Shown one piece after another: positions 1-64,000 of a DNA stretch of 64,000 bases. This DNA comes from Chitinophaga filiformis. GTDB taxonomy: Bacteria > Bacteroidota > Bacteroidia > Chitinophagales > Chitinophagaceae. The stretch is taken from assembly GCF_021646545.1 (NCBI RefSeq), contig NZ_JAKIRP010000011.1, forward strand, positions 124,001 through 188,000, read 5' to 3'. Below the pieces are notes generated by a model. It did not search any database and was not told where the DNA came from. It saw nothing but the letters and a program-made list of their open reading frames with translations. Position numbers and translations under genes: made by a program. Every line of letters starts with the position of its first letter. The first letter of the stretch is position 1.

Positions 1-817
1 TTAATTGAATGAAACGGTCTTTGTATAGGATTTTGGTAGGAGAACCTGTATTATTCTCCACATAAGTTATTTGCAAATATCGTAATAATCCACCAATTAC
101 AAAAAGACATGTATAATAAAGGCGGTAAGTACCAAAGCGTGACATGGTTTCCGGGGCCATCGTATACATCAGGTATGCCACAATGATCACTGCAGAGACA
201 AGGGCCAGCATCACGTTCATGAAGTCCATGTTATAACCTTTGACAGCCTTCCGCATGTCCTGACCAGATTGTGTTTTGATCAGCACATCATCACGACGTT
301 TGGCGATAGCCATGAACAGGGCCAGCAGGAATACCATGATCATCAGCCATTCAGATACGGCTATATTAGCGGCTACACCACCGGCTTTTACCCTCAATAC
401 AAAGCCTACTGACAGGATCAGTATATCCAGTATCGATATGTTCTTTAATCCGAAGGAATACAATAAATTGATAATGAAGTAAATGCCTACAACAAACGCA
501 AATTTTGGTCTGACATACCATGCCAGTAACCCACCTATGGCCAGACATAACACAAAAAAGACCAATGCCGCCGGTTTTGAAACAGCGCCGGAAGCGATGG
601 GGCGTTTACGTTTTACAGGATGTATCCTGTCTGCTTCTACATCTCTGTAATCATTGATGATATAAATACTGCTGGCAATGAGACTAAATGCAAAAAATCC
701 GATAAGTAATTCCACTACCTTCTGCAGGTTGAATATTTCTCCCGCGAAGAAAAGGGGAATGTATAAGAAAAGGTTTTTTGCCCAATGGGAGGGTCTTAGC
801 AGTTTTAAATATTGCAC
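1..817 (-). CDS. UbiA-family decaprenyl-phosphate phosphoribosyltransferase-like protein (3' end cut)
   Basis: Integral membrane prenyltransferase of the UbiA superfamily. The translated minus strand begins QYLKLLRPSHWAKN and carries the Asp-rich motif NDYRDVEADR followed by HPVKRKRPIASG, which binds the diphosphate/Mg2+. A later segment, SFGLKNISILD followed by VLRVKAGGVA, resembles the decaprenyl-phosphate phosphoribosyltransferase branch, which transfers ribose-5-P from PRPP to a lipid phosphate. No ATG exists in frame after the upstream stop at 899-901. I chose the GTG at 815-817; a TTG at 842-844 is the alternative. The frame is still open at base 2, so the last residues (after KDRFIQL) lie outside the window. 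It is divergent from the GT-C-like gene at 963. The family call is firm, the exact substrate is inferred. Confidence 0.8.
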   Translation of the reverse strand, partial: MQYLKLLRPSHWAKNLFLYIPLFFAGEIFNLQKVVELLIGFFAFSLIASSIYIINDYRDVEADRIHPVKRKRPIASGAVSKPAALVFFVLCLAIGGLLAWYVRPKFAFVVGIYFIINLLYSFGLKNISILDILILSVGFVLRVKAGGVAANIAVSEWLMIMVFLLALFMAIAKRRDDVLIKTQSGQDMRKAVKGYNMDFMNVMLALVSAVIIVAYLMYTMAPETMSRFGTYRLYYTCLFVIGGLLRYLQITYVENNTGSPTKILYKDRFIQL

Positions 818-962
818 GGGGATTGAACTTAATGTTGGCGCCAAGATACGACTGATTACCGAACAACTACACCATGAAATGCTATTTTCGCGTAAATTCT
901 ACTATTTTTGAGCCCGTTCATGTTACTTTATACTCGTTTTCATCAATTTATTATCCCCGTTT

Positions 963-2660
963 ATGCCGTCAACTCATGCTCCGTTCAGCCGTAAAGGTGC
1001 GTTTATCGCAGAATTGCTGATCATCATCGGTTTTGCGCTGGTCCCGTTGTTTGTGACGTTCCCCTACAGGGTAAACATTTTCCTTTCCTGGGAGGGCGCT
1101 TACAGATTATCTCAGGGTCAGGTCCCCTATAAAGATTTTGGTCTTCCCCTGGGTTATGGCTTCTGGCTGATGCCTGCATTGTTCTTCAAAATATTCGGTC
1201 CCCAGCTGATATCTCTCGTGAAGGCCCAGGTTTTCATGAATATACTGGCCGGACTATCTTTCCGCTCCATACTGAAAAGCCTCAATGTGCAACTTGCCAT
1301 CCGGGTAATTTCTGTATTGCTGTTCGTACTGTCGTATTCGTTCTTCAATTTCTGGCCATGGTACAATCAGACCGTGATCGTATATGAGCTGATCGGGCTG
1401 GCATTCCTGTTCCGTTACCTGATGGGGCCACAGGGGAAGCTCCGGTTTCTGTTTCTTTTCCTGTCTGCCTTTTTCACGTTCCTGTCTTTCTTTACGAAAC
1501 AGGATGGCGGCGGACTGGCATTACTGCTTTCACTTGCCCTGCTGGCATACAATACTTTACAGGGAAAGAAGTGGCTGGACTTTGTTGCATACCTGGCCTT
1601 TTATGGTATCGTAGCGGCCGCGGTCATTGTACCCTTGCTGCCTTACGGTTTCGGCTACTGGTTTAACCACGGACAGGCCCCGCACAATTCAAGGTTATCC
1701 ATTTACGATATCCTGTCAGAGATCATGGGATTTTCGCAATGGATCAAGTTATATTTCTTACTGGTGATTTTATGCCTGGTACCCGCCTTCCGCCAGTGGC
1801 GCAGCTTCTGGAATGACAGGCCGGCCATGCTTTTCGCCTTGCTAACCCTGGGCATATTGGTGGAAGCTGCCATCTTTCAGGTGACCAGCTACACGCCTCC
1901 GGACAATAATATCTTCTTTCACAGCTTCGCTTTTGCCTTCATTGCCAGCCGTTTACAGGAGCAGCTGAAACTGGATCTGGGGCGCTGGCCTTCTTTTGGT
2001 GCAGCAACGCTGTTGGTACTCCTCTGGTGGTCAGGTTCCTTCTGGAAATACCTCGACCGGGTCGTGTCGCGCCTTGTTCCGCCTGAGCGGGTAGTGGCGG
2101 GTAAGAGTAATGCGCCAGCGGGCGATAGCTCATCCTATGCGATCTACAATCCACAGATCAGTGCTACGGGCGAGAATGTCGTATCGCGCAACAATTTTAT
2201 GATCAATCCGGATACGACCGACGTTCCTACTGACCAATGGATCTTCTCAGACCTCTGGGTTTTTCATAAGATCTATATGCCGCCTTCCACCGTACATGGT
2301 ATGGCCCGTTTGCAGCAGCTACCTATTGTAAAAGAAAAGAAAGAGGCGATTAAGCTATTGAATATGACCGAGTTAACCCCTCTGGCACACGCCTTGCCTT
2401 ATAGGCTGGAAACAGGGAGCGACTACCCCTTATGGTATCATTTAGGGGTCGGCATGTTCAACAGACAGCTCGACGCTTTTGTTAAAAAGGTACAGAACCA
2501 CTATTACGATGTGGTTTTGTATGAATACGCACCGGGGAACAATAACTTTTTCCCGTTTGCCCTGAGATATCAGCTGCAGCATCACTACCGGAAGGTAGAT
2601 GAATTCCTGGCGCCCCGCCGTCCTACCAATGCGACGATCGAGGTGTATGTAAAGGAATGA
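963..2660 (+). CDS. Multi-pass membrane protein, probable GT-C-type glycosyltransferase
   Basis: A 565-residue protein with about ten hydrophobic segments up to residue ~360 and a soluble C-terminal part. After the first membrane segment (residues ~15-35) an extracytoplasmic loop reads FLSWEGAYRLSQGQVPYKDF. This resembles the first loop of lipid-phosphate-sugar-dependent GT-C transferases (PMT/ArnT/arabinosyltransferase type), where an acidic residue is catalytic and 'GQVPY+DF' is typical. The glutamate here is E44. The neighbouring divergent UbiA-type gene could make a lipid-linked pentose donor for such an enzyme; that link is inference. No exact family name could be assigned. Confidence 0.55.
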   Translation: MPSTHAPFSRKGAFIAELLIIIGFALVPLFVTFPYRVNIFLSWEGAYRLSQGQVPYKDFGLPLGYGFWLMPALFFKIFGPQLISLVKAQVFMNILAGLSFRSILKSLNVQLAIRVISVLLFVLSYSFFNFWPWYNQTVIVYELIGLAFLFRYLMGPQGKLRFLFLFLSAFFTFLSFFTKQDGGGLALLLSLALLAYNTLQGKKWLDFVAYLAFYGIVAAAVIVPLLPYGFGYWFNHGQAPHNSRLSIYDILSEIMGFSQWIKLYFLLVILCLVPAFRQWRSFWNDRPAMLFALLTLGILVEAAIFQVTSYTPPDNNIFFHSFAFAFIASRLQEQLKLDLGRWPSFGAATLLVLLWWSGSFWKYLDRVVSRLVPPERVVAGKSNAPAGDSSSYAIYNPQISATGENVVSRNNFMINPDTTDVPTDQWIFSDLWVFHKIYMPPSTVHGMARLQQLPIVKEKKEAIKLLNMTELTPLAHALPYRLETGSDYPLWYHLGVGMFNRQLDAFVKKVQNHYYDVVLYEYAPGNNNFFPFALRYQLQHHYRKVDEFLAPRRPTNATIEVYVKE

Positions 2661-2715
2661 AGGAGTTAATATCCAATGCTTTGCGGTTATTTACTTAATT
2701 TTTATCTAATTGCCT

Positions 2716-3630
2716 GTGACAACTGAAACTGTGTCTTCTAAACCGGATAACACAAAGCTCTGGGGATTCCTTTTCGCCGTATACATCATCTGGGGATCTA
2801 CATACCTGGGGATGAAGATCGCCACGGAAATAGTACCTCCGTTTCTGCTTTCAGCATTCCGTTTCCTGACAGCCGGTACATTGATGGCTTTCATCAGCCG
2901 CAGTAGCGAAAAACAACTGCCGTCCCCGAAACAGGTATTGTCTGCCGCTTTTGTTGGTCTGATGCTGATCGGTATTGGCAACTCCAGTACTGCCCTGGCG
3001 GTGCACTATATGCCTTCCGGCCTCGTGGCCCTGATCGTGGCAGCCATTCCCGTATGGTTTATCGGGTTTGACTGGGCGTTTTTCAGTAAACAGCGGCCTA
3101 CCGTAATGACCGTGACCGGTATCATTGTCGGACTGGCCGGATTGTTCCTCTTATTCAATCCCTTTGCCGCTGCCACCAGCCGTAACTATCCTTTATGGCC
3201 TATCGCAATACTGGCCGGAGGCTGCGCCTGCTGGGCATTGGGGTCATTGTCGGTATCCAAACTCACTATGCCTGCACCGATGCAATCTGCCGCCATCCAG
3301 ATGCTGACCGGTTCAGTCTTCTGCTTTGTCATCAGCGCTGTGGCAGAACCGGGTGCCTGGGATACCTTGCAGCATATCTCTGCCCGCACTTTTTCAGCGT
3401 ACGTGTACCTGGTGCTGATCGGCTCTCTGGTGGGGTTCACTTCTTATAGCTGGCTGACCCGCAATGCGCCGCCCCGATTGCTGTCAACCTATGCCTACGT
3501 GAACCCGGTCGTAGCCCTTTTCCTGGGTTGGGCCATCGGCCATGAAAACCTTTCTTCCCAGGCACTCCTTGCCTGTGTGATCGTCATAGGTGGTGTAGTA
3601 CTGATGACACTGGGGAAAAGGAAAGCATGA
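2716..3630 (+). CDS. EamA/DMT-family transporter (YedA-like)
   Basis: An inner-membrane permease of the drug/metabolite transporter superfamily with ten predicted membrane segments in two EamA repeats (about residues 15-145 and 165-300). The first repeat has the typical signature YIIWGSTYLGMKIATE and the second ends with YVNPVVALFLGWAIGHE. These proteins export small metabolites or amino acids; the substrate cannot be read. The frame opens with TTG at 2710 or GTG at 2716 and has no nearby ATG. I prefer GTG, and no Shine-Dalgarno sequence separates the two. It starts 55 bases after the GT-C-like gene on the same strand and may be co-transcribed. Confidence 0.85.
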   Translation: MTTETVSSKPDNTKLWGFLFAVYIIWGSTYLGMKIATEIVPPFLLSAFRFLTAGTLMAFISRSSEKQLPSPKQVLSAAFVGLMLIGIGNSSTALAVHYMPSGLVALIVAAIPVWFIGFDWAFFSKQRPTVMTVTGIIVGLAGLFLLFNPFAAATSRNYPLWPIAILAGGCACWALGSLSVSKLTMPAPMQSAAIQMLTGSVFCFVISAVAEPGAWDTLQHISARTFSAYVYLVLIGSLVGFTSYSWLTRNAPPRLLSTYAYVNPVVALFLGWAIGHENLSSQALLACVIVIGGVVLMTLGKRKA

Positions 3631-3708
3631 TGTAAGGACACTCATTATCAGCCTCTTTCGCCATTCACAGTACAATATTAGAAAAGATCTGATAGCAGTT
3701 TTTGAGTT

Positions 3709-3765
3709 TGTCCCCTAACTGCAGATTCCTGTCCTTTAACTGCAAAATAGTGTCCCTTAACTGCA
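3709..3765. repeat. Three direct repeats with exact 21-bp period
   Basis: Three copies of the 15-mer TGTCCCYTAACTGCA-like element start at 3709, 3730 and 3751, exactly 21 bases apart. The variants differ only within the C/T run. The 21-bp spacing places the copies on the same face of the helix, as expected for an array of protein binding sites. No repeat protein can be named. Confidence 0.65.
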
Positions 3766-3879
3766 TTTTCATGTAATGAAAGTACCTGTTGCCAGCACCT
3801 CTTTTCGCAATCTTTAGTGCAAAGCAATAAAAGGGTCAGCATCTCCATCTGCCTTGTATGTAACGTGCATATGATCAGG

Positions 3880-3952
3880 ATATGACCAGGATTAACCTCC
3901 GATTATCCTCCGATCTGATCGGAAGATAATCGGAAGTTAATCCTGGTCATAT
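3880..3952. repeat. 73-bp near-perfect palindrome
   Basis: The left arm 3880-3915 is the reverse complement of the right arm 3917-3952 around the single base T3916, with two adjacent-pyrimidine differences (CC against TT type) within each 36-base arm. The arms contain a repeated TCCGATTATC-like sub-motif. The structure is too long for a typical terminator and lacks a T run. It could form a cruciform, or a long RNA hairpin if transcribed. Confidence 0.85.
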
Positions 3953-4121
3953 GCAACTTTGATGGAAGTCAGGTGCAATTCGAAGGGTCGGGAAACAGGT
4001 TTACATTATCACCCATAAACACCTTATAGACATACAGTTGGCGCCAGAAATCATCTCCCCACATCCTCTACCAGAAAGGCCCTGTCTGCTTTAATGTGAA
4101 CAAATATCCTCTCCAATAAAA

Positions 4122-4146
4122 TTAGTATTTACTAAAAATATTAGTA
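4122..4146. promoter_or_regulatory. Candidate operator upstream of the radical SAM gene
   Basis: A perfect inverted repeat TTAGTA-TT-TACTAA (4122-4135) is followed 19 bases after its start by another TTAGTA half-site (4141-4146). It ends 17 bases before the ATG at 4164, a position expected for a repressor or activator site. No regulator gene is adjacent. Confidence 0.4.
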
Positions 4147-4163
4147 ATTTAGTTCCATAGTTG

Positions 4164-5426
4164 ATGGTTATGGAAAGGATACAGGAGAAACTGGCAATAT
4201 TGGCAGATGCAGCGAAATACGATGTTTCCTGTGCATCCAGTGGGAGCGACCGGAAGAATGATACCAAAGGTTTAGGTAACGCAGCGCCGGGAATGGGCAT
4301 TTGTCATTCCTATACGCCAGATGGCCGCTGCGTATCTCTGCTGAAGATATTGCTGACGAACGTCTGCATTTACGATTGTGCGTATTGTGTGTCCCGGAAA
4401 AGCAACGATGTCAAAAGAGCTGCTTTTACTGTGCAGGAAGTGGTGGATCTCACGATCAATTTTTACCGCCGGAACTATATCGAGGGATTGTTTCTCAGCT
4501 CCGGCATCTTTAAAGACCCGGACTATACCATGGAGCGCCTGGTACGCGTGGCAAAGAAACTGCGCACGGAAAATAACTTTAACGGTTATATCCACTTAAA
4601 GGCCATTCCCGGCGCCAGCGATGAACTGATGCAGGAGGCAGGCCTTTATGCTGACCGTTTAAGCGTCAATCTTGAGCTACCGACAGAGGCAGGGTTGAAA
4701 CTATTGGCCCCGGAGAAAACCCGGCCCGCTATGATTAAACCGATCCGCTTTCTGCAAAATGAGATCATAAGGCTGGAAGATGAAAGGAAGGTGCTGAAGA
4801 AGGTCCCGACATTTATACCCGCCGGACAAAGCACACAGGTGATTGTGGGTGCTGCCGGCGAAACCGATATGGATATCATACATATGGCGGCGCAATTCTA
4901 CCGGCAATTCCAACTGAAGCGGGTATACTTCTCAGGATATGTACCCATCAGTAATGATGCAAGACTACCCGCTCTGCACAGCCAGGTGCCCTTGCTGAGG
5001 GAGAACAGGCTTTATCAGGCGGACTGGCTGATACGACTCTATGGATTTGCACCCCATGAGTTGTTGGATGAAAAGCATCCGCACCTTGACACCGATATTG
5101 ACCCCAAACTGTCCTGGGCCTTGCGACACCCTGACTGTTTCCCGATAGATATCAATAAGGCTGATAAAATGCTGATAGCCAGGGTGCCCGGTATCGGGAT
5201 TGAAAGTGCAAAAAAGATCTGTGCCGCCCGTGTACACGGTGCGTTGGGATGGGATCAGCTGAAGCAGATGGGAGTACAGGTCAGTAGGGCACGATACTTC
5301 ATTACCTGTAAGTCTAAATCCCTGGAAAGGAGGGAACTCACTCCGGAACAGATCCGGCAGCAATTGCTGATGCAGTCGCAGAGTAAGTGGCTAAAAGCCC
5401 ATACGGCTCAACTAAGTTTATTTTGA
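4164..5426 (+). CDS. Putative DNA modification/repair radical SAM protein (TIGR03916 type)
   Basis: A radical SAM protein of the family named 'putative DNA modification/repair radical SAM protein'. Visible features are the DVSCASSGS segment near residue 25, GICHSYTPDGRC near 50, the cluster-binding CIYDCAYC (CxxxCxxC, Cys ~69, 73 and 76), and a C-terminal helix-hairpin-helix (about 330-380, with VPGIGIESAKKI) that should contact DNA. The family is found next to a DUF4130/TIGR03915 protein, and that partner follows here at 5544. The radical chemistry and substrate are unknown. An ATG at 4164 or 4170 could start it; a TTG lies at 4161. Confidence 0.88.
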   Translation: MVMERIQEKLAILADAAKYDVSCASSGSDRKNDTKGLGNAAPGMGICHSYTPDGRCVSLLKILLTNVCIYDCAYCVSRKSNDVKRAAFTVQEVVDLTINFYRRNYIEGLFLSSGIFKDPDYTMERLVRVAKKLRTENNFNGYIHLKAIPGASDELMQEAGLYADRLSVNLELPTEAGLKLLAPEKTRPAMIKPIRFLQNEIIRLEDERKVLKKVPTFIPAGQSTQVIVGAAGETDMDIIHMAAQFYRQFQLKRVYFSGYVPISNDARLPALHSQVPLLRENRLYQADWLIRLYGFAPHELLDEKHPHLDTDIDPKLSWALRHPDCFPIDINKADKMLIARVPGIGIESAKKICAARVHGALGWDQLKQMGVQVSRARYFITCKSKSLERRELTPEQIRQQLLMQSQSKWLKAHTAQLSLF

Positions 5427-5543
5427 TTCCGAATCAATATACCATATCGATATTCTATGATTATCCTCAATAACCATCGTCTGCCGGACTGCCACCTGTG
5501 CTGTGGTAGGTAGTTCGCTGACGGTGGGTTAAATGTTACTACA

Positions 5544-6311
5544 ATGACTACGTGGTTGTATGATGGAAGTTTTGATGGCTTCCTGTCTGCCGTATTTGAC
5601 CTTTACTGGCAGAAGAGGACAGATGTCATGATCAGGAAGGAACAGGACCACGTGCGTGGCTTGTTTGAGAATGTGATATTCACGCCCACCGTGGTGGCGA
5701 ATGCTGACAGGGTATGGGCTGGATTGACTAAGAAATTACCAGAGGCAGGCTTGCAGCAGCTGTTTTGCTGTTATCTTTCAGAACTGCCTGGAGAAGAGGA
5801 TAATATGGTGGGATTTATCCGCCATGTTTTTGCCAGCAAACAGGATGTAACAAGTGACTTCGGTAATAAATATGTGATGCATGTATCCCGCCTGGCGGGT
5901 AAGGTGCTGCGGGAAAAACACAAAATGGAAGCTTTCGTCCGCTTTCAGCTGACAAGAGACAATATCTATTATTCACTGATATCGCCGGAGTATAACGTGC
6001 TGCCGCTGATAGCCCGGCATTTTAAAGATCGCTATGCCGATCAGTATTGGCTGATCTATGATGAGCGTCGTCATTTTGGCATCTATTATAATCTGCAGCA
6101 CGTTGAGACCATACGGTTACACTTCAACGGAGACTATGATCCTTATTATCATAGTACCAGTAATGTCTGGGCCCCGGAGGAAGAGTTATACCAGCGCTTA
6201 TGGAAGACTTATTTCAGGGAGGTGAATATCCCTAACCGGAAAAATCCCCGTTTGCAGCTGCAACATATGCCTAAGCGGTATTGGAAATACCTGACGGAAA
6301 TGAAAGAATAA
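5544..6311 (+). CDS. TIGR03915 / DUF4130-domain putative DNA repair protein
   Basis: A 255-residue protein beginning TTWLYDGSFDGFLSAVFDLY, the hallmark start of the DUF4130 family that accompanies the radical SAM protein encoded just upstream. The middle contains YYSLISPEYNVLPLIARHFKDRY and DQYWLIYDERRHFGIYY, also family-typical. In other genomes this domain may be fused to a uracil-DNA glycosylase-like domain. At 255 residues this copy has only the linker domain. The genes are 117 bases apart on the same strand and probably act together in DNA metabolism; the biochemical role is not established. Confidence 0.85.
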   Translation: MTTWLYDGSFDGFLSAVFDLYWQKRTDVMIRKEQDHVRGLFENVIFTPTVVANADRVWAGLTKKLPEAGLQQLFCCYLSELPGEEDNMVGFIRHVFASKQDVTSDFGNKYVMHVSRLAGKVLREKHKMEAFVRFQLTRDNIYYSLISPEYNVLPLIARHFKDRYADQYWLIYDERRHFGIYYNLQHVETIRLHFNGDYDPYYHSTSNVWAPEEELYQRLWKTYFREVNIPNRKNPRLQLQHMPKRYWKYLTEMKE

Positions 6312-6313
6312 TG

Positions 6314-6321
6314 TAACTTTG
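6314..6321 (+). promoter_or_regulatory. Possible Bacteroidota -7 promoter element
   Basis: TAACTTTG matches the Bacteroidota -7 consensus TAnnTTTG exactly and lies 21 bases before the methyltransferase start. No convincing TTTG/TTG -33 element lies 19-21 bases upstream, so the call is weak. Confidence 0.35.
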
Positions 6322-6341
6322 TTGCATTTTAAAACACTGCT

Positions 6342-6971
6342 ATGGAGAATAAATCCGGAGAATCCGAATTCTGGGAATCAGCCTTTACTGACAAGCAGGA
6401 GATGTGGGGCTTTGAACCTGCAAAGTCGGCCATATTAACGAGGGATCTTTTTGTTGAAAAGGGAGTAAAGAATATGCTCATTCCTGGAATTGGTTATGGA
6501 CGGAATGCACAGATCTTCAGAGATGAACGAATGACCGTAACCGGGATCGAGATCTCAAAAACTGCTATTGAAATGGCAGAAAAACACTACGGCGCTGATA
6601 TGGTTATTTACCACGGCTCTGTGACGGATATGCCATTTGACGATCGACAGTATGACGGCATCTTTTGCTATGCGTTGATTCATCTGCTGGACAGCGGGGA
6701 GAGGGAGAAACTAATTCGCGACTGCTATAATCAATTGTCGGACAATGGCTACATGGTCTTTGCTGTCATCTCAAAAGCGGCCCATACCTATGGTACCGGC
6801 AAATTTATCAGTAAGGATCGTTATGAAATGTTTGGCGGGGTCAGAATGTTCTTTTATGACCAGGCATCCATCCATGCTGAGTTTGACCAGGCCGGATTGT
6901 TTGAGATTTCTGAAGTAACTGAGAATTACCCTTTCTTTTTAATTAAATGTAAAAAGCAGGAACGGGCATAG
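6342..6971 (+). CDS. Class I SAM-dependent methyltransferase
   Basis: A 209-residue Rossmann-fold methyltransferase. Motif I is NMLIPGIGYGRNAQIF (about residues 44-60), followed by the acidic ribose-binding TGIEIS and motif IV-like YDGIFCYALIHLL. The sequence has the look of the small-molecule/thiol methyltransferase (TehB/Methyltransf_11-25) group, but the substrate is not evident. It begins 30 bases after the DUF4130 gene, though a promoter-like element in the gap suggests it may have its own transcription. Confidence 0.8.
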   Translation: MENKSGESEFWESAFTDKQEMWGFEPAKSAILTRDLFVEKGVKNMLIPGIGYGRNAQIFRDERMTVTGIEISKTAIEMAEKHYGADMVIYHGSVTDMPFDDRQYDGIFCYALIHLLDSGEREKLIRDCYNQLSDNGYMVFAVISKAAHTYGTGKFISKDRYEMFGGVRMFFYDQASIHAEFDQAGLFEISEVTENYPFFLIKCKKQERA

Positions 6972-6988
6972 CACTACCTGCCACTTCC

Positions 6989-7681
6989 TCATACGGCTGT
7001 ATACCCCTCCGGCAACTCTCCAAGGCGGAACCTGTTCACAATATTATGCGCCAATCTTGTGGGTTCCGGTATACGGTAACGCCCTACACACTGTGCGATA
7101 ATTTCCACACTGCTGGCCACATCCATACGATAACCGGGAGAAACAAACACCGGTGTGACAGCATCCTTCGTACGCAGGGCGGCGCCTACGACCTTGTCCT
7201 TGAAGATAAGCGGCGTATTGGTCCCTTTCTCAGGACCGATTTCCTGGAAGTATCCACAGAGCACCTTTTTAGCGCAGCCAATGGTGGGCGTGTTGGCCAC
7301 CACACCGAAATGTGCGGCGATACCCACGCCACGCGGATGCGCAATACCATGACCGTCAACTACAAGCAGATCCGGTTTCTGTGGAAGGTTTTCCCAGGCC
7401 GTTAGCAGGGGAGGTACTTCGCGGAATGCAAGATAACCAGGCACATAGGGGAAAAGCACCTCTTTTTTTACTAGTGAATAACCTATCGGGATCAATTCCG
7501 GAAACTGTAAAAGGATTACACCCGCATAAACAGTTTTACTGAATTTATTGAAGGAAATATCTGCCCCGGCGATGGTATTCACAGGGAAATCTCTGGGCTG
7601 TAGAATGATTTCGTCCCTCAGTTCATTTTGTATCTGTGTTGCTGCGGTAACAGTCAGTGTGTCATAATTTAATGTAGCCAT
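6989..7681 (-). CDS. nfi: Endonuclease V
   Basis: Deoxyinosine 3'-endonuclease that nicks DNA (or inosine-containing RNA) one phosphate beyond a deaminated adenine. The 230 residues match the usual bacterial length. Catalytic acids are visible at D41 (AGADISF), E88 (AFREVPPLL) and D109 (LLVVDGHGIAHPRGVG). The wedge-type PYVPGYLAFRE segment precedes E88. It starts with ATG at 7681. It converges with the methyltransferase (17 bases between stops) and lies next to two other putative DNA-metabolism families. Confidence 0.95.
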   Translation of the reverse strand: MATLNYDTLTVTAATQIQNELRDEIILQPRDFPVNTIAGADISFNKFSKTVYAGVILLQFPELIPIGYSLVKKEVLFPYVPGYLAFREVPPLLTAWENLPQKPDLLVVDGHGIAHPRGVGIAAHFGVVANTPTIGCAKKVLCGYFQEIGPEKGTNTPLIFKDKVVGAALRTKDAVTPVFVSPGYRMDVASSVEIIAQCVGRYRIPEPTRLAHNIVNRFRLGELPEGYTAV

Positions 7682-7772
7682 ACGGGGGCAATTAAGTACG
7701 TGTCAAAATTCAAAATTTAATCCAGAACTATAGCGGGTCTGGCACGAACTTCGCGCTATATTTATCAGAACA

Positions 7773-7876
7773 ATTTCTCTATTCTAGCCTAGGGGTGGCT
7801 ACAAATTGTAGTCTGAGATGAAACCCTAAATATCTGAACTGGGTAATGCCAGCGTAGAAAATAGGACAGAGAAATT
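7773..7876 (+). ncRNA. TPP (THI-box) riboswitch without a downstream gene
   Basis: The plus strand carries the TPP aptamer core: GGGGTGGC, then CTGAGA, then AACCCT, and finally CTGGGTAATGCCAGCGTAG. The flanks ATTTCTCT (about 7773-7780) and AGAGAAAT (about 7869-7876) pair to extend the P1 stem. It binds thiamine pyrophosphate and normally controls thiamine synthesis or uptake genes. Here the next features on the plus strand are its own terminator and then only the antisense 3' end of the DUF763 gene, so it has no visible target. Confidence 0.88.
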
Positions 7877-7884
7877 ATCTGGAG

Positions 7885-7916
7885 TCCCGGCTATTAAGCC
7901 GGGATTTCTTCTTTTA
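7885..7916 (+). terminator. Intrinsic terminator of the TPP riboswitch
   Basis: An 8-bp stem TCCCGGCT / AGCCGGGA (7885-7892 / 7897-7904) with loop ATTA is followed by TTTCTTCTTTTA. It lies directly downstream of the THI-box aptamer, the normal place for the expression platform. Confidence 0.85.
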
Positions 7917-7945
7917 TGCTAAGCTATTAAATGAGAGTGCAATTT

Positions 7946-9157
7946 TCAGAACAGGCTTAACTGCGAGCCGCCTTTTTTCTTGTCGGGAGGCACGGCTTTG
8001 CCCATTACAGTCCGGCCCCCATACCGCCAGGAATTGTCCCTTTCTTCCCGGATCAGTTCCTCCAGCCGGGCATTCGGAATAAAATCCTTTTCTACCTGTT
8101 GTGATAATACAGACAATTTACGGATGGCATCCTGTTTATCAGATTGCCCGATCTTCGCCTTGTTCACCGCATCCTTTAGTACGCTGATCGTTTCGTCGTA
8201 TACATTCACCGGAACGGGGAAAGGGTGACCATCTTTTCCGCCGTGAGCGAAAGAAAAACGGGCAGGATCAGTAAAGCGGGAGGGAGTGCCATGGATCACC
8301 TCACTGACGAGTGTGAGGGACTGCAGGGTGCGTGGACCAACACCCTCCAGCAGCAAAAGGGATTCAAAATCATGTAACTGGCGCTCATGTGCTACTGCCA
8401 GTACACTTCCCAGTCTTTTGAGATCTACATCCTTTGCCCGCACATCATGGTGAGAGGGCATCACCAGGTTACGGATCTCCGGCAGAAGATGGGCTGGCTT
8501 TTCCTGGATTAGCTGAAGCATGCCTGATTTCGTAGACGAAGCTTCTTTGTCTGTCAGGTTGAGGATCAGTCCCTGGTTATGACCATATATGAAAGTATGC
8601 GGTGTTTCGGTAAACTGTTTAAAGGCAGCAGAATGCCAGTGATAACGGCGGGCCATCCCATTGGCATCGTTCATACCCTGTTGCACCACAGCCCATTCTC
8701 CTTCGTTTGATACGATAAAGGAGTGCAGGTATAACTGAAAGCCATCCTGAACAGCGGTATTGTCTACCTTGGCGGCCAGCTTGCTGCAACGTACCAGCTC
8801 CTGTCCGGGCAGGCCGGTGCGCTCTGCGATTGCCAGCAATTCTGCAGGCGTCTCTTTAGAGTGTCTGCCTTTTCCTCCACAGATATAAATACCCAGTTCC
8901 TGGGCCCTGGGATTCAATGCTTTCTTCAGCGCGCCCATTACGCTGGTGGTGATACCCGAAGAATGCCAGTCCATGCCCAGTACACAGCCCAGCGCCTGAA
9001 ACCAGCAGGGATCACTGAGTCGGCGCAACACTTCACCGTTCCCGTAGTCGGCTACAATTGTTTCGACAATAGCGCCGCCCAGCAGGCTCATTCTCTTTGC
9101 GAGCCAGGGTGGTACATGACCATAATGTAAAGGCAGATCGGCGTGGCCTCCTGACAT
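7946..9157 (-). CDS. DUF763 domain-containing protein
   Basis: A 403-residue protein of the DUF763 family, recognised from SGGHADLPLHYGHVPPWL at the N-terminus, ELGIYICGGKGRHSK near residue 90 and the conserved YHWHS and FIYGHNQG segments. A helix-hairpin-helix-like stretch (LLLLEGVGPRTLQSLTL, about residue 268-285) suggests nucleic-acid binding. The family is shared by archaea and some bacteria, and its function is unknown. It starts 15 bases after the MgtC stop codon, so it is probably translated from the same mRNA. Confidence 0.85.
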   Translation of the reverse strand: MSGGHADLPLHYGHVPPWLAKRMSLLGGAIVETIVADYGNGEVLRRLSDPCWFQALGCVLGMDWHSSGITTSVMGALKKALNPRAQELGIYICGGKGRHSKETPAELLAIAERTGLPGQELVRCSKLAAKVDNTAVQDGFQLYLHSFIVSNEGEWAVVQQGMNDANGMARRYHWHSAAFKQFTETPHTFIYGHNQGLILNLTDKEASSTKSGMLQLIQEKPAHLLPEIRNLVMPSHHDVRAKDVDLKRLGSVLAVAHERQLHDFESLLLLEGVGPRTLQSLTLVSEVIHGTPSRFTDPARFSFAHGGKDGHPFPVPVNVYDETISVLKDAVNKAKIGQSDKQDAIRKLSVLSQQVEKDFIPNARLEELIREERDNSWRYGGRTVMGKAVPPDKKKGGSQLSLF

Positions 9158-9172
9158 AAGTATCTTCTCCTC

Positions 9173-9844
9173 CTATAGTGGGTTTACCTGTACGGAAAAA
9201 TGATGAATGCTTTTATCTGACAAAAGGAATGCATTCATGGCGGCTATTGCTTCAGATTTTCCAACTGCTTCGTATTTATCTTCTACAATGAAAGTTTCAT
9301 TTCTGGTATGCAGCAGCTGCTTGTGTTTTAAGTTAAAACGCTGAAAGACGCCAGCTATTTCGGCTGGCCTGTAATGGTCTACGTGGTATCCGATGGTGTA
9401 GGTACGCTTTTCCTTGATGTCGCCGATCTTACCCTCCAGCACTTTTAAGCCGATCAATAGCAGTAACACAATAACAAGCGAGAAACCAGCCAGTAAATAA
9501 TGGCTCACACCGACCGCAATGCCAAGGGCCGAAGCTATCCAGATGGTAGCAGCCGTGGTGATCCCATCTATGGTGTAGTCTCCTTTGAAGATCACACCTG
9601 CGCCAATGAAACCTACTCCTGTAAGTATGTTGGACGCTACACGGTCTGGGCTGCCAGGATATCCCAGTTCCACAGAAAGCATCGTAAAGAGCGTACTGCC
9701 CAGGCAAATAAGCGCCAAAGTACGCATACCGGCGGCTTTATGCCGGTATTCCCTTTCCATGCCTAACACGCCTCCGACGACCAGGGAGACCAGGACTTTC
9801 AGCAACTGATGCTCTTCAATAACCTGAAAGATAGAATGTTCCAT
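9173..9844 (-). CDS. MgtC/SapB family membrane protein
   Basis: A 223-residue protein with an N-terminal block of about four or five membrane helices (residues 12-140) containing the MgtC signatures LGMEREYRHKAAGMRT and ILTGVGFIGAGVIFKGD, then a soluble ~80-residue C-terminal domain. In other bacteria MgtC proteins inhibit the F-type ATP synthase or support growth in low magnesium. There is no magnesium transporter next to it. The only tightly linked gene is DUF763 (15-base gap), an unexplained pairing. Confidence 0.9.
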   Translation of the reverse strand: MEHSIFQVIEEHQLLKVLVSLVVGGVLGMEREYRHKAAGMRTLALICLGSTLFTMLSVELGYPGSPDRVASNILTGVGFIGAGVIFKGDYTIDGITTAATIWIASALGIAVGVSHYLLAGFSLVIVLLLLIGLKVLEGKIGDIKEKRTYTIGYHVDHYRPAEIAGVFQRFNLKHKQLLHTRNETFIVEDKYEAVGKSEAIAAMNAFLLSDKSIHHFSVQVNPL

Positions 9845-9946
9845 ATCTGTCGTTCAATTACAAATGTAAGCCTTGGCATAATTCTTTATGCAGTTAGCAG
9901 ACATTATGCTTTAATTTTTATTGTCTAACCTGGAAAATAGTCAATC

Positions 9947-10198
9947 ATGAAAACGCAAAAGAAAGACCTCGGAAATAATGCAATCACTGTACGCCTGGCG
10001 CTGTGCAAAATTGGTATTACGACATGTCTTGCCATTATACTGAGTCTCTTCCTGTTTGCCTGTGGCAGCTCAAGGGAAAGTGGTAATACGACAGACACCT
10101 CCAATATTATTCAATCTGATACCACCAATAGAATAGATACCACGAGCAGGGCCATGGACACGTCTTCACAGAGACCTGATTCCATGCCGATAAAATGA
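9947..10198 (+). CDS. Small lipoprotein of unknown function
   Basis: 83 residues with a hydrophobic export segment (ITTCLAIILSLFLFAC) ending in a lipobox Cys at about residue 39. It is followed by a short, Ser/Thr/Asp-rich tail with no defined fold. The N-terminal leader is unusually long and basic (TQKKDLGNNA...). The next gene is another tiny lipoprotein with a similar low-complexity tail, so the two may be related in role. Confidence 0.6.
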   Translation: MKTQKKDLGNNAITVRLALCKIGITTCLAIILSLFLFACGSSRESGNTTDTSNIIQSDTTNRIDTTSRAMDTSSQRPDSMPIK

Positions 10199-10302
10199 TA
10201 TTTGTGGGTAATGGAGCGTTTATCAGCCTCCACTATTTGTAGAAATAATTTCTACGACACATATCTAATAATGTGTATTTGTTAACTGGTAAAAATATTT
10301 TT

Positions 10303-10554
10303 ATGAAAATGACCCAAAACAGTAAACTGTTCTTTGCAGGGCTCTTCATCGCAGGTGGGATGTTCCTGGCGTCGTGCGGCGACGGTAACAGGACGAATAC
10401 TGATTCAACATCTATTGGCGGCACGGATACGGCAGCTGCAACACCAGATACTGCTTCATCTGAAATACCACCGGGAGCCATTAATCCGGGAGAAGATTCT
10501 TCCCGTTACGGAACCGGTACCGGAGATTCCAGCAGAAACAGGAATCCGCAATAG
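10303..10554 (+). CDS. Small lipoprotein of unknown function
   Basis: 83 residues from the ATG at 10303 (a longer frame begins at a TTG, 10273). The signal peptide FFAGLFIAGGMFLASC gives a canonical lipobox with Cys at about residue 26. The mature part is low complexity, rich in Thr, Ser, Gly and Asp, and probably unstructured. It sits downstream of a similar lipoprotein gene. Confidence 0.65.
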   Translation: MKMTQNSKLFFAGLFIAGGMFLASCGDGNRTNTDSTSIGGTDTAAATPDTASSEIPPGAINPGEDSSRYGTGTGDSSRNRNPQ

Positions 10555-10653
10555 CCGGAAGAACTGCGGGGCAGGTGTTATGTCATCGTTAGAGGAACAG
10601 CACTTGTTATGTCAACTGATTTAATCAACTCCAACAGGAGTTTTCATATTTGT

Positions 10654-10836
10654 AGCAATCACGGAATGTTCTGATTATCATCTGGTAAATATTGCCGACC
10701 GAAGGATATGGAAACTCATTTTGTAATCGACGCAGATTGGCTATTTAAGTCGATAACACATTTAAAGGCAATTGAATTGTTCGTGATTGTTTATTCGTCG
10801 ATAGAAAAGGAGGCGCCTGGCCTCCTTTTTCTTTAT
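10654..10836 (+). ncRNA. Candidate structured small RNA ending in a terminator
   Basis: Three complementary pairs are nested in order: CAATCACG 10656-10663 with CGTGATTG 10782-10789, ATTGCC 10691-10696 with GGCAAT 10767-10772, and ATCGAC 10726-10731 with GTCGAT 10749-10754. They are followed directly by the intrinsic terminator at 10805-10836. A long, mostly closed rod of about 180 nt is reminiscent of 6S-type RNA, but I cannot show membership. The helices were found by eye only. Confidence 0.4.
10805..10836 (+). terminator. Intrinsic terminator
   Basis: A perfect 10-bp stem AAAAGGAGGC / GCCTCCTTTT (10805-10814 / 10820-10829) with a 5-base loop is followed by a T-rich tail. It lies 115 bases before the ABC transporter gene and must end a transcript from upstream. 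Confidence 0.85.
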
Positions 10837-10950
10837 TTATTTAAGTAGCAATAAAATATCTATCTTCCCTGTCCGTCATAACCTATACGACTCAAAGCGA
10901 ATGTAAGCAGATTGAGCATGCCTCCATATTATCCGTAATTCTATCCGCTG

Positions 10951-12735
10951 ATGCAAGACACACAACAGAAGAAGCCTTTCCGCCTGGCTGCATTAAAACG
11001 CACGTTCAGGTTATATAAGTACGTAAAGCCTTACTGGCCGGCCTTTGGTCTGGGCCTGTTCTTTCTTTTTATATCCAGCCTGGCCAACCTGGCTTTTCCT
11101 AAGCTGTTGGGAGAACTGGTAGATGCAGCCAACACACACAAAATAATTACTGATCCTCACGAAATAAACCGGATAGGATTGCTATTAGTGGGAGTACTGA
11201 TAGCGCAGGGCATTTTCGGATTTTTACGTATCATGCTGTTTGTCAATGTAACAGAGCGCTCACTGGCATCTTTACGTCAGCATATCTACAACCATCTCAT
11301 CAAACTGCCCATGCGGTTCTTCCTGAGCAGAAGGGTAGGTGAACTGGGCAGCAGGATCTCTTCAGATATTTCACTGCTGCAGGAAACATTCACGACAACA
11401 GTAGCGGAATTCATCCGGCAGGTGATCATTATCATCGGTGGACTCGTACTGCTGCTACACACTTCCATACAACTGACGCTCCTGATGCTCGCCTCATTGC
11501 CTGTCATTATGGTGATCGCCTACTTCTTCGGACGCTTTGTACGGCGTTATTCTAAACTGGCGCAAAAGCAGGTGGCAGAGGCCAACACCATTGTTGAGGA
11601 AACATTGCAGGGCATCCTGAATGTCAAGGCTTTCGCTAATGAATTCTTTGAGATGAAACGCTACCGGACGAAGATCGGAGAAGTGGCTACTACCGGTATG
11701 AAAACAGGCAGGTTCCGTGGTGCGTTTACCGCCAGTATGATATTGGGCGTGTTCGGGGCTATGATCGCCGTGATCTGGAAAGGCGCTTTGCTGATCGCCG
11801 CCGGACAGATGGACCCCGGTATGCTGCTGTCGTTCGTTCTGTATTCCAGCTTTATCGGCGGATCAGTGGCTGGATTGGCCGAGGTATACGCCAGTATCCA
11901 AAAGAGCATCGGCGCTACAGAGCATCTGCTCGAAATACTGGACGAACCGGCTGAACCTGTGGAAGAAACCAGCACGATAGCGGCGGAACATCATCTCAGC
12001 GGACAGATCTCATTCGACAACGTTTCCTTCCGCTATCCCACAAGAGAAGACCAGGAAGTATTAAAAGACATTTCCTTCGACATCGAACCAGATCAGCAGA
12101 TAGCACTCGTAGGACCCAGCGGAGCGGGAAAAAGCACCATCGTCTCCCTCTTGCTGCGGTTGTATAGTCCGTCCGAGGGCATGATCCGCTTCAATGGGAA
12201 AGACGCCGCCAGCTTTCCATTATCGGCCCTTCGCAGTCAGATGGCGATCGTGCCACAGGATGTATTCCTTTTTGGCGGCACTATCCGGGAGAATATTGCC
12301 TATGGCAAACCGGGAGCGACCATGGCCGAGATCGAAGCCGCTGCGCGCAAAGCCAATGCCTGGGAATTCATTGCACGGTTCCCCGAGGGATTGGACACTG
12401 TTGTCGGTGAGCGGGGCATACAACTATCCGGTGGTCAGCGGCAAAGGATCGCTATTGCCAGGGCGGTATTGAAAGATCCGCGTATCCTCATCCTCGATGA
12501 GGCCACGTCAGCACTGGACTCAGAATCCGAACGACTGGTGCAGGACGCATTGGAGAAGCTCATGGAAGGACGTACCTCTATTGTCATTGCACACCGGTTA
12601 AGTACTGTACGTCAGTCAGATAAGATCATTGTGCTGGATAAAGGACGATTAGTGGAAGAGGGTACGCACCAGGAATTGATACTCGTGGAAGGCGGGTTGT
12701 ACAGGAATTTAAGCGAAATGCAATTCTCGCATTAA
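10951..12735 (+). CDS. ABC exporter, fused permease and ATPase (MsbA/multidrug type)
   Basis: A 594-residue half-transporter: six membrane helices in the ABC_membrane domain (about residues 25-320) followed by the nucleotide-binding domain. The Walker A motif GPSGAGKS is near residue 390, Q-loop VPQDVFLFGGTI near 430, signature LSGGQRQR near 493, Walker B ILILDEATSALD near 512 and the switch His in IVIAHRLS. It would act as a homodimer exporting a lipid or drug. No substrate clue is nearby, and the gene stands alone between a terminator and a repeat-rich gap. Confidence 0.93.
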   Translation: MQDTQQKKPFRLAALKRTFRLYKYVKPYWPAFGLGLFFLFISSLANLAFPKLLGELVDAANTHKIITDPHEINRIGLLLVGVLIAQGIFGFLRIMLFVNVTERSLASLRQHIYNHLIKLPMRFFLSRRVGELGSRISSDISLLQETFTTTVAEFIRQVIIIIGGLVLLLHTSIQLTLLMLASLPVIMVIAYFFGRFVRRYSKLAQKQVAEANTIVEETLQGILNVKAFANEFFEMKRYRTKIGEVATTGMKTGRFRGAFTASMILGVFGAMIAVIWKGALLIAAGQMDPGMLLSFVLYSSFIGGSVAGLAEVYASIQKSIGATEHLLEILDEPAEPVEETSTIAAEHHLSGQISFDNVSFRYPTREDQEVLKDISFDIEPDQQIALVGPSGAGKSTIVSLLLRLYSPSEGMIRFNGKDAASFPLSALRSQMAIVPQDVFLFGGTIRENIAYGKPGATMAEIEAAARKANAWEFIARFPEGLDTVVGERGIQLSGGQRQRIAIARAVLKDPRILILDEATSALDSESERLVQDALEKLMEGRTSIVIAHRLSTVRQSDKIIVLDKGRLVEEGTHQELILVEGGLYRNLSEMQFSH

Positions 12736-12791
12736 CGCCATCATTCGCGATAATCGACCCGCGCCTGCATGTGTGTGTTGCGCGCGGGAAT

Positions 12792-12869
12792 GGCAATAAA
12801 CCGGGCAACAAAACGCCAATCGGCTCCGTAGGTGCCGCGTGTTTGTAGCGCGGGGTTTCAACCCCGGGA
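12792..12869 (-). repeat. Dispersed intergenic repeat, copy A
   Basis: About 78 bases. Read on the minus strand it begins CCCGGGGTTGAAACCCCGCG, continues CTACAAACAC and GCACCTACGGAGCCGATT, and ends near TTTATTGCC. The core GGGGTTGAAACCCC is self-complementary. The same sequence recurs at 13008 and 31782, so copy A and copy B form an inverted pair around a 138-bp spacer. Confidence 0.8.
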
Positions 12870-13007
12870 CGACGACGACAACAAACACGAACGTCGTAAT
12901 GCGGATGAAATGGGACCGGATGGATCCGCGGGATACAAATCCCATATCGTTAAATGCGAAAATTCAAAACGCCAACCAAAATTCCAGATATCCATATGCA
13001 CATGTTT

Positions 13008-13087
13008 CCCCGGGGTTGAAAACCCCGCGCTACAAACACACAACCCCTACCGGGGTTGATCGATGTTTTGTTTCCCTGTTTATTGCC
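13008..13087 (+). repeat. Dispersed intergenic repeat, copy B
   Basis: Same element as copies A and C, in plus orientation, with one extra A in the core (GGGGTTGAAAACCCC) and several changes after CTACAAACACAC. It ends with TTTATTGCC. A truncated copy of the start (CCCGGGGTTGAAC) follows within a few bases. Confidence 0.8.
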
Positions 13088-13134
13088 GTCCCGGGGTTGA
13101 ACCTGTACCGAATGATAAACCATCATAAAAACAA

Positions 13135-13161
13135 AAAGCAGGAGATGGTGTCTCCTGCTTT
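13135..13161. terminator. Bidirectional terminator between ABC exporter and thioesterase
   Basis: An 11-bp perfect stem AAAGCAGGAGA / TCTCCTGCTTT (13135-13145 / 13151-13161). On the minus strand the right arm is followed by TTTTTG-like bases, so it best serves the thioesterase gene ending at 13182. Confidence 0.8.
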
Positions 13162-13181
13162 CTGTTTTTATACGGTATATA

Positions 13182-13658
13182 TTACATATACGGTTTCATC
13201 TCCTCTTCAATATTCTGTCTCAGCGCCATCAATTTCTTCGCGTAATTCTCCAATTCAACCCCTGCAGGACTTTCCGGCGTCCATTTAGGGACCGGAACGG
13301 TTTTACCATGATCATCAACTGCGGCAAAGACCATCACACAGTGGGTGGTTTTGATGCGTTCCTTCTTCCTTGGATTGCCTGCCTGCACATTGATGGCAAT
13401 ATGCATACTCGTGTTGCCCGTATAAATAACAGTAGCGTTGATCTCTACCATATCTCCGATGGAGATAGGTTTGAAGAAGCGGATACCACCCACATATATC
13501 GTTACACAATACTGGCCGCTCCAGTTAGCCGCACAGGCGTAACCTGCCTGGTCGATCCATTTCATTACAGCGCCTCCATGTACTTTTCCTCCGAAATTGA
13601 CATCTGATGGCTCTGCAAGAAAGCGAAGTGTTACGGTATTGCCGGTTATATCGATCAT
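13182..13658 (-). CDS. Acyl-CoA thioesterase, hotdog fold (YciA/BACH type)
   Basis: A 158-residue hotdog-fold thioesterase that hydrolyses acyl-CoA. The conserved N-terminal block reads PSDVNFGGKVHGGAVMKWIDQAGYACA, with the catalytic acid in the MKWIDQ helix, followed by GGIRFFKPISIGDMVEI. The open frame extends to 13763, but the upstream residues are basic and unlike the family, so the ATG at 13656-13658 is preferred. It starts 25 bases after the stop of the outer-membrane barrel gene and is probably co-transcribed with it. It ends at a strong hairpin terminator. Confidence 0.9.
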   Translation of the reverse strand: MIDITGNTVTLRFLAEPSDVNFGGKVHGGAVMKWIDQAGYACAANWSGQYCVTIYVGGIRFFKPISIGDMVEINATVIYTGNTSMHIAINVQAGNPRKKERIKTTHCVMVFAAVDDHGKTVPVPKWTPESPAGVELENYAKKLMALRQNIEEEMKPYM

Positions 13659-13683
13659 AGATAATAGGTTTTGGACCGCTAAA

Positions 13684-16161
13684 TTAATATTCTTCTTTAG
13701 TTTCCTGCTGTTCTTCTTTCTTATTGCTCTTACGCTTGAACAGCTGCGTGTCCATTTTACCAAAACGGTATGATACGTTTATCCTCAGTTCGCGGGTAGC
13801 ACGTTTGCGGTACCTTTCCTGCTCAGAGAAGGCAGTCGTGGTGTATGTCAGGTTACGGTCAGTATTGAAGATGTCATTCAACGCGAGTGACACTACCAGG
13901 TTCTTTTTCTTCAGGAACTCTTTGCGTACAGCGATATCGGCAGAGTACTGTGCGGCTCTTTCACCCTGTGGCAGGATCTGTTTGGATTCGTAGTTACCAG
14001 TGATCTGCAGGGTAGAATTCCATGGCAATTTTGTATTACTGTTGATCTTACCGAACCAGATAAAACCCTGATTGCTAAGGTTATTCTGCAGGTTGCTGGC
14101 ATTGATCTTTGTTTGCGCGAGGTTCAGGTTGGTGGTGATATCCCAGCCTTTCAGGATCTGGTTACGCACCGTGAATTCTGCACCGTAAGCATTCCGGGTA
14201 TCGGCATTGACAGGGTAAGAGAGAACTACTTTCTGCGACACACCATTGATAGTCAGGGTGGTATCGGTATAATAATCAGTGATCGCTCTTTCCGTATTCC
14301 GGAAATACAAAGACACCAGTACGTTGTGTTTCCTGTTAAAGTCTTTCAAATAACTCAGCTCGAAAGAGTTCGTAAACTCAGGACGCAGCGCAGGGTTACC
14401 ACGGTTGGCACTCTGGGCGGTGTATTCGAGGTTCGGCAGCAGGTCGCGGAACCAAGGACGACGTACACGGCGGCTATAGTTCAGCTGCAGTTCATGATCT
14501 CCCTTGAATTTCTGAGAGAGGAACACGCTGGGAAACAGACTGATAGGATAGTCTATTTTATAACTGCTTTTGTTGATGCTCCTCATTTCACCATCATAGA
14601 ACGATTGTTCTGCACGCAGACCGCCCTGGTAACCGAAGTTGCCGGCTGTTCCTGAGTAGCTCACGTACGCAGCATTGATCGTTTCAGAGTAGTGGTAATC
14701 GTTAGACAGTGAAGAGTCTAACACAAAATCGCCTGTAGAGAAATCTTTCCCTTTGGTATTCAGCAGATTATTGAACCTGCGGGTGGTAGTACGCAGACCG
14801 GCTTCTATCTTGGATGTCTCTGTCAGCGGATTTACATAATCGATCTGACCAGTGATATAAGTAGTATTACCATTACCGCGGCCAAAACGCTGTTGCGGAA
14901 TGTTCGGCGAATCAATAGGCTGATGTCCCAGGTTGTAATACTGTAACGAATAATCGGAGTTATCTTCCGATTTAGCGTAGTTATAGTTAAAGTCGGCGGT
15001 CAGTTCGTGTCCCTGCTTGGCAAACGTGTGTTTATAACCCACCTGGGTGCTGTAGTTACGGAAGTTATGATTCTCATTATCAATACCGGAACCGTAACGC
15101 ACCTGCTGCTGATCTTCGGTCAGGTCGTACAGTGTCAGTCCGCTGTTATCTTTAAAATCGCCCGCCATGATACCCTGGGAGATGCTGAAGGTATTGCGGT
15201 TGTCCATAAACCAGTCAAATCCAACACGGCCAAACTGGAAACGGCGGCCATTTTCACCTTCATTATACTGGTCGAGGTAGGTGGTGGTATCGGCGCTGAG
15301 ATTCTTACGGAAGAGGTGTGACCTGGCTTTACCCTGGCGGCTTCTCAGGTTATAGCTGAGGGAGATATTGAATTTCTCTCTGCGGATATTGAGGTCGGCG
15401 CCGGCATTTCCTCCGCCCAGCGTCGAAAGCCCTCCGCTTACCTGGCCGTTGATACCGGCCTTACGGTTCTTTTTCAGTACGATATTGAGAATACCGCTCA
15501 CGCCTTCTGCATCGTATTTCGCAGAGGGGTTGGTGACTACTTCTACAGTGGCGATTGCATCGGCAGGGATCTGGTCGAGCGTCAGGGTAGTAGGACGACC
15601 ATCCACGAAGATGGTGGGAGAGCCATTACGTACTGTAACGTTACCATCAATATCCACATTCACAGAAGGTACCTGCTTGAGTACATCGGTTGCAGTACCG
15701 CCCACGCTGGCAAGACTTTTATCAACATTGAAGACACGCTTGTCGATCGCCATCTGGAAAGTAGGTTTATCGCCCACTACTTCCACACCGGCCAGTGATC
15801 TTACATTGGTACTCAATTTGATATTACCAATATCTATGTTATTATTTTTTCCGGTAAGTGAAACTGTTTTATAAACGGTTTCATAACCAATGAAATTCAC
15901 TTTCATAATATACTTTCCGAAGGGCACTTCAGGGAAATTGAAATCGCCATTAGGCTTTGATAGCATACCTGTTGCCACACTGGAATCGGCTGCGCGGAGC
16001 AGGGCAACTGAAGCGTATTCTATGGGAGAATTGGTGTTTGCATCGACGAGTTTTCCGTATAGGGAGCCATTATCGGCGGGCTTGTGCGCCGGTTGCTGTG
16101 CGTAAATAACTGACAGGAATGAGCTCATCATTCCCAAACATAAGACGACAATTTTCTGCAT
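13684..16161 (-). CDS. TonB-receptor-like outer membrane beta-barrel protein
   Basis: An 825-residue exported protein. It has a signal peptide (1-21, cut after YAQ), a carboxypeptidase-regulatory-like domain (about 33-110, SLYGKLVDANTNSPIEYASV), a plug-like domain (about 115-230, with TIFVDGRPTTLT and TNPSAKYDAEGVSGILNIVLKK) and a C-terminal barrel of the OMP_b-brl_3 type, with many aromatic/Arg strands. Such proteins import or bind large ligands at the outer membrane. No SusD partner is present, so a glycan-uptake role is not supported. The downstream thioesterase gene is only 25 bases away. Confidence 0.88.
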   Translation of the reverse strand: MQKIVVLCLGMMSSFLSVIYAQQPAHKPADNGSLYGKLVDANTNSPIEYASVALLRAADSSVATGMLSKPNGDFNFPEVPFGKYIMKVNFIGYETVYKTVSLTGKNNNIDIGNIKLSTNVRSLAGVEVVGDKPTFQMAIDKRVFNVDKSLASVGGTATDVLKQVPSVNVDIDGNVTVRNGSPTIFVDGRPTTLTLDQIPADAIATVEVVTNPSAKYDAEGVSGILNIVLKKNRKAGINGQVSGGLSTLGGGNAGADLNIRREKFNISLSYNLRSRQGKARSHLFRKNLSADTTTYLDQYNEGENGRRFQFGRVGFDWFMDNRNTFSISQGIMAGDFKDNSGLTLYDLTEDQQQVRYGSGIDNENHNFRNYSTQVGYKHTFAKQGHELTADFNYNYAKSEDNSDYSLQYYNLGHQPIDSPNIPQQRFGRGNGNTTYITGQIDYVNPLTETSKIEAGLRTTTRRFNNLLNTKGKDFSTGDFVLDSSLSNDYHYSETINAAYVSYSGTAGNFGYQGGLRAEQSFYDGEMRSINKSSYKIDYPISLFPSVFLSQKFKGDHELQLNYSRRVRRPWFRDLLPNLEYTAQSANRGNPALRPEFTNSFELSYLKDFNRKHNVLVSLYFRNTERAITDYYTDTTLTINGVSQKVVLSYPVNADTRNAYGAEFTVRNQILKGWDITTNLNLAQTKINASNLQNNLSNQGFIWFGKINSNTKLPWNSTLQITGNYESKQILPQGERAAQYSADIAVRKEFLKKKNLVVSLALNDIFNTDRNLTYTTTAFSEQERYRKRATRELRINVSYRFGKMDTQLFKRKSNKKEEQQETKEEY

Positions 16162-16303
16162 GATCCAAAGTACTTTTCTGATATTAAGCCTGTAACTGCA
16201 GTAAAATTAGTCTGATTTAAAAAAAGATTGATCCATTAATGGATGAATGGCGGTAAGGGTTCCGTATCTTTACGTCTGACTGTTACATTCGAATCAATGT
16301 ATT

Positions 16304-17065
16304 ATGCCTGACGCTTACCAACCAGACTGGGACATCTATACCTGCCATATCGAAGATAAGCCGGCTATTATAGGCCTGGACCTGGACCTGCGGCGTTTTG
16401 CCCCATTGAGTAAAAAGCCGTATGCCATCTTCATATCGGTATACCTGAAAGATCCGCGGGCGGACGGTTTTCCGCAGGGGGATGAGTTCGCAGTGCTGGG
16501 AGAAATTGAGGACTGCCTGGTGCAACAGCTGGAGACCACTTTACAGGCACATTTTGTAGGTCGTACAATGTCCAATGGCGTGAGGGATTTTTATTTCTAT
16601 GCCTCGGGCACCTTACTGCATGACAAATACATTGCTGATGCCATGATCCAGTTTCCTGATTATCACTACGATTTTGGGGTAAAAGAGGATAAAACATGGG
16701 AATTGTACTTCGATTTCCTGTTTCCGGATGTACAGGAGTTTCAGCGTATCCAGAACCGCAAAGTGTTGCGTACGCTGAAGCAACACGGGGACATTGCCGA
16801 AAAAGCCCGCCTCATAGACCATTGGATATATTTTTCTACCGAGGCTGAACGCGAGCTATATGGCCAGCAGGTGCAGCGGTTGGGGTTCGTTATAGAAGCC
16901 CGCCCGGTGGATGAAAAAGATCCTTATCCCTACGGACTAAGGCTTTCCCGCAACGACCGGACAGACGAGGAAAGCATTGATGCAGCCGTTATGCTGCTCT
17001 GGGAACTTGCCCAGGAAATGAACGCACGTTATGCCGGGTGGGAAACTGTTATCGTAGCGCAATAA
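16304..17065 (+). CDS. DUF695 and RraB-like two-domain protein
   Basis: 253 residues. The N-terminal half (1-~130, ending in the FYFYASG and FPDYHYDFGVKED region) matches DUF695. The C-terminal half (~150-250, NRKVLRTLKQHGDIAEKARLIDHWIYF, then RLGFVIEARPVDE) matches the RraB/ribonuclease E inhibitor fold. In proteobacteria RraB binds RNase E. Whether the Bacteroidota protein acts on an RNase is unknown. It stands alone between divergent and downstream genes. Confidence 0.8.
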   Translation: MPDAYQPDWDIYTCHIEDKPAIIGLDLDLRRFAPLSKKPYAIFISVYLKDPRADGFPQGDEFAVLGEIEDCLVQQLETTLQAHFVGRTMSNGVRDFYFYASGTLLHDKYIADAMIQFPDYHYDFGVKEDKTWELYFDFLFPDVQEFQRIQNRKVLRTLKQHGDIAEKARLIDHWIYFSTEAERELYGQQVQRLGFVIEARPVDEKDPYPYGLRLSRNDRTDEESIDAAVMLLWELAQEMNARYAGWETVIVAQ

Positions 17066-17145
17066 TATTTAGTTAACTTGTTACAACTGTTACATAATCT
17101 TTACGTTAAGTAGAGAAGATGCTTGCTTATTACTTCTAAGATCGA

Positions 17146-19218
17146 GTGAGAAAATCGCTGAAAATATCAACTTATGTCCTGATCAGCTGTTGCCTGGCCC
17201 TTGTTTTTAGGGCGTACGGCAATTCTTTCCGGAAGGAACGAGCCCTTTTTCTTTTTATTCGTGACACGGTAGCGCCGGTGAAGCCCTCCGTTCCCATGAC
17301 GCCCATTCCGGAGGACACCATCTTTCCACTCATTCCGCGGATGCCCACAGTACCGATCGTGCCAACTATTCCCGGCGACACCGTCGTACCAGGCGACGTG
17401 ATCCTGCAGGGGGATACCATTCCGGTATCAAAGAAGTATTCCAATTCCTGGCTGGGACGTGTGCGGGCATACCGTGATTCCCTGCGGAGTAAACAGTACC
17501 GTGATTCCCTCATCAGGAAAGTAACACGGCAGAATGTACCCGAACCAACGGGTACCGACAGCAGCATTATCAAAAGTGAACAGTATTTCACACCGTTTTC
17601 GGGGAAAGTGATCCGGGATATCTACTTCCGCCGGGTGAACGTGTTTGGTCCCAGCAACATCAAGGATACTACCTTCTCCACCTCCATGAAGCTGGTGCAT
17701 CTTGCCAACAGGCTGCACTTTAATTCGGAGGAATGGGTAATACGACAACTGCTCTTCTTCCGGCAGAACGATACGATCAATCCCTACGAAATGTCTGACA
17801 ACGAGCGTTACCTCCGTAACCGGCCCTTCATACAGGATGCCCGTTTGTATATTATTAATACAGGCGCATCCGAAGACTCAGTCGATCTGCTGGTGGTAAC
17901 CAAAGACGTATTCGAGTACGGGTTTGACCTGTCGCGCTTAAGTACATCGGGCGTAAGGGCCAGCGTTTCCAACGACAACCTGTTCGGGGCCGGTCAGGGT
18001 ATCAGGATCGGGGGCTCCTGGAGCGACAGTGACAATCCTCCTTTCGGATCGCAGGTCAGGTATACCAAAACGAATCTGTTGGGTACATTTATGGATTTTT
18101 CCGGAGGATATACTACACTAAATAATGTCAACAATCTGGATTCGGGTTCCTACGAGGGCACCTACTACTTCGCCGTCGACCGGCCGCTGTACAAAAGCGG
18201 GGCTAAATGGTTGGGCGGTTTTAGCTTCAGCAGCAATTATTCTATCAATATTGCTAACCGGCCCGATACGCTGTACCGCGACTACCGGTACAACATCCTG
18301 GATGTATGGGGCGGTTTCAACTTCCTGAAACAGGACCACCGTAATCCGGATAGCCGCAGGCCTAACCTTGCGTTCCTCTTCCGCCATTTTAACCTGATGT
18401 TCACAAAGAAGCCGACCCAGGAGATCTATATACTGGACCCGGTATATAATAATCACCGTTTCTATTTGTGGCAGGCCGTCACATTCCGGCAGGAATTCTT
18501 CAAAACAACCCATTTCTTCGGGTTTGGCCGAACGGAGGATATTCCACTGGGTTATACAGCATCAGCAACTGCCGGCTGGGAGACATGGAAACAACGCACC
18601 CGGGCTTATGTTGGGCTGGAAGCCGAAAAATTCTGGGTAACAAGGGGGAAAGGGATCCTCTCAGGAACGCTGGGACTTAGCACTTTCTTCCGCAATGGAA
18701 TGTCGGAAGATGCTGTCATCCATGCCAAAGTGGAATACTATAGTCGGGCCTTCCCGTTTGCAGGAGGAAAACTGCGTCAGTTCCTGTATGCAGACTACCT
18801 CTGCAATCCGAACAATTATTTCTACCGTCCGCTGAACATTAACCGCGATCTCGGTGTGTGGGGATATAAAGACGTGCCGCTGAGTGGCTATCAGCGGTTG
18901 AATGTCAGGTCAGAAACTACTTATTATAGTCCTTTGAAGGTATTTGGTTTTAAATTCAACTTCTTCTCTTCCATCCAGGCCTCTCAGCTCACCTATAAGA
19001 GTAATAACATCTTCAAGAACCCTATCTATACCGGGCTGGGACTAGGGTTCAGGGTACGTAATGAAAACCTGTCCATCAATACCCTGAGGCTGTCGGCCAA
19101 TTATTACCCGAACGCGCCGGAACCAATGAGGTCTGTGTTCTGGGAAGCCACCACTACGGTCGACTTCCGCTTCAACATTTTCGCATTGAGAGCACCAGCC
19201 TTCCTACAGTTCAGATGA
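17146..19218 (+). CDS. Omp85/BamA-TamA-like outer membrane protein
   Basis: 690 residues from a GTG start. It has an export signal (about 1-25), a Pro/Thr/Val-rich linker (about 45-95, several VPT/IPGDT units), a POTRA-like segment (about 165-245, NERYLRNRPFIQDARLYI then VDLLVVTKDVFEYG) and a C-terminal barrel (about 260-690). The POTRA-like domain and barrel suggest an Omp85-superfamily assembly or translocation protein. No partner gene is linked. Its last 15 bases overlap the 3' end of the convergent YdeP-like gene. Confidence 0.7.
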   Translation: MRKSLKISTYVLISCCLALVFRAYGNSFRKERALFLFIRDTVAPVKPSVPMTPIPEDTIFPLIPRMPTVPIVPTIPGDTVVPGDVILQGDTIPVSKKYSNSWLGRVRAYRDSLRSKQYRDSLIRKVTRQNVPEPTGTDSSIIKSEQYFTPFSGKVIRDIYFRRVNVFGPSNIKDTTFSTSMKLVHLANRLHFNSEEWVIRQLLFFRQNDTINPYEMSDNERYLRNRPFIQDARLYIINTGASEDSVDLLVVTKDVFEYGFDLSRLSTSGVRASVSNDNLFGAGQGIRIGGSWSDSDNPPFGSQVRYTKTNLLGTFMDFSGGYTTLNNVNNLDSGSYEGTYYFAVDRPLYKSGAKWLGGFSFSSNYSINIANRPDTLYRDYRYNILDVWGGFNFLKQDHRNPDSRRPNLAFLFRHFNLMFTKKPTQEIYILDPVYNNHRFYLWQAVTFRQEFFKTTHFFGFGRTEDIPLGYTASATAGWETWKQRTRAYVGLEAEKFWVTRGKGILSGTLGLSTFFRNGMSEDAVIHAKVEYYSRAFPFAGGKLRQFLYADYLCNPNNYFYRPLNINRDLGVWGYKDVPLSGYQRLNVRSETTYYSPLKVFGFKFNFFSSIQASQLTYKSNNIFKNPIYTGLGLGFRVRNENLSINTLRLSANYYPNAPEPMRSVFWEATTTVDFRFNIFALRAPAFLQFR

Positions 19219-21516
19219 TTTCCTGATCTTAATAATGACCATTTTGGATGTGGGCGTATTGCTCTTGTCGGCCACGCTGTTGAGCGGTACCAGGGCATTT
19301 GCTTCCGGGAAATAGGTAGCCGTACACCGCTCCGGAATACTGTACGCCACCACCAGGAATTTATGAACGATCCTTTCCACACCTTCAAAATTATTGATCA
19401 GGTCAACCACATCGTTAGGTTTGAGTCCGGCAGAGTGTATATCCTTACTGTTCATCAGTATCACTCTTCTTTCCTGGTAGATACCACGGTAACGGTCGTC
19501 CAGCCCATAAATGGTAGTATTGAACTGGTCATGGCTGCGGATGGTCATCATCATGTATTCATCTGCCGCCAGTTGCTGTACGGTCACATTGGCGACATTA
19601 AAATTGGCTTTGCCGGTAGTAGTATTGAAACGTCCCTCCCTGGCATTATTAGGCAGGTAGAAGCCACCGGGATGTCTTACGCGGGTGTTGTAGTTATTGA
19701 AGCCTGGGATCACTTTTTCAATATCCTCACGGATGTAGTCATAGTGTTGCATGTAATGTTGCCAGTCCACGCTGGAACGTTTCCCAAGGGTCGCCATTGC
19801 CAGCCTGCATACAATGACAGGTTCGCTCAGCAGGTGATTGGAAATAGGCGGCAGATTGCCTTTTGACATCTGGATCACGCCCATGGAATTCTCACAGGTC
19901 ACGAACTGTTTCTGGTTTTGCAGCATATCCATATCACTGCGGCCCAGGGTAGGCAGGATGATCGCCTCTCTGCCATGTACCAGGTGACTGCGGTTCAATT
20001 TGGTTGAGACGTGTACTGTTAAAGCGCAATTACGCAATGCCTGTGCAGTTACTTCAGTATCAGGCGTTGCGGAGAGAAAATTGCCTCCCATCGCGAAGAA
20101 AATACTTGCCTTACCATCACGCATAGCACGGATAGCATCTACTGTATCATACCCATGTTTCCGTGGCGGATTGAATCCGTATACCGACTGGATCTTATTG
20201 AGCAATGCATCTGAAGGCTGCTCATAGATACCCATCGTGCGGTCGCCCTGTACATTGCTGTGACCACGTACGGGACACGTGCCCGCGCCTTCTTTTCCTA
20301 TACTGCCTTTCACTAGTAGAAGGTTAACGACCTCCTTAATAGTATCCACCGCATTTTTATGTTGCGTGAGCCCCATGGCCCAGCAGGCAACGATCTTCTT
20401 TTTATGCATCAGCATAGACGCTGCCTGGCGGATCTGTTCTAAAGAGATACCACATGCATCCGCCAGCTTTTCCAGCTGTTGTTGCCGGATATGGCGAATA
20501 TATTCCTCAAAACCACTGGTATTATTCTTAATGAATTCCCGGTCAAATACGCTACCAGGCTGGCGATCTTCCTCCTCCAGTAATAGCAGTGCAATTGCCT
20601 GGAGCAGCGCCATATCCCCATTGATCTTTACCTGCAGGAACAGGTCGGTGAGGTGTGTGCTGATATGGAGAATGCCTTTAACGGTCTGCGGATTAAGGAA
20701 GTTTAATAAACCTGTTTCCGGAAGGGGATTCACCGAAATGATACTCGCCCCGTTTGCCTTTGCCTTCTGCAGGGCAGTGAGCATGCGGGGATGGTTGGTA
20801 CCAGGATTCTGTCCGAGAATGATAATGACCTCCGCCTTGTGTAAGTCTTCCAGTGTAACAGAACCTTTGCCGATACCAAGCGTATCAGAAAGGGCCACAC
20901 CACTGGATTCGTGGCACATATTGGAACAGTCGGGCAGGTTGTTGGTACCGTATTCCCTGACGAACAACTGGTAAAGGAAAGCCGCTTCATTGCTGGTACG
21001 GCCGGATGTATAAAAGATGGCTTCATCGGGTGAGGCCAGTGTATTCAGATGGTGTGCTATTTTACCAAAAGCGTCTTCCCAGGAAACAGGCTGATAGTGT
21101 GTAGCGCCCGGAGCCAGGTACACCGGCTGGGCCACACGGCCTTTTTTGCCTATTTCATAGTCTGTCAGGGCAGCCAGTTCGCCTACACTGTGTTTTGCAA
21201 AAAAGGCGGCGTCCAGCTTTCTGCTGGTAGCCTCTTCGGCAATGGCCTTTACACCGTTCTCACAATATTCGGCAATAGAAGAGCGATCGTCATCAGGATC
21301 GGGCCAGGCACACCCCGGACAGTCGAAACCATCTTTCTGGTTCAGCTGCAGCAATGCTTTCATGCCACGGATCACGTCTGTTTCGTGCAGGATGTGTTTA
21401 GCACTGGACAGCACCGCCGGAATACCGGCAGCCACTGTTTTAGGCTTACTCAGTCGGACATGTCCCGTGAAATGTTCGGGATTCTGGGAAGGGTCTGTAG
21501 TATTATGCTGCTTCAT
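19204..21516 (-). CDS. FdhF/YdeP-family molybdopterin oxidoreductase
   Basis: A 770-residue molybdenum/tungsten bis-MGD oxidoreductase, family FdhF/YdeP, related to formate dehydrogenase alpha. N-terminal DGFDCPGCAWPD (Cys 66/69) is family-typical. The Mo-ligand position reads CSNMCHESSG (Cys 201, not selenocysteine). MGD-binding stretches VIILGQNPGTNHPR and ACWAMGLTQHKNAV follow, and the C-terminal molydop-binding domain contains GRFNTTTGKANF. The electron partner and true substrate are unknown. E. coli YdeP is linked to acid resistance. The gene follows fdhD by 10 bases and is clearly in the same operon. Confidence 0.92.
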   Translation of the reverse strand: MKQHNTTDPSQNPEHFTGHVRLSKPKTVAAGIPAVLSSAKHILHETDVIRGMKALLQLNQKDGFDCPGCAWPDPDDDRSSIAEYCENGVKAIAEEATSRKLDAAFFAKHSVGELAALTDYEIGKKGRVAQPVYLAPGATHYQPVSWEDAFGKIAHHLNTLASPDEAIFYTSGRTSNEAAFLYQLFVREYGTNNLPDCSNMCHESSGVALSDTLGIGKGSVTLEDLHKAEVIIILGQNPGTNHPRMLTALQKAKANGASIISVNPLPETGLLNFLNPQTVKGILHISTHLTDLFLQVKINGDMALLQAIALLLLEEEDRQPGSVFDREFIKNNTSGFEEYIRHIRQQQLEKLADACGISLEQIRQAASMLMHKKKIVACWAMGLTQHKNAVDTIKEVVNLLLVKGSIGKEGAGTCPVRGHSNVQGDRTMGIYEQPSDALLNKIQSVYGFNPPRKHGYDTVDAIRAMRDGKASIFFAMGGNFLSATPDTEVTAQALRNCALTVHVSTKLNRSHLVHGREAIILPTLGRSDMDMLQNQKQFVTCENSMGVIQMSKGNLPPISNHLLSEPVIVCRLAMATLGKRSSVDWQHYMQHYDYIREDIEKVIPGFNNYNTRVRHPGGFYLPNNAREGRFNTTTGKANFNVANVTVQQLAADEYMMMTIRSHDQFNTTIYGLDDRYRGIYQERRVILMNSKDIHSAGLKPNDVVDLINNFEGVERIVHKFLVVAYSIPERCTATYFPEANALVPLNSVADKSNTPTSKMVIIKIRKSSEL

Positions 21517-21526
21517 TGGTAGACTT

Positions 21527-22381
21527 TCATTTCTGATGGGTGAGCGATCCGATCGCTATTCTATGTTCACCCGAGTAAATATTAAACCGCTGCTGACGGA
21601 GGAAACCGATTAGTGTGATATCCCATTCATGCACCATTTTCACCGCCATTCCGGAAGGAGCGCCTACGGCAGCAATTACTTTGATACCCGCCATTGCTGC
21701 CTTCTGGATCAGTTCAAACCCCGCCCTGCCACTGAGCAGCAGGAGATAGGGCTCCATAGGGAAGAGCTGTTGCTGGAGTGCGGCGCCAATCAGTTTGTCC
21801 ACTGCATTATGGCGCCCGATGTCCTCACGCATCAGCAATAACGTTGAAGACTGATCGAATAAAGCGGCGGCATGGATACCACCGGTATCGTCAAAAAGCT
21901 GTTGCTCATGACGGAGCAGGTCTGGCAGACGGTGGATCAGTTCAGCAGGCCATTTAGGAACAGGCTGGGCCGATGCTGCTGTCGTAACCGGCGTATAAAT
22001 AGCCGAAAGATCTGTTTTACCGCACATCCCACATCCGGAATTGGCAACAAAGTTCCGTTGTGCCGTTTTCAGCACAGGAGTAACGTGTTCGTGCAGGCTT
22101 ACCTGTATGGTATTAGTGATGTCGCTGTCGGAGCAGATAGCTTTGATATCCTTTTCTGACCGGATAATCCCTTCGGTATAGAGAAAGCCCGTAGCCAGTT
22201 CAGGGTCCTGGCCGGGAGTACGCATAGTCACCGAGATGCTCTGCTGCTGTCTGTCGGCCAGCGGCCCATAGATCAGCTGAATTTCGAGCGGTTCCTCAGC
22301 TGCCAGCGCATCTTCAGTTGCAGTAACAATTGTATCCTGTACTCTTGTTATGCGTGTGTAGGAAATGGCAGGGTTTAGCAT
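21527..22381 (-). CDS. fdhD: Formate dehydrogenase accessory sulfurtransferase FdhD
   Basis: 284 residues. FdhD transfers sulfur from the cysteine desulfurase to the bis-MGD cofactor, which formate dehydrogenases need for activity. The essential CxxC motif is CGMCGK (Cys 117 and 120), preceded by NFVANSG. Also present are TPGQDPELATGFLYTEG and the C-terminal LLLSGRAGFELIQKAAMAGI with GAPSGMAV. It lies 10 bases upstream of the YdeP-type oxidoreductase, which is its likely client. Confidence 0.95.
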   Translation of the reverse strand: MLNPAISYTRITRVQDTIVTATEDALAAEEPLEIQLIYGPLADRQQQSISVTMRTPGQDPELATGFLYTEGIIRSEKDIKAICSDSDITNTIQVSLHEHVTPVLKTAQRNFVANSGCGMCGKTDLSAIYTPVTTAASAQPVPKWPAELIHRLPDLLRHEQQLFDDTGGIHAAALFDQSSTLLLMREDIGRHNAVDKLIGAALQQQLFPMEPYLLLLSGRAGFELIQKAAMAGIKVIAAVGAPSGMAVKMVHEWDITLIGFLRQQRFNIYSGEHRIAIGSLTHQK

Positions 22382-22419
22382 GTCGTAAAGTTACGTAAAA
22401 TAAGGCGCCCGTGGCGTGT

Positions 22420-24276
22420 TCAGGAGCGGTTGTGCAACTCTGTGCTGCCGGCTGTTGTAACAAAATAACTGATCTCCCGGATGGTCTCAGAGAAAACAAC
22501 AGCAGGTACGTCCCGGAGTGCAAGCGGCTCACCTTCCTTATAAAAATTGATCATATCCGTGAGCACAGTCTCTTCTTCTTTCCTGTCTGCAAAGAAGTTG
22601 ACCCTGATATCCCAATCGGTCAGTATCATATAGGGGATATAAGCCCAGTTGTGCGGAGCTTTTTGTCTCAGTGTCCAGCCTCTCTGTGTGATAACGTTTT
22701 TAAACTTCTGTTTGTTGAGTACCTGTGAGGCAAAACGGGAAGAATAAAAGCCGTCGGCCAGTTCTTCATTATTGGGGGTATATATCTCGCGGTTCACCTG
22801 CTTAAAGGGCTGATCTATATGCCGCTGCAACAGGAAATCGCGCCAGGCTTTCACCGTTTTAGCCGGTTCATTCATAGGATGCCACAGACGCACAGCTGTC
22901 TCTTCGGAGACTGTTATCTCTCTGCCCTTATAGTCAATAATATGTCCATCCGCGCAGTACCCCGTGGTCTGAACACCGTTGGTATGGAAGTTCCAGATCA
23001 GCCGCGTAGTAAGCGTCTTCACCAGCGGATGGTCCAGGTAATATGTCTTCCAATGCTTGTATGTCCATGGCGTCATGCGCATAAAAGCCCTTTCTATTCT
23101 TGCACTGCTATCAACCAATGCCTGATCGATGTCTTTCACAAGGCGTTTAAACTCCTGCCCGGGAACAGAGGAGGCCTGCGGTCCTTTGGCTGGTTTACCA
23201 TTCCTTTCCCAAGAGATGCTCGATTTACCGGTATTACCAATGGTGTAAACACCTGTAAAATCGGGTCCGATATGCATACGCACGGTACCTTCATCGTCCA
23301 GGCCAAAGTCGGGAACGATATATTCCTCCAGTTCATACGGAGGGATGTTATGTTGTTCTGCCAGGTCATGCAATATCTTGTCTATGCTCTTCATTGCTCC
23401 CGAATGCCTGATCACCGACCGGAACCTGCTGATCCTGTTGAGGGCCTCGCGGAAAGGCAGATAGGTGAGCGCATAGATACAGGCGGTACCGGTCTTGACG
23501 GACAGGGGACCTCCGCTATCTTTTTTCTTATACGCCCAGATAGCATATGGTTCCAGCATATCGAGCAATTCCTTATTGTTCGGTATGGCGCTGCACCAGA
23601 TGATGGCCTTCAGCAGATTATGGTTGATCGCACTGAGATAATCAATGTAATAGTCAACGAAACTATAGGTACGTCCTGCATGTTGTTTCATTAGTAGCCC
23701 CTGGCAAAAAGATATCCAGTCCTTCAGTTTCATGACGAAATGCTCGGTGTTGATACGGCCCACCAGTTCTTTAGCCCGCTTCCACCATTTACGGTTGGGA
23801 ACACTGCTTTCGCCGGCGTTCAGGCAATGATCGATGAAGGCAGTCCAGCATTCCTTTTGCCGTGTGCTTCTTATGTTTGACAGGAACTCGACGACAAGAA
23901 TGCCTAAAGAGTCCCGGCGACTGATGATCAGTTCAGGACCTCCGTGCAGGATAATGTCTATCTGAATGTTCACTTTGTCGGCAGCTACACTTACTGTTCT
24001 TTTCTCTGTGGTATCCAGCAGCTCCAGGCAAAGACGCAGGGTATTGGTCAGCCCTTTCCGGCCGATCTTTTCCTGGATGACGTTTAAGATCTCCTGCCTG
24101 GGAAACCACCATTCATTACTGCGTTTCAAGGTTGTCTCATGCCATTGGAAGAGGATTTGGAAGCATTGCTCATCGGAGGTGTAGGCAGACAGGTACTTGA
24201 CTAAGCCTGCGGTATCGAGTGCTTCGGGTAATTTATCTGCCTGTATTTTTCCGATCCAGAAGTCTGTGAATTGCAT
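22420..24276 (-). CDS. DUF4132 domain-containing protein (MolR/YehI-like)
   Basis: A 618-residue protein if started at the ATG at 24274-24276; a TTG at 24322-24324 would add 16 residues. The C-terminal half carries the DUF4132 signature: HPLVKTLTTRLIWNFHT, then VRLWHPM, AWRDFLLQRHIDQPFKQVNRE and WTLRQKAPHNWAYIP. The N-terminal half is helical with HEAT-like spacing. In E. coli relatives (YehI, MolR) this domain is joined to a WGR domain, which is absent here. Function unknown. It lies 38 bases upstream of fdhD on the same strand, but the link is positional only. It diverges from the Zn-peptidase gene. Confidence 0.82.
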   Translation of the reverse strand: MQFTDFWIGKIQADKLPEALDTAGLVKYLSAYTSDEQCFQILFQWHETTLKRSNEWWFPRQEILNVIQEKIGRKGLTNTLRLCLELLDTTEKRTVSVAADKVNIQIDIILHGGPELIISRRDSLGILVVEFLSNIRSTRQKECWTAFIDHCLNAGESSVPNRKWWKRAKELVGRINTEHFVMKLKDWISFCQGLLMKQHAGRTYSFVDYYIDYLSAINHNLLKAIIWCSAIPNNKELLDMLEPYAIWAYKKKDSGGPLSVKTGTACIYALTYLPFREALNRISRFRSVIRHSGAMKSIDKILHDLAEQHNIPPYELEEYIVPDFGLDDEGTVRMHIGPDFTGVYTIGNTGKSSISWERNGKPAKGPQASSVPGQEFKRLVKDIDQALVDSSARIERAFMRMTPWTYKHWKTYYLDHPLVKTLTTRLIWNFHTNGVQTTGYCADGHIIDYKGREITVSEETAVRLWHPMNEPAKTVKAWRDFLLQRHIDQPFKQVNREIYTPNNEELADGFYSSRFASQVLNKQKFKNVITQRGWTLRQKAPHNWAYIPYMILTDWDIRVNFFADRKEEETVLTDMINFYKEGEPLALRDVPAVVFSETIREISYFVTTAGSTELHNRS

Positions 24277-24448
24277 AGCTTCATTAATGAAGAGGTGTAA
24301 CAATGAGGGTACTGCACTATCCAAGATATGTAAAAAACAGGTATTAAAAAAAATGAAGGCAGGCCTACAGCTGAATCAGGCAGGGAAATTGTAATAATAA
24401 AAAGGGTATTAAAATTTCTGTACTTTCGACATATAAAAAAATCTAAAT

Positions 24449-25303
24449 ATGCGCTGGCAAAACAGAAGATTAAGCGACAATGTAGAGGATCGCCGTGGCG
24501 GCGGAGGTGGTATGCGAACGATAGGTATTGGTGGAGGTATTGGTGGTATTATTATCGTTGTGCTGGCCCTGTTATTCAACCAGGACCCACAACAGGCATT
24601 ACAATCCGTACAACAGGGGAACAGACCGCAAACTGAATCCCGCACAGTAACCAGCAGCAGTGACGAGATCTCCCGGTTTGCATCTACTGTGCTGGCAGAT
24701 ACCGAAGAGGTGTGGGCTGAGCTGTTTTCTCAGATGAATAAGAACTATCAGGATCCGGGCATGGTATTGTATACAGACTACGATCAATCCGGTTGTGGTG
24801 CGGCTCAAGCGGCTATGGGGCCATTTTACTGTCCTGCCGATGAAAAAGTTTATCTTGATCTGAACTTCTTTACTGAAATGGAGCAAAGGTTCAAAGTAGC
24901 AGGTGATTTTGCTATGGCCTATGTAATTGCACATGAAGTGGGGCATCACGTACAAAACCTGCTTGGCACCAGCCGTAAGGTACAGGCTATGCGTTCTCAG
25001 CTCAGCGAGCGGGAATATAACAGACTGTCTGTAATGCTGGAGCTGCAGGCCGATTTCCTGGCGGGCGTCTGGGCACATCATGCACAGAAGAAACATAACA
25101 TCCTGGAACCGGGAGATATTGAAGAGGCCCTCAATGCTGCAAGCGCTGTGGGCGATGATGCTTTGCAGAAAGCAACACAGGGGCGTGTGGTACCGGATGC
25201 GTTTACACATGGTACCTCAGCGCAGCGTACGCGCTGGTTCAAGAAGGGATTTGAGACGGGAGATATCAGACAGGGAGATACGTTCAACGCAACGGACCTG
25301 TAG
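24449..25303 (+). CDS. YpfJ-type neutral zinc metallopeptidase
   Basis: 284 residues. An N-terminal cytoplasmic stretch with a Gly run is followed by one membrane helix (about 26-43, IGGIIIVVLALLF), then the extracytoplasmic zinc peptidase domain. The metal site HEVGHH is at residues 162-167, followed by the ELQADFLAGVWAHHAQ helix. Conserved Cys residues (SGCGAAQAAMGPFYCPAD) are also family-typical. The family is widespread and its substrate is not known. Confidence 0.92.
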   Translation: MRWQNRRLSDNVEDRRGGGGGMRTIGIGGGIGGIIIVVLALLFNQDPQQALQSVQQGNRPQTESRTVTSSSDEISRFASTVLADTEEVWAELFSQMNKNYQDPGMVLYTDYDQSGCGAAQAAMGPFYCPADEKVYLDLNFFTEMEQRFKVAGDFAMAYVIAHEVGHHVQNLLGTSRKVQAMRSQLSEREYNRLSVMLELQADFLAGVWAHHAQKKHNILEPGDIEEALNAASAVGDDALQKATQGRVVPDAFTHGTSAQRTRWFKKGFETGDIRQGDTFNATDL

Positions 25304-25696
25304 TTTTTTAATTGACACCGTTTTACATAAATTATATTCAGTCAGCGGCCTTACAGCCCGGCGGGATATGCCAAACATTCAGGCGTTATAAACGCGATTC
25401 CCATTAATAGCATCATTCGCTACAATCAGCCTGCCTTAGGCCGGGCGTTGTGTTCATCGCCGGGAGCAACCTTGTGGTGAGAAATGAGAAGGCAATCCCG
25501 AAAATGCGACAGTTGAAGAGATGTAGAAAGGCCGTACCTCCTGTGTGAGATACGGCCTTTTCATTATAGCTTCTTTACAACCATTTGCCTTTGTTGGGGC
25601 AGCCATAACAGACCATTAAAGGCAATCATACACACTGATTACCATACAATTACAGCCACCACATCGCTATCCGCTACAGGTGGCAAGGCAAGGCTA
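25304..25696. other. Intergenic region between convergent genes
   Basis: No gene is evident. It holds a degenerate member of the dispersed repeat (about 25425-25475, with TGTTCATCGCCGGGAGCAAC) and the hairpin at 25527-25560. The rest has no recognised signal. Confidence 0.6.
25527..25560. terminator. Hairpin terminator between Zn-peptidase and histidine kinase
   Basis: A perfect 10-bp stem AAAGGCCGTA / TACGGCCTTT with a 14-base loop, and short T runs on both outer sides. It probably ends one or both convergent transcripts. Confidence 0.65.
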
Positions 25697-27709
25697 CTAG
25701 TTGCTTACAACACTTTCCTGATTGTCCTTTACAATGATGGTGTAGCCTCTGCCCAGATTTTCTTCTTCTGACGACAGGGGAAGTGTGAAGTGGAAACTAG
25801 TCCCCTTTCCGGCAGCGCTGTGGAACCATATTCTACCATTGTTGCGTTCAATGAAATCCTTCGACAAAGGCAATCCGAGCCCACAGCCCTTTTCATTGCG
25901 GGTACCGTTGGTGGAGTAATAAATATTGGAGAATACTTTTGCCTGATCTGTAGCAGCAATACCCAGGCCGTTGTCCTGTACTATCAGTTCAATCTTATCA
26001 GGCAGCAGGAGATAATTGATGTTTACCGAGCCATTGATGGGTGTGAACTTGATGGCGTTACTGATCAGGTTCCTGAGCACGAGCCTGATCATATCAGGGT
26101 CCGCATATACCATTATCGGGCGCTGCAGTTCATGCGTCAGCGTTATTTCTTTTTGTTTGGCAAGCGATTGCAGCAATTCAAATTCACTCTTTAGAATGGT
26201 ACTGATATCAAAATCATCCGGAGTAACATGAATGCCTTTCATCTGACTACTCGCCCATTGGAGGAGGTTATCCATCATATAGGCTGTATTTTTCATGTCG
26301 CGCCAGAGTTCATGGGAAAAGATCCTGAACTGTTCTTCGGACATCTTATCATCCCTTAACAGGAAAAGCAATCCTTCCAGGATCGCCAGCGGAGAACGCA
26401 GATCGTGTGAGATAACGGAGAATATTTTATCCTTTACCTGACTGCCGCTTTCCAGGGCAGCATTCTGCTCCATGATGATCTTGTTCTGTTGTTGTACCTG
26501 TGTATTACGATGATTCAACTGGCTATACAGTTCCTGCTGGCGTCTGTACATCAGGTACAGTACTGCAGTGATAATAAAAAGCCCAAGCAGCAACATGGTA
26601 CAAAAAATAACCAGTATGCGCTGTTGTTTGATGGTAGCCAGATGTAACTGCTGTTCTTTCCTTAGCAGCTTATTTTCGTGCTGTTTCTTTTCAGACTCGT
26701 ATTTCTCTTTTGTATTGGCGATAAACTTTGTCTTTTCAACGCTGAACATCTGCTCATTCATCCTGCTGAACTGCTTATAATTGGCCAGGGCTGCCGAATA
26801 GTTGCCCCGGGCTGAATCCAGTGTAGCCATGTTCTTATGATAGATCAGCGTATTCTTCATGTTCTTAAGATGGCTGTTCAGCTGTGCTGCTTCGGCAAGG
26901 TGCTGTTCTGCTTCTTCGTACTTGCGTAACATGGTTTTGGTGAACCCCATATTCAAATGCGCTTTCACCAGGCCATTGATATTGTCAGACTCTTTATAGT
27001 ATTGTTCGGAGATCTCGAAGTAGGGCAGGGCCAAGCTATATTGCTGCTTCAGTGTGTAGACCAGTCCTATATTTTCATAAGTGATAGCCAGACCAGCATG
27101 ATCGTTCAGGGACAATTTAATTCTCTCGGATTCCAGCAAAAAGTGCAGCGCGGAATCCGGCTTATTAAGCCGTATATAACTTGAGCCGATGCTGTTTAAT
27201 GTGCGGGCGATCTCGGCGGGTTGCTTGAGGGCCTGTTTGATACGCAGCGCTTTCTTCTGATAGCGTAAGGCTTGTCTGGGTTGGTCTTGTTCTACGAGGA
27301 TATTCCCCATGTCCGTGTTGAGCACACCAACGGCATAATTATCATCCAGCTCGTCGGCCAGTTTGAGCGCGCTGACGGTGAGGTCCATCTGTTTCTCCAG
27401 GTTTCCTTTAATATTTTCAGCCAGGGCCAGGTTGCGGGTAGCCCACATGATACCTGTTTTGAAGTGCAGGCTGTCGCTCAGTTTTAAGGCTTCATGCGCA
27501 TACTGTGCAGTTTTAGCAGCATCTTTGGGAAAGAAACTGCGACTTAACTGATTGAGTAAACGAACACGCACGGTATCTTTCTGGGGATGTTTTTCCACTT
27601 CAGTTATCTGCGCAGAAACGTTGGTAACCAATGTACATAGCAATGCCAGATATATATAAGTATATACATTAGTTCGGACAATCCGCGTTGAAAGTCTAGT
27701 TGTCGGCAC
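25697..27709 (-). CDS. TPR-repeat sensor histidine kinase
   Basis: 670 residues from a GTG start. It has a signal-anchor (about 15-33), a periplasmic array of about six or seven TPR units (40-330), a coiled coil (330-365), one membrane helix (about 370-390, ILVIFCTMLLLGLFIITAVLY), HisKA with the phospho-acceptor in SHDLRSPLA (His ~435) and HATPase_c with NLISNAIKF, DNGLGI and KGCGLGL motifs. The TPR sensor probably binds a periplasmic peptide or protein. No response regulator is adjacent, so its partner is elsewhere. Confidence 0.92.
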   Translation of the reverse strand: MPTTRLSTRIVRTNVYTYIYLALLCTLVTNVSAQITEVEKHPQKDTVRVRLLNQLSRSFFPKDAAKTAQYAHEALKLSDSLHFKTGIMWATRNLALAENIKGNLEKQMDLTVSALKLADELDDNYAVGVLNTDMGNILVEQDQPRQALRYQKKALRIKQALKQPAEIARTLNSIGSSYIRLNKPDSALHFLLESERIKLSLNDHAGLAITYENIGLVYTLKQQYSLALPYFEISEQYYKESDNINGLVKAHLNMGFTKTMLRKYEEAEQHLAEAAQLNSHLKNMKNTLIYHKNMATLDSARGNYSAALANYKQFSRMNEQMFSVEKTKFIANTKEKYESEKKQHENKLLRKEQQLHLATIKQQRILVIFCTMLLLGLFIITAVLYLMYRRQQELYSQLNHRNTQVQQQNKIIMEQNAALESGSQVKDKIFSVISHDLRSPLAILEGLLFLLRDDKMSEEQFRIFSHELWRDMKNTAYMMDNLLQWASSQMKGIHVTPDDFDISTILKSEFELLQSLAKQKEITLTHELQRPIMVYADPDMIRLVLRNLISNAIKFTPINGSVNINYLLLPDKIELIVQDNGLGIAATDQAKVFSNIYYSTNGTRNEKGCGLGLPLSKDFIERNNGRIWFHSAAGKGTSFHFTLPLSSEEENLGRGYTIIVKDNQESVVSN

Positions 27710-27929
27710 AAACGATCTTTAAGGGTTACCTGAATGCTGTGCTAAAATTATAGAAAAAACGGATGCAATTTTTCAAAATCTAAAATATTGTGATTCGTTG
27801 TATCTTTCGGAGGAATAAATGATACTAATGTAAGGAGCATTGTGTTTTTTTTGGGGGTTAATTACAAAACCCGGACCAGATAACTCAAATTAGTCGCACA
27901 TTACAAACAATTCCTAATTATTGATACAG

Positions 27930-28208
27930 ATGAAACCGACAGTAACAATAGAATATTGTCCTAAATGCGGATGGATGATGCGGGCAGCATGGATGGCACA
28001 GGAACTGCTGACGACCTTCGCTGATGACATATATAGTGTGACTTTACAGCCAAGTCAGGTGAATGGCAATTATATCATTTATGTCGATGGCATAGCATTG
28101 ATCAACCGTAAGGAACTGGGGCATTTTCCTGACATAAAGGAAGTTAAGCAAACGATCAGGGATAAAGTAGCTCCGGAAAAGAGCCTGGGGCACAGTGACA
28201 GAAAGTAG
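27930..28208 (+). CDS. Rdx/SelW-family thioredoxin-like protein
   Basis: A 92-residue SelT/SelW/SelH-family protein. The redox motif CPKCGW is at residues 10-15, where animal SelW carries CxxU; this copy has cysteine. The following PSQVNGNYIIYVDG segment forms the beta-hairpin typical of the family. It probably acts as a small cytosolic redox protein. The ATG at 27930 gives the family length; a TTG lies 9 bases earlier. The next gene starts 27 bases downstream. Confidence 0.88.
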   Translation: MKPTVTIEYCPKCGWMMRAAWMAQELLTTFADDIYSVTLQPSQVNGNYIIYVDGIALINRKELGHFPDIKEVKQTIRDKVAPEKSLGHSDRK

Positions 28209-28235
28209 TATAAAAGTTGTTTCTTTGCATCCCGG

Positions 28236-29405
28236 ATGAGTATGCAAAGGATCATATTTTTTACAGCAACACTACTGGCATTGAGCCAGGGACTGACAGC
28301 GCAGCAACAGAAAGACACAACACAAGGCGCCCAGGCGGATACTATCGTGCCGCATAAACGCAGCTTTTTCCCGCTGCCCGTATTGGGTTACTCGCCTGAA
28401 AAGGGACTGGAGATAGGGGCCGCTATGTTGTATTCTTTCTACACTTCCAAAGATCCTGTATTACGCAATTCCACAATTAATCTCATTCCCACCGTTACGA
28501 CCGAGAGTCAGCTGAAAATAGATCTTAAAACAGATATATGGACAGATGCCAATAACTGGCACTTCAAAAGCAATCTCCGTTATCATGACTTCCCGATCAA
28601 TTTCTACGGATTGGGAGATACGACCCGTAAAGCCGGTGCTACCCTGCTTGATAATAAGCGATATAAAGTGCAGCTGGAGGCCGAACGTCGTATAAGCGGT
28701 CATTTCTATGCAGGACTTTTCTTCCTGTACCAGAAAGATACTTACAAAGCGCGTGAGAATAAAGGTGTATATCCTGACATGGCACTGGTTGACAAGGATG
28801 GAGGGCATGTTTCCTTCATTGGCGCCACGGGTATATTCGACAACAGGGATAACCAGAACTATACACGCACTGGCACCTGGGTACGGTTAAATATCTCCTA
28901 TGCACCCGGGTTTGTCAGCAAACATGAATTATGGAGAATAGATGGGCAACTACGTCATTTTATTCCTATTTCCCCTAAGAGCACTGTTGGTTTCAACGGC
29001 GTATTTAACTCCTTGCAGGGAAGCAGGTTGCCATTTTACCTCTTGCCGGAAATGGGTAATGATATGATCATGCGCGGGTACTATCAAGGCAGGTACAGAG
29101 ATCAGAATTACCTGGCCGGACAGGTAGAATACCGTTATTTCCTCGACCCAAAGATCCCTATCAATATCTGGTTCGTACACATGCAACCTAAATTCGCCCT
29201 CGCCGCATTTGGTGGCTCAGGTGCGGTATTCAACAACCGTGATATTGCGATGTCCCACTTTAAACCCAGTTATGGTCTGGGTGTACGCTGGTTCTACGAC
29301 GAAGGCGCCAGACTGACGGTGCGCATCGATTATGCCTGGGGCGAAAAACGCACGGGCGAACAACGGCAATCGGGATTATACCTGTCTCTTGCGGAAGCAT
29401 TTTAG
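28236..29405 (+). CDS. BamA/TamA-family outer membrane beta-barrel (no POTRA)
   Basis: 389 residues with a signal peptide (about 1-23, ending LTAQQ). The mature part is essentially all barrel: PVLGYSPEKGLEIGAAMLYSF at the start, MIMRGYYQGRYRDQNYLAGQVEYRY region near residue 270-290 (the Omp85 loop-6 type motif), and a C-terminal strand ending in Phe (SLAEAF). It lacks POTRA domains, so it is one of the short Omp85-superfamily proteins often seen in Bacteroidota. Role unknown. Confidence 0.82.
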   Translation: MSMQRIIFFTATLLALSQGLTAQQQKDTTQGAQADTIVPHKRSFFPLPVLGYSPEKGLEIGAAMLYSFYTSKDPVLRNSTINLIPTVTTESQLKIDLKTDIWTDANNWHFKSNLRYHDFPINFYGLGDTTRKAGATLLDNKRYKVQLEAERRISGHFYAGLFFLYQKDTYKARENKGVYPDMALVDKDGGHVSFIGATGIFDNRDNQNYTRTGTWVRLNISYAPGFVSKHELWRIDGQLRHFIPISPKSTVGFNGVFNSLQGSRLPFYLLPEMGNDMIMRGYYQGRYRDQNYLAGQVEYRYFLDPKIPINIWFVHMQPKFALAAFGGSGAVFNNRDIAMSHFKPSYGLGVRWFYDEGARLTVRIDYAWGEKRTGEQRQSGLYLSLAEAF

Positions 29406-29483
29406 TGCTTCCGTTCCCGTGGTCGGGCATACTAATTGTTACCATACCTATCAATCATAGTTTAGTTATCCAAAAAATCCGTT

Positions 29484-30485
29484 ATGAAGACAAAAGCAGC
29501 CCTATTGGCGGCGCTATGCGCTGTCGTTTCTATGCCAGCAACCCAGGCGCAGAACATTAAACCCACTTCCAAGTTTTATGTAAAGATCGCAGGAGGTTAC
29601 TATTTCAGTGTTTTTCCCGGACAGTTTCCTAAAGTCGGCACCTATCAGCCACATGACCAACACCTGGAGTACAATCCGACCACTGAATCGTCTACATCTG
29701 TCTCAGAAAAGGTATTAACGGGATCGTATGGCGCCGGTGGGAGGGGAGGCCTCTCCTTCGGCTGGAACATCAACCGTTATATTGCTGTTGAAGGAACGTT
29801 TAACTACTACCGCAGCAAGAAAAACCTGATGACCCGTGAAATCACAACAATGGCTGGCAGCAACCAGGTGCTGGGCAAAATTGAATCGCACGGCTATGTG
29901 GACGCCATCGATTTTGCACCTGGACTTGTGATCAGTCCGGGCTTCGAGAAGGTCAACCCGTATGTCCGTTTTGGTATGGTTGTACCGTTATGGGGCAATC
30001 TGAAGATCGAAACAGACGCCAGCCGCAGTGGCACGGCGGCAGTTGGCGGTCAGACGGTATTGACACAAACAACGATTCACCGCAATGAAACCGTGAAACC
30101 TAATGTGACCATAGGTTTCCAGGGAGCGATGGGCGTTGTTTTCCCGGTGGCAAAACGACTTGACATTTTTGTTGAAGCGGAATACAGGAATATTCCTGTG
30201 AGAAGCAAAGAAAAGGAAGTCACTGCTTACGATGAGACGATCGCGTTGGTGAATCCTGCAAATGGCGCGGTGATCTCCTCACAGCACCGCGGACTGGACG
30301 ACATATCGACCGCTGAGCGGTACACGAAGTATGTAACAACGCTGGATCAGCATTCAAACACACCGGTAAGTCAGCAAGGTGCAACGGTGAATTACAAGCA
30401 TAACGACCAGCCGGCAAACGACCTGAAGTCTTACATCAACATCGGCGGTCTGGGCGCTAATGCCGGCCTCCGTTGGCGGATTTAG
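29484..30485 (+). CDS. Outer membrane beta-barrel protein (porin/OmpA-barrel-like)
   Basis: 333 residues with a clear signal peptide (1-22, ends TQAQ). The mature chain alternates amphipathic strands and Gly/Tyr-rich turns (GGRGGLSFGWNINRYIAVEGTF region) and ends in a strand (GANAGLRWRI). It fits a small eight-to-ten-stranded outer membrane barrel. No ligand is indicated. It lies 78 bases after the Omp85 barrel gene, and its 3' end overlaps the convergent FMN reductase gene by 29 bases. Confidence 0.75.
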   Translation: MKTKAALLAALCAVVSMPATQAQNIKPTSKFYVKIAGGYYFSVFPGQFPKVGTYQPHDQHLEYNPTTESSTSVSEKVLTGSYGAGGRGGLSFGWNINRYIAVEGTFNYYRSKKNLMTREITTMAGSNQVLGKIESHGYVDAIDFAPGLVISPGFEKVNPYVRFGMVVPLWGNLKIETDASRSGTAAVGGQTVLTQTTIHRNETVKPNVTIGFQGAMGVVFPVAKRLDIFVEAEYRNIPVRSKEKEVTAYDETIALVNPANGAVISSQHRGLDDISTAERYTKYVTTLDQHSNTPVSQQGATVNYKHNDQPANDLKSYINIGGLGANAGLRWRI

Positions 30486-31014
30486 TCGCCAGGTATGTAA
30501 TAAGCGTCCGCAATGATCTTTCCAGCTCCGGATCGGTAATGTTCCCGTTAGCATCCATTTTGGTGCGTACTATGGGAATAATAAGCTTAGATTCTTCCTG
30601 AATATCAGCCGTCATCACACTCAGTGTCTGCACCAGAGACGCATGTGCTTTATCGCCGCCGGTGGCAAGTGGTGAAGCACTGATAACGCCGGTGGGTTTA
30701 TGGGTAAATTCGCCGGAGGAAACGAGCCAGTCCAGGGCATTTTTCAGCACGCCCGGTATGCCGAAAGCGTATTCGGGTGTGCTGAATAAAACCGCGTCAG
30801 CAGCGCGTAGCTTGTTTCTCAGGGAAAGCACGGTATCAGCAGGCGAGGAGCCTTCCCCATCTAATTCCGGACTGAAATAAGGGAGTTTGTCCAGGCCTTC
30901 ATAGACCGTTATTTTAACATCAGCAGGCGCAATTGCTGCACAGGCCCTGAGCAATGCTGTATTTGAAGAAGAACTTCTTAAGCTGCCAGATATTCCAAGT
31001 ATACTGATCGCCAT
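30457..31014 (-). CDS. NADPH-dependent FMN reductase family protein
   Basis: 185 residues with a flavodoxin-like fold. The FMN phosphate loop is GISGSLRSSSSNTALLRA (about residues 8-25), and the family motif STPEYAFGIPGVLKNALDW (about 78-96) follows. These enzymes reduce free flavin, quinones or azo compounds with NAD(P)H. The gene is monocistronic. The last 29 bases overlap the convergent porin-like gene. Confidence 0.93.
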   Translation of the reverse strand: MAISILGISGSLRSSSSNTALLRACAAIAPADVKITVYEGLDKLPYFSPELDGEGSSPADTVLSLRNKLRAADAVLFSTPEYAFGIPGVLKNALDWLVSSGEFTHKPTGVISASPLATGGDKAHASLVQTLSVMTADIQEESKLIIPIVRTKMDANGNITDPELERSLRTLITYLATKSANGGRH

Positions 31015-31197
31015 TGATTATTTTTTTAATACGAATTGTCTTTCTCTAAGCTCCGGAATAGGTCAGTGATCTCTGACAAAGCGCAAATCTAGCCGTTATA
31101 TTCAGATTAACATAATATTTCAGCCTCCGGGAATCAATTGAGATCAAGGCAGATACAGGTTTCTTTGCATAAACCGGAGTGTATGTATTCGCTTACA

Positions 31198-31358
31198 ATT
31201 CGGTACCTATTCGGTGGAGTCTATAGCTTATAGGCTCTCTACTATAGCGTTATAGCCACTATTGTATAGCCCTGGCTATAGGATAGCAGGCGTAATGCAG
31301 GACTATAGCGCCTATGGGTATACAGTGGTAGTATAGTCATAGCGAAGTCGTACCGAAT
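31198..31358. repeat. TATAG-rich block bounded by a 9-bp inverted repeat
   Basis: ATTCGGTAC (31198-31206) is the reverse complement of GTACCGAAT (31350-31358). The 143 bases between contain eight TATAG copies, many in CTATAGC / GCTATA form, so many short self-complementary pairings are possible. No family is recognised. Confidence 0.6.
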
Positions 31359-31781
31359 CCTGACACCGGTTAAAGCGATAATTCCGGGCTAAATAATGAG
31401 GTTTGGAGAACATCCGGGGACGCCTTGAGCGTTGTCGTGATTTGCAGTGATTGACCATATTTTAAAATCCGGCGCTCAAAATAAATCTGCCTGAGGTAAA
31501 AATTATGCAAGATCTGTCATTCGAAAAGCCGGAATAATTTGAATAAAAATGGCTGAAAGCTGTTCAGGAATTTAACCTTATAATTGCGTCTGAATATCCC
31601 TGTAATGCAGATCTGTGGCTACTTTATACGATTCACCGCCCTATTTCTCTACTTCTATATAATACGTATAATTTATATTATGTTAAATAGGTAGTTTTCT
31701 AAATTACATGGGATAATTTAATTACCCATACGTTCACACCGTTACCCTCACGCCTGCCCACAGGCGTTAAAACCGTTCGTT

Positions 31782-31861
31782 TCCCGGGGTTGAAACCCCG
31801 CGCTACAAACACACAGCACCTACGGAGCCGATTGATGTTTTGTTCCCCGATGTATTGTCAT
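31782..31861 (+). repeat. Dispersed intergenic repeat, copy C
   Basis: It matches copy A (read in reverse) almost base for base over CCCGGGGTTGAAACCCCGCG, CTACAAACAC and AGCACCTACGGAGCCGATTG, then drifts before TGTATTGTC. Confidence 0.8.
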
Positions 31862-31886
31862 CCAGTGTGTTCCTATGAATATTACA

Positions 31887-31976
31887 CTACTGCACCTCGC
31901 CTTTTTCCAGCTTGATATTTTTGTAGAACACCATTGTAATACCGAAGCCAATGCGGCTTACTTTATAGCTCAGATT
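31887..31976 (-). pseudogene. Relic C-terminal fragment of a coding sequence
   Basis: Read on the minus strand, 29 codons end in TAG at 31887-31889 and translate to a protein-like tail (YKVSRIGFGITMVFYKN, then IKLEKGEVQ) with the alternating pattern of a membrane beta strand. There is no start codon, and stop codons lie immediately upstream. It looks like the last strand of a decayed outer-membrane barrel gene. Confidence 0.4.
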
Positions 31977-32206
31977 CTATTACTATTCAGCTCTTCTGGC
32001 AACATCCGGTTGCCTGGTAATACTTCGCACCGGCCCTACACGCAGTAGTTGTAGATTTCAGGCTAATAGATGTCAATTCAGTGCCCGCCGAACATTTGCA
32101 ATTCCACAACCGTTATTTTAGTGGTAAATCCTGATCCCGGGCTTTTTACAACTGCCAGTTTTTAAAGTGAACAATCCTACTCTAACCGTCTTAAAAAAGA
32201 AACACC

Positions 32207-34432
32207 ATGACGACATCCAATATGTTCAACCGGAGACAATTTCTTAAAGATGCCGCCCTTGCAACCGGTGGCCTCGTACTTGCATTTACAGTGCCTGCCG
32301 TGGCCAGGAAAAGACGATTATCCGGCAATGACGCCCCCATTTCAGACGCAGGTGCGATGCCAGCGCCTAATGCCTTTCTGCGGATCGGCACAGACGGAAC
32401 GGTGACGATCACGCTTTCTCACTGTGAAATGGGACAAGGTATTTCAACGGCGCTGGCTATGCTGGTTGCAGAAGAACTGGATGCGGACTGGCAGAAAATA
32501 AAAGTGGAAGACGCCCCTGCTGCGCAGGTCTATCATCATACCATCTATGCAACGCAGCGCACCGGCGGATCATCCAGTCTGTACTCCGAATTTGACCGCT
32601 ATCGTCAGGTTGGCGCCGCTGCACGGCAGATGTTGGTACAGGCCGCCGCTAAACGTTTACAGGTCGATGCGAAAGATTGCAGGACAGAAAATGGCTATGT
32701 AATGGCAGGCGACAAAAGACTCAGTTATGGTGAACTGGCGGAAGAAGCCGCTACCCTGCCCGTACCCACGGAAGTTGCGCTGAAAGACCGCGCCGACTGG
32801 AAGTTTATCGGCAAGCCGGTCAAACGCATCGATACGCCCGCTAAGGTGAACGGAGAAGCCACTTTTGGAATGGACATACATTTCCCTGGTATGCTGACGG
32901 CGCTCGTTGCCAGAGGGCCAGTTCCAGGCGCAAAGGTAAAAACATACAATGCCAAGGCCACTTTGGCTATTCCCGGCGTCCGCCAGGTGGTAATGATTCC
33001 CACTGGTGTCGCCGTGCTGGCTGATAATTTCTGGGCCGCGAAAAAAGGTCGTGAGGCATTGAAGATTGACTGGGAACTTGGACAGGCGGTTCGCATCAAC
33101 AGCGCCACTCTCCTGTCAGAATTCAAACAACGCGCTAATGAAGGTGGTCTCGTAGCTGCCAAAGCCGGAGATCCTGAAAATGTATTCCCCAAAGCCGCAC
33201 ACGTTTTGGAAGCGGAATATTTTCAGCCTTTCCTGGCACATGCTCCCATGGAGCCTTTGAACTGTACTGTAAAGCTGACGCCTGATAAATGTGAGATCTG
33301 GACAGGCACCCAGACAGTAACAGACGATCAGAAGGCAGCCTCGGACATCACAGGATTGCCGCTTGATAAAGTTTTCATCCATATGCAATTCCTGGGAGGA
33401 TCCTTTGGAAGAAGAAATATTACACGATCAGACTTTGTACGTGAAGCCGTTGAAGTGGCCAAAGCGTCAGGGAAGCTCGTAAAGACCGTCTGGACACGGG
33501 AAGACGATATCCAGGGCGGCATGTACCGACCTGCATTCCTTCATCGGTTCAAGATTGGCCTGGACAGCAATGGCGCTCCTATTGCCTGGAAGCAGGTCAG
33601 CGTCGGACAGTCCGTTATGACTGGCGGACCTTTTGAAAAGGTCGCTGTGATCAATGGCGTAGATCAGTTTTCCATTGAGGGTATGCATACCGCGGAATAT
33701 GTGAAGAGCATTCCCGACCAGCGGATAGAACTGAATACACCCGTATGGCCCATTACTGTAGATAACTGGAGAGCGGTAGGATTAAGTCATACCATCTTCG
33801 CCATGGAAAGCCTGGTCGATGAACTGGCATATGCCGCCAAGAAAGATCCGGTGGAATACAGGCGCATGTTATACAAGGATGCGCCGCGACACCTGAAGGT
33901 GCTGGAAATGCTTGCAGAGAAAAGCGGCTGGGGACAGCCACTGCCTGCTGGTCATGGCAGAGGCATCGCCGTCTTCGAAGCCGTCGGCAGTTATGCGGGC
34001 GTGGTGGCAGAAGTTTCTGTAATGAAAGACATGCCGCTCTGGGTACATAAGGTGACGTGCGTGATTGACTGCGGCACTGTAGTAAATCCAGACGGTGTGA
34101 TCGCGCAGATGGACAGCAACATTCTGTATGGTCTTTCTACAGCGCTGTATAGCGAGATAACTTTCAAAGCGGGCAAGGTACAGCAAAGCGGCTTTCTCGA
34201 CTATAAAGTACTGCGTATCAATGAAACGCCGGAGATCGAAACATTCATTGTACCCAGCAATGAAAAGCCCGGCGGTATTGGTGAAGCCGCCGTGGGTCAG
34301 ATCATGCCCGCCATTACAAATGCAATATTTGCCGCTACCGGTAAGCGTATCAGGTCTTTACCGCTGGCGAAGCAAGAGTTGCATGGTGATCAGCAACAGC
34401 AGGAGATCAGAATACAGAAGGCAGGCGTCTGA
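32207..34432 (+). CDS. Xanthine dehydrogenase-family molybdopterin subunit (IorB-like)
   Basis: 741 residues. Large subunit of a molybdenum hydroxylase of the isoquinoline 1-oxidoreductase beta type. The Tat signal is NRRQFLKDAALATGGLVLAF (residues ~8-27, twin Arg). Cofactor-binding segments include LSHCEMGQGISTALAMLVAE and LGGSFGRRNITRSD, and the catalytic Glu lies in PGGIGEAAVGQIMP near the C-terminus. It would hydroxylate a heterocycle or aldehyde in the periplasm, passing electrons to a [2Fe-2S] alpha subunit, but no such gene is adjacent. A hairpin terminator follows. Confidence 0.9.
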   Translation: MTTSNMFNRRQFLKDAALATGGLVLAFTVPAVARKRRLSGNDAPISDAGAMPAPNAFLRIGTDGTVTITLSHCEMGQGISTALAMLVAEELDADWQKIKVEDAPAAQVYHHTIYATQRTGGSSSLYSEFDRYRQVGAAARQMLVQAAAKRLQVDAKDCRTENGYVMAGDKRLSYGELAEEAATLPVPTEVALKDRADWKFIGKPVKRIDTPAKVNGEATFGMDIHFPGMLTALVARGPVPGAKVKTYNAKATLAIPGVRQVVMIPTGVAVLADNFWAAKKGREALKIDWELGQAVRINSATLLSEFKQRANEGGLVAAKAGDPENVFPKAAHVLEAEYFQPFLAHAPMEPLNCTVKLTPDKCEIWTGTQTVTDDQKAASDITGLPLDKVFIHMQFLGGSFGRRNITRSDFVREAVEVAKASGKLVKTVWTREDDIQGGMYRPAFLHRFKIGLDSNGAPIAWKQVSVGQSVMTGGPFEKVAVINGVDQFSIEGMHTAEYVKSIPDQRIELNTPVWPITVDNWRAVGLSHTIFAMESLVDELAYAAKKDPVEYRRMLYKDAPRHLKVLEMLAEKSGWGQPLPAGHGRGIAVFEAVGSYAGVVAEVSVMKDMPLWVHKVTCVIDCGTVVNPDGVIAQMDSNILYGLSTALYSEITFKAGKVQQSGFLDYKVLRINETPEIETFIVPSNEKPGGIGEAAVGQIMPAITNAIFAATGKRIRSLPLAKQELHGDQQQQEIRIQKAGV

Positions 34433-34437
34433 CAATA

Positions 34438-34466
34438 AAGGCCCGGTTTCAATGAAACCGGGCCTT
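34438..34466. terminator. Hairpin between IorB-like and LytTR genes
   Basis: A perfect 13-bp stem AAGGCCCGGTTTC / GAAACCGGGCCTT with loop AAT, placed between convergent genes. There is no long T run, but the stem is very stable. Confidence 0.75.
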
Positions 34467-34486
34467 CAAACAGGATGCTTAGTCTG

Positions 34487-35230
34487 TCAGGAGAATTTGA
34501 TCTTATCCCATAGCTTATTTTTCACCACCTGTTCAATTACCATATCGTGATAATTCCTGCTGATAGGTATTTTGTTTGACTGGATGAAGATCTCATTTCC
34601 CTCAATACCCTCTATTTTATCGATAGACACAATATAGGATTTATGTACCCGTATGAATGATTTTTTGTCCAGGTTCTCTTCCAGGTTCTTCAGGTACAGT
34701 AATGTCATGTATTTGCCTTTGCGCGTATAGATGGTTACATAATTCTGCATCCCTTGCACATAAAGTATATCATTGAAATAGATCTTCTCGTACTTGCTGC
34801 CACACTTGATGAAAAAATAGTCTTCTTCTTTCTCAGTTTTGTGCGCGTCAGACTGCGCAGGTTTATTCAACAGCTGGTAGTATTCTTTCGCTTTGTTGGC
34901 TGCTTTGAAGAAGCGGTCAAAAGTGATCGGCTTCAATAAATAGTCCATCACATTCAGCTGAAACCCCTCCAGCGCATAACTGGGGAATGCTGTTGTAATG
35001 ATGACCATAGGCGGTTTCTGGACTATCTTCAGAAAATCCAGCCCGTTCATTTTCGGCATCTGGATATCCAGAAAGATCAGGTCTACCGGGTGTTTGTCCA
35101 ATAGCTGGATCAATTCAACCGGGTTGGTACAGGTGTCAACAAGATGGAGAAAATCAACCTCTCTCACATAGTTTGATAGGCCTTCCCTGGCAAGTGGCTC
35201 ATCATCAATAATTACACAATTCATCTTCAT
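34487..35230 (-). CDS. LytTR-family response regulator
   Basis: 247 residues. The receiver domain (1-~120) has the acidic pair DD at 9-10, the phospho-acceptor D55 (IFLDIQMPKMNG) and K in LLKPI. The C-terminal LytTR DNA-binding domain (~140-240) contains FFIKCGSKYEKI, RVHKSYIVSIDKI and IPISRNYHD. It is encoded 17 bases after the partner kinase gene at 35248. LytTR regulators usually bind paired direct repeats upstream of targets. The divergent barrel gene at 36696 is a possible target. Confidence 0.93.
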   Translation of the reverse strand: MKMNCVIIDDEPLAREGLSNYVREVDFLHLVDTCTNPVELIQLLDKHPVDLIFLDIQMPKMNGLDFLKIVQKPPMVIITTAFPSYALEGFQLNVMDYLLKPITFDRFFKAANKAKEYYQLLNKPAQSDAHKTEKEEDYFFIKCGSKYEKIYFNDILYVQGMQNYVTIYTRKGKYMTLLYLKNLEENLDKKSFIRVHKSYIVSIDKIEGIEGNEIFIQSNKIPISRNYHDMVIEQVVKNKLWDKIKFS

Positions 35231-35247
35231 ACAAGATCGTATTATGT

Positions 35248-36375
35248 TCAGGCTATTTTTTTCATAGGCAATGGCAGTTCCAATGCTGTCAGACGCAGTT
35301 GCAACCTCACGTCAAAGCTGTCATTGTGATGCTGTATATCGAGACTGTACTGACCCGGATAGATCAGGTCCAGTCTCCTTTGCACATTCTTCAGGCCGAT
35401 ACCACCATAGTGTACAATATCATTACCGCCGACGTCTGACGTACTGTTAGAGACCGCAAAGTTCAGCTGTTCTCCTTCCTGTTCCAGGTGGATCGTGATC
35501 CAGTTAGGTTTATCGGCATGCTTTGAAACATGTTTAAAGGCGTTTTCTACGAACGTCATCAGGATGAATGGCGCTATTCCCCATGGGCTGCTGTTCTCCT
35601 GGTCTATTTCCAGTATTACCTCCACATTATCGTTCTGCCTCAATCTTTCCAGCTCAATGGAATTCTCCATGTAAGAGATCTCTTTGGACAGGATGATCTG
35701 CTTGTCGTTACATTCATACAGCTGATATCTTAACAGTTCTGAGAATTTCGCCAGCGACGCAGAGGCCATGTCCGGATTCTTATGGATGAGGAAGAAAATT
35801 GAATTGATCGTATTAAAAAGAAAATGCGGATTGAACTGATGTTTCAGGAAGTTCAGTTCTGTTTCCAGTTTCTCCTTTTCCAGCAGCTGCTGCTTACGCT
35901 GTGTTTGCAACCAGTTCTTTCCCAGTTTGATACTCATGGCCAGTGTCATGGCTGCCAGTGTGGAGGGTAACGAAGTGCCCAGGTACCCATAAAAACAATC
36001 GCCATTGGGGCCGTAAGCCTGTTGCATTGTTTGCCCGGAAAGAAAAGCGCTCAGGTAATATCCCGGAATGATGAGCAGAGAGGCGCCAACGATAGTCAGC
36101 AACAAGAGCACCAGGTATTGTGTAAACTTCCCTTTTTCAAGATACTTCGGGATGAGGTAATAGAGATTAAAATAAACCGCCAGTGCCTGGAATATCACAT
36201 AGAACAAAAACTTCGATATGAAAGCAGAGAGAAAGATTGCCGTGAAGGCCTTTACCGGATTCCCCATAGCCACCGTCCACCAGGTAAAGTGATACAGGGC
36301 CCAGAAGGGAATATGGTGAAGTTTATACTTCAACAACCAGTTCTGTTTTGACGGAGAATATAATAAAGCGTTCAT
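35248..36375 (-). CDS. LytS-type sensor histidine kinase (His_kinase family)
   Basis: 375 residues. Four predicted membrane helices (about 20-155), then a His_kinase domain with LKHQFNPHFLFNTINSI (phospho-acceptor His ~184) and a HATPase_c domain with FVENAFKHVSKHAD and GGIGLKNVQRRL. This is the usual partner of LytTR regulators, and the two are adjacent with a 17-base gap. There is no separate sensory domain, so the signal probably comes through the membrane part. Confidence 0.93.
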   Translation of the reverse strand: MNALLYSPSKQNWLLKYKLHHIPFWALYHFTWWTVAMGNPVKAFTAIFLSAFISKFLFYVIFQALAVYFNLYYLIPKYLEKGKFTQYLVLLLLTIVGASLLIIPGYYLSAFLSGQTMQQAYGPNGDCFYGYLGTSLPSTLAAMTLAMSIKLGKNWLQTQRKQQLLEKEKLETELNFLKHQFNPHFLFNTINSIFFLIHKNPDMASASLAKFSELLRYQLYECNDKQIILSKEISYMENSIELERLRQNDNVEVILEIDQENSSPWGIAPFILMTFVENAFKHVSKHADKPNWITIHLEQEGEQLNFAVSNSTSDVGGNDIVHYGGIGLKNVQRRLDLIYPGQYSLDIQHHNDSFDVRLQLRLTALELPLPMKKIA

Positions 36376-36695
36376 CTCACCTGGATTTTCAACGTAGAAT
36401 GAAAAAAGGCCTTTTCGAAAGTTACATCAGTTTTAATCCATTTTGAAGCAATACTATTTGAATTGCAGGAAATAATTGACCAAATGTTCCTCTGACTACA
36501 GGAGAGGTCCTCCCCTCCCATTTTTGGGCATTTTCCCGTCATCAGCGCCCTGTACTGCCCGTTGATCAATCCGTTCCTGCTGGTGGTCATTTCCGTTTCT
36601 CCAGCCCATCCCTTGCTCCTTTCTTTGCATCGATGTGTTAGTTGCAACAGCCAGGTGGCTGCCGGAGTGAATGCCTCCCTTTAAATCAATGAAAT
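36376..36695. other. Divergent intergenic region
   Basis: 320 bases between the kinase and the barrel gene. It must hold both promoters. I see no clear TAnnTTTG element, riboswitch or strong hairpin. Confidence 0.5.
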
Positions 36696-39158
36696 ATGAA
36701 AAAACTACCTTTCCTCCTGTGCTACATTCTTCTGCTTCAAACGGCTGCCGGACAGATCTCCGGAAGGTTTGCCACGGCTACCGGACAACCGGTACCTTTC
36801 GCGAATGTTATATTGCTGAACGGAACGGATACCGCGCTGGTCAAGGCGGTGCTGACAGATGAAAAAGGTGCTTACCAGATAGACAACACTCCTTCCGGAA
36901 AATATATCCTGCGTTTCAGCAGTATGGGTTTTCAGACATGGAACTCTCCCATGTTTGAACTGACTGCCCAACAGAAAACCAGGGACTTCGGGCTACAGGT
37001 GGTCAGTGAAGGGGCACAGCAACTGGGAGAAGTGGTGATACAGGCGGAAAAACCATTATTACAACAACAGGCAGAGGGTATGGTGGTCAATGTACAGAGC
37101 AGCCTGTTAACGAAAGGCAGCACTGCACTGGCCATACTCGAAAGATCTCCTGGTGTTGTGATCGACTACAGGAACAACAGCATTGCCCTGAATGGTAAGA
37201 GTGGCGTAACCGTTCTGCTGAATGGCAAGCTTATACGCATGCCCATGGAACAGCTGGTGAATCTGCTAAGTGGCATGAGTGCAGATGATATCGAAAAGAT
37301 AGAGCTGTTAAGCACTCCTTCCTCCAAATATGACGCGGAAGGAAGCGCTGGCATGATCAATATTGTGCTGAAAAAAGATAAACAGCAAGGTACCAACGGA
37401 ACACTGTCAGTAACCGGAGGTTATGGTTATGGAGAGAAGGCCGCCGCCAGTATTAATATATCACACAATGCTGCTAAAGTCAACAGCTATGGGTCCTACA
37501 GCTACAACCTTAACCGGAGCTACAGCAAAATCGACTTCCTGAGTTACCAGGATATGCCAGCCTTTGGCGGACGGATGGAAGCCAGGGGCTGGGACATTAC
37601 CCGGTTACGGCAACACAACCACGATGTTATACTGGGCATGGACGTAAAAGCTAATCGCAGCACCACCATCGGCGCCAACATCACTTACAACGCCAGCCGG
37701 GCAACAACCGTCAATCTTCCTGCAGCCAATTACCTTCTGTTGCCCGATTCCCTGCTGACATTTGACGGCCGGATAGATAGGGTAAACCGCTGGCGCAACG
37801 TGGTGTCGTCCGTATATCTTGAAAAAGAGCTGAATCCTAAATCCAGGGTCAGTGTTAACGCGGATTACCTCTACTTTAAAAATACCAATCCATCACAGGT
37901 GAACAGCTCTCTTACCAACGAAAACAATAAACCGGTAAGCAGTAATGATAGCCTGTTTGCTTCTCAGCAGAGAGGATTTGCGAATACCGTTATTCAGGTG
38001 GGTGTGCTTAAGGCGGATTACAGCACACAGCTAAGCAGTAAGATAAAACTGGAAACCGGCATCAAGGGAACATACACCGGCAGCAATACTTTATCCAGGA
38101 TTGAAAGCCTGATCGATGGGCACTGGGTAAGCAGAACCGAAACAGTGAATGAAATGAAAATGAAAGAGGGCATTGCTGCTGCCTATGCTTCCACCAATAT
38201 AGAGATAACACCATCTGTGACGCTTACGGCAGGAACAAGATTTGAGTATGCCCGCACGAAAATGGATGACACAAGGACCGGCAAAAATACGGTGGACAGA
38301 AAATTAACCACATTATTCCCTAACATATTCCTCAGCAAAAAGCTGAATGAGCGTTCCGGGCTGCAGTTTTCCTATACGAAAAGGATCACAAGGCCCTCCT
38401 ACAATGACCTGGCCTCTTTCGTAGCTTATAGCGACCCTACTGCGATCTATGCAGGCAATCCACAGCTGAAACCTACCATTACGAATAATATCAAGGTGGG
38501 ATATAACTACGATGCTTATAGTTTCTCCCTGCTCTTTAGCAGGGATGACAATCCTATTGCCCGTTACCAGTTAAGCCAGGGTGCGGCAGCCAATGTGCTG
38601 TATGTATCCCCGCAGAACCTGGTATACCAGAACAATATCACCTTTCAGGCTACCATTCCCTGGAAAGCTACTGACTGGTGGAACATGAGCTACAGCTTTA
38701 CCGGGGGATTAAGGCAATTCAAAGCCGACTATACCTTACGGCCTGTTACTAAAACCTATTGGGGTTATTCCTTCAACTTTACCGAATCATTCACACTACC
38801 GAACAATTTCTCTGCTGAATTGACGGGCTGGTACAATGCGCCATTATACAATGGCACAACGAAAACGAGCAGCATGGGCACCCTCAGCGCCGGTATCAAA
38901 AAAGAACTGAAGAACAACGCGGGCAGTATTCAACTGTCAGTATCAGATATTTTCACTACCATGAAATTCCATGTCTATTATGGAACTATTGCAGAAGAAG
39001 CGTTTCATATCAAAAATGATGTGGGGATCAAACTGGAGTCCGGTTACTCCCCTATCTTCAGGCTCTCTTACTCAAGACCCTTTGGTACAGGCACTTTGAG
39101 GTCATCCCGCAAGGAGGGGGGAGCAAAAGATGAAAGGGACAGGATCAGAAAGGATTAA
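36696..39158 (+). CDS. TonB-receptor-like outer membrane beta-barrel protein
   Basis: 820 residues. It has a signal peptide (1-19, ends TAAGQ), a carboxypeptidase-regulatory-like domain (about 20-105, GRFATATGQPVPFANVILLNG), a plug-like domain (about 110-215, with STPSSKYDAEGSAGMINIVLKK region) and a large barrel to the C-terminus. It resembles the barrel protein at 13684 in domain order and in the SKYDAEG motif, so the two are distant paralogues. No SusD is linked. It is divergent from the LytS/LytTR pair. Confidence 0.88.
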   Translation: MKKLPFLLCYILLLQTAAGQISGRFATATGQPVPFANVILLNGTDTALVKAVLTDEKGAYQIDNTPSGKYILRFSSMGFQTWNSPMFELTAQQKTRDFGLQVVSEGAQQLGEVVIQAEKPLLQQQAEGMVVNVQSSLLTKGSTALAILERSPGVVIDYRNNSIALNGKSGVTVLLNGKLIRMPMEQLVNLLSGMSADDIEKIELLSTPSSKYDAEGSAGMINIVLKKDKQQGTNGTLSVTGGYGYGEKAAASINISHNAAKVNSYGSYSYNLNRSYSKIDFLSYQDMPAFGGRMEARGWDITRLRQHNHDVILGMDVKANRSTTIGANITYNASRATTVNLPAANYLLLPDSLLTFDGRIDRVNRWRNVVSSVYLEKELNPKSRVSVNADYLYFKNTNPSQVNSSLTNENNKPVSSNDSLFASQQRGFANTVIQVGVLKADYSTQLSSKIKLETGIKGTYTGSNTLSRIESLIDGHWVSRTETVNEMKMKEGIAAAYASTNIEITPSVTLTAGTRFEYARTKMDDTRTGKNTVDRKLTTLFPNIFLSKKLNERSGLQFSYTKRITRPSYNDLASFVAYSDPTAIYAGNPQLKPTITNNIKVGYNYDAYSFSLLFSRDDNPIARYQLSQGAAANVLYVSPQNLVYQNNITFQATIPWKATDWWNMSYSFTGGLRQFKADYTLRPVTKTYWGYSFNFTESFTLPNNFSAELTGWYNAPLYNGTTKTSSMGTLSAGIKKELKNNAGSIQLSVSDIFTTMKFHVYYGTIAEEAFHIKNDVGIKLESGYSPIFRLSYSRPFGTGTLRSSRKEGGAKDERDRIRKD

Positions 39159-39186
39159 CCTCTCCCCTCCTGCCCTTTTAGAACGG

Positions 39187-39876
39187 CTACTTTCCTTTCT
39201 GGTCGCTGCTTTTCACTGTTTTGAGATCAGAAGGGGGAGTTACCTCTTTCTCTGTCACCGCAATGAATTCAATACTGGTGGCCTTGAAGCTCACTCTTTT
39301 GCTATCCATGGCAAGCACGACGCCTTTATCGGTGAACGTGCTTGCCGGACTGCCGGCTTTTAATGGCAGTTCTGTTGTGTACCAGATAGTGAGCGGCCCA
39401 TTTTTGGATTTAATGATCAACTTCCTGCAGTTAAAATCCAGGATCTTCTGCGTATCAGCACTCTCTGTTTCCTTACCCTGGTCTTCATCCTTTTCAAACA
39501 ATGATTTCTCTACCAACACCGGAGGATTCTTTGCTTTGTCTACCCACCAGAGTGTTTTCCTGTCAATGTCCGCATATTTCTCATTACCATCGTCTGAAGA
39601 GACCTTGATGCTGGTGTTAACGCCGTCCTGCTCATTTTTTATGTCGTCGTTGAAATAGGATTTCAGACGTTGTCCATTATACTTCAGCTCCGCCTTCTCG
39701 ACAACAGTTTCCGGTACCAGGTCTTTATACTGCATCTGGTCAGGCTTCAAAGAGGCATGAATGTGATAGGTAATGTCATAACGGATCACTCCCTGCGTTT
39801 TGTCCTGTGCGAAGCTGTATTGCTGAAAGCAGCCGATAACCGCTGCCAGGATAAGTGTGCGGATGATGTGTTGCAT
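39187..39876 (-). CDS. GLPGLI-like secreted protein
   Basis: 229 residues with a signal peptide (1-23, ends SFAQD). The mature part resembles the GLPGLI family: VIRYDITYHI near the start, ADIDRKTLWWVD in the middle, and a late block KILDFNCRKLIIKSKNGP, TIWYTTELPLKAGSP. The name-giving GLPGLI loop is degenerate here. These Bacteroidota proteins are periplasmic and usually encoded beside an outer-membrane barrel, as here (18 bases after it). Function unknown. Confidence 0.7.
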   Translation of the reverse strand: MQHIIRTLILAAVIGCFQQYSFAQDKTQGVIRYDITYHIHASLKPDQMQYKDLVPETVVEKAELKYNGQRLKSYFNDDIKNEQDGVNTSIKVSSDDGNEKYADIDRKTLWWVDKAKNPPVLVEKSLFEKDEDQGKETESADTQKILDFNCRKLIIKSKNGPLTIWYTTELPLKAGSPASTFTDKGVVLAMDSKRVSFKATSIEFIAVTEKEVTPPSDLKTVKSSDQKGK

Positions 39877-39894
39877 ATTGTTTTATTTAAGTGT

Positions 39895-42459
39895 TTACTG
39901 ATTATTCTTTGCAAAATGACGCAGCTTACAGATCAGGCTGAGCATGTAATAGCGGCCCAGCACATTATTCTGCCTGTCTTCCGTGTACCCGTTGCGGGCC
40001 AGCCGGTTGAAGCTTTTATTCTGGTTCAGCAGGTCATATCCTTCCAGGCGGAGTGAGAACTGCTTATTGATGTCCCTGGAAAGACCTCCGCTCAGCAGCG
40101 CCACCGTATTGTTATATGCCCCACTCAGACCAGTGGTGGTATAACATTCAATGCCAGCATCTGCATTCAGTTTCCAGGGCAAATTGGCCATCAGGTCCAG
40201 GCCGTAATTCAGGAACCAGTATTGCTGATTGGTACCGGGATTCGCTTCACTGTGACGGTCATTCCAGCTGGCATTTCCCCTGAACGTCATGCTGAGATCA
40301 CTGATGGGATAATAATTGAAGTTAAAGTCAGGTGTAATCCCCCATTGCCTGATCTTGTCGGCAATAGCATTGAAGTAGCCTGGATACCTATTGTACGACA
40401 GTTCCGCCCCGAACGTCAGACTGGAACCGTTACCGCCAAAAGGCACTGACCTTTCTCCATGCAGACTGCCGGAGAAATAACCATTGGCATTTATGGGAGA
40501 AATGAGCTGCCGGCCCGCACTGTCAATCGTATAATAATCAGTAAACTGGTTCCTGACCGCAGATATACGTAGCTGGATATTGGTGAAAACATTACTGTAG
40601 ATATTATTGCTCAGATATGCCAGTGTCATATCATGATTAACGGCCTGCTGCAGATCCGGATTACCTTTCCTTATATAAAGCGGATCGCTGATGTCTTCCA
40701 GGGGACGTAGTTGGTTAAGCCCGGGCAGCACAGCGTTACTGTTATAATTGAGCGTCAGCTGTTTGGATTTCGAGAAGCGGTACCGCGCGTATACATGCGG
40801 TAACACTGTATTGTAATTACCGCTGAGACGATAGGTTTTGTAATCAGAATTACCTTTCAGGCGACTGTTCTCTATACTCAATCCTGCCGTGTAATTGAAC
40901 TTCTTATATCGTCCCGCAATGGCCACATCTGCAATATTTCTCGTGATCGTGCTGTTATAGATATCACTGTACCGGTCGTCCAGCACGTTATATGCGCCAT
41001 CTGCATGGTTCATGTTATAAGCCAGCTGTTCGTAGTCGCCCTGGTTAATGTTAAACTGCTCCGTCAACCGTAGGGCAGTATGCTTTGTCAGCTGTTCAGT
41101 ATAGATCAAATTATTATTCAGGGAATAGTTATCCGAATGTCCCTGCGTCTGCTGGTTGATACTGTCCGTGGTGCCCAGGTTATAGTATTCATTCCGGGCA
41201 ATGTTCAGGCTCTGATTCTCGACCCGGAGGTATTCCGGCGTAACTACGAGCGACAAGGTACGGCCCGGCTTAGCAAAGCGGTGGCGGTACAGGATATCAG
41301 CAGTTGCATTTGTGTTCGTGTTGTTGCCGTTCAATACCTGCTCTCCCTGGTTCAGCAACAATGTGTTATCAGCTGTGTAAGAGCGGTAGGTCCTGTTGCT
41401 TTTGAGCACCGATGTGTTATGATTAACAGCAGGCGATATCTTTAACGAATTATACTTGTCCAGCCTGATATCGAAAGCTGCATTGCCCCGGTGATTATTA
41501 TTCTCCTGTAACGAGATGCCGTTCTGCAGATAGTTATAGGCAGTATCTGCCAGCAGGTAATGACGGTCGTAATTGAAACTGTTGCGGGAGGTAAAGCGGT
41601 TGAAGAAGTAGCTGCTGCGCAATTTAAGCGCCTCCCCCCAGTCGTTGTTGTAGTTCACGCCACCATACTGTGTATTGTTGATACCTGTAGGGCGGGCCAG
41701 TTGCGCTTTTTCCGCCGGATCATCGCTATTGATACGCACGCCTTTCATCTTACTCAGTTCCGCAATAGCAGCAGCAGGCAGGTTATTGAACAACTCCGGG
41801 TTGGCGCTTAACATCCTGATCAGCTCTGAGGCAGAGAACCCGGATTTGTTAACGTTATTGGCTTTGAATAACAGGGATAGTTGCTGTTCACCGGCGAAGC
41901 TGTTGATATTCAGCCCGCCGTCATATTTGCCATCAGGGCCAATACCGGCGGAGATGTTGCCAAAGTACCCCTTTTTGCTGTTCTTCTTCGTAACAATGTT
42001 GATGGTCTTGACCTTATCACCGTCATCAATACCGGTGAATTCTTCCTGGTCACTCATCTTATCCAGCACCTGTACCTTGGCTACCATGTCAGCAGGCAGA
42101 TTTTTAGTGGCAATGGCAGGATCATTACCGAAGAATTCCTTTCCATCTACCAGCACCTTAGCTACTTTCTCCCCCTGTGCCGTGATGTTGCCGCCCTGGT
42201 CTACTTTTACGCCTGGCAGCTTCCTTAACAGGTCTTCTACTACGGCATTCTCTTTGGTTTTATATTGTGCAGCATTGTATTCTACAGTATCGCCCTTCAT
42301 ACGGATAGGAGGACGGCTTTCCACGACCACTTCCTTCAGGTCACGTATTTTCGGTTTACTGGTATCTGTCCGCACAGTGTTTTTCGTTTGCGCAGACAGC
42401 CTGGCCGTAAACAATAAAAGAGCAGAAATAATAACGGTAAAGTTTCGCATGGCCTCCAT
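39895..42459 (-). CDS. TonB-receptor-like outer membrane beta-barrel protein
   Basis: 854 residues. It has a signal peptide (about 1-23), then directly a plug-like domain (about 38-200: VEDLLRKLPGVKVDQGG, KVLVDGKEFFGNDP, NLPADMVAKVQVLDK) without a carboxypeptidase-regulatory domain, then a barrel (about 210-854). This subtype is commonly paired with a GLPGLI protein, and that pairing is seen here. It follows an OmpR-type regulator gene by 93 bases, so the regulator may control it. Confidence 0.88.
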   Translation of the reverse strand: MEAMRNFTVIISALLLFTARLSAQTKNTVRTDTSKPKIRDLKEVVVESRPPIRMKGDTVEYNAAQYKTKENAVVEDLLRKLPGVKVDQGGNITAQGEKVAKVLVDGKEFFGNDPAIATKNLPADMVAKVQVLDKMSDQEEFTGIDDGDKVKTINIVTKKNSKKGYFGNISAGIGPDGKYDGGLNINSFAGEQQLSLLFKANNVNKSGFSASELIRMLSANPELFNNLPAAAIAELSKMKGVRINSDDPAEKAQLARPTGINNTQYGGVNYNNDWGEALKLRSSYFFNRFTSRNSFNYDRHYLLADTAYNYLQNGISLQENNNHRGNAAFDIRLDKYNSLKISPAVNHNTSVLKSNRTYRSYTADNTLLLNQGEQVLNGNNTNTNATADILYRHRFAKPGRTLSLVVTPEYLRVENQSLNIARNEYYNLGTTDSINQQTQGHSDNYSLNNNLIYTEQLTKHTALRLTEQFNINQGDYEQLAYNMNHADGAYNVLDDRYSDIYNSTITRNIADVAIAGRYKKFNYTAGLSIENSRLKGNSDYKTYRLSGNYNTVLPHVYARYRFSKSKQLTLNYNSNAVLPGLNQLRPLEDISDPLYIRKGNPDLQQAVNHDMTLAYLSNNIYSNVFTNIQLRISAVRNQFTDYYTIDSAGRQLISPINANGYFSGSLHGERSVPFGGNGSSLTFGAELSYNRYPGYFNAIADKIRQWGITPDFNFNYYPISDLSMTFRGNASWNDRHSEANPGTNQQYWFLNYGLDLMANLPWKLNADAGIECYTTTGLSGAYNNTVALLSGGLSRDINKQFSLRLEGYDLLNQNKSFNRLARNGYTEDRQNNVLGRYYMLSLICKLRHFAKNNQ

Positions 42460-42552
42460 ATTTTCAGACCATGCAAAAGTAGCAGGAAGCGCTACCGGAC
42501 TGTGTTAAAGAGTCTTGTTATATCCTTAATGAATGTTAACAGGCCGCGTTTG

Positions 42553-43254
42553 TTAATATACCAGTTTGTAACCAAGTCCGCGTACATTGACCAGTTGTAC
42601 AGATGGATCATGCTGCAGATACTTACGGATCTTGCTGATATAAACGTCCATATTACGGGCGTTAAAGAAATTATCGTCTCCCCATAGTTCCAGCAGGATG
42701 TTCCTTCGATGGGTGGTCGCATTGGGCCGTTCTGCCAGCATTTTCAGCATATCGGCTTCCCGCAGGGAGAGGCGGATATCGCCCTTTTCATGCCGTAGTT
42801 CCTGCCTGTTGTGGTCAAATGTATAAGTTCCCAATATATAGACGCCGCTATTATTGGTGTTGGGAGCGGCAGGCGTATTGGCTATCTGGCTGCGTTTCAA
42901 CAATGTCCTGATACGCAGGATGAGTTCTTCCAGGCTGAAAGGTTTTTTGATATAGTCGTCCGCACCGGTCTGCAGTCCTTTGATAACATCCTGTGTTTCG
43001 CTTTTGGCTGTCAGGTAGATGACAGGCGTTTGTTCATCCACCGTACGGATGTCTTTTACAAGCGCAATACCGTCCTTTTTAGGCATCATGATGTCCACTA
43101 CACAGATCTCCGGCCGGAAAGACAAATACTGCTCCCAGCCCTGTGCGCCATTTTCCGCATGACTGATATGAAAGCCATTGGCCTCCAGGGTTTCTTTAAC
43201 GACACCCGCCAGTACTATTTCATCTTCAACCAGTAGGAGCTTGATCTTTTTCAT
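42553..43254 (-). CDS. OmpR/PhoB-family response regulator
   Basis: 233 residues. Receiver domain with DE at 11-12, phospho-acceptor D54 (CVVDIMMPKKDG) and K in IKKPFS. The C-terminal winged helix (about 135-230) contains LSLREADMLKMLAERPN and MDVYISKIRKYL, with RGLGYKL at the end. An in-frame upstream extension to 43320 is unlike the family, so the ATG at 43252-43254 is chosen. The gene overlaps the end of the upstream kinase gene by 29 bases, which implies translational coupling. Confidence 0.93.
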   Translation of the reverse strand: MKKIKLLLVEDEIVLAGVVKETLEANGFHISHAENGAQGWEQYLSFRPEICVVDIMMPKKDGIALVKDIRTVDEQTPVIYLTAKSETQDVIKGLQTGADDYIKKPFSLEELILRIRTLLKRSQIANTPAAPNTNNSGVYILGTYTFDHNRQELRHEKGDIRLSLREADMLKMLAERPNATTHRRNILLELWGDDNFFNARNMDVYISKIRKYLQHDPSVQLVNVRGLGYKLVY

Positions 43255-44665
43255 ATTTCGGTAATTGGAAAGTAAAGGTAGTACCATTGCCGGGAACGCT
43301 GCTAACGCTGATACTGCCATGCAGTTGATGCAGCAACGCTTTCACGTGGCTGAGCCCCAGTCCATATCCTTTTGTATCGTGGCGGTCTCCCTGTACCACC
43401 CTGTAAAACTTATCAAAGAGGAACGGGAAGTGTTGTTTCTCAATGCCATTCCCGTTGTCTTTTACTGTAAAGCTGTAATGCCCTGTAAGTTCTTTTACAC
43501 TCACGTGTATCTCTTTCTGCGGCTTATCATTGTATTTAACAGCATTATCAAGCAGGTTACTCAGAATGGTATTAAAAGCGGTGATATCGGTCTGAAAACG
43601 CCCTTCCTGCAGATCATACTGCTGGCTGATACTTACTCCCGGCAGATGGGCGAAGCGGACAACGGCATCCTTCACCATGGCCTTAAGGTCTGCCACCGTC
43701 ACAGACAGCGGTTGCTGCTCCTGTTCTTCCCTGGTTACCTGCATGATCTTATCGATCAGGTCCTGCAATCTGTCCAGCTCTGTTTTGGAATGCCGGAGGT
43801 AGCGCTCCGTTTTATCCGGATCGTTGATGCCCCGGAAGGTGAGCAATGCCTCATTAGTAGCCTTTAAAATAGACACCGGCGTTTTCAGTTCATGCGTCAC
43901 ATGACTGATAAACTCCCGCTTCATGCTCTCCAGTTTTTCCTGTCGCAGGATGATACGCCACAGCGTCCAGATGCATCCTATGATGAGAAAAGCGATGAAG
44001 ATGGAAAGAATAATAGCGCTACTCATCTTCTTCAGCAGATAGGTGTTAAGTCCGCTGAACTGTACCCCCATCATCTTTTTCGGATTATTCATACCTGGGT
44101 AGATCATTAAAGTAGGCCGGTTAACGGTGGTATCGATTTCTTTCCCGATCAGTACCTTGAATGACAGGGGAATATGCTTCTTATCCAATTCTCTCCGGTA
44201 ATACCTGTTTAGCGTATCAATATCCGGTATTACATCTGTAAAAGAGGAAAAGACAGTGGAAACAAAATGCGCCAGCGGAGAGATGGTATCGAAAGACATA
44301 TTAGTGTTGGCGATGGATGTGTCCAGGTGAATATTGTCCGGGATTAACTTTTCCTCCTCTTCCTCAGTTGAGTCGTAACGTATGAAAGCCTTCGGCCCCT
44401 GTGCCGGTTCTTCTTTTGAAGACTTGTCTACGTCGATCATTGCCTGAATAGTATATTTCTTTTGCGCCGGTTGGCCGCCGGACTTTATTTTAGCGGTAAT
44501 GATAATGGCGTTGTCATATACGTTATGGAACGCCTCAGTAGCCGTAGCCACAAAGGCCTCCTGCTGCGACTGGTAGGTTTGCCGTAACCAGTACAGCTGA
44601 AAGAGCAGTACTGCCAGCAATGCCGGTATAGCGATCCACCATATTCTTTTTCTAACCTTACCCAT
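43226..44665 (-). CDS. Two-component sensor histidine kinase
   Basis: 479 residues. Membrane helices at about 10-28 and 215-237 enclose a periplasmic sensor with a very acidic patch (EEEEEK near 101-106). HisKA follows, with the phospho-acceptor in SHVTHELKTPVSI (His 258), then HATPase_c with NLLDNAVKY, DNGNGIEKQ and GYGLGL motifs. It overlaps its response regulator gene by 29 bases. Downstream genes on the same strand are an outer-membrane barrel and a GLPGLI-like protein, which could be the regulated targets. Confidence 0.93.
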   Translation of the reverse strand: MGKVRKRIWWIAIPALLAVLLFQLYWLRQTYQSQQEAFVATATEAFHNVYDNAIIITAKIKSGGQPAQKKYTIQAMIDVDKSSKEEPAQGPKAFIRYDSTEEEEEKLIPDNIHLDTSIANTNMSFDTISPLAHFVSTVFSSFTDVIPDIDTLNRYYRRELDKKHIPLSFKVLIGKEIDTTVNRPTLMIYPGMNNPKKMMGVQFSGLNTYLLKKMSSAIILSIFIAFLIIGCIWTLWRIILRQEKLESMKREFISHVTHELKTPVSILKATNEALLTFRGINDPDKTERYLRHSKTELDRLQDLIDKIMQVTREEQEQQPLSVTVADLKAMVKDAVVRFAHLPGVSISQQYDLQEGRFQTDITAFNTILSNLLDNAVKYNDKPQKEIHVSVKELTGHYSFTVKDNGNGIEKQHFPFLFDKFYRVVQGDRHDTKGYGLGLSHVKALLHQLHGSISVSSVPGNGTTFTFQLPKYEKDQAPTG

Positions 44666-44770
44666 ATTCCGGCAAATTTAACTTTCTAAAATTTCCGGCC
44701 GCCGATTCTTTAACAATCATTAACGTTTGTTCACATTTGATTGTATCTTGCCGGCGCATAACAGACGCAT

Positions 44771-45226
44771 ATGATCATCGACACTTTAAAAAACGCGGAC
44801 CTTTACTATGGCCTGGGCCCTAAATTCGTAAAAGCTTTTGAATATCTGCGGAACACAGACTTTTCAAAAGTAGAGAAAGGTAAATATGAAATTGACGGTA
44901 CGGCCATCATTGCCATTGTAAATGAATATGATACAATTCCTACCGCAGGCGAGCAAATGGAGTCTCACAGGAAATATATCGACGTACAATATATCGTAAG
45001 TGGCGAGGAACTGATAGGGCATGATTTCCTGCTGGAGCGGACGCCTTCAAAAGCGTATGACGATGCGGCGGACTTTATGCTATTCGGAGAAACGCCGGCC
45101 TTCTTTTCAAAATTAGAGCAAGGCATGTTTGCCATCTTCTTTCCTACGGATCTGCACATGCCAAATATCAAGGTGAAAGAGCCCGTTCCGGTAAAGAAAG
45201 TCGTGATGAAGATCAGCGTACAATAA
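44771..45226 (+). CDS. YhcH/YjgK/YiaL family (DUF386) protein
   Basis: 151 residues of the cupin-like DUF386/YhcH family. Visible motifs are SHRKYIDVQYIVSGEE near 70-85 and MFAIFFPTDLHMPNI near 120-135, holding the likely metal ligands (His and Glu). Relatives act on sugars, for example in sialic acid or beta-galactoside use, probably as anomerases or isomerases. No sugar pathway genes are adjacent. Confidence 0.9.
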   Translation: MIIDTLKNADLYYGLGPKFVKAFEYLRNTDFSKVEKGKYEIDGTAIIAIVNEYDTIPTAGEQMESHRKYIDVQYIVSGEELIGHDFLLERTPSKAYDDAADFMLFGETPAFFSKLEQGMFAIFFPTDLHMPNIKVKEPVPVKKVVMKISVQ

Positions 45227-45247
45227 ATTATTTCGTTGCTGGTATCC

Positions 45248-45299
45248 ACCGCTGGGGAGGAACTGCCATGTTTATAACACGCAATTCTCCCCGAGCGGT
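45248..45299. terminator. Hairpin between YhcH and DoxX genes
   Basis: ACCGCTGGGGAG (45248-45259) pairs with CTCCCCGAGCGGT (45287-45299) with one bulged base. It lies between convergent genes but lacks a T run. A degenerate copy of the dispersed repeat follows (about 45338-45385, TTTGTAACGCGGGTGCCCC). Confidence 0.45.
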
Positions 45300-45426
45300 A
45301 ATAACCCGGTGAATGGTTATACGTTAACCGCATTCAATCGCCGTGGCAGGCGTCATGTTTGTAACGCGGGTGCCCCCCGGCAAAACACGCATTCACCATC
45401 AAATTCCTTTTTCCGGTAGTCACATG

Positions 45427-45825
45427 TTATTTCTTCAAGAGTTTATCCAGCGCATAACTATTGTATGTAACATACCCCAAAAGCAAAGCAAAAAATACCA
45501 CATGGATCAATTGAGAAACAAGCGCCTCCCAGCTCTCGATCAGCGTGGTACCCAATATCAAAAATATCATTACAATACTTCCGGCAATCAGTGACTGCCT
45601 GGTAAACAATCCGATAATCAGCAATAATCCTATCAGGAATTCTGCTACAGGAAGTGCATAACTGAAAGGCTTTACAAGAGAAGCTGGCAGCATGGAGTTT
45701 TCAAAGCTCTTAACCATCCAGCCACTGAACTTATCGAGTTTGGGTAATCTCACCAGCCCGTGTCCGAACATACTAACACCTATGGCCAGGCGCAGGATTA
45801 AAAAGCTGACTGTGTTGTTGATCAT
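45427..45825 (-). CDS. DoxX family membrane protein
   Basis: About 132 residues with four predicted membrane helices: FLILRLAIGVSMFGHGLVRLPKLDKFSGW at the start, then LPVAEFLIGLLLIIGLFTR, and two more. This matches DoxX-type proteins, whose role is uncertain (often linked to redox or sulfur metabolism). The frame runs to 45870, but the ATG at 45823-45825 (MINNTVSF) fits the family better. It is divergent from the retron operon, with 168 bases between starts. Confidence 0.82.
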   Translation of the reverse strand: MINNTVSFLILRLAIGVSMFGHGLVRLPKLDKFSGWMVKSFENSMLPASLVKPFSYALPVAEFLIGLLLIIGLFTRQSLIAGSIVMIFLILGTTLIESWEALVSQLIHVVFFALLLGYVTYNSYALDKLLKK

Positions 45826-45993
45826 TTGCGTGTATTTAACTGTTTGACGAGGCAAATTTCGGTCAGGCAATTATCATCCTGCCTGTACGATTGGAGGATA
45901 ATTCTGTACTTTTTCCGGAAAGCTAGAGAAAATTTATCCCATTCATATAAAAAATAATATTATTTTGGCTGCTGTGTTTAATGTTGTTAGCTC

Positions 45994-48900
45994 ATGCGAT
46001 TTATAAAGCAAACAAAGCTTTTCTTTAGAGAGGGGAATTCGGACAAGACCTATGAGATTGATTTATGTGAAGTTGGCCCCGGACAATATGTCGTAAACTT
46101 CCGCTATGGTAAGCGGGGTAGTGCATTAAAAGAAGGTAGCAAAACAGTGTCCCCGGTAGACCTGCCAACAGCCACCGCTATCTATGATGCGCTTGAAAAA
46201 GAAAAACGCTCCAAGGGATATTCTGCCGAACAGGATGCTGGTCCGGTAGCAGAATTTGTTTCTCCTGATACATCACAGGTGCAGAATCCTGCTCATGTGG
46301 CTATTTTGAAACGCCTGGAGTATGCGCTGAAAAGGCATTCAAAGTTCAAAACTGAATGGAAGACTTCCCGCGTTATCTGGAAGGCAGGTGAATACCGTAT
46401 CAGGGAAGCGGCCCCCATTATCGCGAAACTGATAGAACGGGAGGATGCTATGCAACGCTACTCCTCACTGTGGGCCCTGGGCCGTTGTGGAAGCGAGAAC
46501 GATATCCCGACGCTGAAAGCCTATGCGGAAAATAGTAGCTATCCTTACTACCTGCGCCAGATGGCCACTCATGCCATGTTACTCTTATTGGCTGAAGATG
46601 CTCGTAAGAGTTATATAGCGCAATTCGAAAAGGGACTGCCGCCGGAATTTCAGGAGGCGATAAGATCGGCTGGCAAACAAGCGCTGGGCAAGCTGCTGGA
46701 AGAACGGGTAAAAATACTGTCGCAGCCGTCCTATCCACTACTCGAAGAACTGTATATAGTAAGTATTGCAAATCCTCTTGTACGGGAAGTATTGTTGAAG
46801 TTCCTGGGTACATTACCCTTCAAAGTCAATTTCTTCCAGCATATCCGTCACCTGTTCAAACAAGCTGAAATCAGGGATGACCATGAGTTGATAGCCATGC
46901 TGGCTGAACGCTTTGAAAGGGAACAGCACAATGCAGGCGATGGCACTTACGCCAGCAAAAAAAGGCCATATCCTAAACATACCCGTTCTTATCTGCGCCG
47001 GCGTATACTGAGGCGATTGAAGCAGATGGGTAATCAGCATGATCTTAATTATGTCAGGTTTTCGACAGCCATATTACTGCAATACGATGCGGCCAAGCAT
47101 ACCGGTCCCCTTACGCAGCCATGGCGGAATGCCCCTTATGATAGTATCTACAGTCCTGCTACACACCATTTCCCGGCTAATGCAAAGGCGGTATTGCTCA
47201 ACTACATTTTGCAGGGCAATAATAAAAAGCTGGAACTGATAGCTGACGGTACTTTGTGGTATATTAAACAGGACCGTTCGGGTACATCCAGTCAGCAGTC
47301 CGGCCATCAGCCGAATAAAGGAGAAAGTCTGCTGAAAAAAGTGGCTGCTTTATTCCGCGGCAGCCGTAAGTCTACAGATATACAGCCCGGCATTTCAACT
47401 GAACAGGTGGTTAAGCCCGTCGACAGTGAAGTGCCTTTCCTGCACCTCTGGCAACAACTGCCACAGGCATTTATTCAGTTGCTGGTAAAAGGAAAGCTGG
47501 ATGAAATCCACGACTTTGCGCTGCATCAGCTGTTACAACATCCGGAATACGAGGCGCTGAAGGAAAAGATGGATAGTCACGTCATTCGTGCTTTACTGGC
47601 CAATCCTTTCCGCCTGCCACAGGAGTTCGGTCTGCAGCTGGCCAGAGAGAAATTCGATATCAATCATCCTTCCCTGCCCATTATACTGGCTTTATTGTAT
47701 AGCATTTCCGCCGAAGCGCGTGAACAGGCACTGGAATGGACGGCGGCAAGACCAGACCTTTGCCTGGCAGATGTCGACTTCCTCCGTGAGCTGATCTTCT
47801 GTCCGTATGAAGAGGTCCGTGCATTTGCAGGAGCGCAACTGGCGCAATACAAGCCTGCTGACGATAAAATCAGGCTGCTTACAGGTAAAGTAATTGCTTA
47901 TCTGCTTTCATTGAAAGAAGCAGACGAGCAGCTTAATGATACACTCACAGATGGTTGCCTCATTCTTGAGAAACATTTCAAAGATGCACTGATACAGCTG
48001 GATTTCAAAGTGATAGAAGACCTGTTACAGAGTGAATTGCCTGCAGCACAGGCACTGGCTGCCCGTTTGTTGTTCCTCAAGAAACAACAATTCAAACTTG
48101 ATCTGATCACAGACAGCCTGTTGCACCGTTTACTGGAACATCCTTATCAGCCGGTACGAACTGCTGGTATCGACGTCATATCTGCTATCGGTGATGCGGA
48201 ACTGGTGAAACGCCATGGGCTTTTATTCTTCTGTTGCAGTGCTTCTTATGCCGATGTGAGGAGCGCAGTGAGACCATTGCTGAAACGCCTTGCAGAACAG
48301 TACTCTGAACTGGCGGTATGGCTGGTGAATGAGCTGGTGCCCTTACTGATGCGAAAAGAAACATCTGAGGGACTACATGCAGATCTTGCCACATTGCTGA
48401 GCACTGAGCTGGTAGGACACTTACAGGATATCGATCAGGCAACCGCTTTACGTTTATTATATTCCAATTATCGCCCTGCCCAGGCTTTCGGTGTATTGGT
48501 GCTGGAGAAATATATCCCGGCAGAAAGTCTTACTATCAAGCAGGTTATCGCTGCCGGTAACCATGAATTGGAGGCCGTAAGACAATGGTGCCACCGGTTC
48601 TTCCAGCAACATGTTGCACGCATCCGGCAGGAAAGAGATTCGGCCGTGGCCTTGCTGGACGCTACCTGGGAAGATACGCGTGTTTTTGCCGAAGCATACT
48701 TCCGCACGCAGTTTGAGGCGGCAGATTGGTCGGCAGAATCGCTGGTGGCAATTGCCGATAGCGTGAACCCTACTGTACAAGCCTTCGGGCGCGAATTGCT
48801 TACCCGTTTCTTCCGGGAAGAGGATGGCGCCGTTTACCTGATGAAACTCAGTCAGCATCCCGGGGTAGCTATGCAGTTGTTCGCTACGAACTACCTGGAG

Positions 48901-49200
48901 AACTATGCAGCAGGTAACCTGCCCTATCTCATGGAACTCGAACATTATTTCAGATCTGTACTGTCGAGAGTGAACAAAGCCCGTGTAGCCAAAGAGAGGA
49001 TCTTTAACTTCCTTGAAAAAGAAGCGCTGCGATCACAGGAAGCCGCTACCTATATCGGAGGTATTATCACGGATATATCCGCTACCGTAGCTATCGGCGA
49101 TAAGGCCCGCTGTATTTCGCTCATGCGTAATATCCATCAGTCATATCCTGAGCTGTCCTTACCAGTACGATTTACCGATTTTCCCATGAAACAATCTTAA
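45994..49200 (+). CDS. Retron-associated WGR and HEAT/ARM-repeat protein
   Basis: 1068 residues. Residues 1-~75 form a WGR-type domain (TKLFFREGNSDKTYEIDL, then YVVNFRYGKRGSALKEG), a nucleic-acid-binding module known from PARPs and MolR. The WGR triplet is changed to YGKRG. The rest is an alpha-solenoid of HEAT/ARM repeats, for example REAAPIIAKLIEREDAMQRY near 134 and VRTAGIDVISAIGDAELV near 710. No enzymatic motif is visible. It is the first gene of a three-gene set: the SWIM protein starts 10 bases later and the retron RT follows. This matches the ARM component I recall for type XIII retrons. It probably acts as effector or scaffold with the msDNA; that is inference. Confidence 0.8.
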   Translation: MRFIKQTKLFFREGNSDKTYEIDLCEVGPGQYVVNFRYGKRGSALKEGSKTVSPVDLPTATAIYDALEKEKRSKGYSAEQDAGPVAEFVSPDTSQVQNPAHVAILKRLEYALKRHSKFKTEWKTSRVIWKAGEYRIREAAPIIAKLIEREDAMQRYSSLWALGRCGSENDIPTLKAYAENSSYPYYLRQMATHAMLLLLAEDARKSYIAQFEKGLPPEFQEAIRSAGKQALGKLLEERVKILSQPSYPLLEELYIVSIANPLVREVLLKFLGTLPFKVNFFQHIRHLFKQAEIRDDHELIAMLAERFEREQHNAGDGTYASKKRPYPKHTRSYLRRRILRRLKQMGNQHDLNYVRFSTAILLQYDAAKHTGPLTQPWRNAPYDSIYSPATHHFPANAKAVLLNYILQGNNKKLELIADGTLWYIKQDRSGTSSQQSGHQPNKGESLLKKVAALFRGSRKSTDIQPGISTEQVVKPVDSEVPFLHLWQQLPQAFIQLLVKGKLDEIHDFALHQLLQHPEYEALKEKMDSHVIRALLANPFRLPQEFGLQLAREKFDINHPSLPIILALLYSISAEAREQALEWTAARPDLCLADVDFLRELIFCPYEEVRAFAGAQLAQYKPADDKIRLLTGKVIAYLLSLKEADEQLNDTLTDGCLILEKHFKDALIQLDFKVIEDLLQSELPAAQALAARLLFLKKQQFKLDLITDSLLHRLLEHPYQPVRTAGIDVISAIGDAELVKRHGLLFFCCSASYADVRSAVRPLLKRLAEQYSELAVWLVNELVPLLMRKETSEGLHADLATLLSTELVGHLQDIDQATALRLLYSNYRPAQAFGVLVLEKYIPAESLTIKQVIAAGNHELEAVRQWCHRFFQQHVARIRQERDSAVALLDATWEDTRVFAEAYFRTQFEAADWSAESLVAIADSVNPTVQAFGRELLTRFFREEDGAVYLMKLSQHPGVAMQLFATNYLENYAAGNLPYLMELEHYFRSVLSRVNKARVAKERIFNFLEKEALRSQEAATYIGGIITDISATVAIGDKARCISLMRNIHQSYPELSLPVRFTDFPMKQS

Positions 49201-49210
49201 ACCCTGGAAG

Positions 49211-50869
49211 ATGTTATTTAACTATAGATATAGCGGACAAACCGAGGTTTACAGCAATGCAACATCAGCTGGAATATCATTTGCCCCTGATACACACCGG
49301 GAGCCGACCTTCTTCAACGGCAAACTGCGTAAAAAGATCGCCTTCCGGGAAGCAATTTCAGCTTTGCACGATGTCGTGGTATCTGACCTTCGTTTCAAAC
49401 CCAAAGACAAAACCGCCTATAAAGAATGGGCCGCTCAGCAGGAATCAGTCTGGCTTGCCGAGTACATGGGCCAGTACAATGCAGATGCCGCCAATGAGCG
49501 CATCAATGCCCTGAACCTGGAACTGCGCAGCATTTACAATGAGAAGGAAAAAGTAATGGCCCCTTTTTATAAAGCCCGTAAAGCCTATTTCGATTACCTG
49601 TACCAGAAAGACAGGGACGCATGGTTTGTGCTCGATCCTGTTATCAGCGTACACCCGGATGAGATATTCTTCGAATGTTTCAGCCAGGACGAATCTGCCT
49701 ACGGTAAACTAAGCGCCAGCTACAATGTGTTCAAAGAAGTGAACGAGTTCCAGTGTGGTACTACCAATATTGATTATTCTGCCGCATTATATAATGAATT
49801 TCAGAAGATCCGCGACTATAAGGAAACCACCTTTTCTGTCGATCCTGCCGGCTTCTCCGTGCAGACCACAAAGGAGGAGATGTTCCGTGAAGTGAAGATA
49901 GACCTGCCCGATAGCTGGGTACGCGGATTCCTGCAGGTAAGTTCCGCGATGACACTACCTGCTGCCAGCTTTGACCTGCACCCGATGGACGTCTACAACT
50001 TCTGTAGCTGGCTGCGGAGGTTCAAAGAGAAAAAAGGTCCGCGTTCCATCCGTTTTGTGCTGGACCCTGGCCAACCAGTGAAGGCAATATTCGAACCCTG
50101 GAATAAAGAGATCATCTGCGCACGTTCCATCTATACCGGTCCCCAACGCAGAGAGATCCGCATATGGGGCCGCAGGCGACTGCTCATCCTCGAACGCCTC
50201 ATCCCCGTTGCAAAGAAGTTTACCGTACATCTTACGGGCAGCGGTTTGCCGTCTTTCTATGTAGCCGATCTGGGCGACATGCAGTTTACACTGGGCCTCT
50301 CCGGATGGACAGCCAACGACTGGTCACGTGCCGGGCAGTTTGATCTGATGGCGCCAAGAGCCGCGGTGGAAGATGCAACGAAGCTTCGCGTGTTCAGTGA
50401 GTTACAACAGATGTGGATGGGAAAACCAGAGGAGATCTCCGCAAGAACAGGTGTATCTGTTCCTGAAGTACTGGCTACATTAGGTATCTATACACAGGCA
50501 GGTAAAGTGATCTACGACCTGCATACAGGCTATTACCGTTTGCGTGAGCTAAGCAGGGACCCTTTGCCACTGGACCAGTTAAGGTTCTCTAATCCTAAAG
50601 AAGAATCAGCTACGCGACTGATAAAGGAAGGTAAGATCTCCATGTCAGTACAACACGTGCCGTCGGTAGGATTACAGGTTGAGGGACAGATCACTGCAGA
50701 GCGGCGTACATACCGCCCGGTTATTGTAATCGATAACGATGAGCGTATGAGCACAGGGCATTGTGATTGTTATGACTACATCACGAACAAGCTCTATAAA
50801 GGCCCTTGCGAACATATGCTGGCACTGCGTATGGCATATGAAAAGAATAAGACTAACAATAACGCATAA
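49211..50869 (+). CDS. Retron-associated winged-helix/SWIM zinc-finger protein (WHSWIM)
   Basis: 552 residues. The C-terminus holds a SWIM zinc finger (Cys 518, Cys 520, Cys 533, His 535; GHCDCYDYI and GPCEHML), a DNA- or protein-binding module. Upstream, residues ~390-447 look like a winged helix (KLRVFSELQQMWMGKPEEIS, then VPEVLATLGIYTQAGKVIYD). The large N-terminal part is unassigned. The gene is coupled to the WGR-HEAT gene (10-base gap) and followed by the retron RNA. The WH-plus-SWIM layout corresponds to the WHSWIM partner of type XIII retrons. Confidence 0.8.
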   Translation: MLFNYRYSGQTEVYSNATSAGISFAPDTHREPTFFNGKLRKKIAFREAISALHDVVVSDLRFKPKDKTAYKEWAAQQESVWLAEYMGQYNADAANERINALNLELRSIYNEKEKVMAPFYKARKAYFDYLYQKDRDAWFVLDPVISVHPDEIFFECFSQDESAYGKLSASYNVFKEVNEFQCGTTNIDYSAALYNEFQKIRDYKETTFSVDPAGFSVQTTKEEMFREVKIDLPDSWVRGFLQVSSAMTLPAASFDLHPMDVYNFCSWLRRFKEKKGPRSIRFVLDPGQPVKAIFEPWNKEIICARSIYTGPQRREIRIWGRRRLLILERLIPVAKKFTVHLTGSGLPSFYVADLGDMQFTLGLSGWTANDWSRAGQFDLMAPRAAVEDATKLRVFSELQQMWMGKPEEISARTGVSVPEVLATLGIYTQAGKVIYDLHTGYYRLRELSRDPLPLDQLRFSNPKEESATRLIKEGKISMSVQHVPSVGLQVEGQITAERRTYRPVIVIDNDERMSTGHCDCYDYITNKLYKGPCEHMLALRMAYEKNKTNNNA

Positions 50870-50926
50870 GCAGAAAAAGAAGATGAGGAGATAAAAAAGA
50901 AATGAAAGAAAAAAATGCAATATGTA

Positions 50927-50957
50927 TTTGTACTTTCAATAATTGTCTCTATCTTTC
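50927..50957 (+). promoter_or_regulatory. Candidate promoter of the retron RNA
   Basis: TTTG (50927-50930), then 19 bases, then TATCTTTC (50950-50957). This matches the Bacteroidota consensus TTTG-N19-21-TAnnTTTG with one mismatch. A start about 7 bases downstream (~50964) would place the a1 arm at the 5' end of the RNA. Confidence 0.6.
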
Positions 50958-50975
50958 GCATCAGAAAAAGATCTT

Positions 50976-51208
50976 TGTAAAGAGGAAATGATTGCACTTG
51001 CGCCTGGTTTCAGGAAGAGTGATGTTTCGTCACTCAGGTAACATGACATTTTCATGCTTCACTAAATGCAATCTTTACTTTGGGAGGGGCGTACCTACTA
51101 GTATTTTACGGTACAAGCCCCGGGGGCTCAAAATACCAGTAGGTACGCCCCTCCCTGGAGTTGATTGATTTAGTCAATGGCTTGCACGAAGGCCGTTTCC
51201 TCTTTACA
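50976..51208 (+). ncRNA. Retron msr-msd RNA
   Basis: The ends are complementary: TGTAAAGAGGAAA (50976-50988, a1) and TTTCCTCTTTACA (51196-51208, a2), 13 bp perfect, extendable by a G-U and a G-C pair. Just inside a1 lie short msr hairpins: CCTG-GTTT-CAGG (51003-51014), GAGTGA-TGTTTCG-TCACTC (51017-51035) and CATGA-CATTT-TCATG (51042-51056), the first two with UUU in the loop. Next comes the long msd hairpin (51082-51155). A G just 3' of a1 (50990 or 50994) would be the 2'-5' branch base. It lies directly upstream of the RT gene, the standard retron arrangement. Confidence 0.88.
51082..51155. repeat. Long msd inverted repeat
   Basis: The 26-base arms (51082-51107 and 51130-51155, GGGAGGGGCGTACC... 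against ...GGTACGCCCCTCCC) differ at one position. The 22-base spacer has its own small palindrome, AGCCCCGGGGGCT. Reverse transcription would give a long hairpin single-stranded DNA. Confidence 0.9.
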
Positions 51209-51303
51209 TTATTTTTCTGTTGACCCTTATCTCCCCTTTTTTTCTTTTCCGCTTTTTACTTGAACGAACTTTCTTTTATCAGCAATAAACCGTCTGAAAG
51301 ATT

Positions 51304-52809
51304 ATGGCAGAAGGATTGACGCGTCAGCAACTATATGACCGTATCAGAGCATCTACCAAAGATGAAGTCATCCTGGAAGAAATGACCCGCCTGGGTTTCT
51401 GGCAAAAAAATACCATTAAGCCCTCCCCTTCGGAAGCCCTGATCCACAGGGAAGCCGACTTACACCGAGAACTGAATAAGTTACTGGAAGAGAAGCGCCG
51501 CTACCAGAACCGGGAGAAAATGCTGCTTGAAATGCGTAAGCAGCGCATGGCAGCAGCGAAGGCTAAAAGAGCAGCGACAAAACTGCGCAATGAAGAAAAG
51601 CGTAAGGAGAAAGCTGCTCTATGGGCTGAACAGAAAGAAAAAAACATCGTCTACCTGGGCGAAGATGTATCCCAGGGCCTGAATAAGACTGTTTCCGATA
51701 CCGAACGTCTCACGGCAGCAGGCCTGCCTGTCTTTCATGATGGCGTTGCACTGGCAGCCGCTATGGGTATCAGCATCGGCAAACTACGCTTCCTGGCCTT
51801 TAACAGGAAGGTGGGACATATCACACACTATAAGCGGTTCTATATACCTAAAAAGTCTGGCGGCAAACGCCTGATCTCCGCTCCCATGCCACAGCTGAAG
51901 GCTACACAGTACTGGATACTGGAAAACATCCTGTATAAGGTACCTAACAGTAATGCAGCGCATGGCTTTGTGCCGGGAAGGTCCATCGTTACCAATGCGG
52001 CGCATCACGTAGCACAGGATATTGTGATTAATATCGACCTGCGCGACTTCTTCCCCACTATTGAATACAAGCGGGTGAAAGGCATGTTCTGCAAACTGGG
52101 TTACAGTGAACAGGTAGCTACCATTCTGGCACTGTTGTGTACAGAACCGGAGGTTGACCAGGTAGCGCTCGATGGAAAGGACTATTATGTGGCCAATACT
52201 AATCGCCATCTGCCGCAGGGCGCCCCTTGCAGCCCGGCTATTACGAATATTATCTGCTTCCGTCTCGACCGTCGTTTTGAAGGTCTGGCCCGCAGGTTCA
52301 GTTATACTTATACCCGCTACGCAGATGACATGACCTTCTCTGCCAGAGAAACCGCTGCAGATGATGCAGGCAAGCTGATTTGGGGCGTAAAACAGGTGGT
52401 GAAGGAAGAAGGCTTCGTAATCCATCCTGATAAGTTAAAAGTGATGCGGAAGGGCGATAAAAGAGAAGTAACCGGTATTGTGGTGAATGATAAGTTGAGC
52501 CTGGACAGGGAAACATTGCGTAAGTTCAGGGCCCTGCTGCACCAGATATCCGTATCCGGATTAGCGGGTAAACAATGGGGCAAGGGCAATATTGTCAGCA
52601 GCGTGGAAGGTTATATCAACTATGTATTGATGGTGAAACCTGAAGCCGGTAAGCAACTGAAAGATAAGTGGCGCCTATTGCTGAACCGGGATGATATCAA
52701 GGCGCAGGCACGTACAGCTGCGACACAACCTATCGTACCACCCACACCACCCTCAGGTAAAGAGAATAATAGCAATGAAGGCGATAAACCCTGGTGGGAT
52801 ATTGTATAA
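51304..52809 (+). CDS. Retron reverse transcriptase
   Basis: 501 residues. A charged, probably coiled-coil N-terminus (about 50-115, rich in Lys/Arg/Glu/Ala) precedes the RT. Motifs are KSGGKRLISAP (motif 1, ~185-194), NAAHH (231-235, the retron-specific NAxxH), motif A INIDLRDFFPTIEY (D245), LPQGAPCSP (303-311), the catalytic YADD (339-342) and VTG (389-391, retron-specific). It should prime from the branch G of the msr RNA encoded just upstream and make msDNA. The extended N-terminus and Pro-rich tail are unusual beside short retron RTs such as Ec86. A strong terminator follows. Confidence 0.95.
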   Translation: MAEGLTRQQLYDRIRASTKDEVILEEMTRLGFWQKNTIKPSPSEALIHREADLHRELNKLLEEKRRYQNREKMLLEMRKQRMAAAKAKRAATKLRNEEKRKEKAALWAEQKEKNIVYLGEDVSQGLNKTVSDTERLTAAGLPVFHDGVALAAAMGISIGKLRFLAFNRKVGHITHYKRFYIPKKSGGKRLISAPMPQLKATQYWILENILYKVPNSNAAHGFVPGRSIVTNAAHHVAQDIVINIDLRDFFPTIEYKRVKGMFCKLGYSEQVATILALLCTEPEVDQVALDGKDYYVANTNRHLPQGAPCSPAITNIICFRLDRRFEGLARRFSYTYTRYADDMTFSARETAADDAGKLIWGVKQVVKEEGFVIHPDKLKVMRKGDKREVTGIVVNDKLSLDRETLRKFRALLHQISVSGLAGKQWGKGNIVSSVEGYINYVLMVKPEAGKQLKDKWRLLLNRDDIKAQARTAATQPIVPPTPPSGKENNSNEGDKPWWDIV

Positions 52810-53031
52810 CAAGTAATAATAGTTATAGGCGTCAGTCAACCTGCCTGCAGCGTCGCCCTTGTGTTTTTAGCGCCGGGTACAACCACGGATAGCAAAGATC
52901 AATGAACGTCCTTCAGAAGATTACCTGATTACGCCGGTATCCAAATGGAAAGAGCCCATATCTCATTTTGATATGGGCTCTTTTTTATAAATAGAGGATT
53001 AGTAAATCTCTGATGATAAAATTAAGCATTT
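52810..53031. other. Post-retron spacer with degenerate dispersed repeat
   Basis: About 52840-52893 contains GTGTTTTTAGCGCCGGGTAC, a decayed copy of the dispersed repeat core. The terminator below follows. No gene. Confidence 0.55.
52949..52988 (+). terminator. Intrinsic terminator of the retron operon
   Basis: A perfect 14-bp stem AAAGAGCCCATATC / GATATGGGCTCTTT (52949-52962 / 52970-52983) is followed by a T tract. It ends the RT transcript 140 bases after its stop, and may also serve the convergent lipoprotein gene. Confidence 0.88.
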
Positions 53032-53394
53032 TTATTGATTAAATGGATGCATATCTATCACCGTATCATTTCTATAGTAAGTGCCTAGTTGACGCTGGCC
53101 TTTTTCATTATAGGTGATAGTTGGTCCATCTTTCTTATCACGCTTATAAAATTGCACCGCGGCTACCTGCCGGTTGTAGTTAAAGACCTTTACATAGGAA
53201 AGCGCTGTATCTTTCTTATGCGTATAGACTTCCGTCTTCAGATAAACTCCTCCCTGTCCCTGTAAGGTCTCTGTGAGTCTATAGTCTGCCGTATCTGCCA
53301 GTGCATATGGATCGTTGGTAATGGGGCCTGCAGACTGCCTGCATGCATAACAGCTGAATAAAGCTGTAATGGTAACGGATAAGTAGTATTTCAT
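53032..53394 (-). CDS. Small lipoprotein with MORN-like tail
   Basis: 120 residues. A short export signal ends in SCYACRQS, where Cys 18 is the likely lipidation site. The C-terminal part has a MORN/YwqK-like repeat (DKKDGPTITYNEKGQRQLGTYY). Nothing else is recognisable. It converges on the retron terminator and is divergent from the P450 gene. Confidence 0.6.
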   Translation of the reverse strand: MKYYLSVTITALFSCYACRQSAGPITNDPYALADTADYRLTETLQGQGGVYLKTEVYTHKKDTALSYVKVFNYNRQVAAVQFYKRDKKDGPTITYNEKGQRQLGTYYRNDTVIDMHPFNQ

Positions 53395-53614
53395 ATTGTG
53401 GTATTGTTACAGCAATCTAGCTGGTTTTTCTTAAAATGATGTCTGCAACGAGAGAAATCTCAAGTCGTTAACAACGAGTTAACTTTTTCCTCAGCACATT
53501 AAACTATTTTAGTCGAGTGTATGTTAAATAGCTATAATATAGCATCCAGTAATCTTATCTATTTGTATCAGGGACAATAACCGAATCTGTATTCTACGAC
53601 AACTCAAAGATTGT

Positions 53615-54778
53615 ATGACTCCATCTACCTTAACATCCCCTTTAACCTGGCATCAGCAGATGCGGGAAGAACAACCAGTTTATTTTGATCCGGCATTCAG
53701 GTTTTATTTTGGCGGGCAGGGAGCCTGGCAGGTATTCCACCACAAAGATGTGCAAAGAGTGCTGAGTGACTATGAAGTTTTTTCAAATGAGTACATGCCC
53801 AAGTCTGATGATAATTTGCTTGGCAGCAATCTGAACCAGACCGACCCTCCGCGTCACCGTCAGTTGCGCGCACTGGTAACAAAGGCATTCTCTCCATCTA
53901 TCGTCTCCAAAATGGAAAGCTGGATCCGGCAGGAATGTAACGAGCTGTTGGAGCCACACCTGCAAAAAGGAGAAATGGATTTCGTGAAAGCATTCTCTAT
54001 TCCTCTTCCCGGCAGGGTCACCGCACAGCTATTAGGTGTACCTGATCAGGACCATGACCAGGTAAATGCCTGGATCAATGCCATCTCAAGTGATCCCGCT
54101 GTAATAGGCATGGATGCTTATTTCCAGGCCCAGCAGGAAATGGGTAAGCTGTTTATGACCTTACTGGAAGAAAGGTCTAAAGAACCACGTGCTGATCTGA
54201 TATCTCACCTGTTACAGGCTGAAATAGATGGCGAAAGACTTAGTATACCAGACACGCTTGCCTTTTGTATTGCCTTGCTGATAGCAGGCAATGAAACGAC
54301 CAATGGCTTCCTGGCCAATGCTATGTATACATTCGCAACCCTACCTGCCGTGCAATCGCATCTGACGACCAACATACAGGACCTCCCCGCTGCTTTAAAC
54401 GAAGTACTGCGCTATGAGCCCCCGGTTCAGAGTATGTGCCGCATCGCAAAGATGGATGTGGAGCTGGGCGGACAACTCATCAAAAAAGGAGATCTGATGA
54501 ACGTATGGCTGACGGCAGCCAATCGCGATCCTGCAGTATTTGCCGATCCCGATACTTTTAATATCAACAGGGATAATATCAAAATGGTGAGCTTTGGACA
54601 TGGTCCGCATTATTGTATAGGCGCCATGCTGGCAAAAATGGAGGCGAAAATCGCTTTCGAGATCATCCTTGAAAAGATGAAAAACATACAACTCAAGCCG
54701 GGAGTGACGCCAGAAAGGAATCCAAGTACGATAGTGGCCGGATTCCTGGACTTACCTATTGTATTTGAACAAAAATAA
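53615..54778 (+). CDS. Cytochrome P450
   Basis: 387 residues, soluble bacterial class. The heme-ligand loop FGHGPHYCIGAMLAKME places the Cys thiolate at residue 334. The I-helix reads LLIAGNETTNGF (~226-237, acid-Thr pair present), the K-helix ExxR is in ALNEVLRYEPPVQ (~265-275) and the C-helix contains DPPRHRQLR. It hydroxylates a small hydrophobic molecule using a ferredoxin/reductase from elsewhere. A terpene synthase gene lies 2 kb downstream on the opposite strand, so a terpene is a plausible substrate, by inference. Confidence 0.94.
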   Translation: MTPSTLTSPLTWHQQMREEQPVYFDPAFRFYFGGQGAWQVFHHKDVQRVLSDYEVFSNEYMPKSDDNLLGSNLNQTDPPRHRQLRALVTKAFSPSIVSKMESWIRQECNELLEPHLQKGEMDFVKAFSIPLPGRVTAQLLGVPDQDHDQVNAWINAISSDPAVIGMDAYFQAQQEMGKLFMTLLEERSKEPRADLISHLLQAEIDGERLSIPDTLAFCIALLIAGNETTNGFLANAMYTFATLPAVQSHLTTNIQDLPAALNEVLRYEPPVQSMCRIAKMDVELGGQLIKKGDLMNVWLTAANRDPAVFADPDTFNINRDNIKMVSFGHGPHYCIGAMLAKMEAKIAFEIILEKMKNIQLKPGVTPERNPSTIVAGFLDLPIVFEQK

Positions 54779-54801
54779 ATATGACATTATACTAAATGAA
54801 A

Positions 54802-54820
54802 CAGTATAAAAAGTATACTG
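54802..54820. promoter_or_regulatory. Short inverted repeat upstream of hybrid kinase
   Basis: CAGTATA-AAAAG-TATACTG, 7-bp arms, in an AT-rich gap with further TATACTA motifs. A possible operator, with no other support. Confidence 0.25.
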
Positions 54821-55024
54821 ATTATACTAAGTGATATAATTTTGAATGTATGTAAATTGCAAGTGGAACTGGCCCCAAACTTTTATTATTATACCCACTA
54901 TTTACAGACGACTAGCTACAAACATCCGAATTGAAAAACACTGACAGAATGGACCAAAGTACATGTTGGGAACCTGTATTATTCCATATTGTATGTCCCC
55001 CTTTTTAACGTAAATGATTGGTGC

Positions 55025-56818
55025 ATGAATCTATTACAACTACTAACTAACGCTGGCTGCAGCGAGATACCCGATGAAGACAAGAGACGCACGCTCAAAA
55101 TAGTGAATACTATTTCACTGATTACCGCCGCCATGTCAGGTGCATTCGGCCTTGGCTGCTTTATAACCACAGGCAATATCGCTATTTCCGCTCCGGCGCT
55201 GATAGAATGTGCCCTGTTGTCGACCGTTATTCTGCTGAATTACCTTGGCCGGAATGCCGCCGCGGGACTGTCGCTCATCATTATCAACAATGCCAGCATC
55301 CAGTACTACAGCGCTATCATGGGCAGGGTAACAGAGGTACATCTCCTGTTTATTTTCCTCGTAGGACTTTCCCTCCTGGTATTTGAAAAAGACAAGCCGA
55401 GGCGCGCCTTCAGCATAGCGTTCACCATTTTCGCCTTTCTCATAGGTGAGATCAACATGTACAACGGTTTTATATCACCGGTTGTGCCTCCTGAAGATCA
55501 TACGAATGCGCAGTTCATTATCAGATGGGTAACTATACCTAGTATCCTGATCCTCGACCTGCTGGTGATCTATTATTACGTGAGGAATATCGAAAGACTA
55601 AGGATCCGGGAAATGATGCATGTACAGGAAATGCTCGACACGGTAAAAGAACACAATAAAGACCTGGAAGTGCTCACCGCGCAGCTGGCCAAAGCGACAG
55701 ATGCTAAAACTGTCTTTGTAAGGGAAACCAGCCACGAGATCCGCACTCCCCTGAACGCCATCTTTGGCATCAGCCAGCTTCTGCAGCTGAAAGTGGAACA
55801 GGACCGCTCACTGGCTCCCATTAAGCAGCTGGCAGACCATTTATATGCGGCCAGTTACAACACACGTGATATCATCAATAACGTACTCGAATTTTCCCGC
55901 ATCGAAGCAGGCAAACTCGATACACCACAGGCAGGCCCGCTGAATGTCAGGGAATGGATGGATAACATTGTCAACATGCACCAGTATGTGGCAAGTGTGA
56001 AGACCGTGAAGGTTAAGGCCACACTCGATCAGGAGATCCCGCAACTGATCCTGGGCGACAAGATACTGCTGACCAAAACGCTGAACAACCTCCTGTCAAA
56101 CGCCATTAAATTCACCCGTCAGGAAAGCACCGTAACGCTCGACATCTTCCGGAATGAATACAAATGGTGCCTCCAGGTAACTGATCAGGGCGAAGGCATC
56201 AGCACAGAAAGACAGTCAACCATCTTTGATGCATTTGTAACAGAAAGGAACATCTTCCTGGAAGGCACGGGATTGGGATTACATATCACCCGTCACCTGG
56301 TAACATCCATGGGTGGCGAGATCAAAGTCTACAGCAAGGCCGGCAAGGGAACGACATTCACAGTCATCCTTCCGCTCAAAACACCTTCAGCAATATGTAA
56401 TAACGGGTTAGATGATGACAGCAGGTCAGTTAATCTGACCGATACCAGCATCCTCATTATAGAAGATGACAAAATGAGCCAGATGGTATTATCCCGGTTC
56501 CTCAGCGGTATGGGTAGCCGTATCATACTGGCTACAGATGGTTTGGAAGGACTACTGCTTGCCAGGGCCTCAAGACCGGATATTATCATTCTGGATTCCC
56601 ATATTCCCGGTATGAGCGGGAAAGATACACTGGCACAGATCCGCACGGACGATGTACTGAAAAATGTTCCCGTAATTATAGCCAGTGGCGACGCCTTTAA
56701 GGAAAACAGTGAAGAGCTGTTACTGGCCGGAGCAAACGAGTATCTTGTAAAGCCGATAGATTTCAAAGTGTTGCATAGCACGCTCTCTAAATATCTTAGA
56801 GCTAACGCCCACCACTGA
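55025..56818 (+). CDS. Hybrid sensor histidine kinase with receiver domain
   Basis: About 597 residues from the ATG at 55025; a TTG at 54989 would add 12. Five or six membrane helices (about 20-190) form the sensor. A coiled coil (190-225) leads to HisKA (VRETSHEIRTPLNAIFG, His ~237), HATPase_c (NLLSNAIKF, DQGEGI, GTGLGL) and a C-terminal receiver with D ~524 (IIILDSHIPGMSG). No output domain is present, so it phosphorylates something else. It lies between the P450 and terpene synthase genes. A related kinase begins at 63134. Confidence 0.92.
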   Translation: MNLLQLLTNAGCSEIPDEDKRRTLKIVNTISLITAAMSGAFGLGCFITTGNIAISAPALIECALLSTVILLNYLGRNAAAGLSLIIINNASIQYYSAIMGRVTEVHLLFIFLVGLSLLVFEKDKPRRAFSIAFTIFAFLIGEINMYNGFISPVVPPEDHTNAQFIIRWVTIPSILILDLLVIYYYVRNIERLRIREMMHVQEMLDTVKEHNKDLEVLTAQLAKATDAKTVFVRETSHEIRTPLNAIFGISQLLQLKVEQDRSLAPIKQLADHLYAASYNTRDIINNVLEFSRIEAGKLDTPQAGPLNVREWMDNIVNMHQYVASVKTVKVKATLDQEIPQLILGDKILLTKTLNNLLSNAIKFTRQESTVTLDIFRNEYKWCLQVTDQGEGISTERQSTIFDAFVTERNIFLEGTGLGLHITRHLVTSMGGEIKVYSKAGKGTTFTVILPLKTPSAICNNGLDDDSRSVNLTDTSILIIEDDKMSQMVLSRFLSGMGSRIILATDGLEGLLLARASRPDIIILDSHIPGMSGKDTLAQIRTDDVLKNVPVIIASGDAFKENSEELLLAGANEYLVKPIDFKVLHSTLSKYLRANAHH

Positions 56819-56847
56819 TTCCCCCTATAATCAGTGATGGGCGTTTT
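56804..56847. terminator. Terminator overlapping the hybrid kinase stop codon
   Basis: A 17-bp stem with one mismatch (56804-56820 with 56829-56845, AACGCCC...CTGATT), followed by TT. It includes the TGA stop (56816-56818). It serves the kinase gene and possibly the convergent terpene synthase. Confidence 0.7.
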
Positions 56848-56853
56848 GCCCGA

Positions 56854-57834
56854 TCACGCTATCTCCAGCATGGTAAAATGATACCTTTCTGTATCTTTTA
56901 CACTCCAGTCAATATTACCTTTCATCATTACCGCCAGCGCGTCAATGTAACGGCGTAATGCCGCATCGGTTATTGTGCCGAAGGATGGCAGGCGACGCGA
57001 CAAACGTTCAAACGCCTTTACCTGCTCATCATGTATCTGCACAGCGGCTGTAATGGCTTCATCTATGGTACAGTCCCTGTTATTACGGATCAACATTACA
57101 ATGTTCATTTCATCTCCCTGTTCCAGTTCTTTATTGAATGAGAACAGGTCATTGGCCCAGCAGATGGTATTGCTGCAGAGTTGTATCAGCTGCTGCACGG
57201 TGCCGTCAAGAAATACATAGTCGGGTAAGGAAAAGCCTTCTATAGCTTCCAGCAGATAGGCAAAGAAACTTGCCCCGCTGAAAAAAGGCCGCCATTTCAT
57301 ATACTCTTCCAATGTTGGCAACTGAGCGCGGTTAACCTGCTCAATACGCCACAAATTTGCGGCAAACGCCTGTTGCAGACTTTCAATAAAACGAACCTGC
57401 CAGCCAAGGTTCCCCAGCTTGCGGATCCTTCTCCAGAAATCACTGACTGCACTCAATACAGGTCCTCCTTTCTCAAGAGATATCTGCCTGTTGTGTTTCA
57501 TAATGCCGATCAGCGCATGAACAAGCCTTTCAAACTGTTCTCTTTGCTTAATACCATCAGTCCCCTCACCATGTTCATCAAACTGGTCATCCAGTACAAA
57601 CAGTAAAGTATTAAGATCAGCTGCAATGCTCAATGCGTGCAGATCGGCGGTAGGGAACATCCTGGCCACCATCCAGGTAAATTTTTGTCTGTGATAATAA
57701 GTCCACGTTTCTTCATTCGTGACGAGCTGGTGCTTTTTTACCCAAAGAGTAGTGTGTCTGTCTGCTTTGTCTACATAAGGATTGAGGGTAGTCGGAAAAG
57801 GGCAGTATAAGCCCGGCAGCTGATGTGTGTACAT
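56854..57834 (-). CDS. Class I terpene synthase
   Basis: 326 residues, the usual size for a bacterial terpene cyclase. The Asp-rich motif VLDDQFDEHGEG (D82, D83, D86) binds Mg2+ and diphosphate. The NSE triad is present as NDLFSFNKE (N228, S232, E236), and the C-terminal RY pair is in DTERYHF. It cyclises farnesyl or geranylgeranyl diphosphate; the product cannot be predicted from sequence. The frame extends to 57870, but the ATG at 57832-57834 (MYTHQLPGLYCPFP) fits the family start. It has a P450 nearby and a GAAA microsatellite upstream. Confidence 0.93.
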   Translation of the reverse strand: MYTHQLPGLYCPFPTTLNPYVDKADRHTTLWVKKHQLVTNEETWTYYHRQKFTWMVARMFPTADLHALSIAADLNTLLFVLDDQFDEHGEGTDGIKQREQFERLVHALIGIMKHNRQISLEKGGPVLSAVSDFWRRIRKLGNLGWQVRFIESLQQAFAANLWRIEQVNRAQLPTLEEYMKWRPFFSGASFFAYLLEAIEGFSLPDYVFLDGTVQQLIQLCSNTICWANDLFSFNKELEQGDEMNIVMLIRNNRDCTIDEAITAAVQIHDEQVKAFERLSRRLPSFGTITDAALRRYIDALAVMMKGNIDWSVKDTERYHFTMLEIA

Positions 57835-58079
57835 AATAGGAATTGGTTTTTTGATAATGAAAATGAACAAACACTACACAGGGGGGCTTGTGAATCACAT
57901 GACAACGTTAAAAGACCCAGTCAGGGCTTATTGCACACACTGCAGACAGGATTTATACAGCGTAATGGAATTTACATGTTTATGGAGAATTAATCAAATA
58001 GTGTGTACAACTCAGATCCGAGTAATCTCAACTTGGATTGATCTTTGAATGATCGTAAAACAATTTCACAAAGAGAGAA

Positions 58080-58113
<34 letters not shown>

Positions 58114-58352
58114 CAAGGTAGTTATTATCTGCACATTGCCGGCAGTTACGCAAAAGACGCATCAGGGTCACAACAGTCTTCCGTTATGAAGCGCAATTGG
58201 GAGAGCGAAAGTAGCACCGGTTTCAGATGGGAATGGCGGGCCTTCGGCTCTCCGGTGACACGACCGACGCTGCCCAATCTCTATCCAACCCCAATTCGCT
58301 TGACAACGTTCAATAGCCTTCCAGAGAGGCGCCGACCGCCATCCCATACTGA

Positions 58353-58515
58353 AACCGAAGCTACTTAGCGTGAATAACGAAAGTACCCCTGGAACAAAGA
58401 AGCCCATTCCCAACACAAACCGAAGCTACTTAGCGTGAATAATGAAAGTACCCCTGGAACAAAGAAGCCCATTCACAACACAAACCGAAGCTACTTAGCG
58501 TGAATAATGAAAGTA
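58353..58515. repeat. 65-bp tandem repeat, about 2.5 copies
   Basis: Copies start at 58353, 58418 and 58483, exactly 65 bases apart, each opening with AACCGAAGCTACTTAGCGTG. Differences between copies are single bases. The third is cut after GAAAGTACC, just downstream of the stop codon of the gene ending at 58521, so the array lies in that gene's 3' UTR. Confidence 0.9.
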
Positions 58516-58520
58516 CCTCA

Positions 58521-60170
58521 TCAGAACTTCACCCACGCAATACAAGCCTTCTTCTCCTCCGCTTTCCGCGTGATCATGATAGTCGCATACGTAGATTTTT
58601 TCGCATCATAATCTGATGCCCCCAGCATACAATAATATCCCTTGAAAGTTTCAGGCGTACCGAAGAGAAACAATCTTTCCTGGCCGGCGTCGGTACATCT
58701 GTAACAAACAGTATTAGCTTCTGTCAGGTATTTCAACGGCTTTTTATCCTGATAGGTACCACCCTGATCCAGGTAAGCAAGATAGTCGTTGAAGATAATA
58801 TAAGTGGCCTTAGGCGCCGGCAGATATTCATAGGACAGATAAGGGGTGGTATTCAATACCTGTATCCTGTTGCGGAAGAACCACTGCCCCTTCTTTTTAC
58901 GGTGAAAGTATAAGGGTTCATATGTACCATTAGCGACCTGCATTTTCGCCAATGCGTAGCCTGACTGCTCCTGGCCGCTGGCATCCAGCCGGCTCACACC
59001 AATGTCGTTCATATTGGTATGGGCCTTATTCCACGAGTTACTGCCGGTAGTTGAAAACTGCGTCATGTTTTCCAGCAGCACAGTACTACTGCCATCTTCG
59101 TGTGTGATCAGTGCCTGGGGCTGTCCTGTATAAGCATCGGCATATTTCATCTTCTGCTGCGCAAAGGCAGTGATCTTGTCTGTTGTCAGCACCTGGCTGT
59201 TCTTAAACGCCAGCGTACCTGCATCCAGGTAGTTCATATAACTGGCGGGAACCGCAGTTTTAGCCGACTGATTATTGGTGGTGGTCAGGAGTACCTGCAA
59301 ACCATTCACAGCAGATGCATATTGTACAGACGCATGAACATCGGTAAAGTTTGCCGTATACGGCAACATGGTATGCGTGAAGCTGCTGTCTTTTCTCCCA
59401 ATAGCAGATATAACAACTACCGCACTGGTATCTTTCAGGCTTCTGCGATTGCTCAGCGCAACGGTGGCCAAATATATTCTCTCAGCTCCCTGCACAGCCA
59501 TATCCATATAAGCCAGATAAGGATAGTCCTTTTCGGATACGCTATAAAAACTACGTCTGATCAGCTGGTGTTCCGGTGTAAAGTGAAGGATCTGCACCCG
59601 TTCTGCTGCTGATTCCTTCCGCTGCAATTCCCCTCCCGCAAAAGAAGCCACGGCATAGTAACCGCTCATTGGGTCCCTGGAAACATAGAAATCGTGCGAA
59701 GCAAAGTTATCCTGCACCATTACATCCCTGTGCAATACAGTAGGCAGTTCTCCCAGCTTGTCTTCCTGCACCAGTTTACCGCTGTTGCCATCCAGCACCA
59801 GCCGGTACAGGTTAGGCTTGTACTTTACAAGCTGTTGCAGGAAGATCACTACCTGGTTATTGATAGCAAAGATACCGTCAATCTCCGTGTCGTTAAGGTC
59901 AGCAGCATCCCACAACTTCCCCTTGATAACTTCTGTAGCAGCGATGGCATGCTGCTCGTTATAAATGTTCGCTATGATCCCCTGTTTCTTGTCGAAATGA
60001 AGGTAACACGTATTTCCACCAGGCAGTAGCACGATCTTGTCAAAGCCTTCTCCGGGCTCCGGAAACGTAGGGCTAAGCTGTACTGACGGCGCTGGCGTGG
60101 GTGTTTGTGCAAAAGAGTGGCTGGTGAATAGCAGGAAAAACAGGCCTATGCCTGTCCGGAAGTATTTCAT
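58521..60170 (-). CDS. Secreted protein of unknown function
   Basis: 549 residues with a signal peptide (1-22, ends SFAQT). The mature protein is rich in beta-strand patterns with repeated short blocks (YRLVLDGNSGKLV, YYAVASFAGGELQ, IYLATVALSNRR, YIIFNDYLAYLD) at intervals suggestive of a propeller, but no family was recognised. It is monocistronic; the 65-bp tandem repeats follow its stop codon within five bases. It is divergent from the M1 peptidase gene. Confidence 0.65.
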   Translation of the reverse strand: MKYFRTGIGLFFLLFTSHSFAQTPTPAPSVQLSPTFPEPGEGFDKIVLLPGGNTCYLHFDKKQGIIANIYNEQHAIAATEVIKGKLWDAADLNDTEIDGIFAINNQVVIFLQQLVKYKPNLYRLVLDGNSGKLVQEDKLGELPTVLHRDVMVQDNFASHDFYVSRDPMSGYYAVASFAGGELQRKESAAERVQILHFTPEHQLIRRSFYSVSEKDYPYLAYMDMAVQGAERIYLATVALSNRRSLKDTSAVVVISAIGRKDSSFTHTMLPYTANFTDVHASVQYASAVNGLQVLLTTTNNQSAKTAVPASYMNYLDAGTLAFKNSQVLTTDKITAFAQQKMKYADAYTGQPQALITHEDGSSTVLLENMTQFSTTGSNSWNKAHTNMNDIGVSRLDASGQEQSGYALAKMQVANGTYEPLYFHRKKKGQWFFRNRIQVLNTTPYLSYEYLPAPKATYIIFNDYLAYLDQGGTYQDKKPLKYLTEANTVCYRCTDAGQERLFLFGTPETFKGYYCMLGASDYDAKKSTYATIMITRKAEEKKACIAWVKF

Positions 60171-60321
60171 AGGTTAAAGTATATCTTTCTGAGAGTAAAG
60201 ATATAATATTTTTCAAATGTGTGTCTGACTGTCAGGCAAATTGCAGTGTACTTTATGCTTTTTCTTCATTTGCTTGACTGGCTTTTCTTATATTTATGGC
60301 TATTTCCAAATTGAAACACTA

Positions 60322-62919
60322 ATGACAATCAACAAAATCCTGCTCTGCTCCGGTTTTCTGCTGGCAAGTTTTGTCCATGCGGCAATAGGACAGACAGCTA
60401 CTTCAAAGTATGACCAACATGAGGCCTTTAGTCCCCTGTTCTATCCTACCAACGGTAACGAATATCGCAGTGCATCCGGCGCCCCCGGCCATAAATACTG
60501 GCAGAACAGGGCGGACTATGCCATCAGCGCTGTCCTGGACACCGCCACTCACCGGATCAGCGGTTCTGTAACGATCACCTACAAAAACAACAGTCCTGAT
60601 AAACTGCCTTTCCTCTGGCTGCAGCTCGACCAGAACATCTATAGGGAAGACTCGCGTGGCGCTGCTACCAGTGTGGTAACAGGCGGCCGTTTTGCCAACC
60701 GTTCCTTCACGGAGGGTTATAACATCAAGGCCGTAAACGTAGTGATCAATGGTAAGAAAACAGCCGTAAAATATAACATCACTGATACACGTATGCAGCT
60801 GGTCCTGCCTGAAGCCCTGAAAGCAGATGGCGCAGTTGCAAAGATCTATGTGGACTATGCATATGAAGTACCGCAATATGGTACTGACCGTACCGGCCGT
60901 CTGAAAACCCGTTACGGCTGGATCTATGAGATTGCACAGTGGTACCCGCGTATGGAGGTATACGACGACGTACTGGGTTGGAACTCTATTCCGTACCAGG
61001 GTGCTGCGGAGTTTTACCTGGAATATGGCGACTTCGATTACACCATTACCGCGCCTGCGGGAATGATAATAGCCGGTTCCGGTCAACTGGTGAACGAATC
61101 CCAGGTACTGACGCCTAAACAACAGGCCCAGCTGGCAAAAGCGCGTAACAGCGATCAGACCGTTATGATCAGGGACAGTGCAGATGTAGCATCGGCTCAG
61201 CCAAAGAGTGGTATGCTCTCCTGGCATTTTGTATGTAAAAATGCGCGCGACATTGCGTGGGCGGCGTCCACTGCTTTCGTATGGGATGCAGCCCGCATTA
61301 ACCTCCCAAGCGGTAAAAAAGCCCTGGCGCAGTCTGTGTACCCCATAGAAAGCATCGCGGCTCCTAACGGTTGGATCAGATCTACAGAATTCGTAAAAGG
61401 TTGCATAGAGATCTACTCTAAACAATGGTTTGAATATACCTACCCGGTGGCTACCAACGTAGCAGGTATCGTGGGTGGAATGGAATATCCCGGTATTGTA
61501 TTCTGCTCTCACAGAAGCACCGGCGGTGGATTATGGGGTGTAACCGATCATGAATTCGGACACAACTGGTTCCCGATGATCGTAGGTTCCAACGAAAGAA
61601 AATATGCCTGGATGGATGAAGGCTTCAATACGTTCATCAACGATGGTTCAGGTAAAGTGTTCAATAACGGGGAGTTTTACCAGAAACAACAGGGACAGTC
61701 CATGGGCCGCGCCATGAGCGGAGATCCTATCATGAGCACCCCGGACGTGATCCAGAGCAGCTATCTCGGTATTGCGGCTTACTACAAACCAGCCATGGGA
61801 CTTGGTATACTGCGCGACTATGTACTCGGTAAAGAACGCTTTGACTATGCCTTCCGTACCTACATCGAACGCTGGGCATTTAAACATCCTACACCGTGGG
61901 ATTTCTTCCGCACTATGGAAAATGTGGCCGGCGAAGACCTGAGCTGGTTCTGGAGAGGCTGGTTCCTGAACAGCTGGAAGCTGGATCAGTCAGTGAAGGA
62001 TGTGAAATATGTAAACAATGATCCAGCGAAAGGTGCCTTGATCACGGTAGAAAATCTTGAGCAGATGGCACTTCCGGTGGTGCTTGCCATTACAGACAGC
62101 AAAGGCAAGACCGATACCGTGAAACTGCCTGCTGAGATCTGGCAACGCGGCGCTACCTGGACATTCAAACACAATTCAGATTCCAGAATTACGAAGGTGG
62201 TGATAGACCCCGATAAGGCTTTCCCCGATGTGGATCCCTCCAACAATACCTGGGCCGGCGGTTCCAAAAAAGTACCTGCAAATGTTAGCGCAAAAGACGT
62301 TCTCAACAAGTACCTGCAGGCAATTGGCGGTGTCGATAAAATAAACGCGATCAAAGATCAGACAATCACTGCTACTGGTTCCGTGCAGGGTACTGAGATC
62401 AAGATGACGAAGAAATTCAAATCTCCCGACAAGTTCCTGCTGGATGTATTCATCCCTATGATGAACGTACACGCCAGTAAACTGGTCGTGAACGGAGACA
62501 GTGTTTCCGCTATTCAGATGGGTAACCCCACTCCGGTGGACGCGGGGTCCAAAGAACGCATCAAGGCTAACCTGGCGCTGATCCCCGAAGTAGATTACCT
62601 GAAGGATGGTGTTGAAATACACCTGTCACCCAACATCGTAACCGATGACAGCGGTAAAGACACGTATCTCATCACCGTAAAGGAAGATGAGGACCTGGTT
62701 ACAGAGCTTTATTACGATGTAACTACAGGCTTCCTGGTAAAGAAAATAAGCCGCAGCGGAGAACAGGAAGCTGGTGCTATCGAAACCAGTGATTACAGAG
62801 AGGTAAATGGCGTGAAGTTCCCTTTTTTGCTGAAGAATAACATTGGCGGACAGCAGATCGATTTCAAGGTAAATGAGATCAAAATAAACAGCGGTCTGAC
62901 AGATACTGATTTTAAATAA
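60322..62919 (+). CDS. M1-family zinc metallopeptidase (aminopeptidase)
   Basis: 865 residues from the ATG at 60322, which gives a clean signal peptide ([19 protein letters not shown]). An upstream in-frame start at 60241 would add 27 residues. The zinc site is HEFGHNW (H410, E411, H414) with the third ligand E433 in WMDEGFNTF, 18 residues further on. The exopeptidase motif appears as VGGMEYPG (~388). The C-terminal ~180 residues, after a Pro/Asn linker, resemble a lipoprotein-carrier-like fold ([20 protein letters not shown]). It is probably periplasmic and trims peptides. A strong terminator follows. Confidence 0.93.
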
Positions 62920-62943
62920 CGTATACGGAAAAGATTATTTGTT

Positions 62944-63008
62944 AAAGGAGAAGCCCTTCTGTTGGTAACTACTTATTATCGGCAGAAGGGCTTCTCCTTT
63001 GGCGTTTT
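62944..63008 (+). terminator. Intrinsic terminator after M1 peptidase
   Basis: A perfect 18-bp stem (62944-62961 with 62983-63000, AAAGGAGAAGCCCTTCTG and its complement), a 21-base loop and a following GGCGTTTTTT. Confidence 0.88.
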
Positions 63009-63133
63009 TTGTCGGTAATTATTTATATTGTGGATTATTATTCGGACATAACTAAACAGGACGACTTATATCATACAGACCTATAACAAACACTAACAAA
63101 CCCCGGAAGCAATTCCAGTAAACCCGAACGCGA

Positions 63134-64000
63134 ATGATGATAAAGGGGATATTTCGAGCAATTACCCTGATTGGTGCAGATACCCTTGATTTAAATGAAA
63201 GGAGCAGGATCATTAAAGTAAATTTTCTCGCCATAATCACCGGTATAATGGCATTATTCTTTGGGACATTCTTCTATCTTGTCTCAGGAAAGCTTGGCCT
63301 TTTTTTGGGTACTCTCGTGGAAGGATCTGCCTGTTTCTATGTGATATTCCTCAATAAAAAGCGGAAGTACGACATAGCCGCATTCTATCTGCAGATGCTC
63401 CATAATGCTGCCACATTCTACTTTGGCTGTATATTGTCTGACGTCGTCGAAGCCAGTCTCCTTGCTATATTTCTCATAGGCACCTCCCTCCTTATCGTAA
63501 AAAACAAAATGTTCCGCACTACCTGCATTGTGACAGCAATGATCACGTTGGTAATGCTGGAAGTGAACAGGGTGGCAGCCATTATTCCGCCATATGACTT
63601 TAACCCGCTGAGCAGGATCGTTATTCACTATTCTGCTATTCTCGTCATCGTATCGCTGAACATTCTCATCATCATGTTCTACGTAAAGCATAATGATGAA
63701 TTGTTAAGGGCACAGAAAGAGCACGCTGAGAACCTGGAACAACAGGTGCAGATCAGAACTGCCGAACTGGAGAAGGCTAATAACTACAAAAGCGTTTTTC
63801 TCCGGGAAACCAACCATGAGATCCGCGTACCGCTGAATGCCATCTATTCTATCAGCCAGCTATTGCTGATGGATGCAAAGAACAATAATGATACCTCCTA
63901 TGTAAAACAGGCGGAACACCTGTGCGCCGCCAGTCATCATGCCCTGGATGTCATCAATAACGTGCTGGAACTTTCGAGAATTGAAGCCGGTAAGTTGCAT
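63134..64000 (+). CDS. Sensor histidine kinase, N-terminal part (cut by window edge)
   Basis: 289 codons are open from the ATG at 63134 (or 63137) to the right edge. Five or six membrane helices (about 30-185) are followed by a coiled coil (about 190-220, LEQQVQIRTAELEKAN) and a HisKA domain with FLRETNHEIRVPLNAIYSISQLL (phospho-acceptor His in NHE) and NNVLELSRIEAGKL. The order and motifs match the hybrid kinase at 55025 (VRETSHEIRTPLNAIFGISQLL), so this is a paralogue; a HATPase and perhaps a receiver should lie beyond the window. Confidence 0.88.
   Translation, partial: MMIKGIFRAITLIGADTLDLNERSRIIKVNFLAIITGIMALFFGTFFYLVSGKLGLFLGTLVEGSACFYVIFLNKKRKYDIAAFYLQMLHNAATFYFGCILSDVVEASLLAIFLIGTSLLIVKNKMFRTTCIVTAMITLVMLEVNRVAAIIPPYDFNPLSRIVIHYSAILVIVSLNILIIMFYVKHNDELLRAQKEHAENLEQQVQIRTAELEKANNYKSVFLRETNHEIRVPLNAIYSISQLLLMDAKNNNDTSYVKQAEHLCAASHHALDVINNVLELSRIEAGKLH

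What the first reader, a model, noticed from the sequence alone, without database searches (positions are those of the whole stretch)
45994..52809. Complete three-gene retron: WGR-HEAT protein, WH-SWIM protein and RT
Seen: a 1068-aa WGR plus alpha-solenoid protein, a 552-aa winged-helix/SWIM protein 10 bases later, then an RNA locus and an RT with NAAHH, YADD and VTG. Known: retron RTs carry NAxxH and VTG, and an ARM plus WHSWIM gene set is what I recall for type XIII retrons. Inference: this is a tripartite defence unit in which the msDNA/RT complex holds the two partner proteins in check. Type XIII is among the least studied retrons, and the WGR module at the front of the ARM protein could be the msDNA sensor. 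DoxX on one side and a lipoprotein/P450 on the other suggest an inserted cassette.
Basis: partly seen in the sequence, partly recalled or inferred. Interest (0 to 1): 0.92.

Follow-up and report, generated by a model that had tools for sequence, protein, structure and literature searches.

The report
Type XIII retron with clamp-like partner
This is a bacterial defence element of a known kind (a type XIII retron) whose partner protein is predicted to be shaped like a DNA sliding clamp, and pieces of the DNA it copies from RNA appear to be scattered through chromosomes of related bacteria, which would make two poorly understood aspects of retrons testable.

Summary
In detail: WGR-HEAT (45994-49200), SWIM protein (49211-50869), an RNA locus and a retron RT (51304-52809). 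All three proteins match PADLOC's type XIII retron models over nearly full length, so the kind is known. Of the 80 RT relatives kept, 74 carry both partners. The ncRNA is real: a1/a2 repeats at 50976-50988 and 51196-51208, and 19 of 72 pairs changed on both sides across 28 loci.

No msDNA, defence or clamp function was measured.

The parts
45994..49200 (+). WGR-HEAT partner (1068 aa): N-terminal WGR-like domain plus long alpha-solenoid
   Evidence: ORF; PADLOC WGR_XIII 1158.3 bits over residues 1-1064; Pfam HEAT_2 and sub-threshold WGR; AF2 model pLDDT 85, pTM 0.63; the 50 Foldseek rows listed are general HEAT-type proteins
49211..50869 (+). SWIM partner (552 aa): predicted PCNA-like clamp fold + winged helix + SWIM zinc finger
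   Evidence: ORF; PADLOC SWIM_XIII 799.1 bits; AF2 model pLDDT 75.4, pTM 0.70; clamp fold; SWIM (E up to 10) in 43 of 45 relatives, best 6.4e-8
49310..50323 (+). predicted PCNA-like clamp region, residues 34-371, interrupted by a helical insertion at about residues 69-140
50372..50542 (+). winged-helix-like segment, residues about 388-444
   Evidence: secondary structure of the model; weak DprA_WH hits in 8 of 45 members, best E 0.011
50729..50827 (+). SWIM zinc finger, residues 507-539 (C518, C520, C533, H535 invariant in 45)
50976..51208 (+). retron ncRNA (msr-msd) between and including the a1 and a2 repeats
50976..50988 (+). a1 repeat, 13 nt
   Evidence: conserved in A3
51196..51208 (+). 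a2 repeat, reverse complement of a1
51056..51187 (+). inferred msd template, about 132 nt; its minus-strand copy would be the msDNA; ends inferred from stray genomic copies, not measured
51084..51153 (+). upper msd hairpin: sequence varies, pairing is kept
   Evidence: helices 8 and 9
51304..52809 (+). retron reverse transcriptase (501 aa) with an N-terminal part of about 145 aa before the region matched by most other RT models
   Evidence: PADLOC RT_XIII 633.5 bits over 4-490; Pfam RVT_1 181-393

Best explanation
The locus is a type XIII retron. The RT copies the msd part of the ncRNA, inferred here as window 51187 back to about 51056, into an msDNA of about 132 nt that folds into a long hairpin (shown: ncRNA structure and conservation; inferred: cDNA ends and length). 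The WGR-HEAT solenoid and the SWIM partner are its regular companions. The SWIM partner has a predicted PCNA-like clamp fold followed by a winged helix and a SWIM finger (shown by prediction only). Proposed mechanism (inferred): the clamp-like partner, or an oligomer of it, holds the msDNA duplex without regard to its sequence while the WGR-HEAT solenoid scaffolds the complex. Phage interference with the msDNA or the replication apparatus frees the clamp-SWIM/WGR-HEAT pair, which then acts on DNA or the replisome and stops the infected cell. As a by-product, msDNA pieces have been captured into chromosomes, apparently at DNA breaks.
Against: No msDNA, expression, phage or binding data. Sequence-profile searches find no clamp; the model rests on 45 sequences with pLDDT 75. 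Oligomer state was not modelled. A SWIM homologue exists outside retrons beside a DUF6493 protein, so the fold need not have evolved to bind msDNA. L085 has neither partner. One stray (L133) aligns past the common boundary to 51201 and L127 aligns with gaps to 51035; one weak hit in G157 (E 0.003) lies outside the msd.
Confidence: 0.6

Rival explanations
1. An ordinary type XIII retron in which the SWIM protein is simply a DNA-binding regulator; the clamp likeness is a shared fold without clamp function, and the WGR-HEAT protein is the toxic effector.
For: Full match to known models; a shared fold shows no function; SWIM and winged-helix domains are DNA-binding types (family knowledge); a SWIM homologue works outside retrons beside an unrelated partner.
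Against: Strong conservation over the clamp region in 45 relatives from several phyla (mean column identity 68% for the whole protein) suggests a specific job.
Confidence: 0.3
2. The stray msd-like fragments are decayed remnants of duplicated retrons or whole ncRNA copies, not captured cDNA.
For: L133 aligns past the boundary to 51201; many fragments are only about 77-90% alike to the present msd, hence old.
Against: 0 of 21 distinct loci lie wholly in the msr; 19 of 21 lie within 51050-51190 where random placement gives 9.6; ends coincide in two genera; the L141 insert is a bare 37-nt piece plus filler at a site intact in five sisters.
Confidence: 0.1
3. The msd hairpin is a REP- or MITE-like mobile palindrome, moved by a transposase, that the retron happens to contain.
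For: 18 of 21 fragments do not overlap an ORF of 120 aa or more and the msd is a long palindrome; one fragment (L211) joins a tandem repeat array.
Against: The fragments do not share both ends and most cover only one side of the hairpin; no clear target duplication at L141; the abundant repeat near L211 is a different sequence.
Confidence: 0.06

Closest known systems
Type XIII retrons (PADLOC RT_XIII / WGR_XIII / SWIM_XIII; the ARM + WHSWIM naming is recalled, the 2020 classification paper is not held)
   Same: All three proteins match the type XIII models over nearly full length; same gene set; ncRNA upstream of the RT
   Different: No difference in gene content seen; the clamp fold and the msd fragments were not found described in the library (listings)
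PCNA / beta sliding clamps (e.g. archaeal PCNA subunits 3aix, 2izo; human PCNA 1axc)
   Same: Predicted two-domain clamp protomer fold, 232-234 residues aligned at 2.8-2.9 A
   Different: About 10% identity; helical insertion; fused to winged helix and SWIM; ring formation unknown
msDNA-like repeats of Nannocystis exedens (Lampson & Rice 1997; Lampson et al. 2002; only the titles seen, in passages of PMC6868368)
   Same: Partial msDNA-like copies in the chromosome, read there as retrotransposed DNA
   Different: Here many loci in several species and a second genus, a shared boundary and an empty site; in a type XIII retron
RT-free SWIM + DUF6493/DUF7824/DUF7825 pair (G013, L271)
   Same: SWIM protein homologous over the clamp and SWIM regions (hhalign 99.2%, E 7.8e-20), beside a large partner gene
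   Different: No RT_XIII at 1e-100 in that genome; partner not related to WGR-HEAT by profile comparison

Membership tests
Type XIII retron | RT of the type XIII clade | tested here: met
   RT_XIII 633.5 bits, next model 327.5; by profile only, no tree was built
Type XIII retron | WGR/HEAT-ARM partner gene | tested here: met
   WGR_XIII 1158.3 bits, HEAT-ARM_XIII weaker
Type XIII retron | SWIM partner gene | tested here: met
   SWIM_XIII 799.1 bits
Retron | structured ncRNA with inverted a1/a2 repeats beside the RT | tested here: met
Retron | RT motifs NAxxH, YADD, VTG | tested here: met
   read in the translation; the meaning of the motifs is recalled
Retron | production of branched RNA-linked cDNA (msDNA) | not testable with these tools
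   only indirect: genomic msd fragments
Retron defence system | protection against phage | not testable with these tools
   none
Sliding clamps (PCNA-like) | two-domain clamp protomer fold | tested here: met
Sliding clamps (PCNA-like) | sequence homology to known clamps | tested here: inconclusive
   no clamp among the 15 PDB sequences matched at E up to 10 nor among the Pfam families listed for 45 members (25 of 38 shown)
Sliding clamps (PCNA-like) | ring assembly around DNA and polymerase binding | not testable with these tools
   none

The most novel reading that the evidence does not exclude
Type XIII retrons carry their own PCNA-like clamp: the clamp-SWIM protein encircles the long msDNA hairpin, whose sequence drifts while its pairing is kept, and on phage attack moves from msDNA to replicating DNA. 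The same msDNA is captured at chromosome breaks over evolutionary time, so this retron acts as a low-rate source of retroposed DNA whose fossils record where the cDNA starts and ends.
Probability: 0.3. Interest if true: 0.9.

Novelty: new member of a known kind. Interest (0 to 1): 0.74.

Why it matters
No account of how type XIII retrons work turned up in the library searched (listings; passages of PMC12548924). A clamp-like partner would tie the type to replication and gives a concrete hypothesis: which phage or host factor the clamp mimics or competes with. The stray fragments turn an older proposal from one myxobacterium, that retron cDNA can enter the chromosome, into something countable across genomes, and they predict the msDNA ends to within a few bases before any experiment.

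Tried and rejected
Rfam search of the ncRNA region gave four matches, all far below the gathering scores (best: STnc400 on the minus strand, E 0.00049, 30.8 bits against 80); taken as matches to the hairpin by chance. Sequence-profile search for the clamp failed. The WGR-HEAT model matched HEAT-type proteins in general (CAND1, PP2A scaffold, Scc2, Pds5B). Stray candidates L144, L145 and L146 (E 0.02 to 0.3) were fetched and aligned but left out of all counts. L130, in the window's own genome, was tried as an empty-site case: the fragment is absent from 6 of 6 sister loci aligned, but the intergenic stretch as a whole is rearranged (three lack about 240 nt), so it is not clean. L209 lies between two flanks that are not found together in any of 11 sister genomes as listed. 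L211 sits at the end of a tandem repeat array and is complicated, but was kept in the 21 loci. In one search no informative empty site for L127 was found. One search's pattern for a2 failed (written in the wrong form), so its folds were not printed; the a1/a2 pairs come. Both windows used for counting ends (51050-51190 and 51183-51189) were chosen after seeing the data; the second genus is the independent check. The stray searches in the genus used two msd variants, the first in 60 of the 79 genomes only, so genomes with other variants are under-sampled. Phages: no SWIM match at 1e-10 in 50,697 records. Plasmids: one RT relative at 1e-80, on a 2.8-Mb Methylobacterium bullatum record. Papers: read only as listings, outlines or passages; the single papers found and the 13 were not opened for this, apart from PMC6868368 (passages).

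Full report
What is there. Three + strand ORFs and an RNA locus lie at the stated coordinates: WGR-HEAT 45994-49200, SWIM 49211-50869, RT 51304-52809. PADLOC matches: WGR_XIII 1158.3 bits, SWIM_XIII 799.1, RT_XIII 633.5 with the next RT model at 327.5. Pfam sees HEAT_2 and a WGR domain just under its cut-off. So this is a type XIII retron by gene content. One scan of the species-genome collection found 470 stretches encoding RT relatives, of which the best 80 loci were kept; tblastn finds WGR-HEAT in 75 of 80, SWIM in 75 of 80 and both in 74 of 80. L046, L047, L059 and L071 lie near contig ends; L085 has 8 kb on either side and neither partner; L091 has WGR-HEAT but no SWIM match. In Flavobacterium loci (L048, L052, L055, L062, L063, L077) the RT comes first and the partners follow. 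In 195 genomes of the family, RT_XIII at 1e-100 occurs in 12 and SWIM_XIII at 1e-10 in the same 12 plus G013, a distant homologue.

The ncRNA. The gap before the RT holds a 13-nt inverted repeat whose copies start 220 nt apart (50976-50988, 51196-51208). Repeats of 10-14 nt with starts 218-225 apart recur in the 27 further Chitinophaga-type loci L017-L039, L041, L043, L045 and L060 (the MAG loci L020 and L037 among them), and repeats of 8-16 nt about 204-226 apart in a number of more distant loci, though not in every one. In 28 aligned loci the consensus fold has 72 pairs; 99.1% of cells pair, 19 pairs change on both sides (shuffles 11.9, 0 of 500 as high), with 138 such cells (shuffles 41.5); partners slid by 1-3 columns reach at most 19 cells and 6 pairs. 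One measure is weaker: further pair types 33 against 30.2, reached by 61 of 500 shuffles. The upper msd stem (helix 8) has 15 of 28 pairs with two-sided changes, while the lower stem (helix 7) has none that vary: the duplex is kept, its upper sequence drifts.

Stray msd copies. A search of the window's own genome with 50600-52900 gave two unexpected hits besides the locus and its own hairpin. The whole ncRNA (246 nt) was then searched in 60 genus genomes and the ncRNA of L025, a C. eiseniae record (236 nt), in all 79 genus genomes held. 44 of 79 have a full ncRNA. Leaving out the full copies and matches of a retron hairpin to its own opposite strand, 24 fragments reach E 0.01 in 8 genomes: 7 of the 44 with the ncRNA and 1 of the 35 without (G263, whose fragment and the 25 nt printed on either side equal those of G208). 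They amount to 21 distinct loci after collapsing orthologues (L140 and a G255 site with L129; L214 with L143). None lies wholly in the msr; 19 of 21 lie inside 51050-51190 (random placement 9.6, P 1.5e-5); 10 of 21 stop at 51183-51189 on the a2 side (random 0.76; confined to the msd 1.8; 0 of 200,000 trials each as high). Both windows were chosen after seeing the data. Three (L127, L129, L134) stop near 51053-51056 on the other side when L127 is read by its ungapped part; its gapped alignment runs to 51035. L133 aligns to 51201.

Second genus. The ncRNA region of G071 (L008:1130-1520) was searched in nine genomes of the family with the retron, its own included; eight gave matches. Besides ncRNA copies and hairpin mirror matches there are seven sites at E 0.01: six in the msd of G071 and G150, and one in G157 (E 0.003) that matches the stretch upstream of a1 and is probably chance. 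Four of the six stop at index 316-322, which aligns with window 51182-51188; three of them at 51186-51188. These were not used to choose the boundary.

Insertion. L141 (G222) carries a 37-nt msd piece (36 of 37 identical to its own msd) plus about 11 nt of filler. In G234, G236, G235, G205 and G231 the flanks run on without it; in G246, G251 and G245 the flanks are further apart and say nothing. No clear target duplication is seen, which fits capture at a break rather than transposition. The L129 stretch aligns through in G256, G248 and G255 and in part in G000, so that insertion is old. Of 21 loci, 18 do not overlap an ORF of 120 aa or more.

Position. Nine sister loci share the neighbourhood, the other 71 do not: an old position in this clade, not a recent insertion.

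Reading. What it is: a type XIII retron, a known kind. How it works: most likely a tripartite guard, with the clamp-like partner holding the msDNA duplex; this step is inference from the fold and from the drift-with-pairing of the msd stem. Retron Eco8, where msDNA senses phage SSB (start of the abstract of PMC13158370 as listed), is the nearest published kind of replication sensing seen here. Literature limits: searches pairing retron with WHSWIM (0 papers), type XIII (1), tripartite/ARM/SWIM (1), Chitinophaga (5), sliding clamp (7) and PCNA (3) list no paper that is, by title, about a type XIII mechanism or a retron clamp; these papers were not opened, and the library lacks most subscription papers.

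Noticed in passing
window 51084-51153: The loop side of the msd hairpin carries a partial second copy of the 3' arm (GGTAC.AGCCCC), so the 5' arm could pair with either; in several relatives the loop copy changes along with the arm, in others not (read by eye).
   Followed up: partly
L271 1899-6312 (G013): A SWIM homologue next to a DUF6493/DUF7824/DUF7825 protein with no strong RT_XIII in the genome: the SWIM protein has a life outside retrons.
   Followed up: partly
L211 about 474-837 (G255): Tandem repeat array; one element of it has many copies in G255, G248 and G220, and its units carry a short msd-like piece.
   Followed up: no
L209 (G255), L129 (G220): These msd fragments lie between flanks that are not found together in a number of sister genomes, as if at repaired breaks.
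   Followed up: partly
L076 and L081: Phytobacter (Enterobacteriaceae) records carry the three-gene set.
   Followed up: no
L093, L094, L096: In Calothrix and Dulcicalothrix the SWIM gene and the RT are 2.0-2.6 kb apart, leaving room for another element.
   Followed up: no
L085: A Planctomycetaceae RT relative (46% identity) with 8 kb on each side and neither partner gene.
   Followed up: no
L133 (G222): The one fragment that aligns well past the common boundary, to window 51201.
   Followed up: partly
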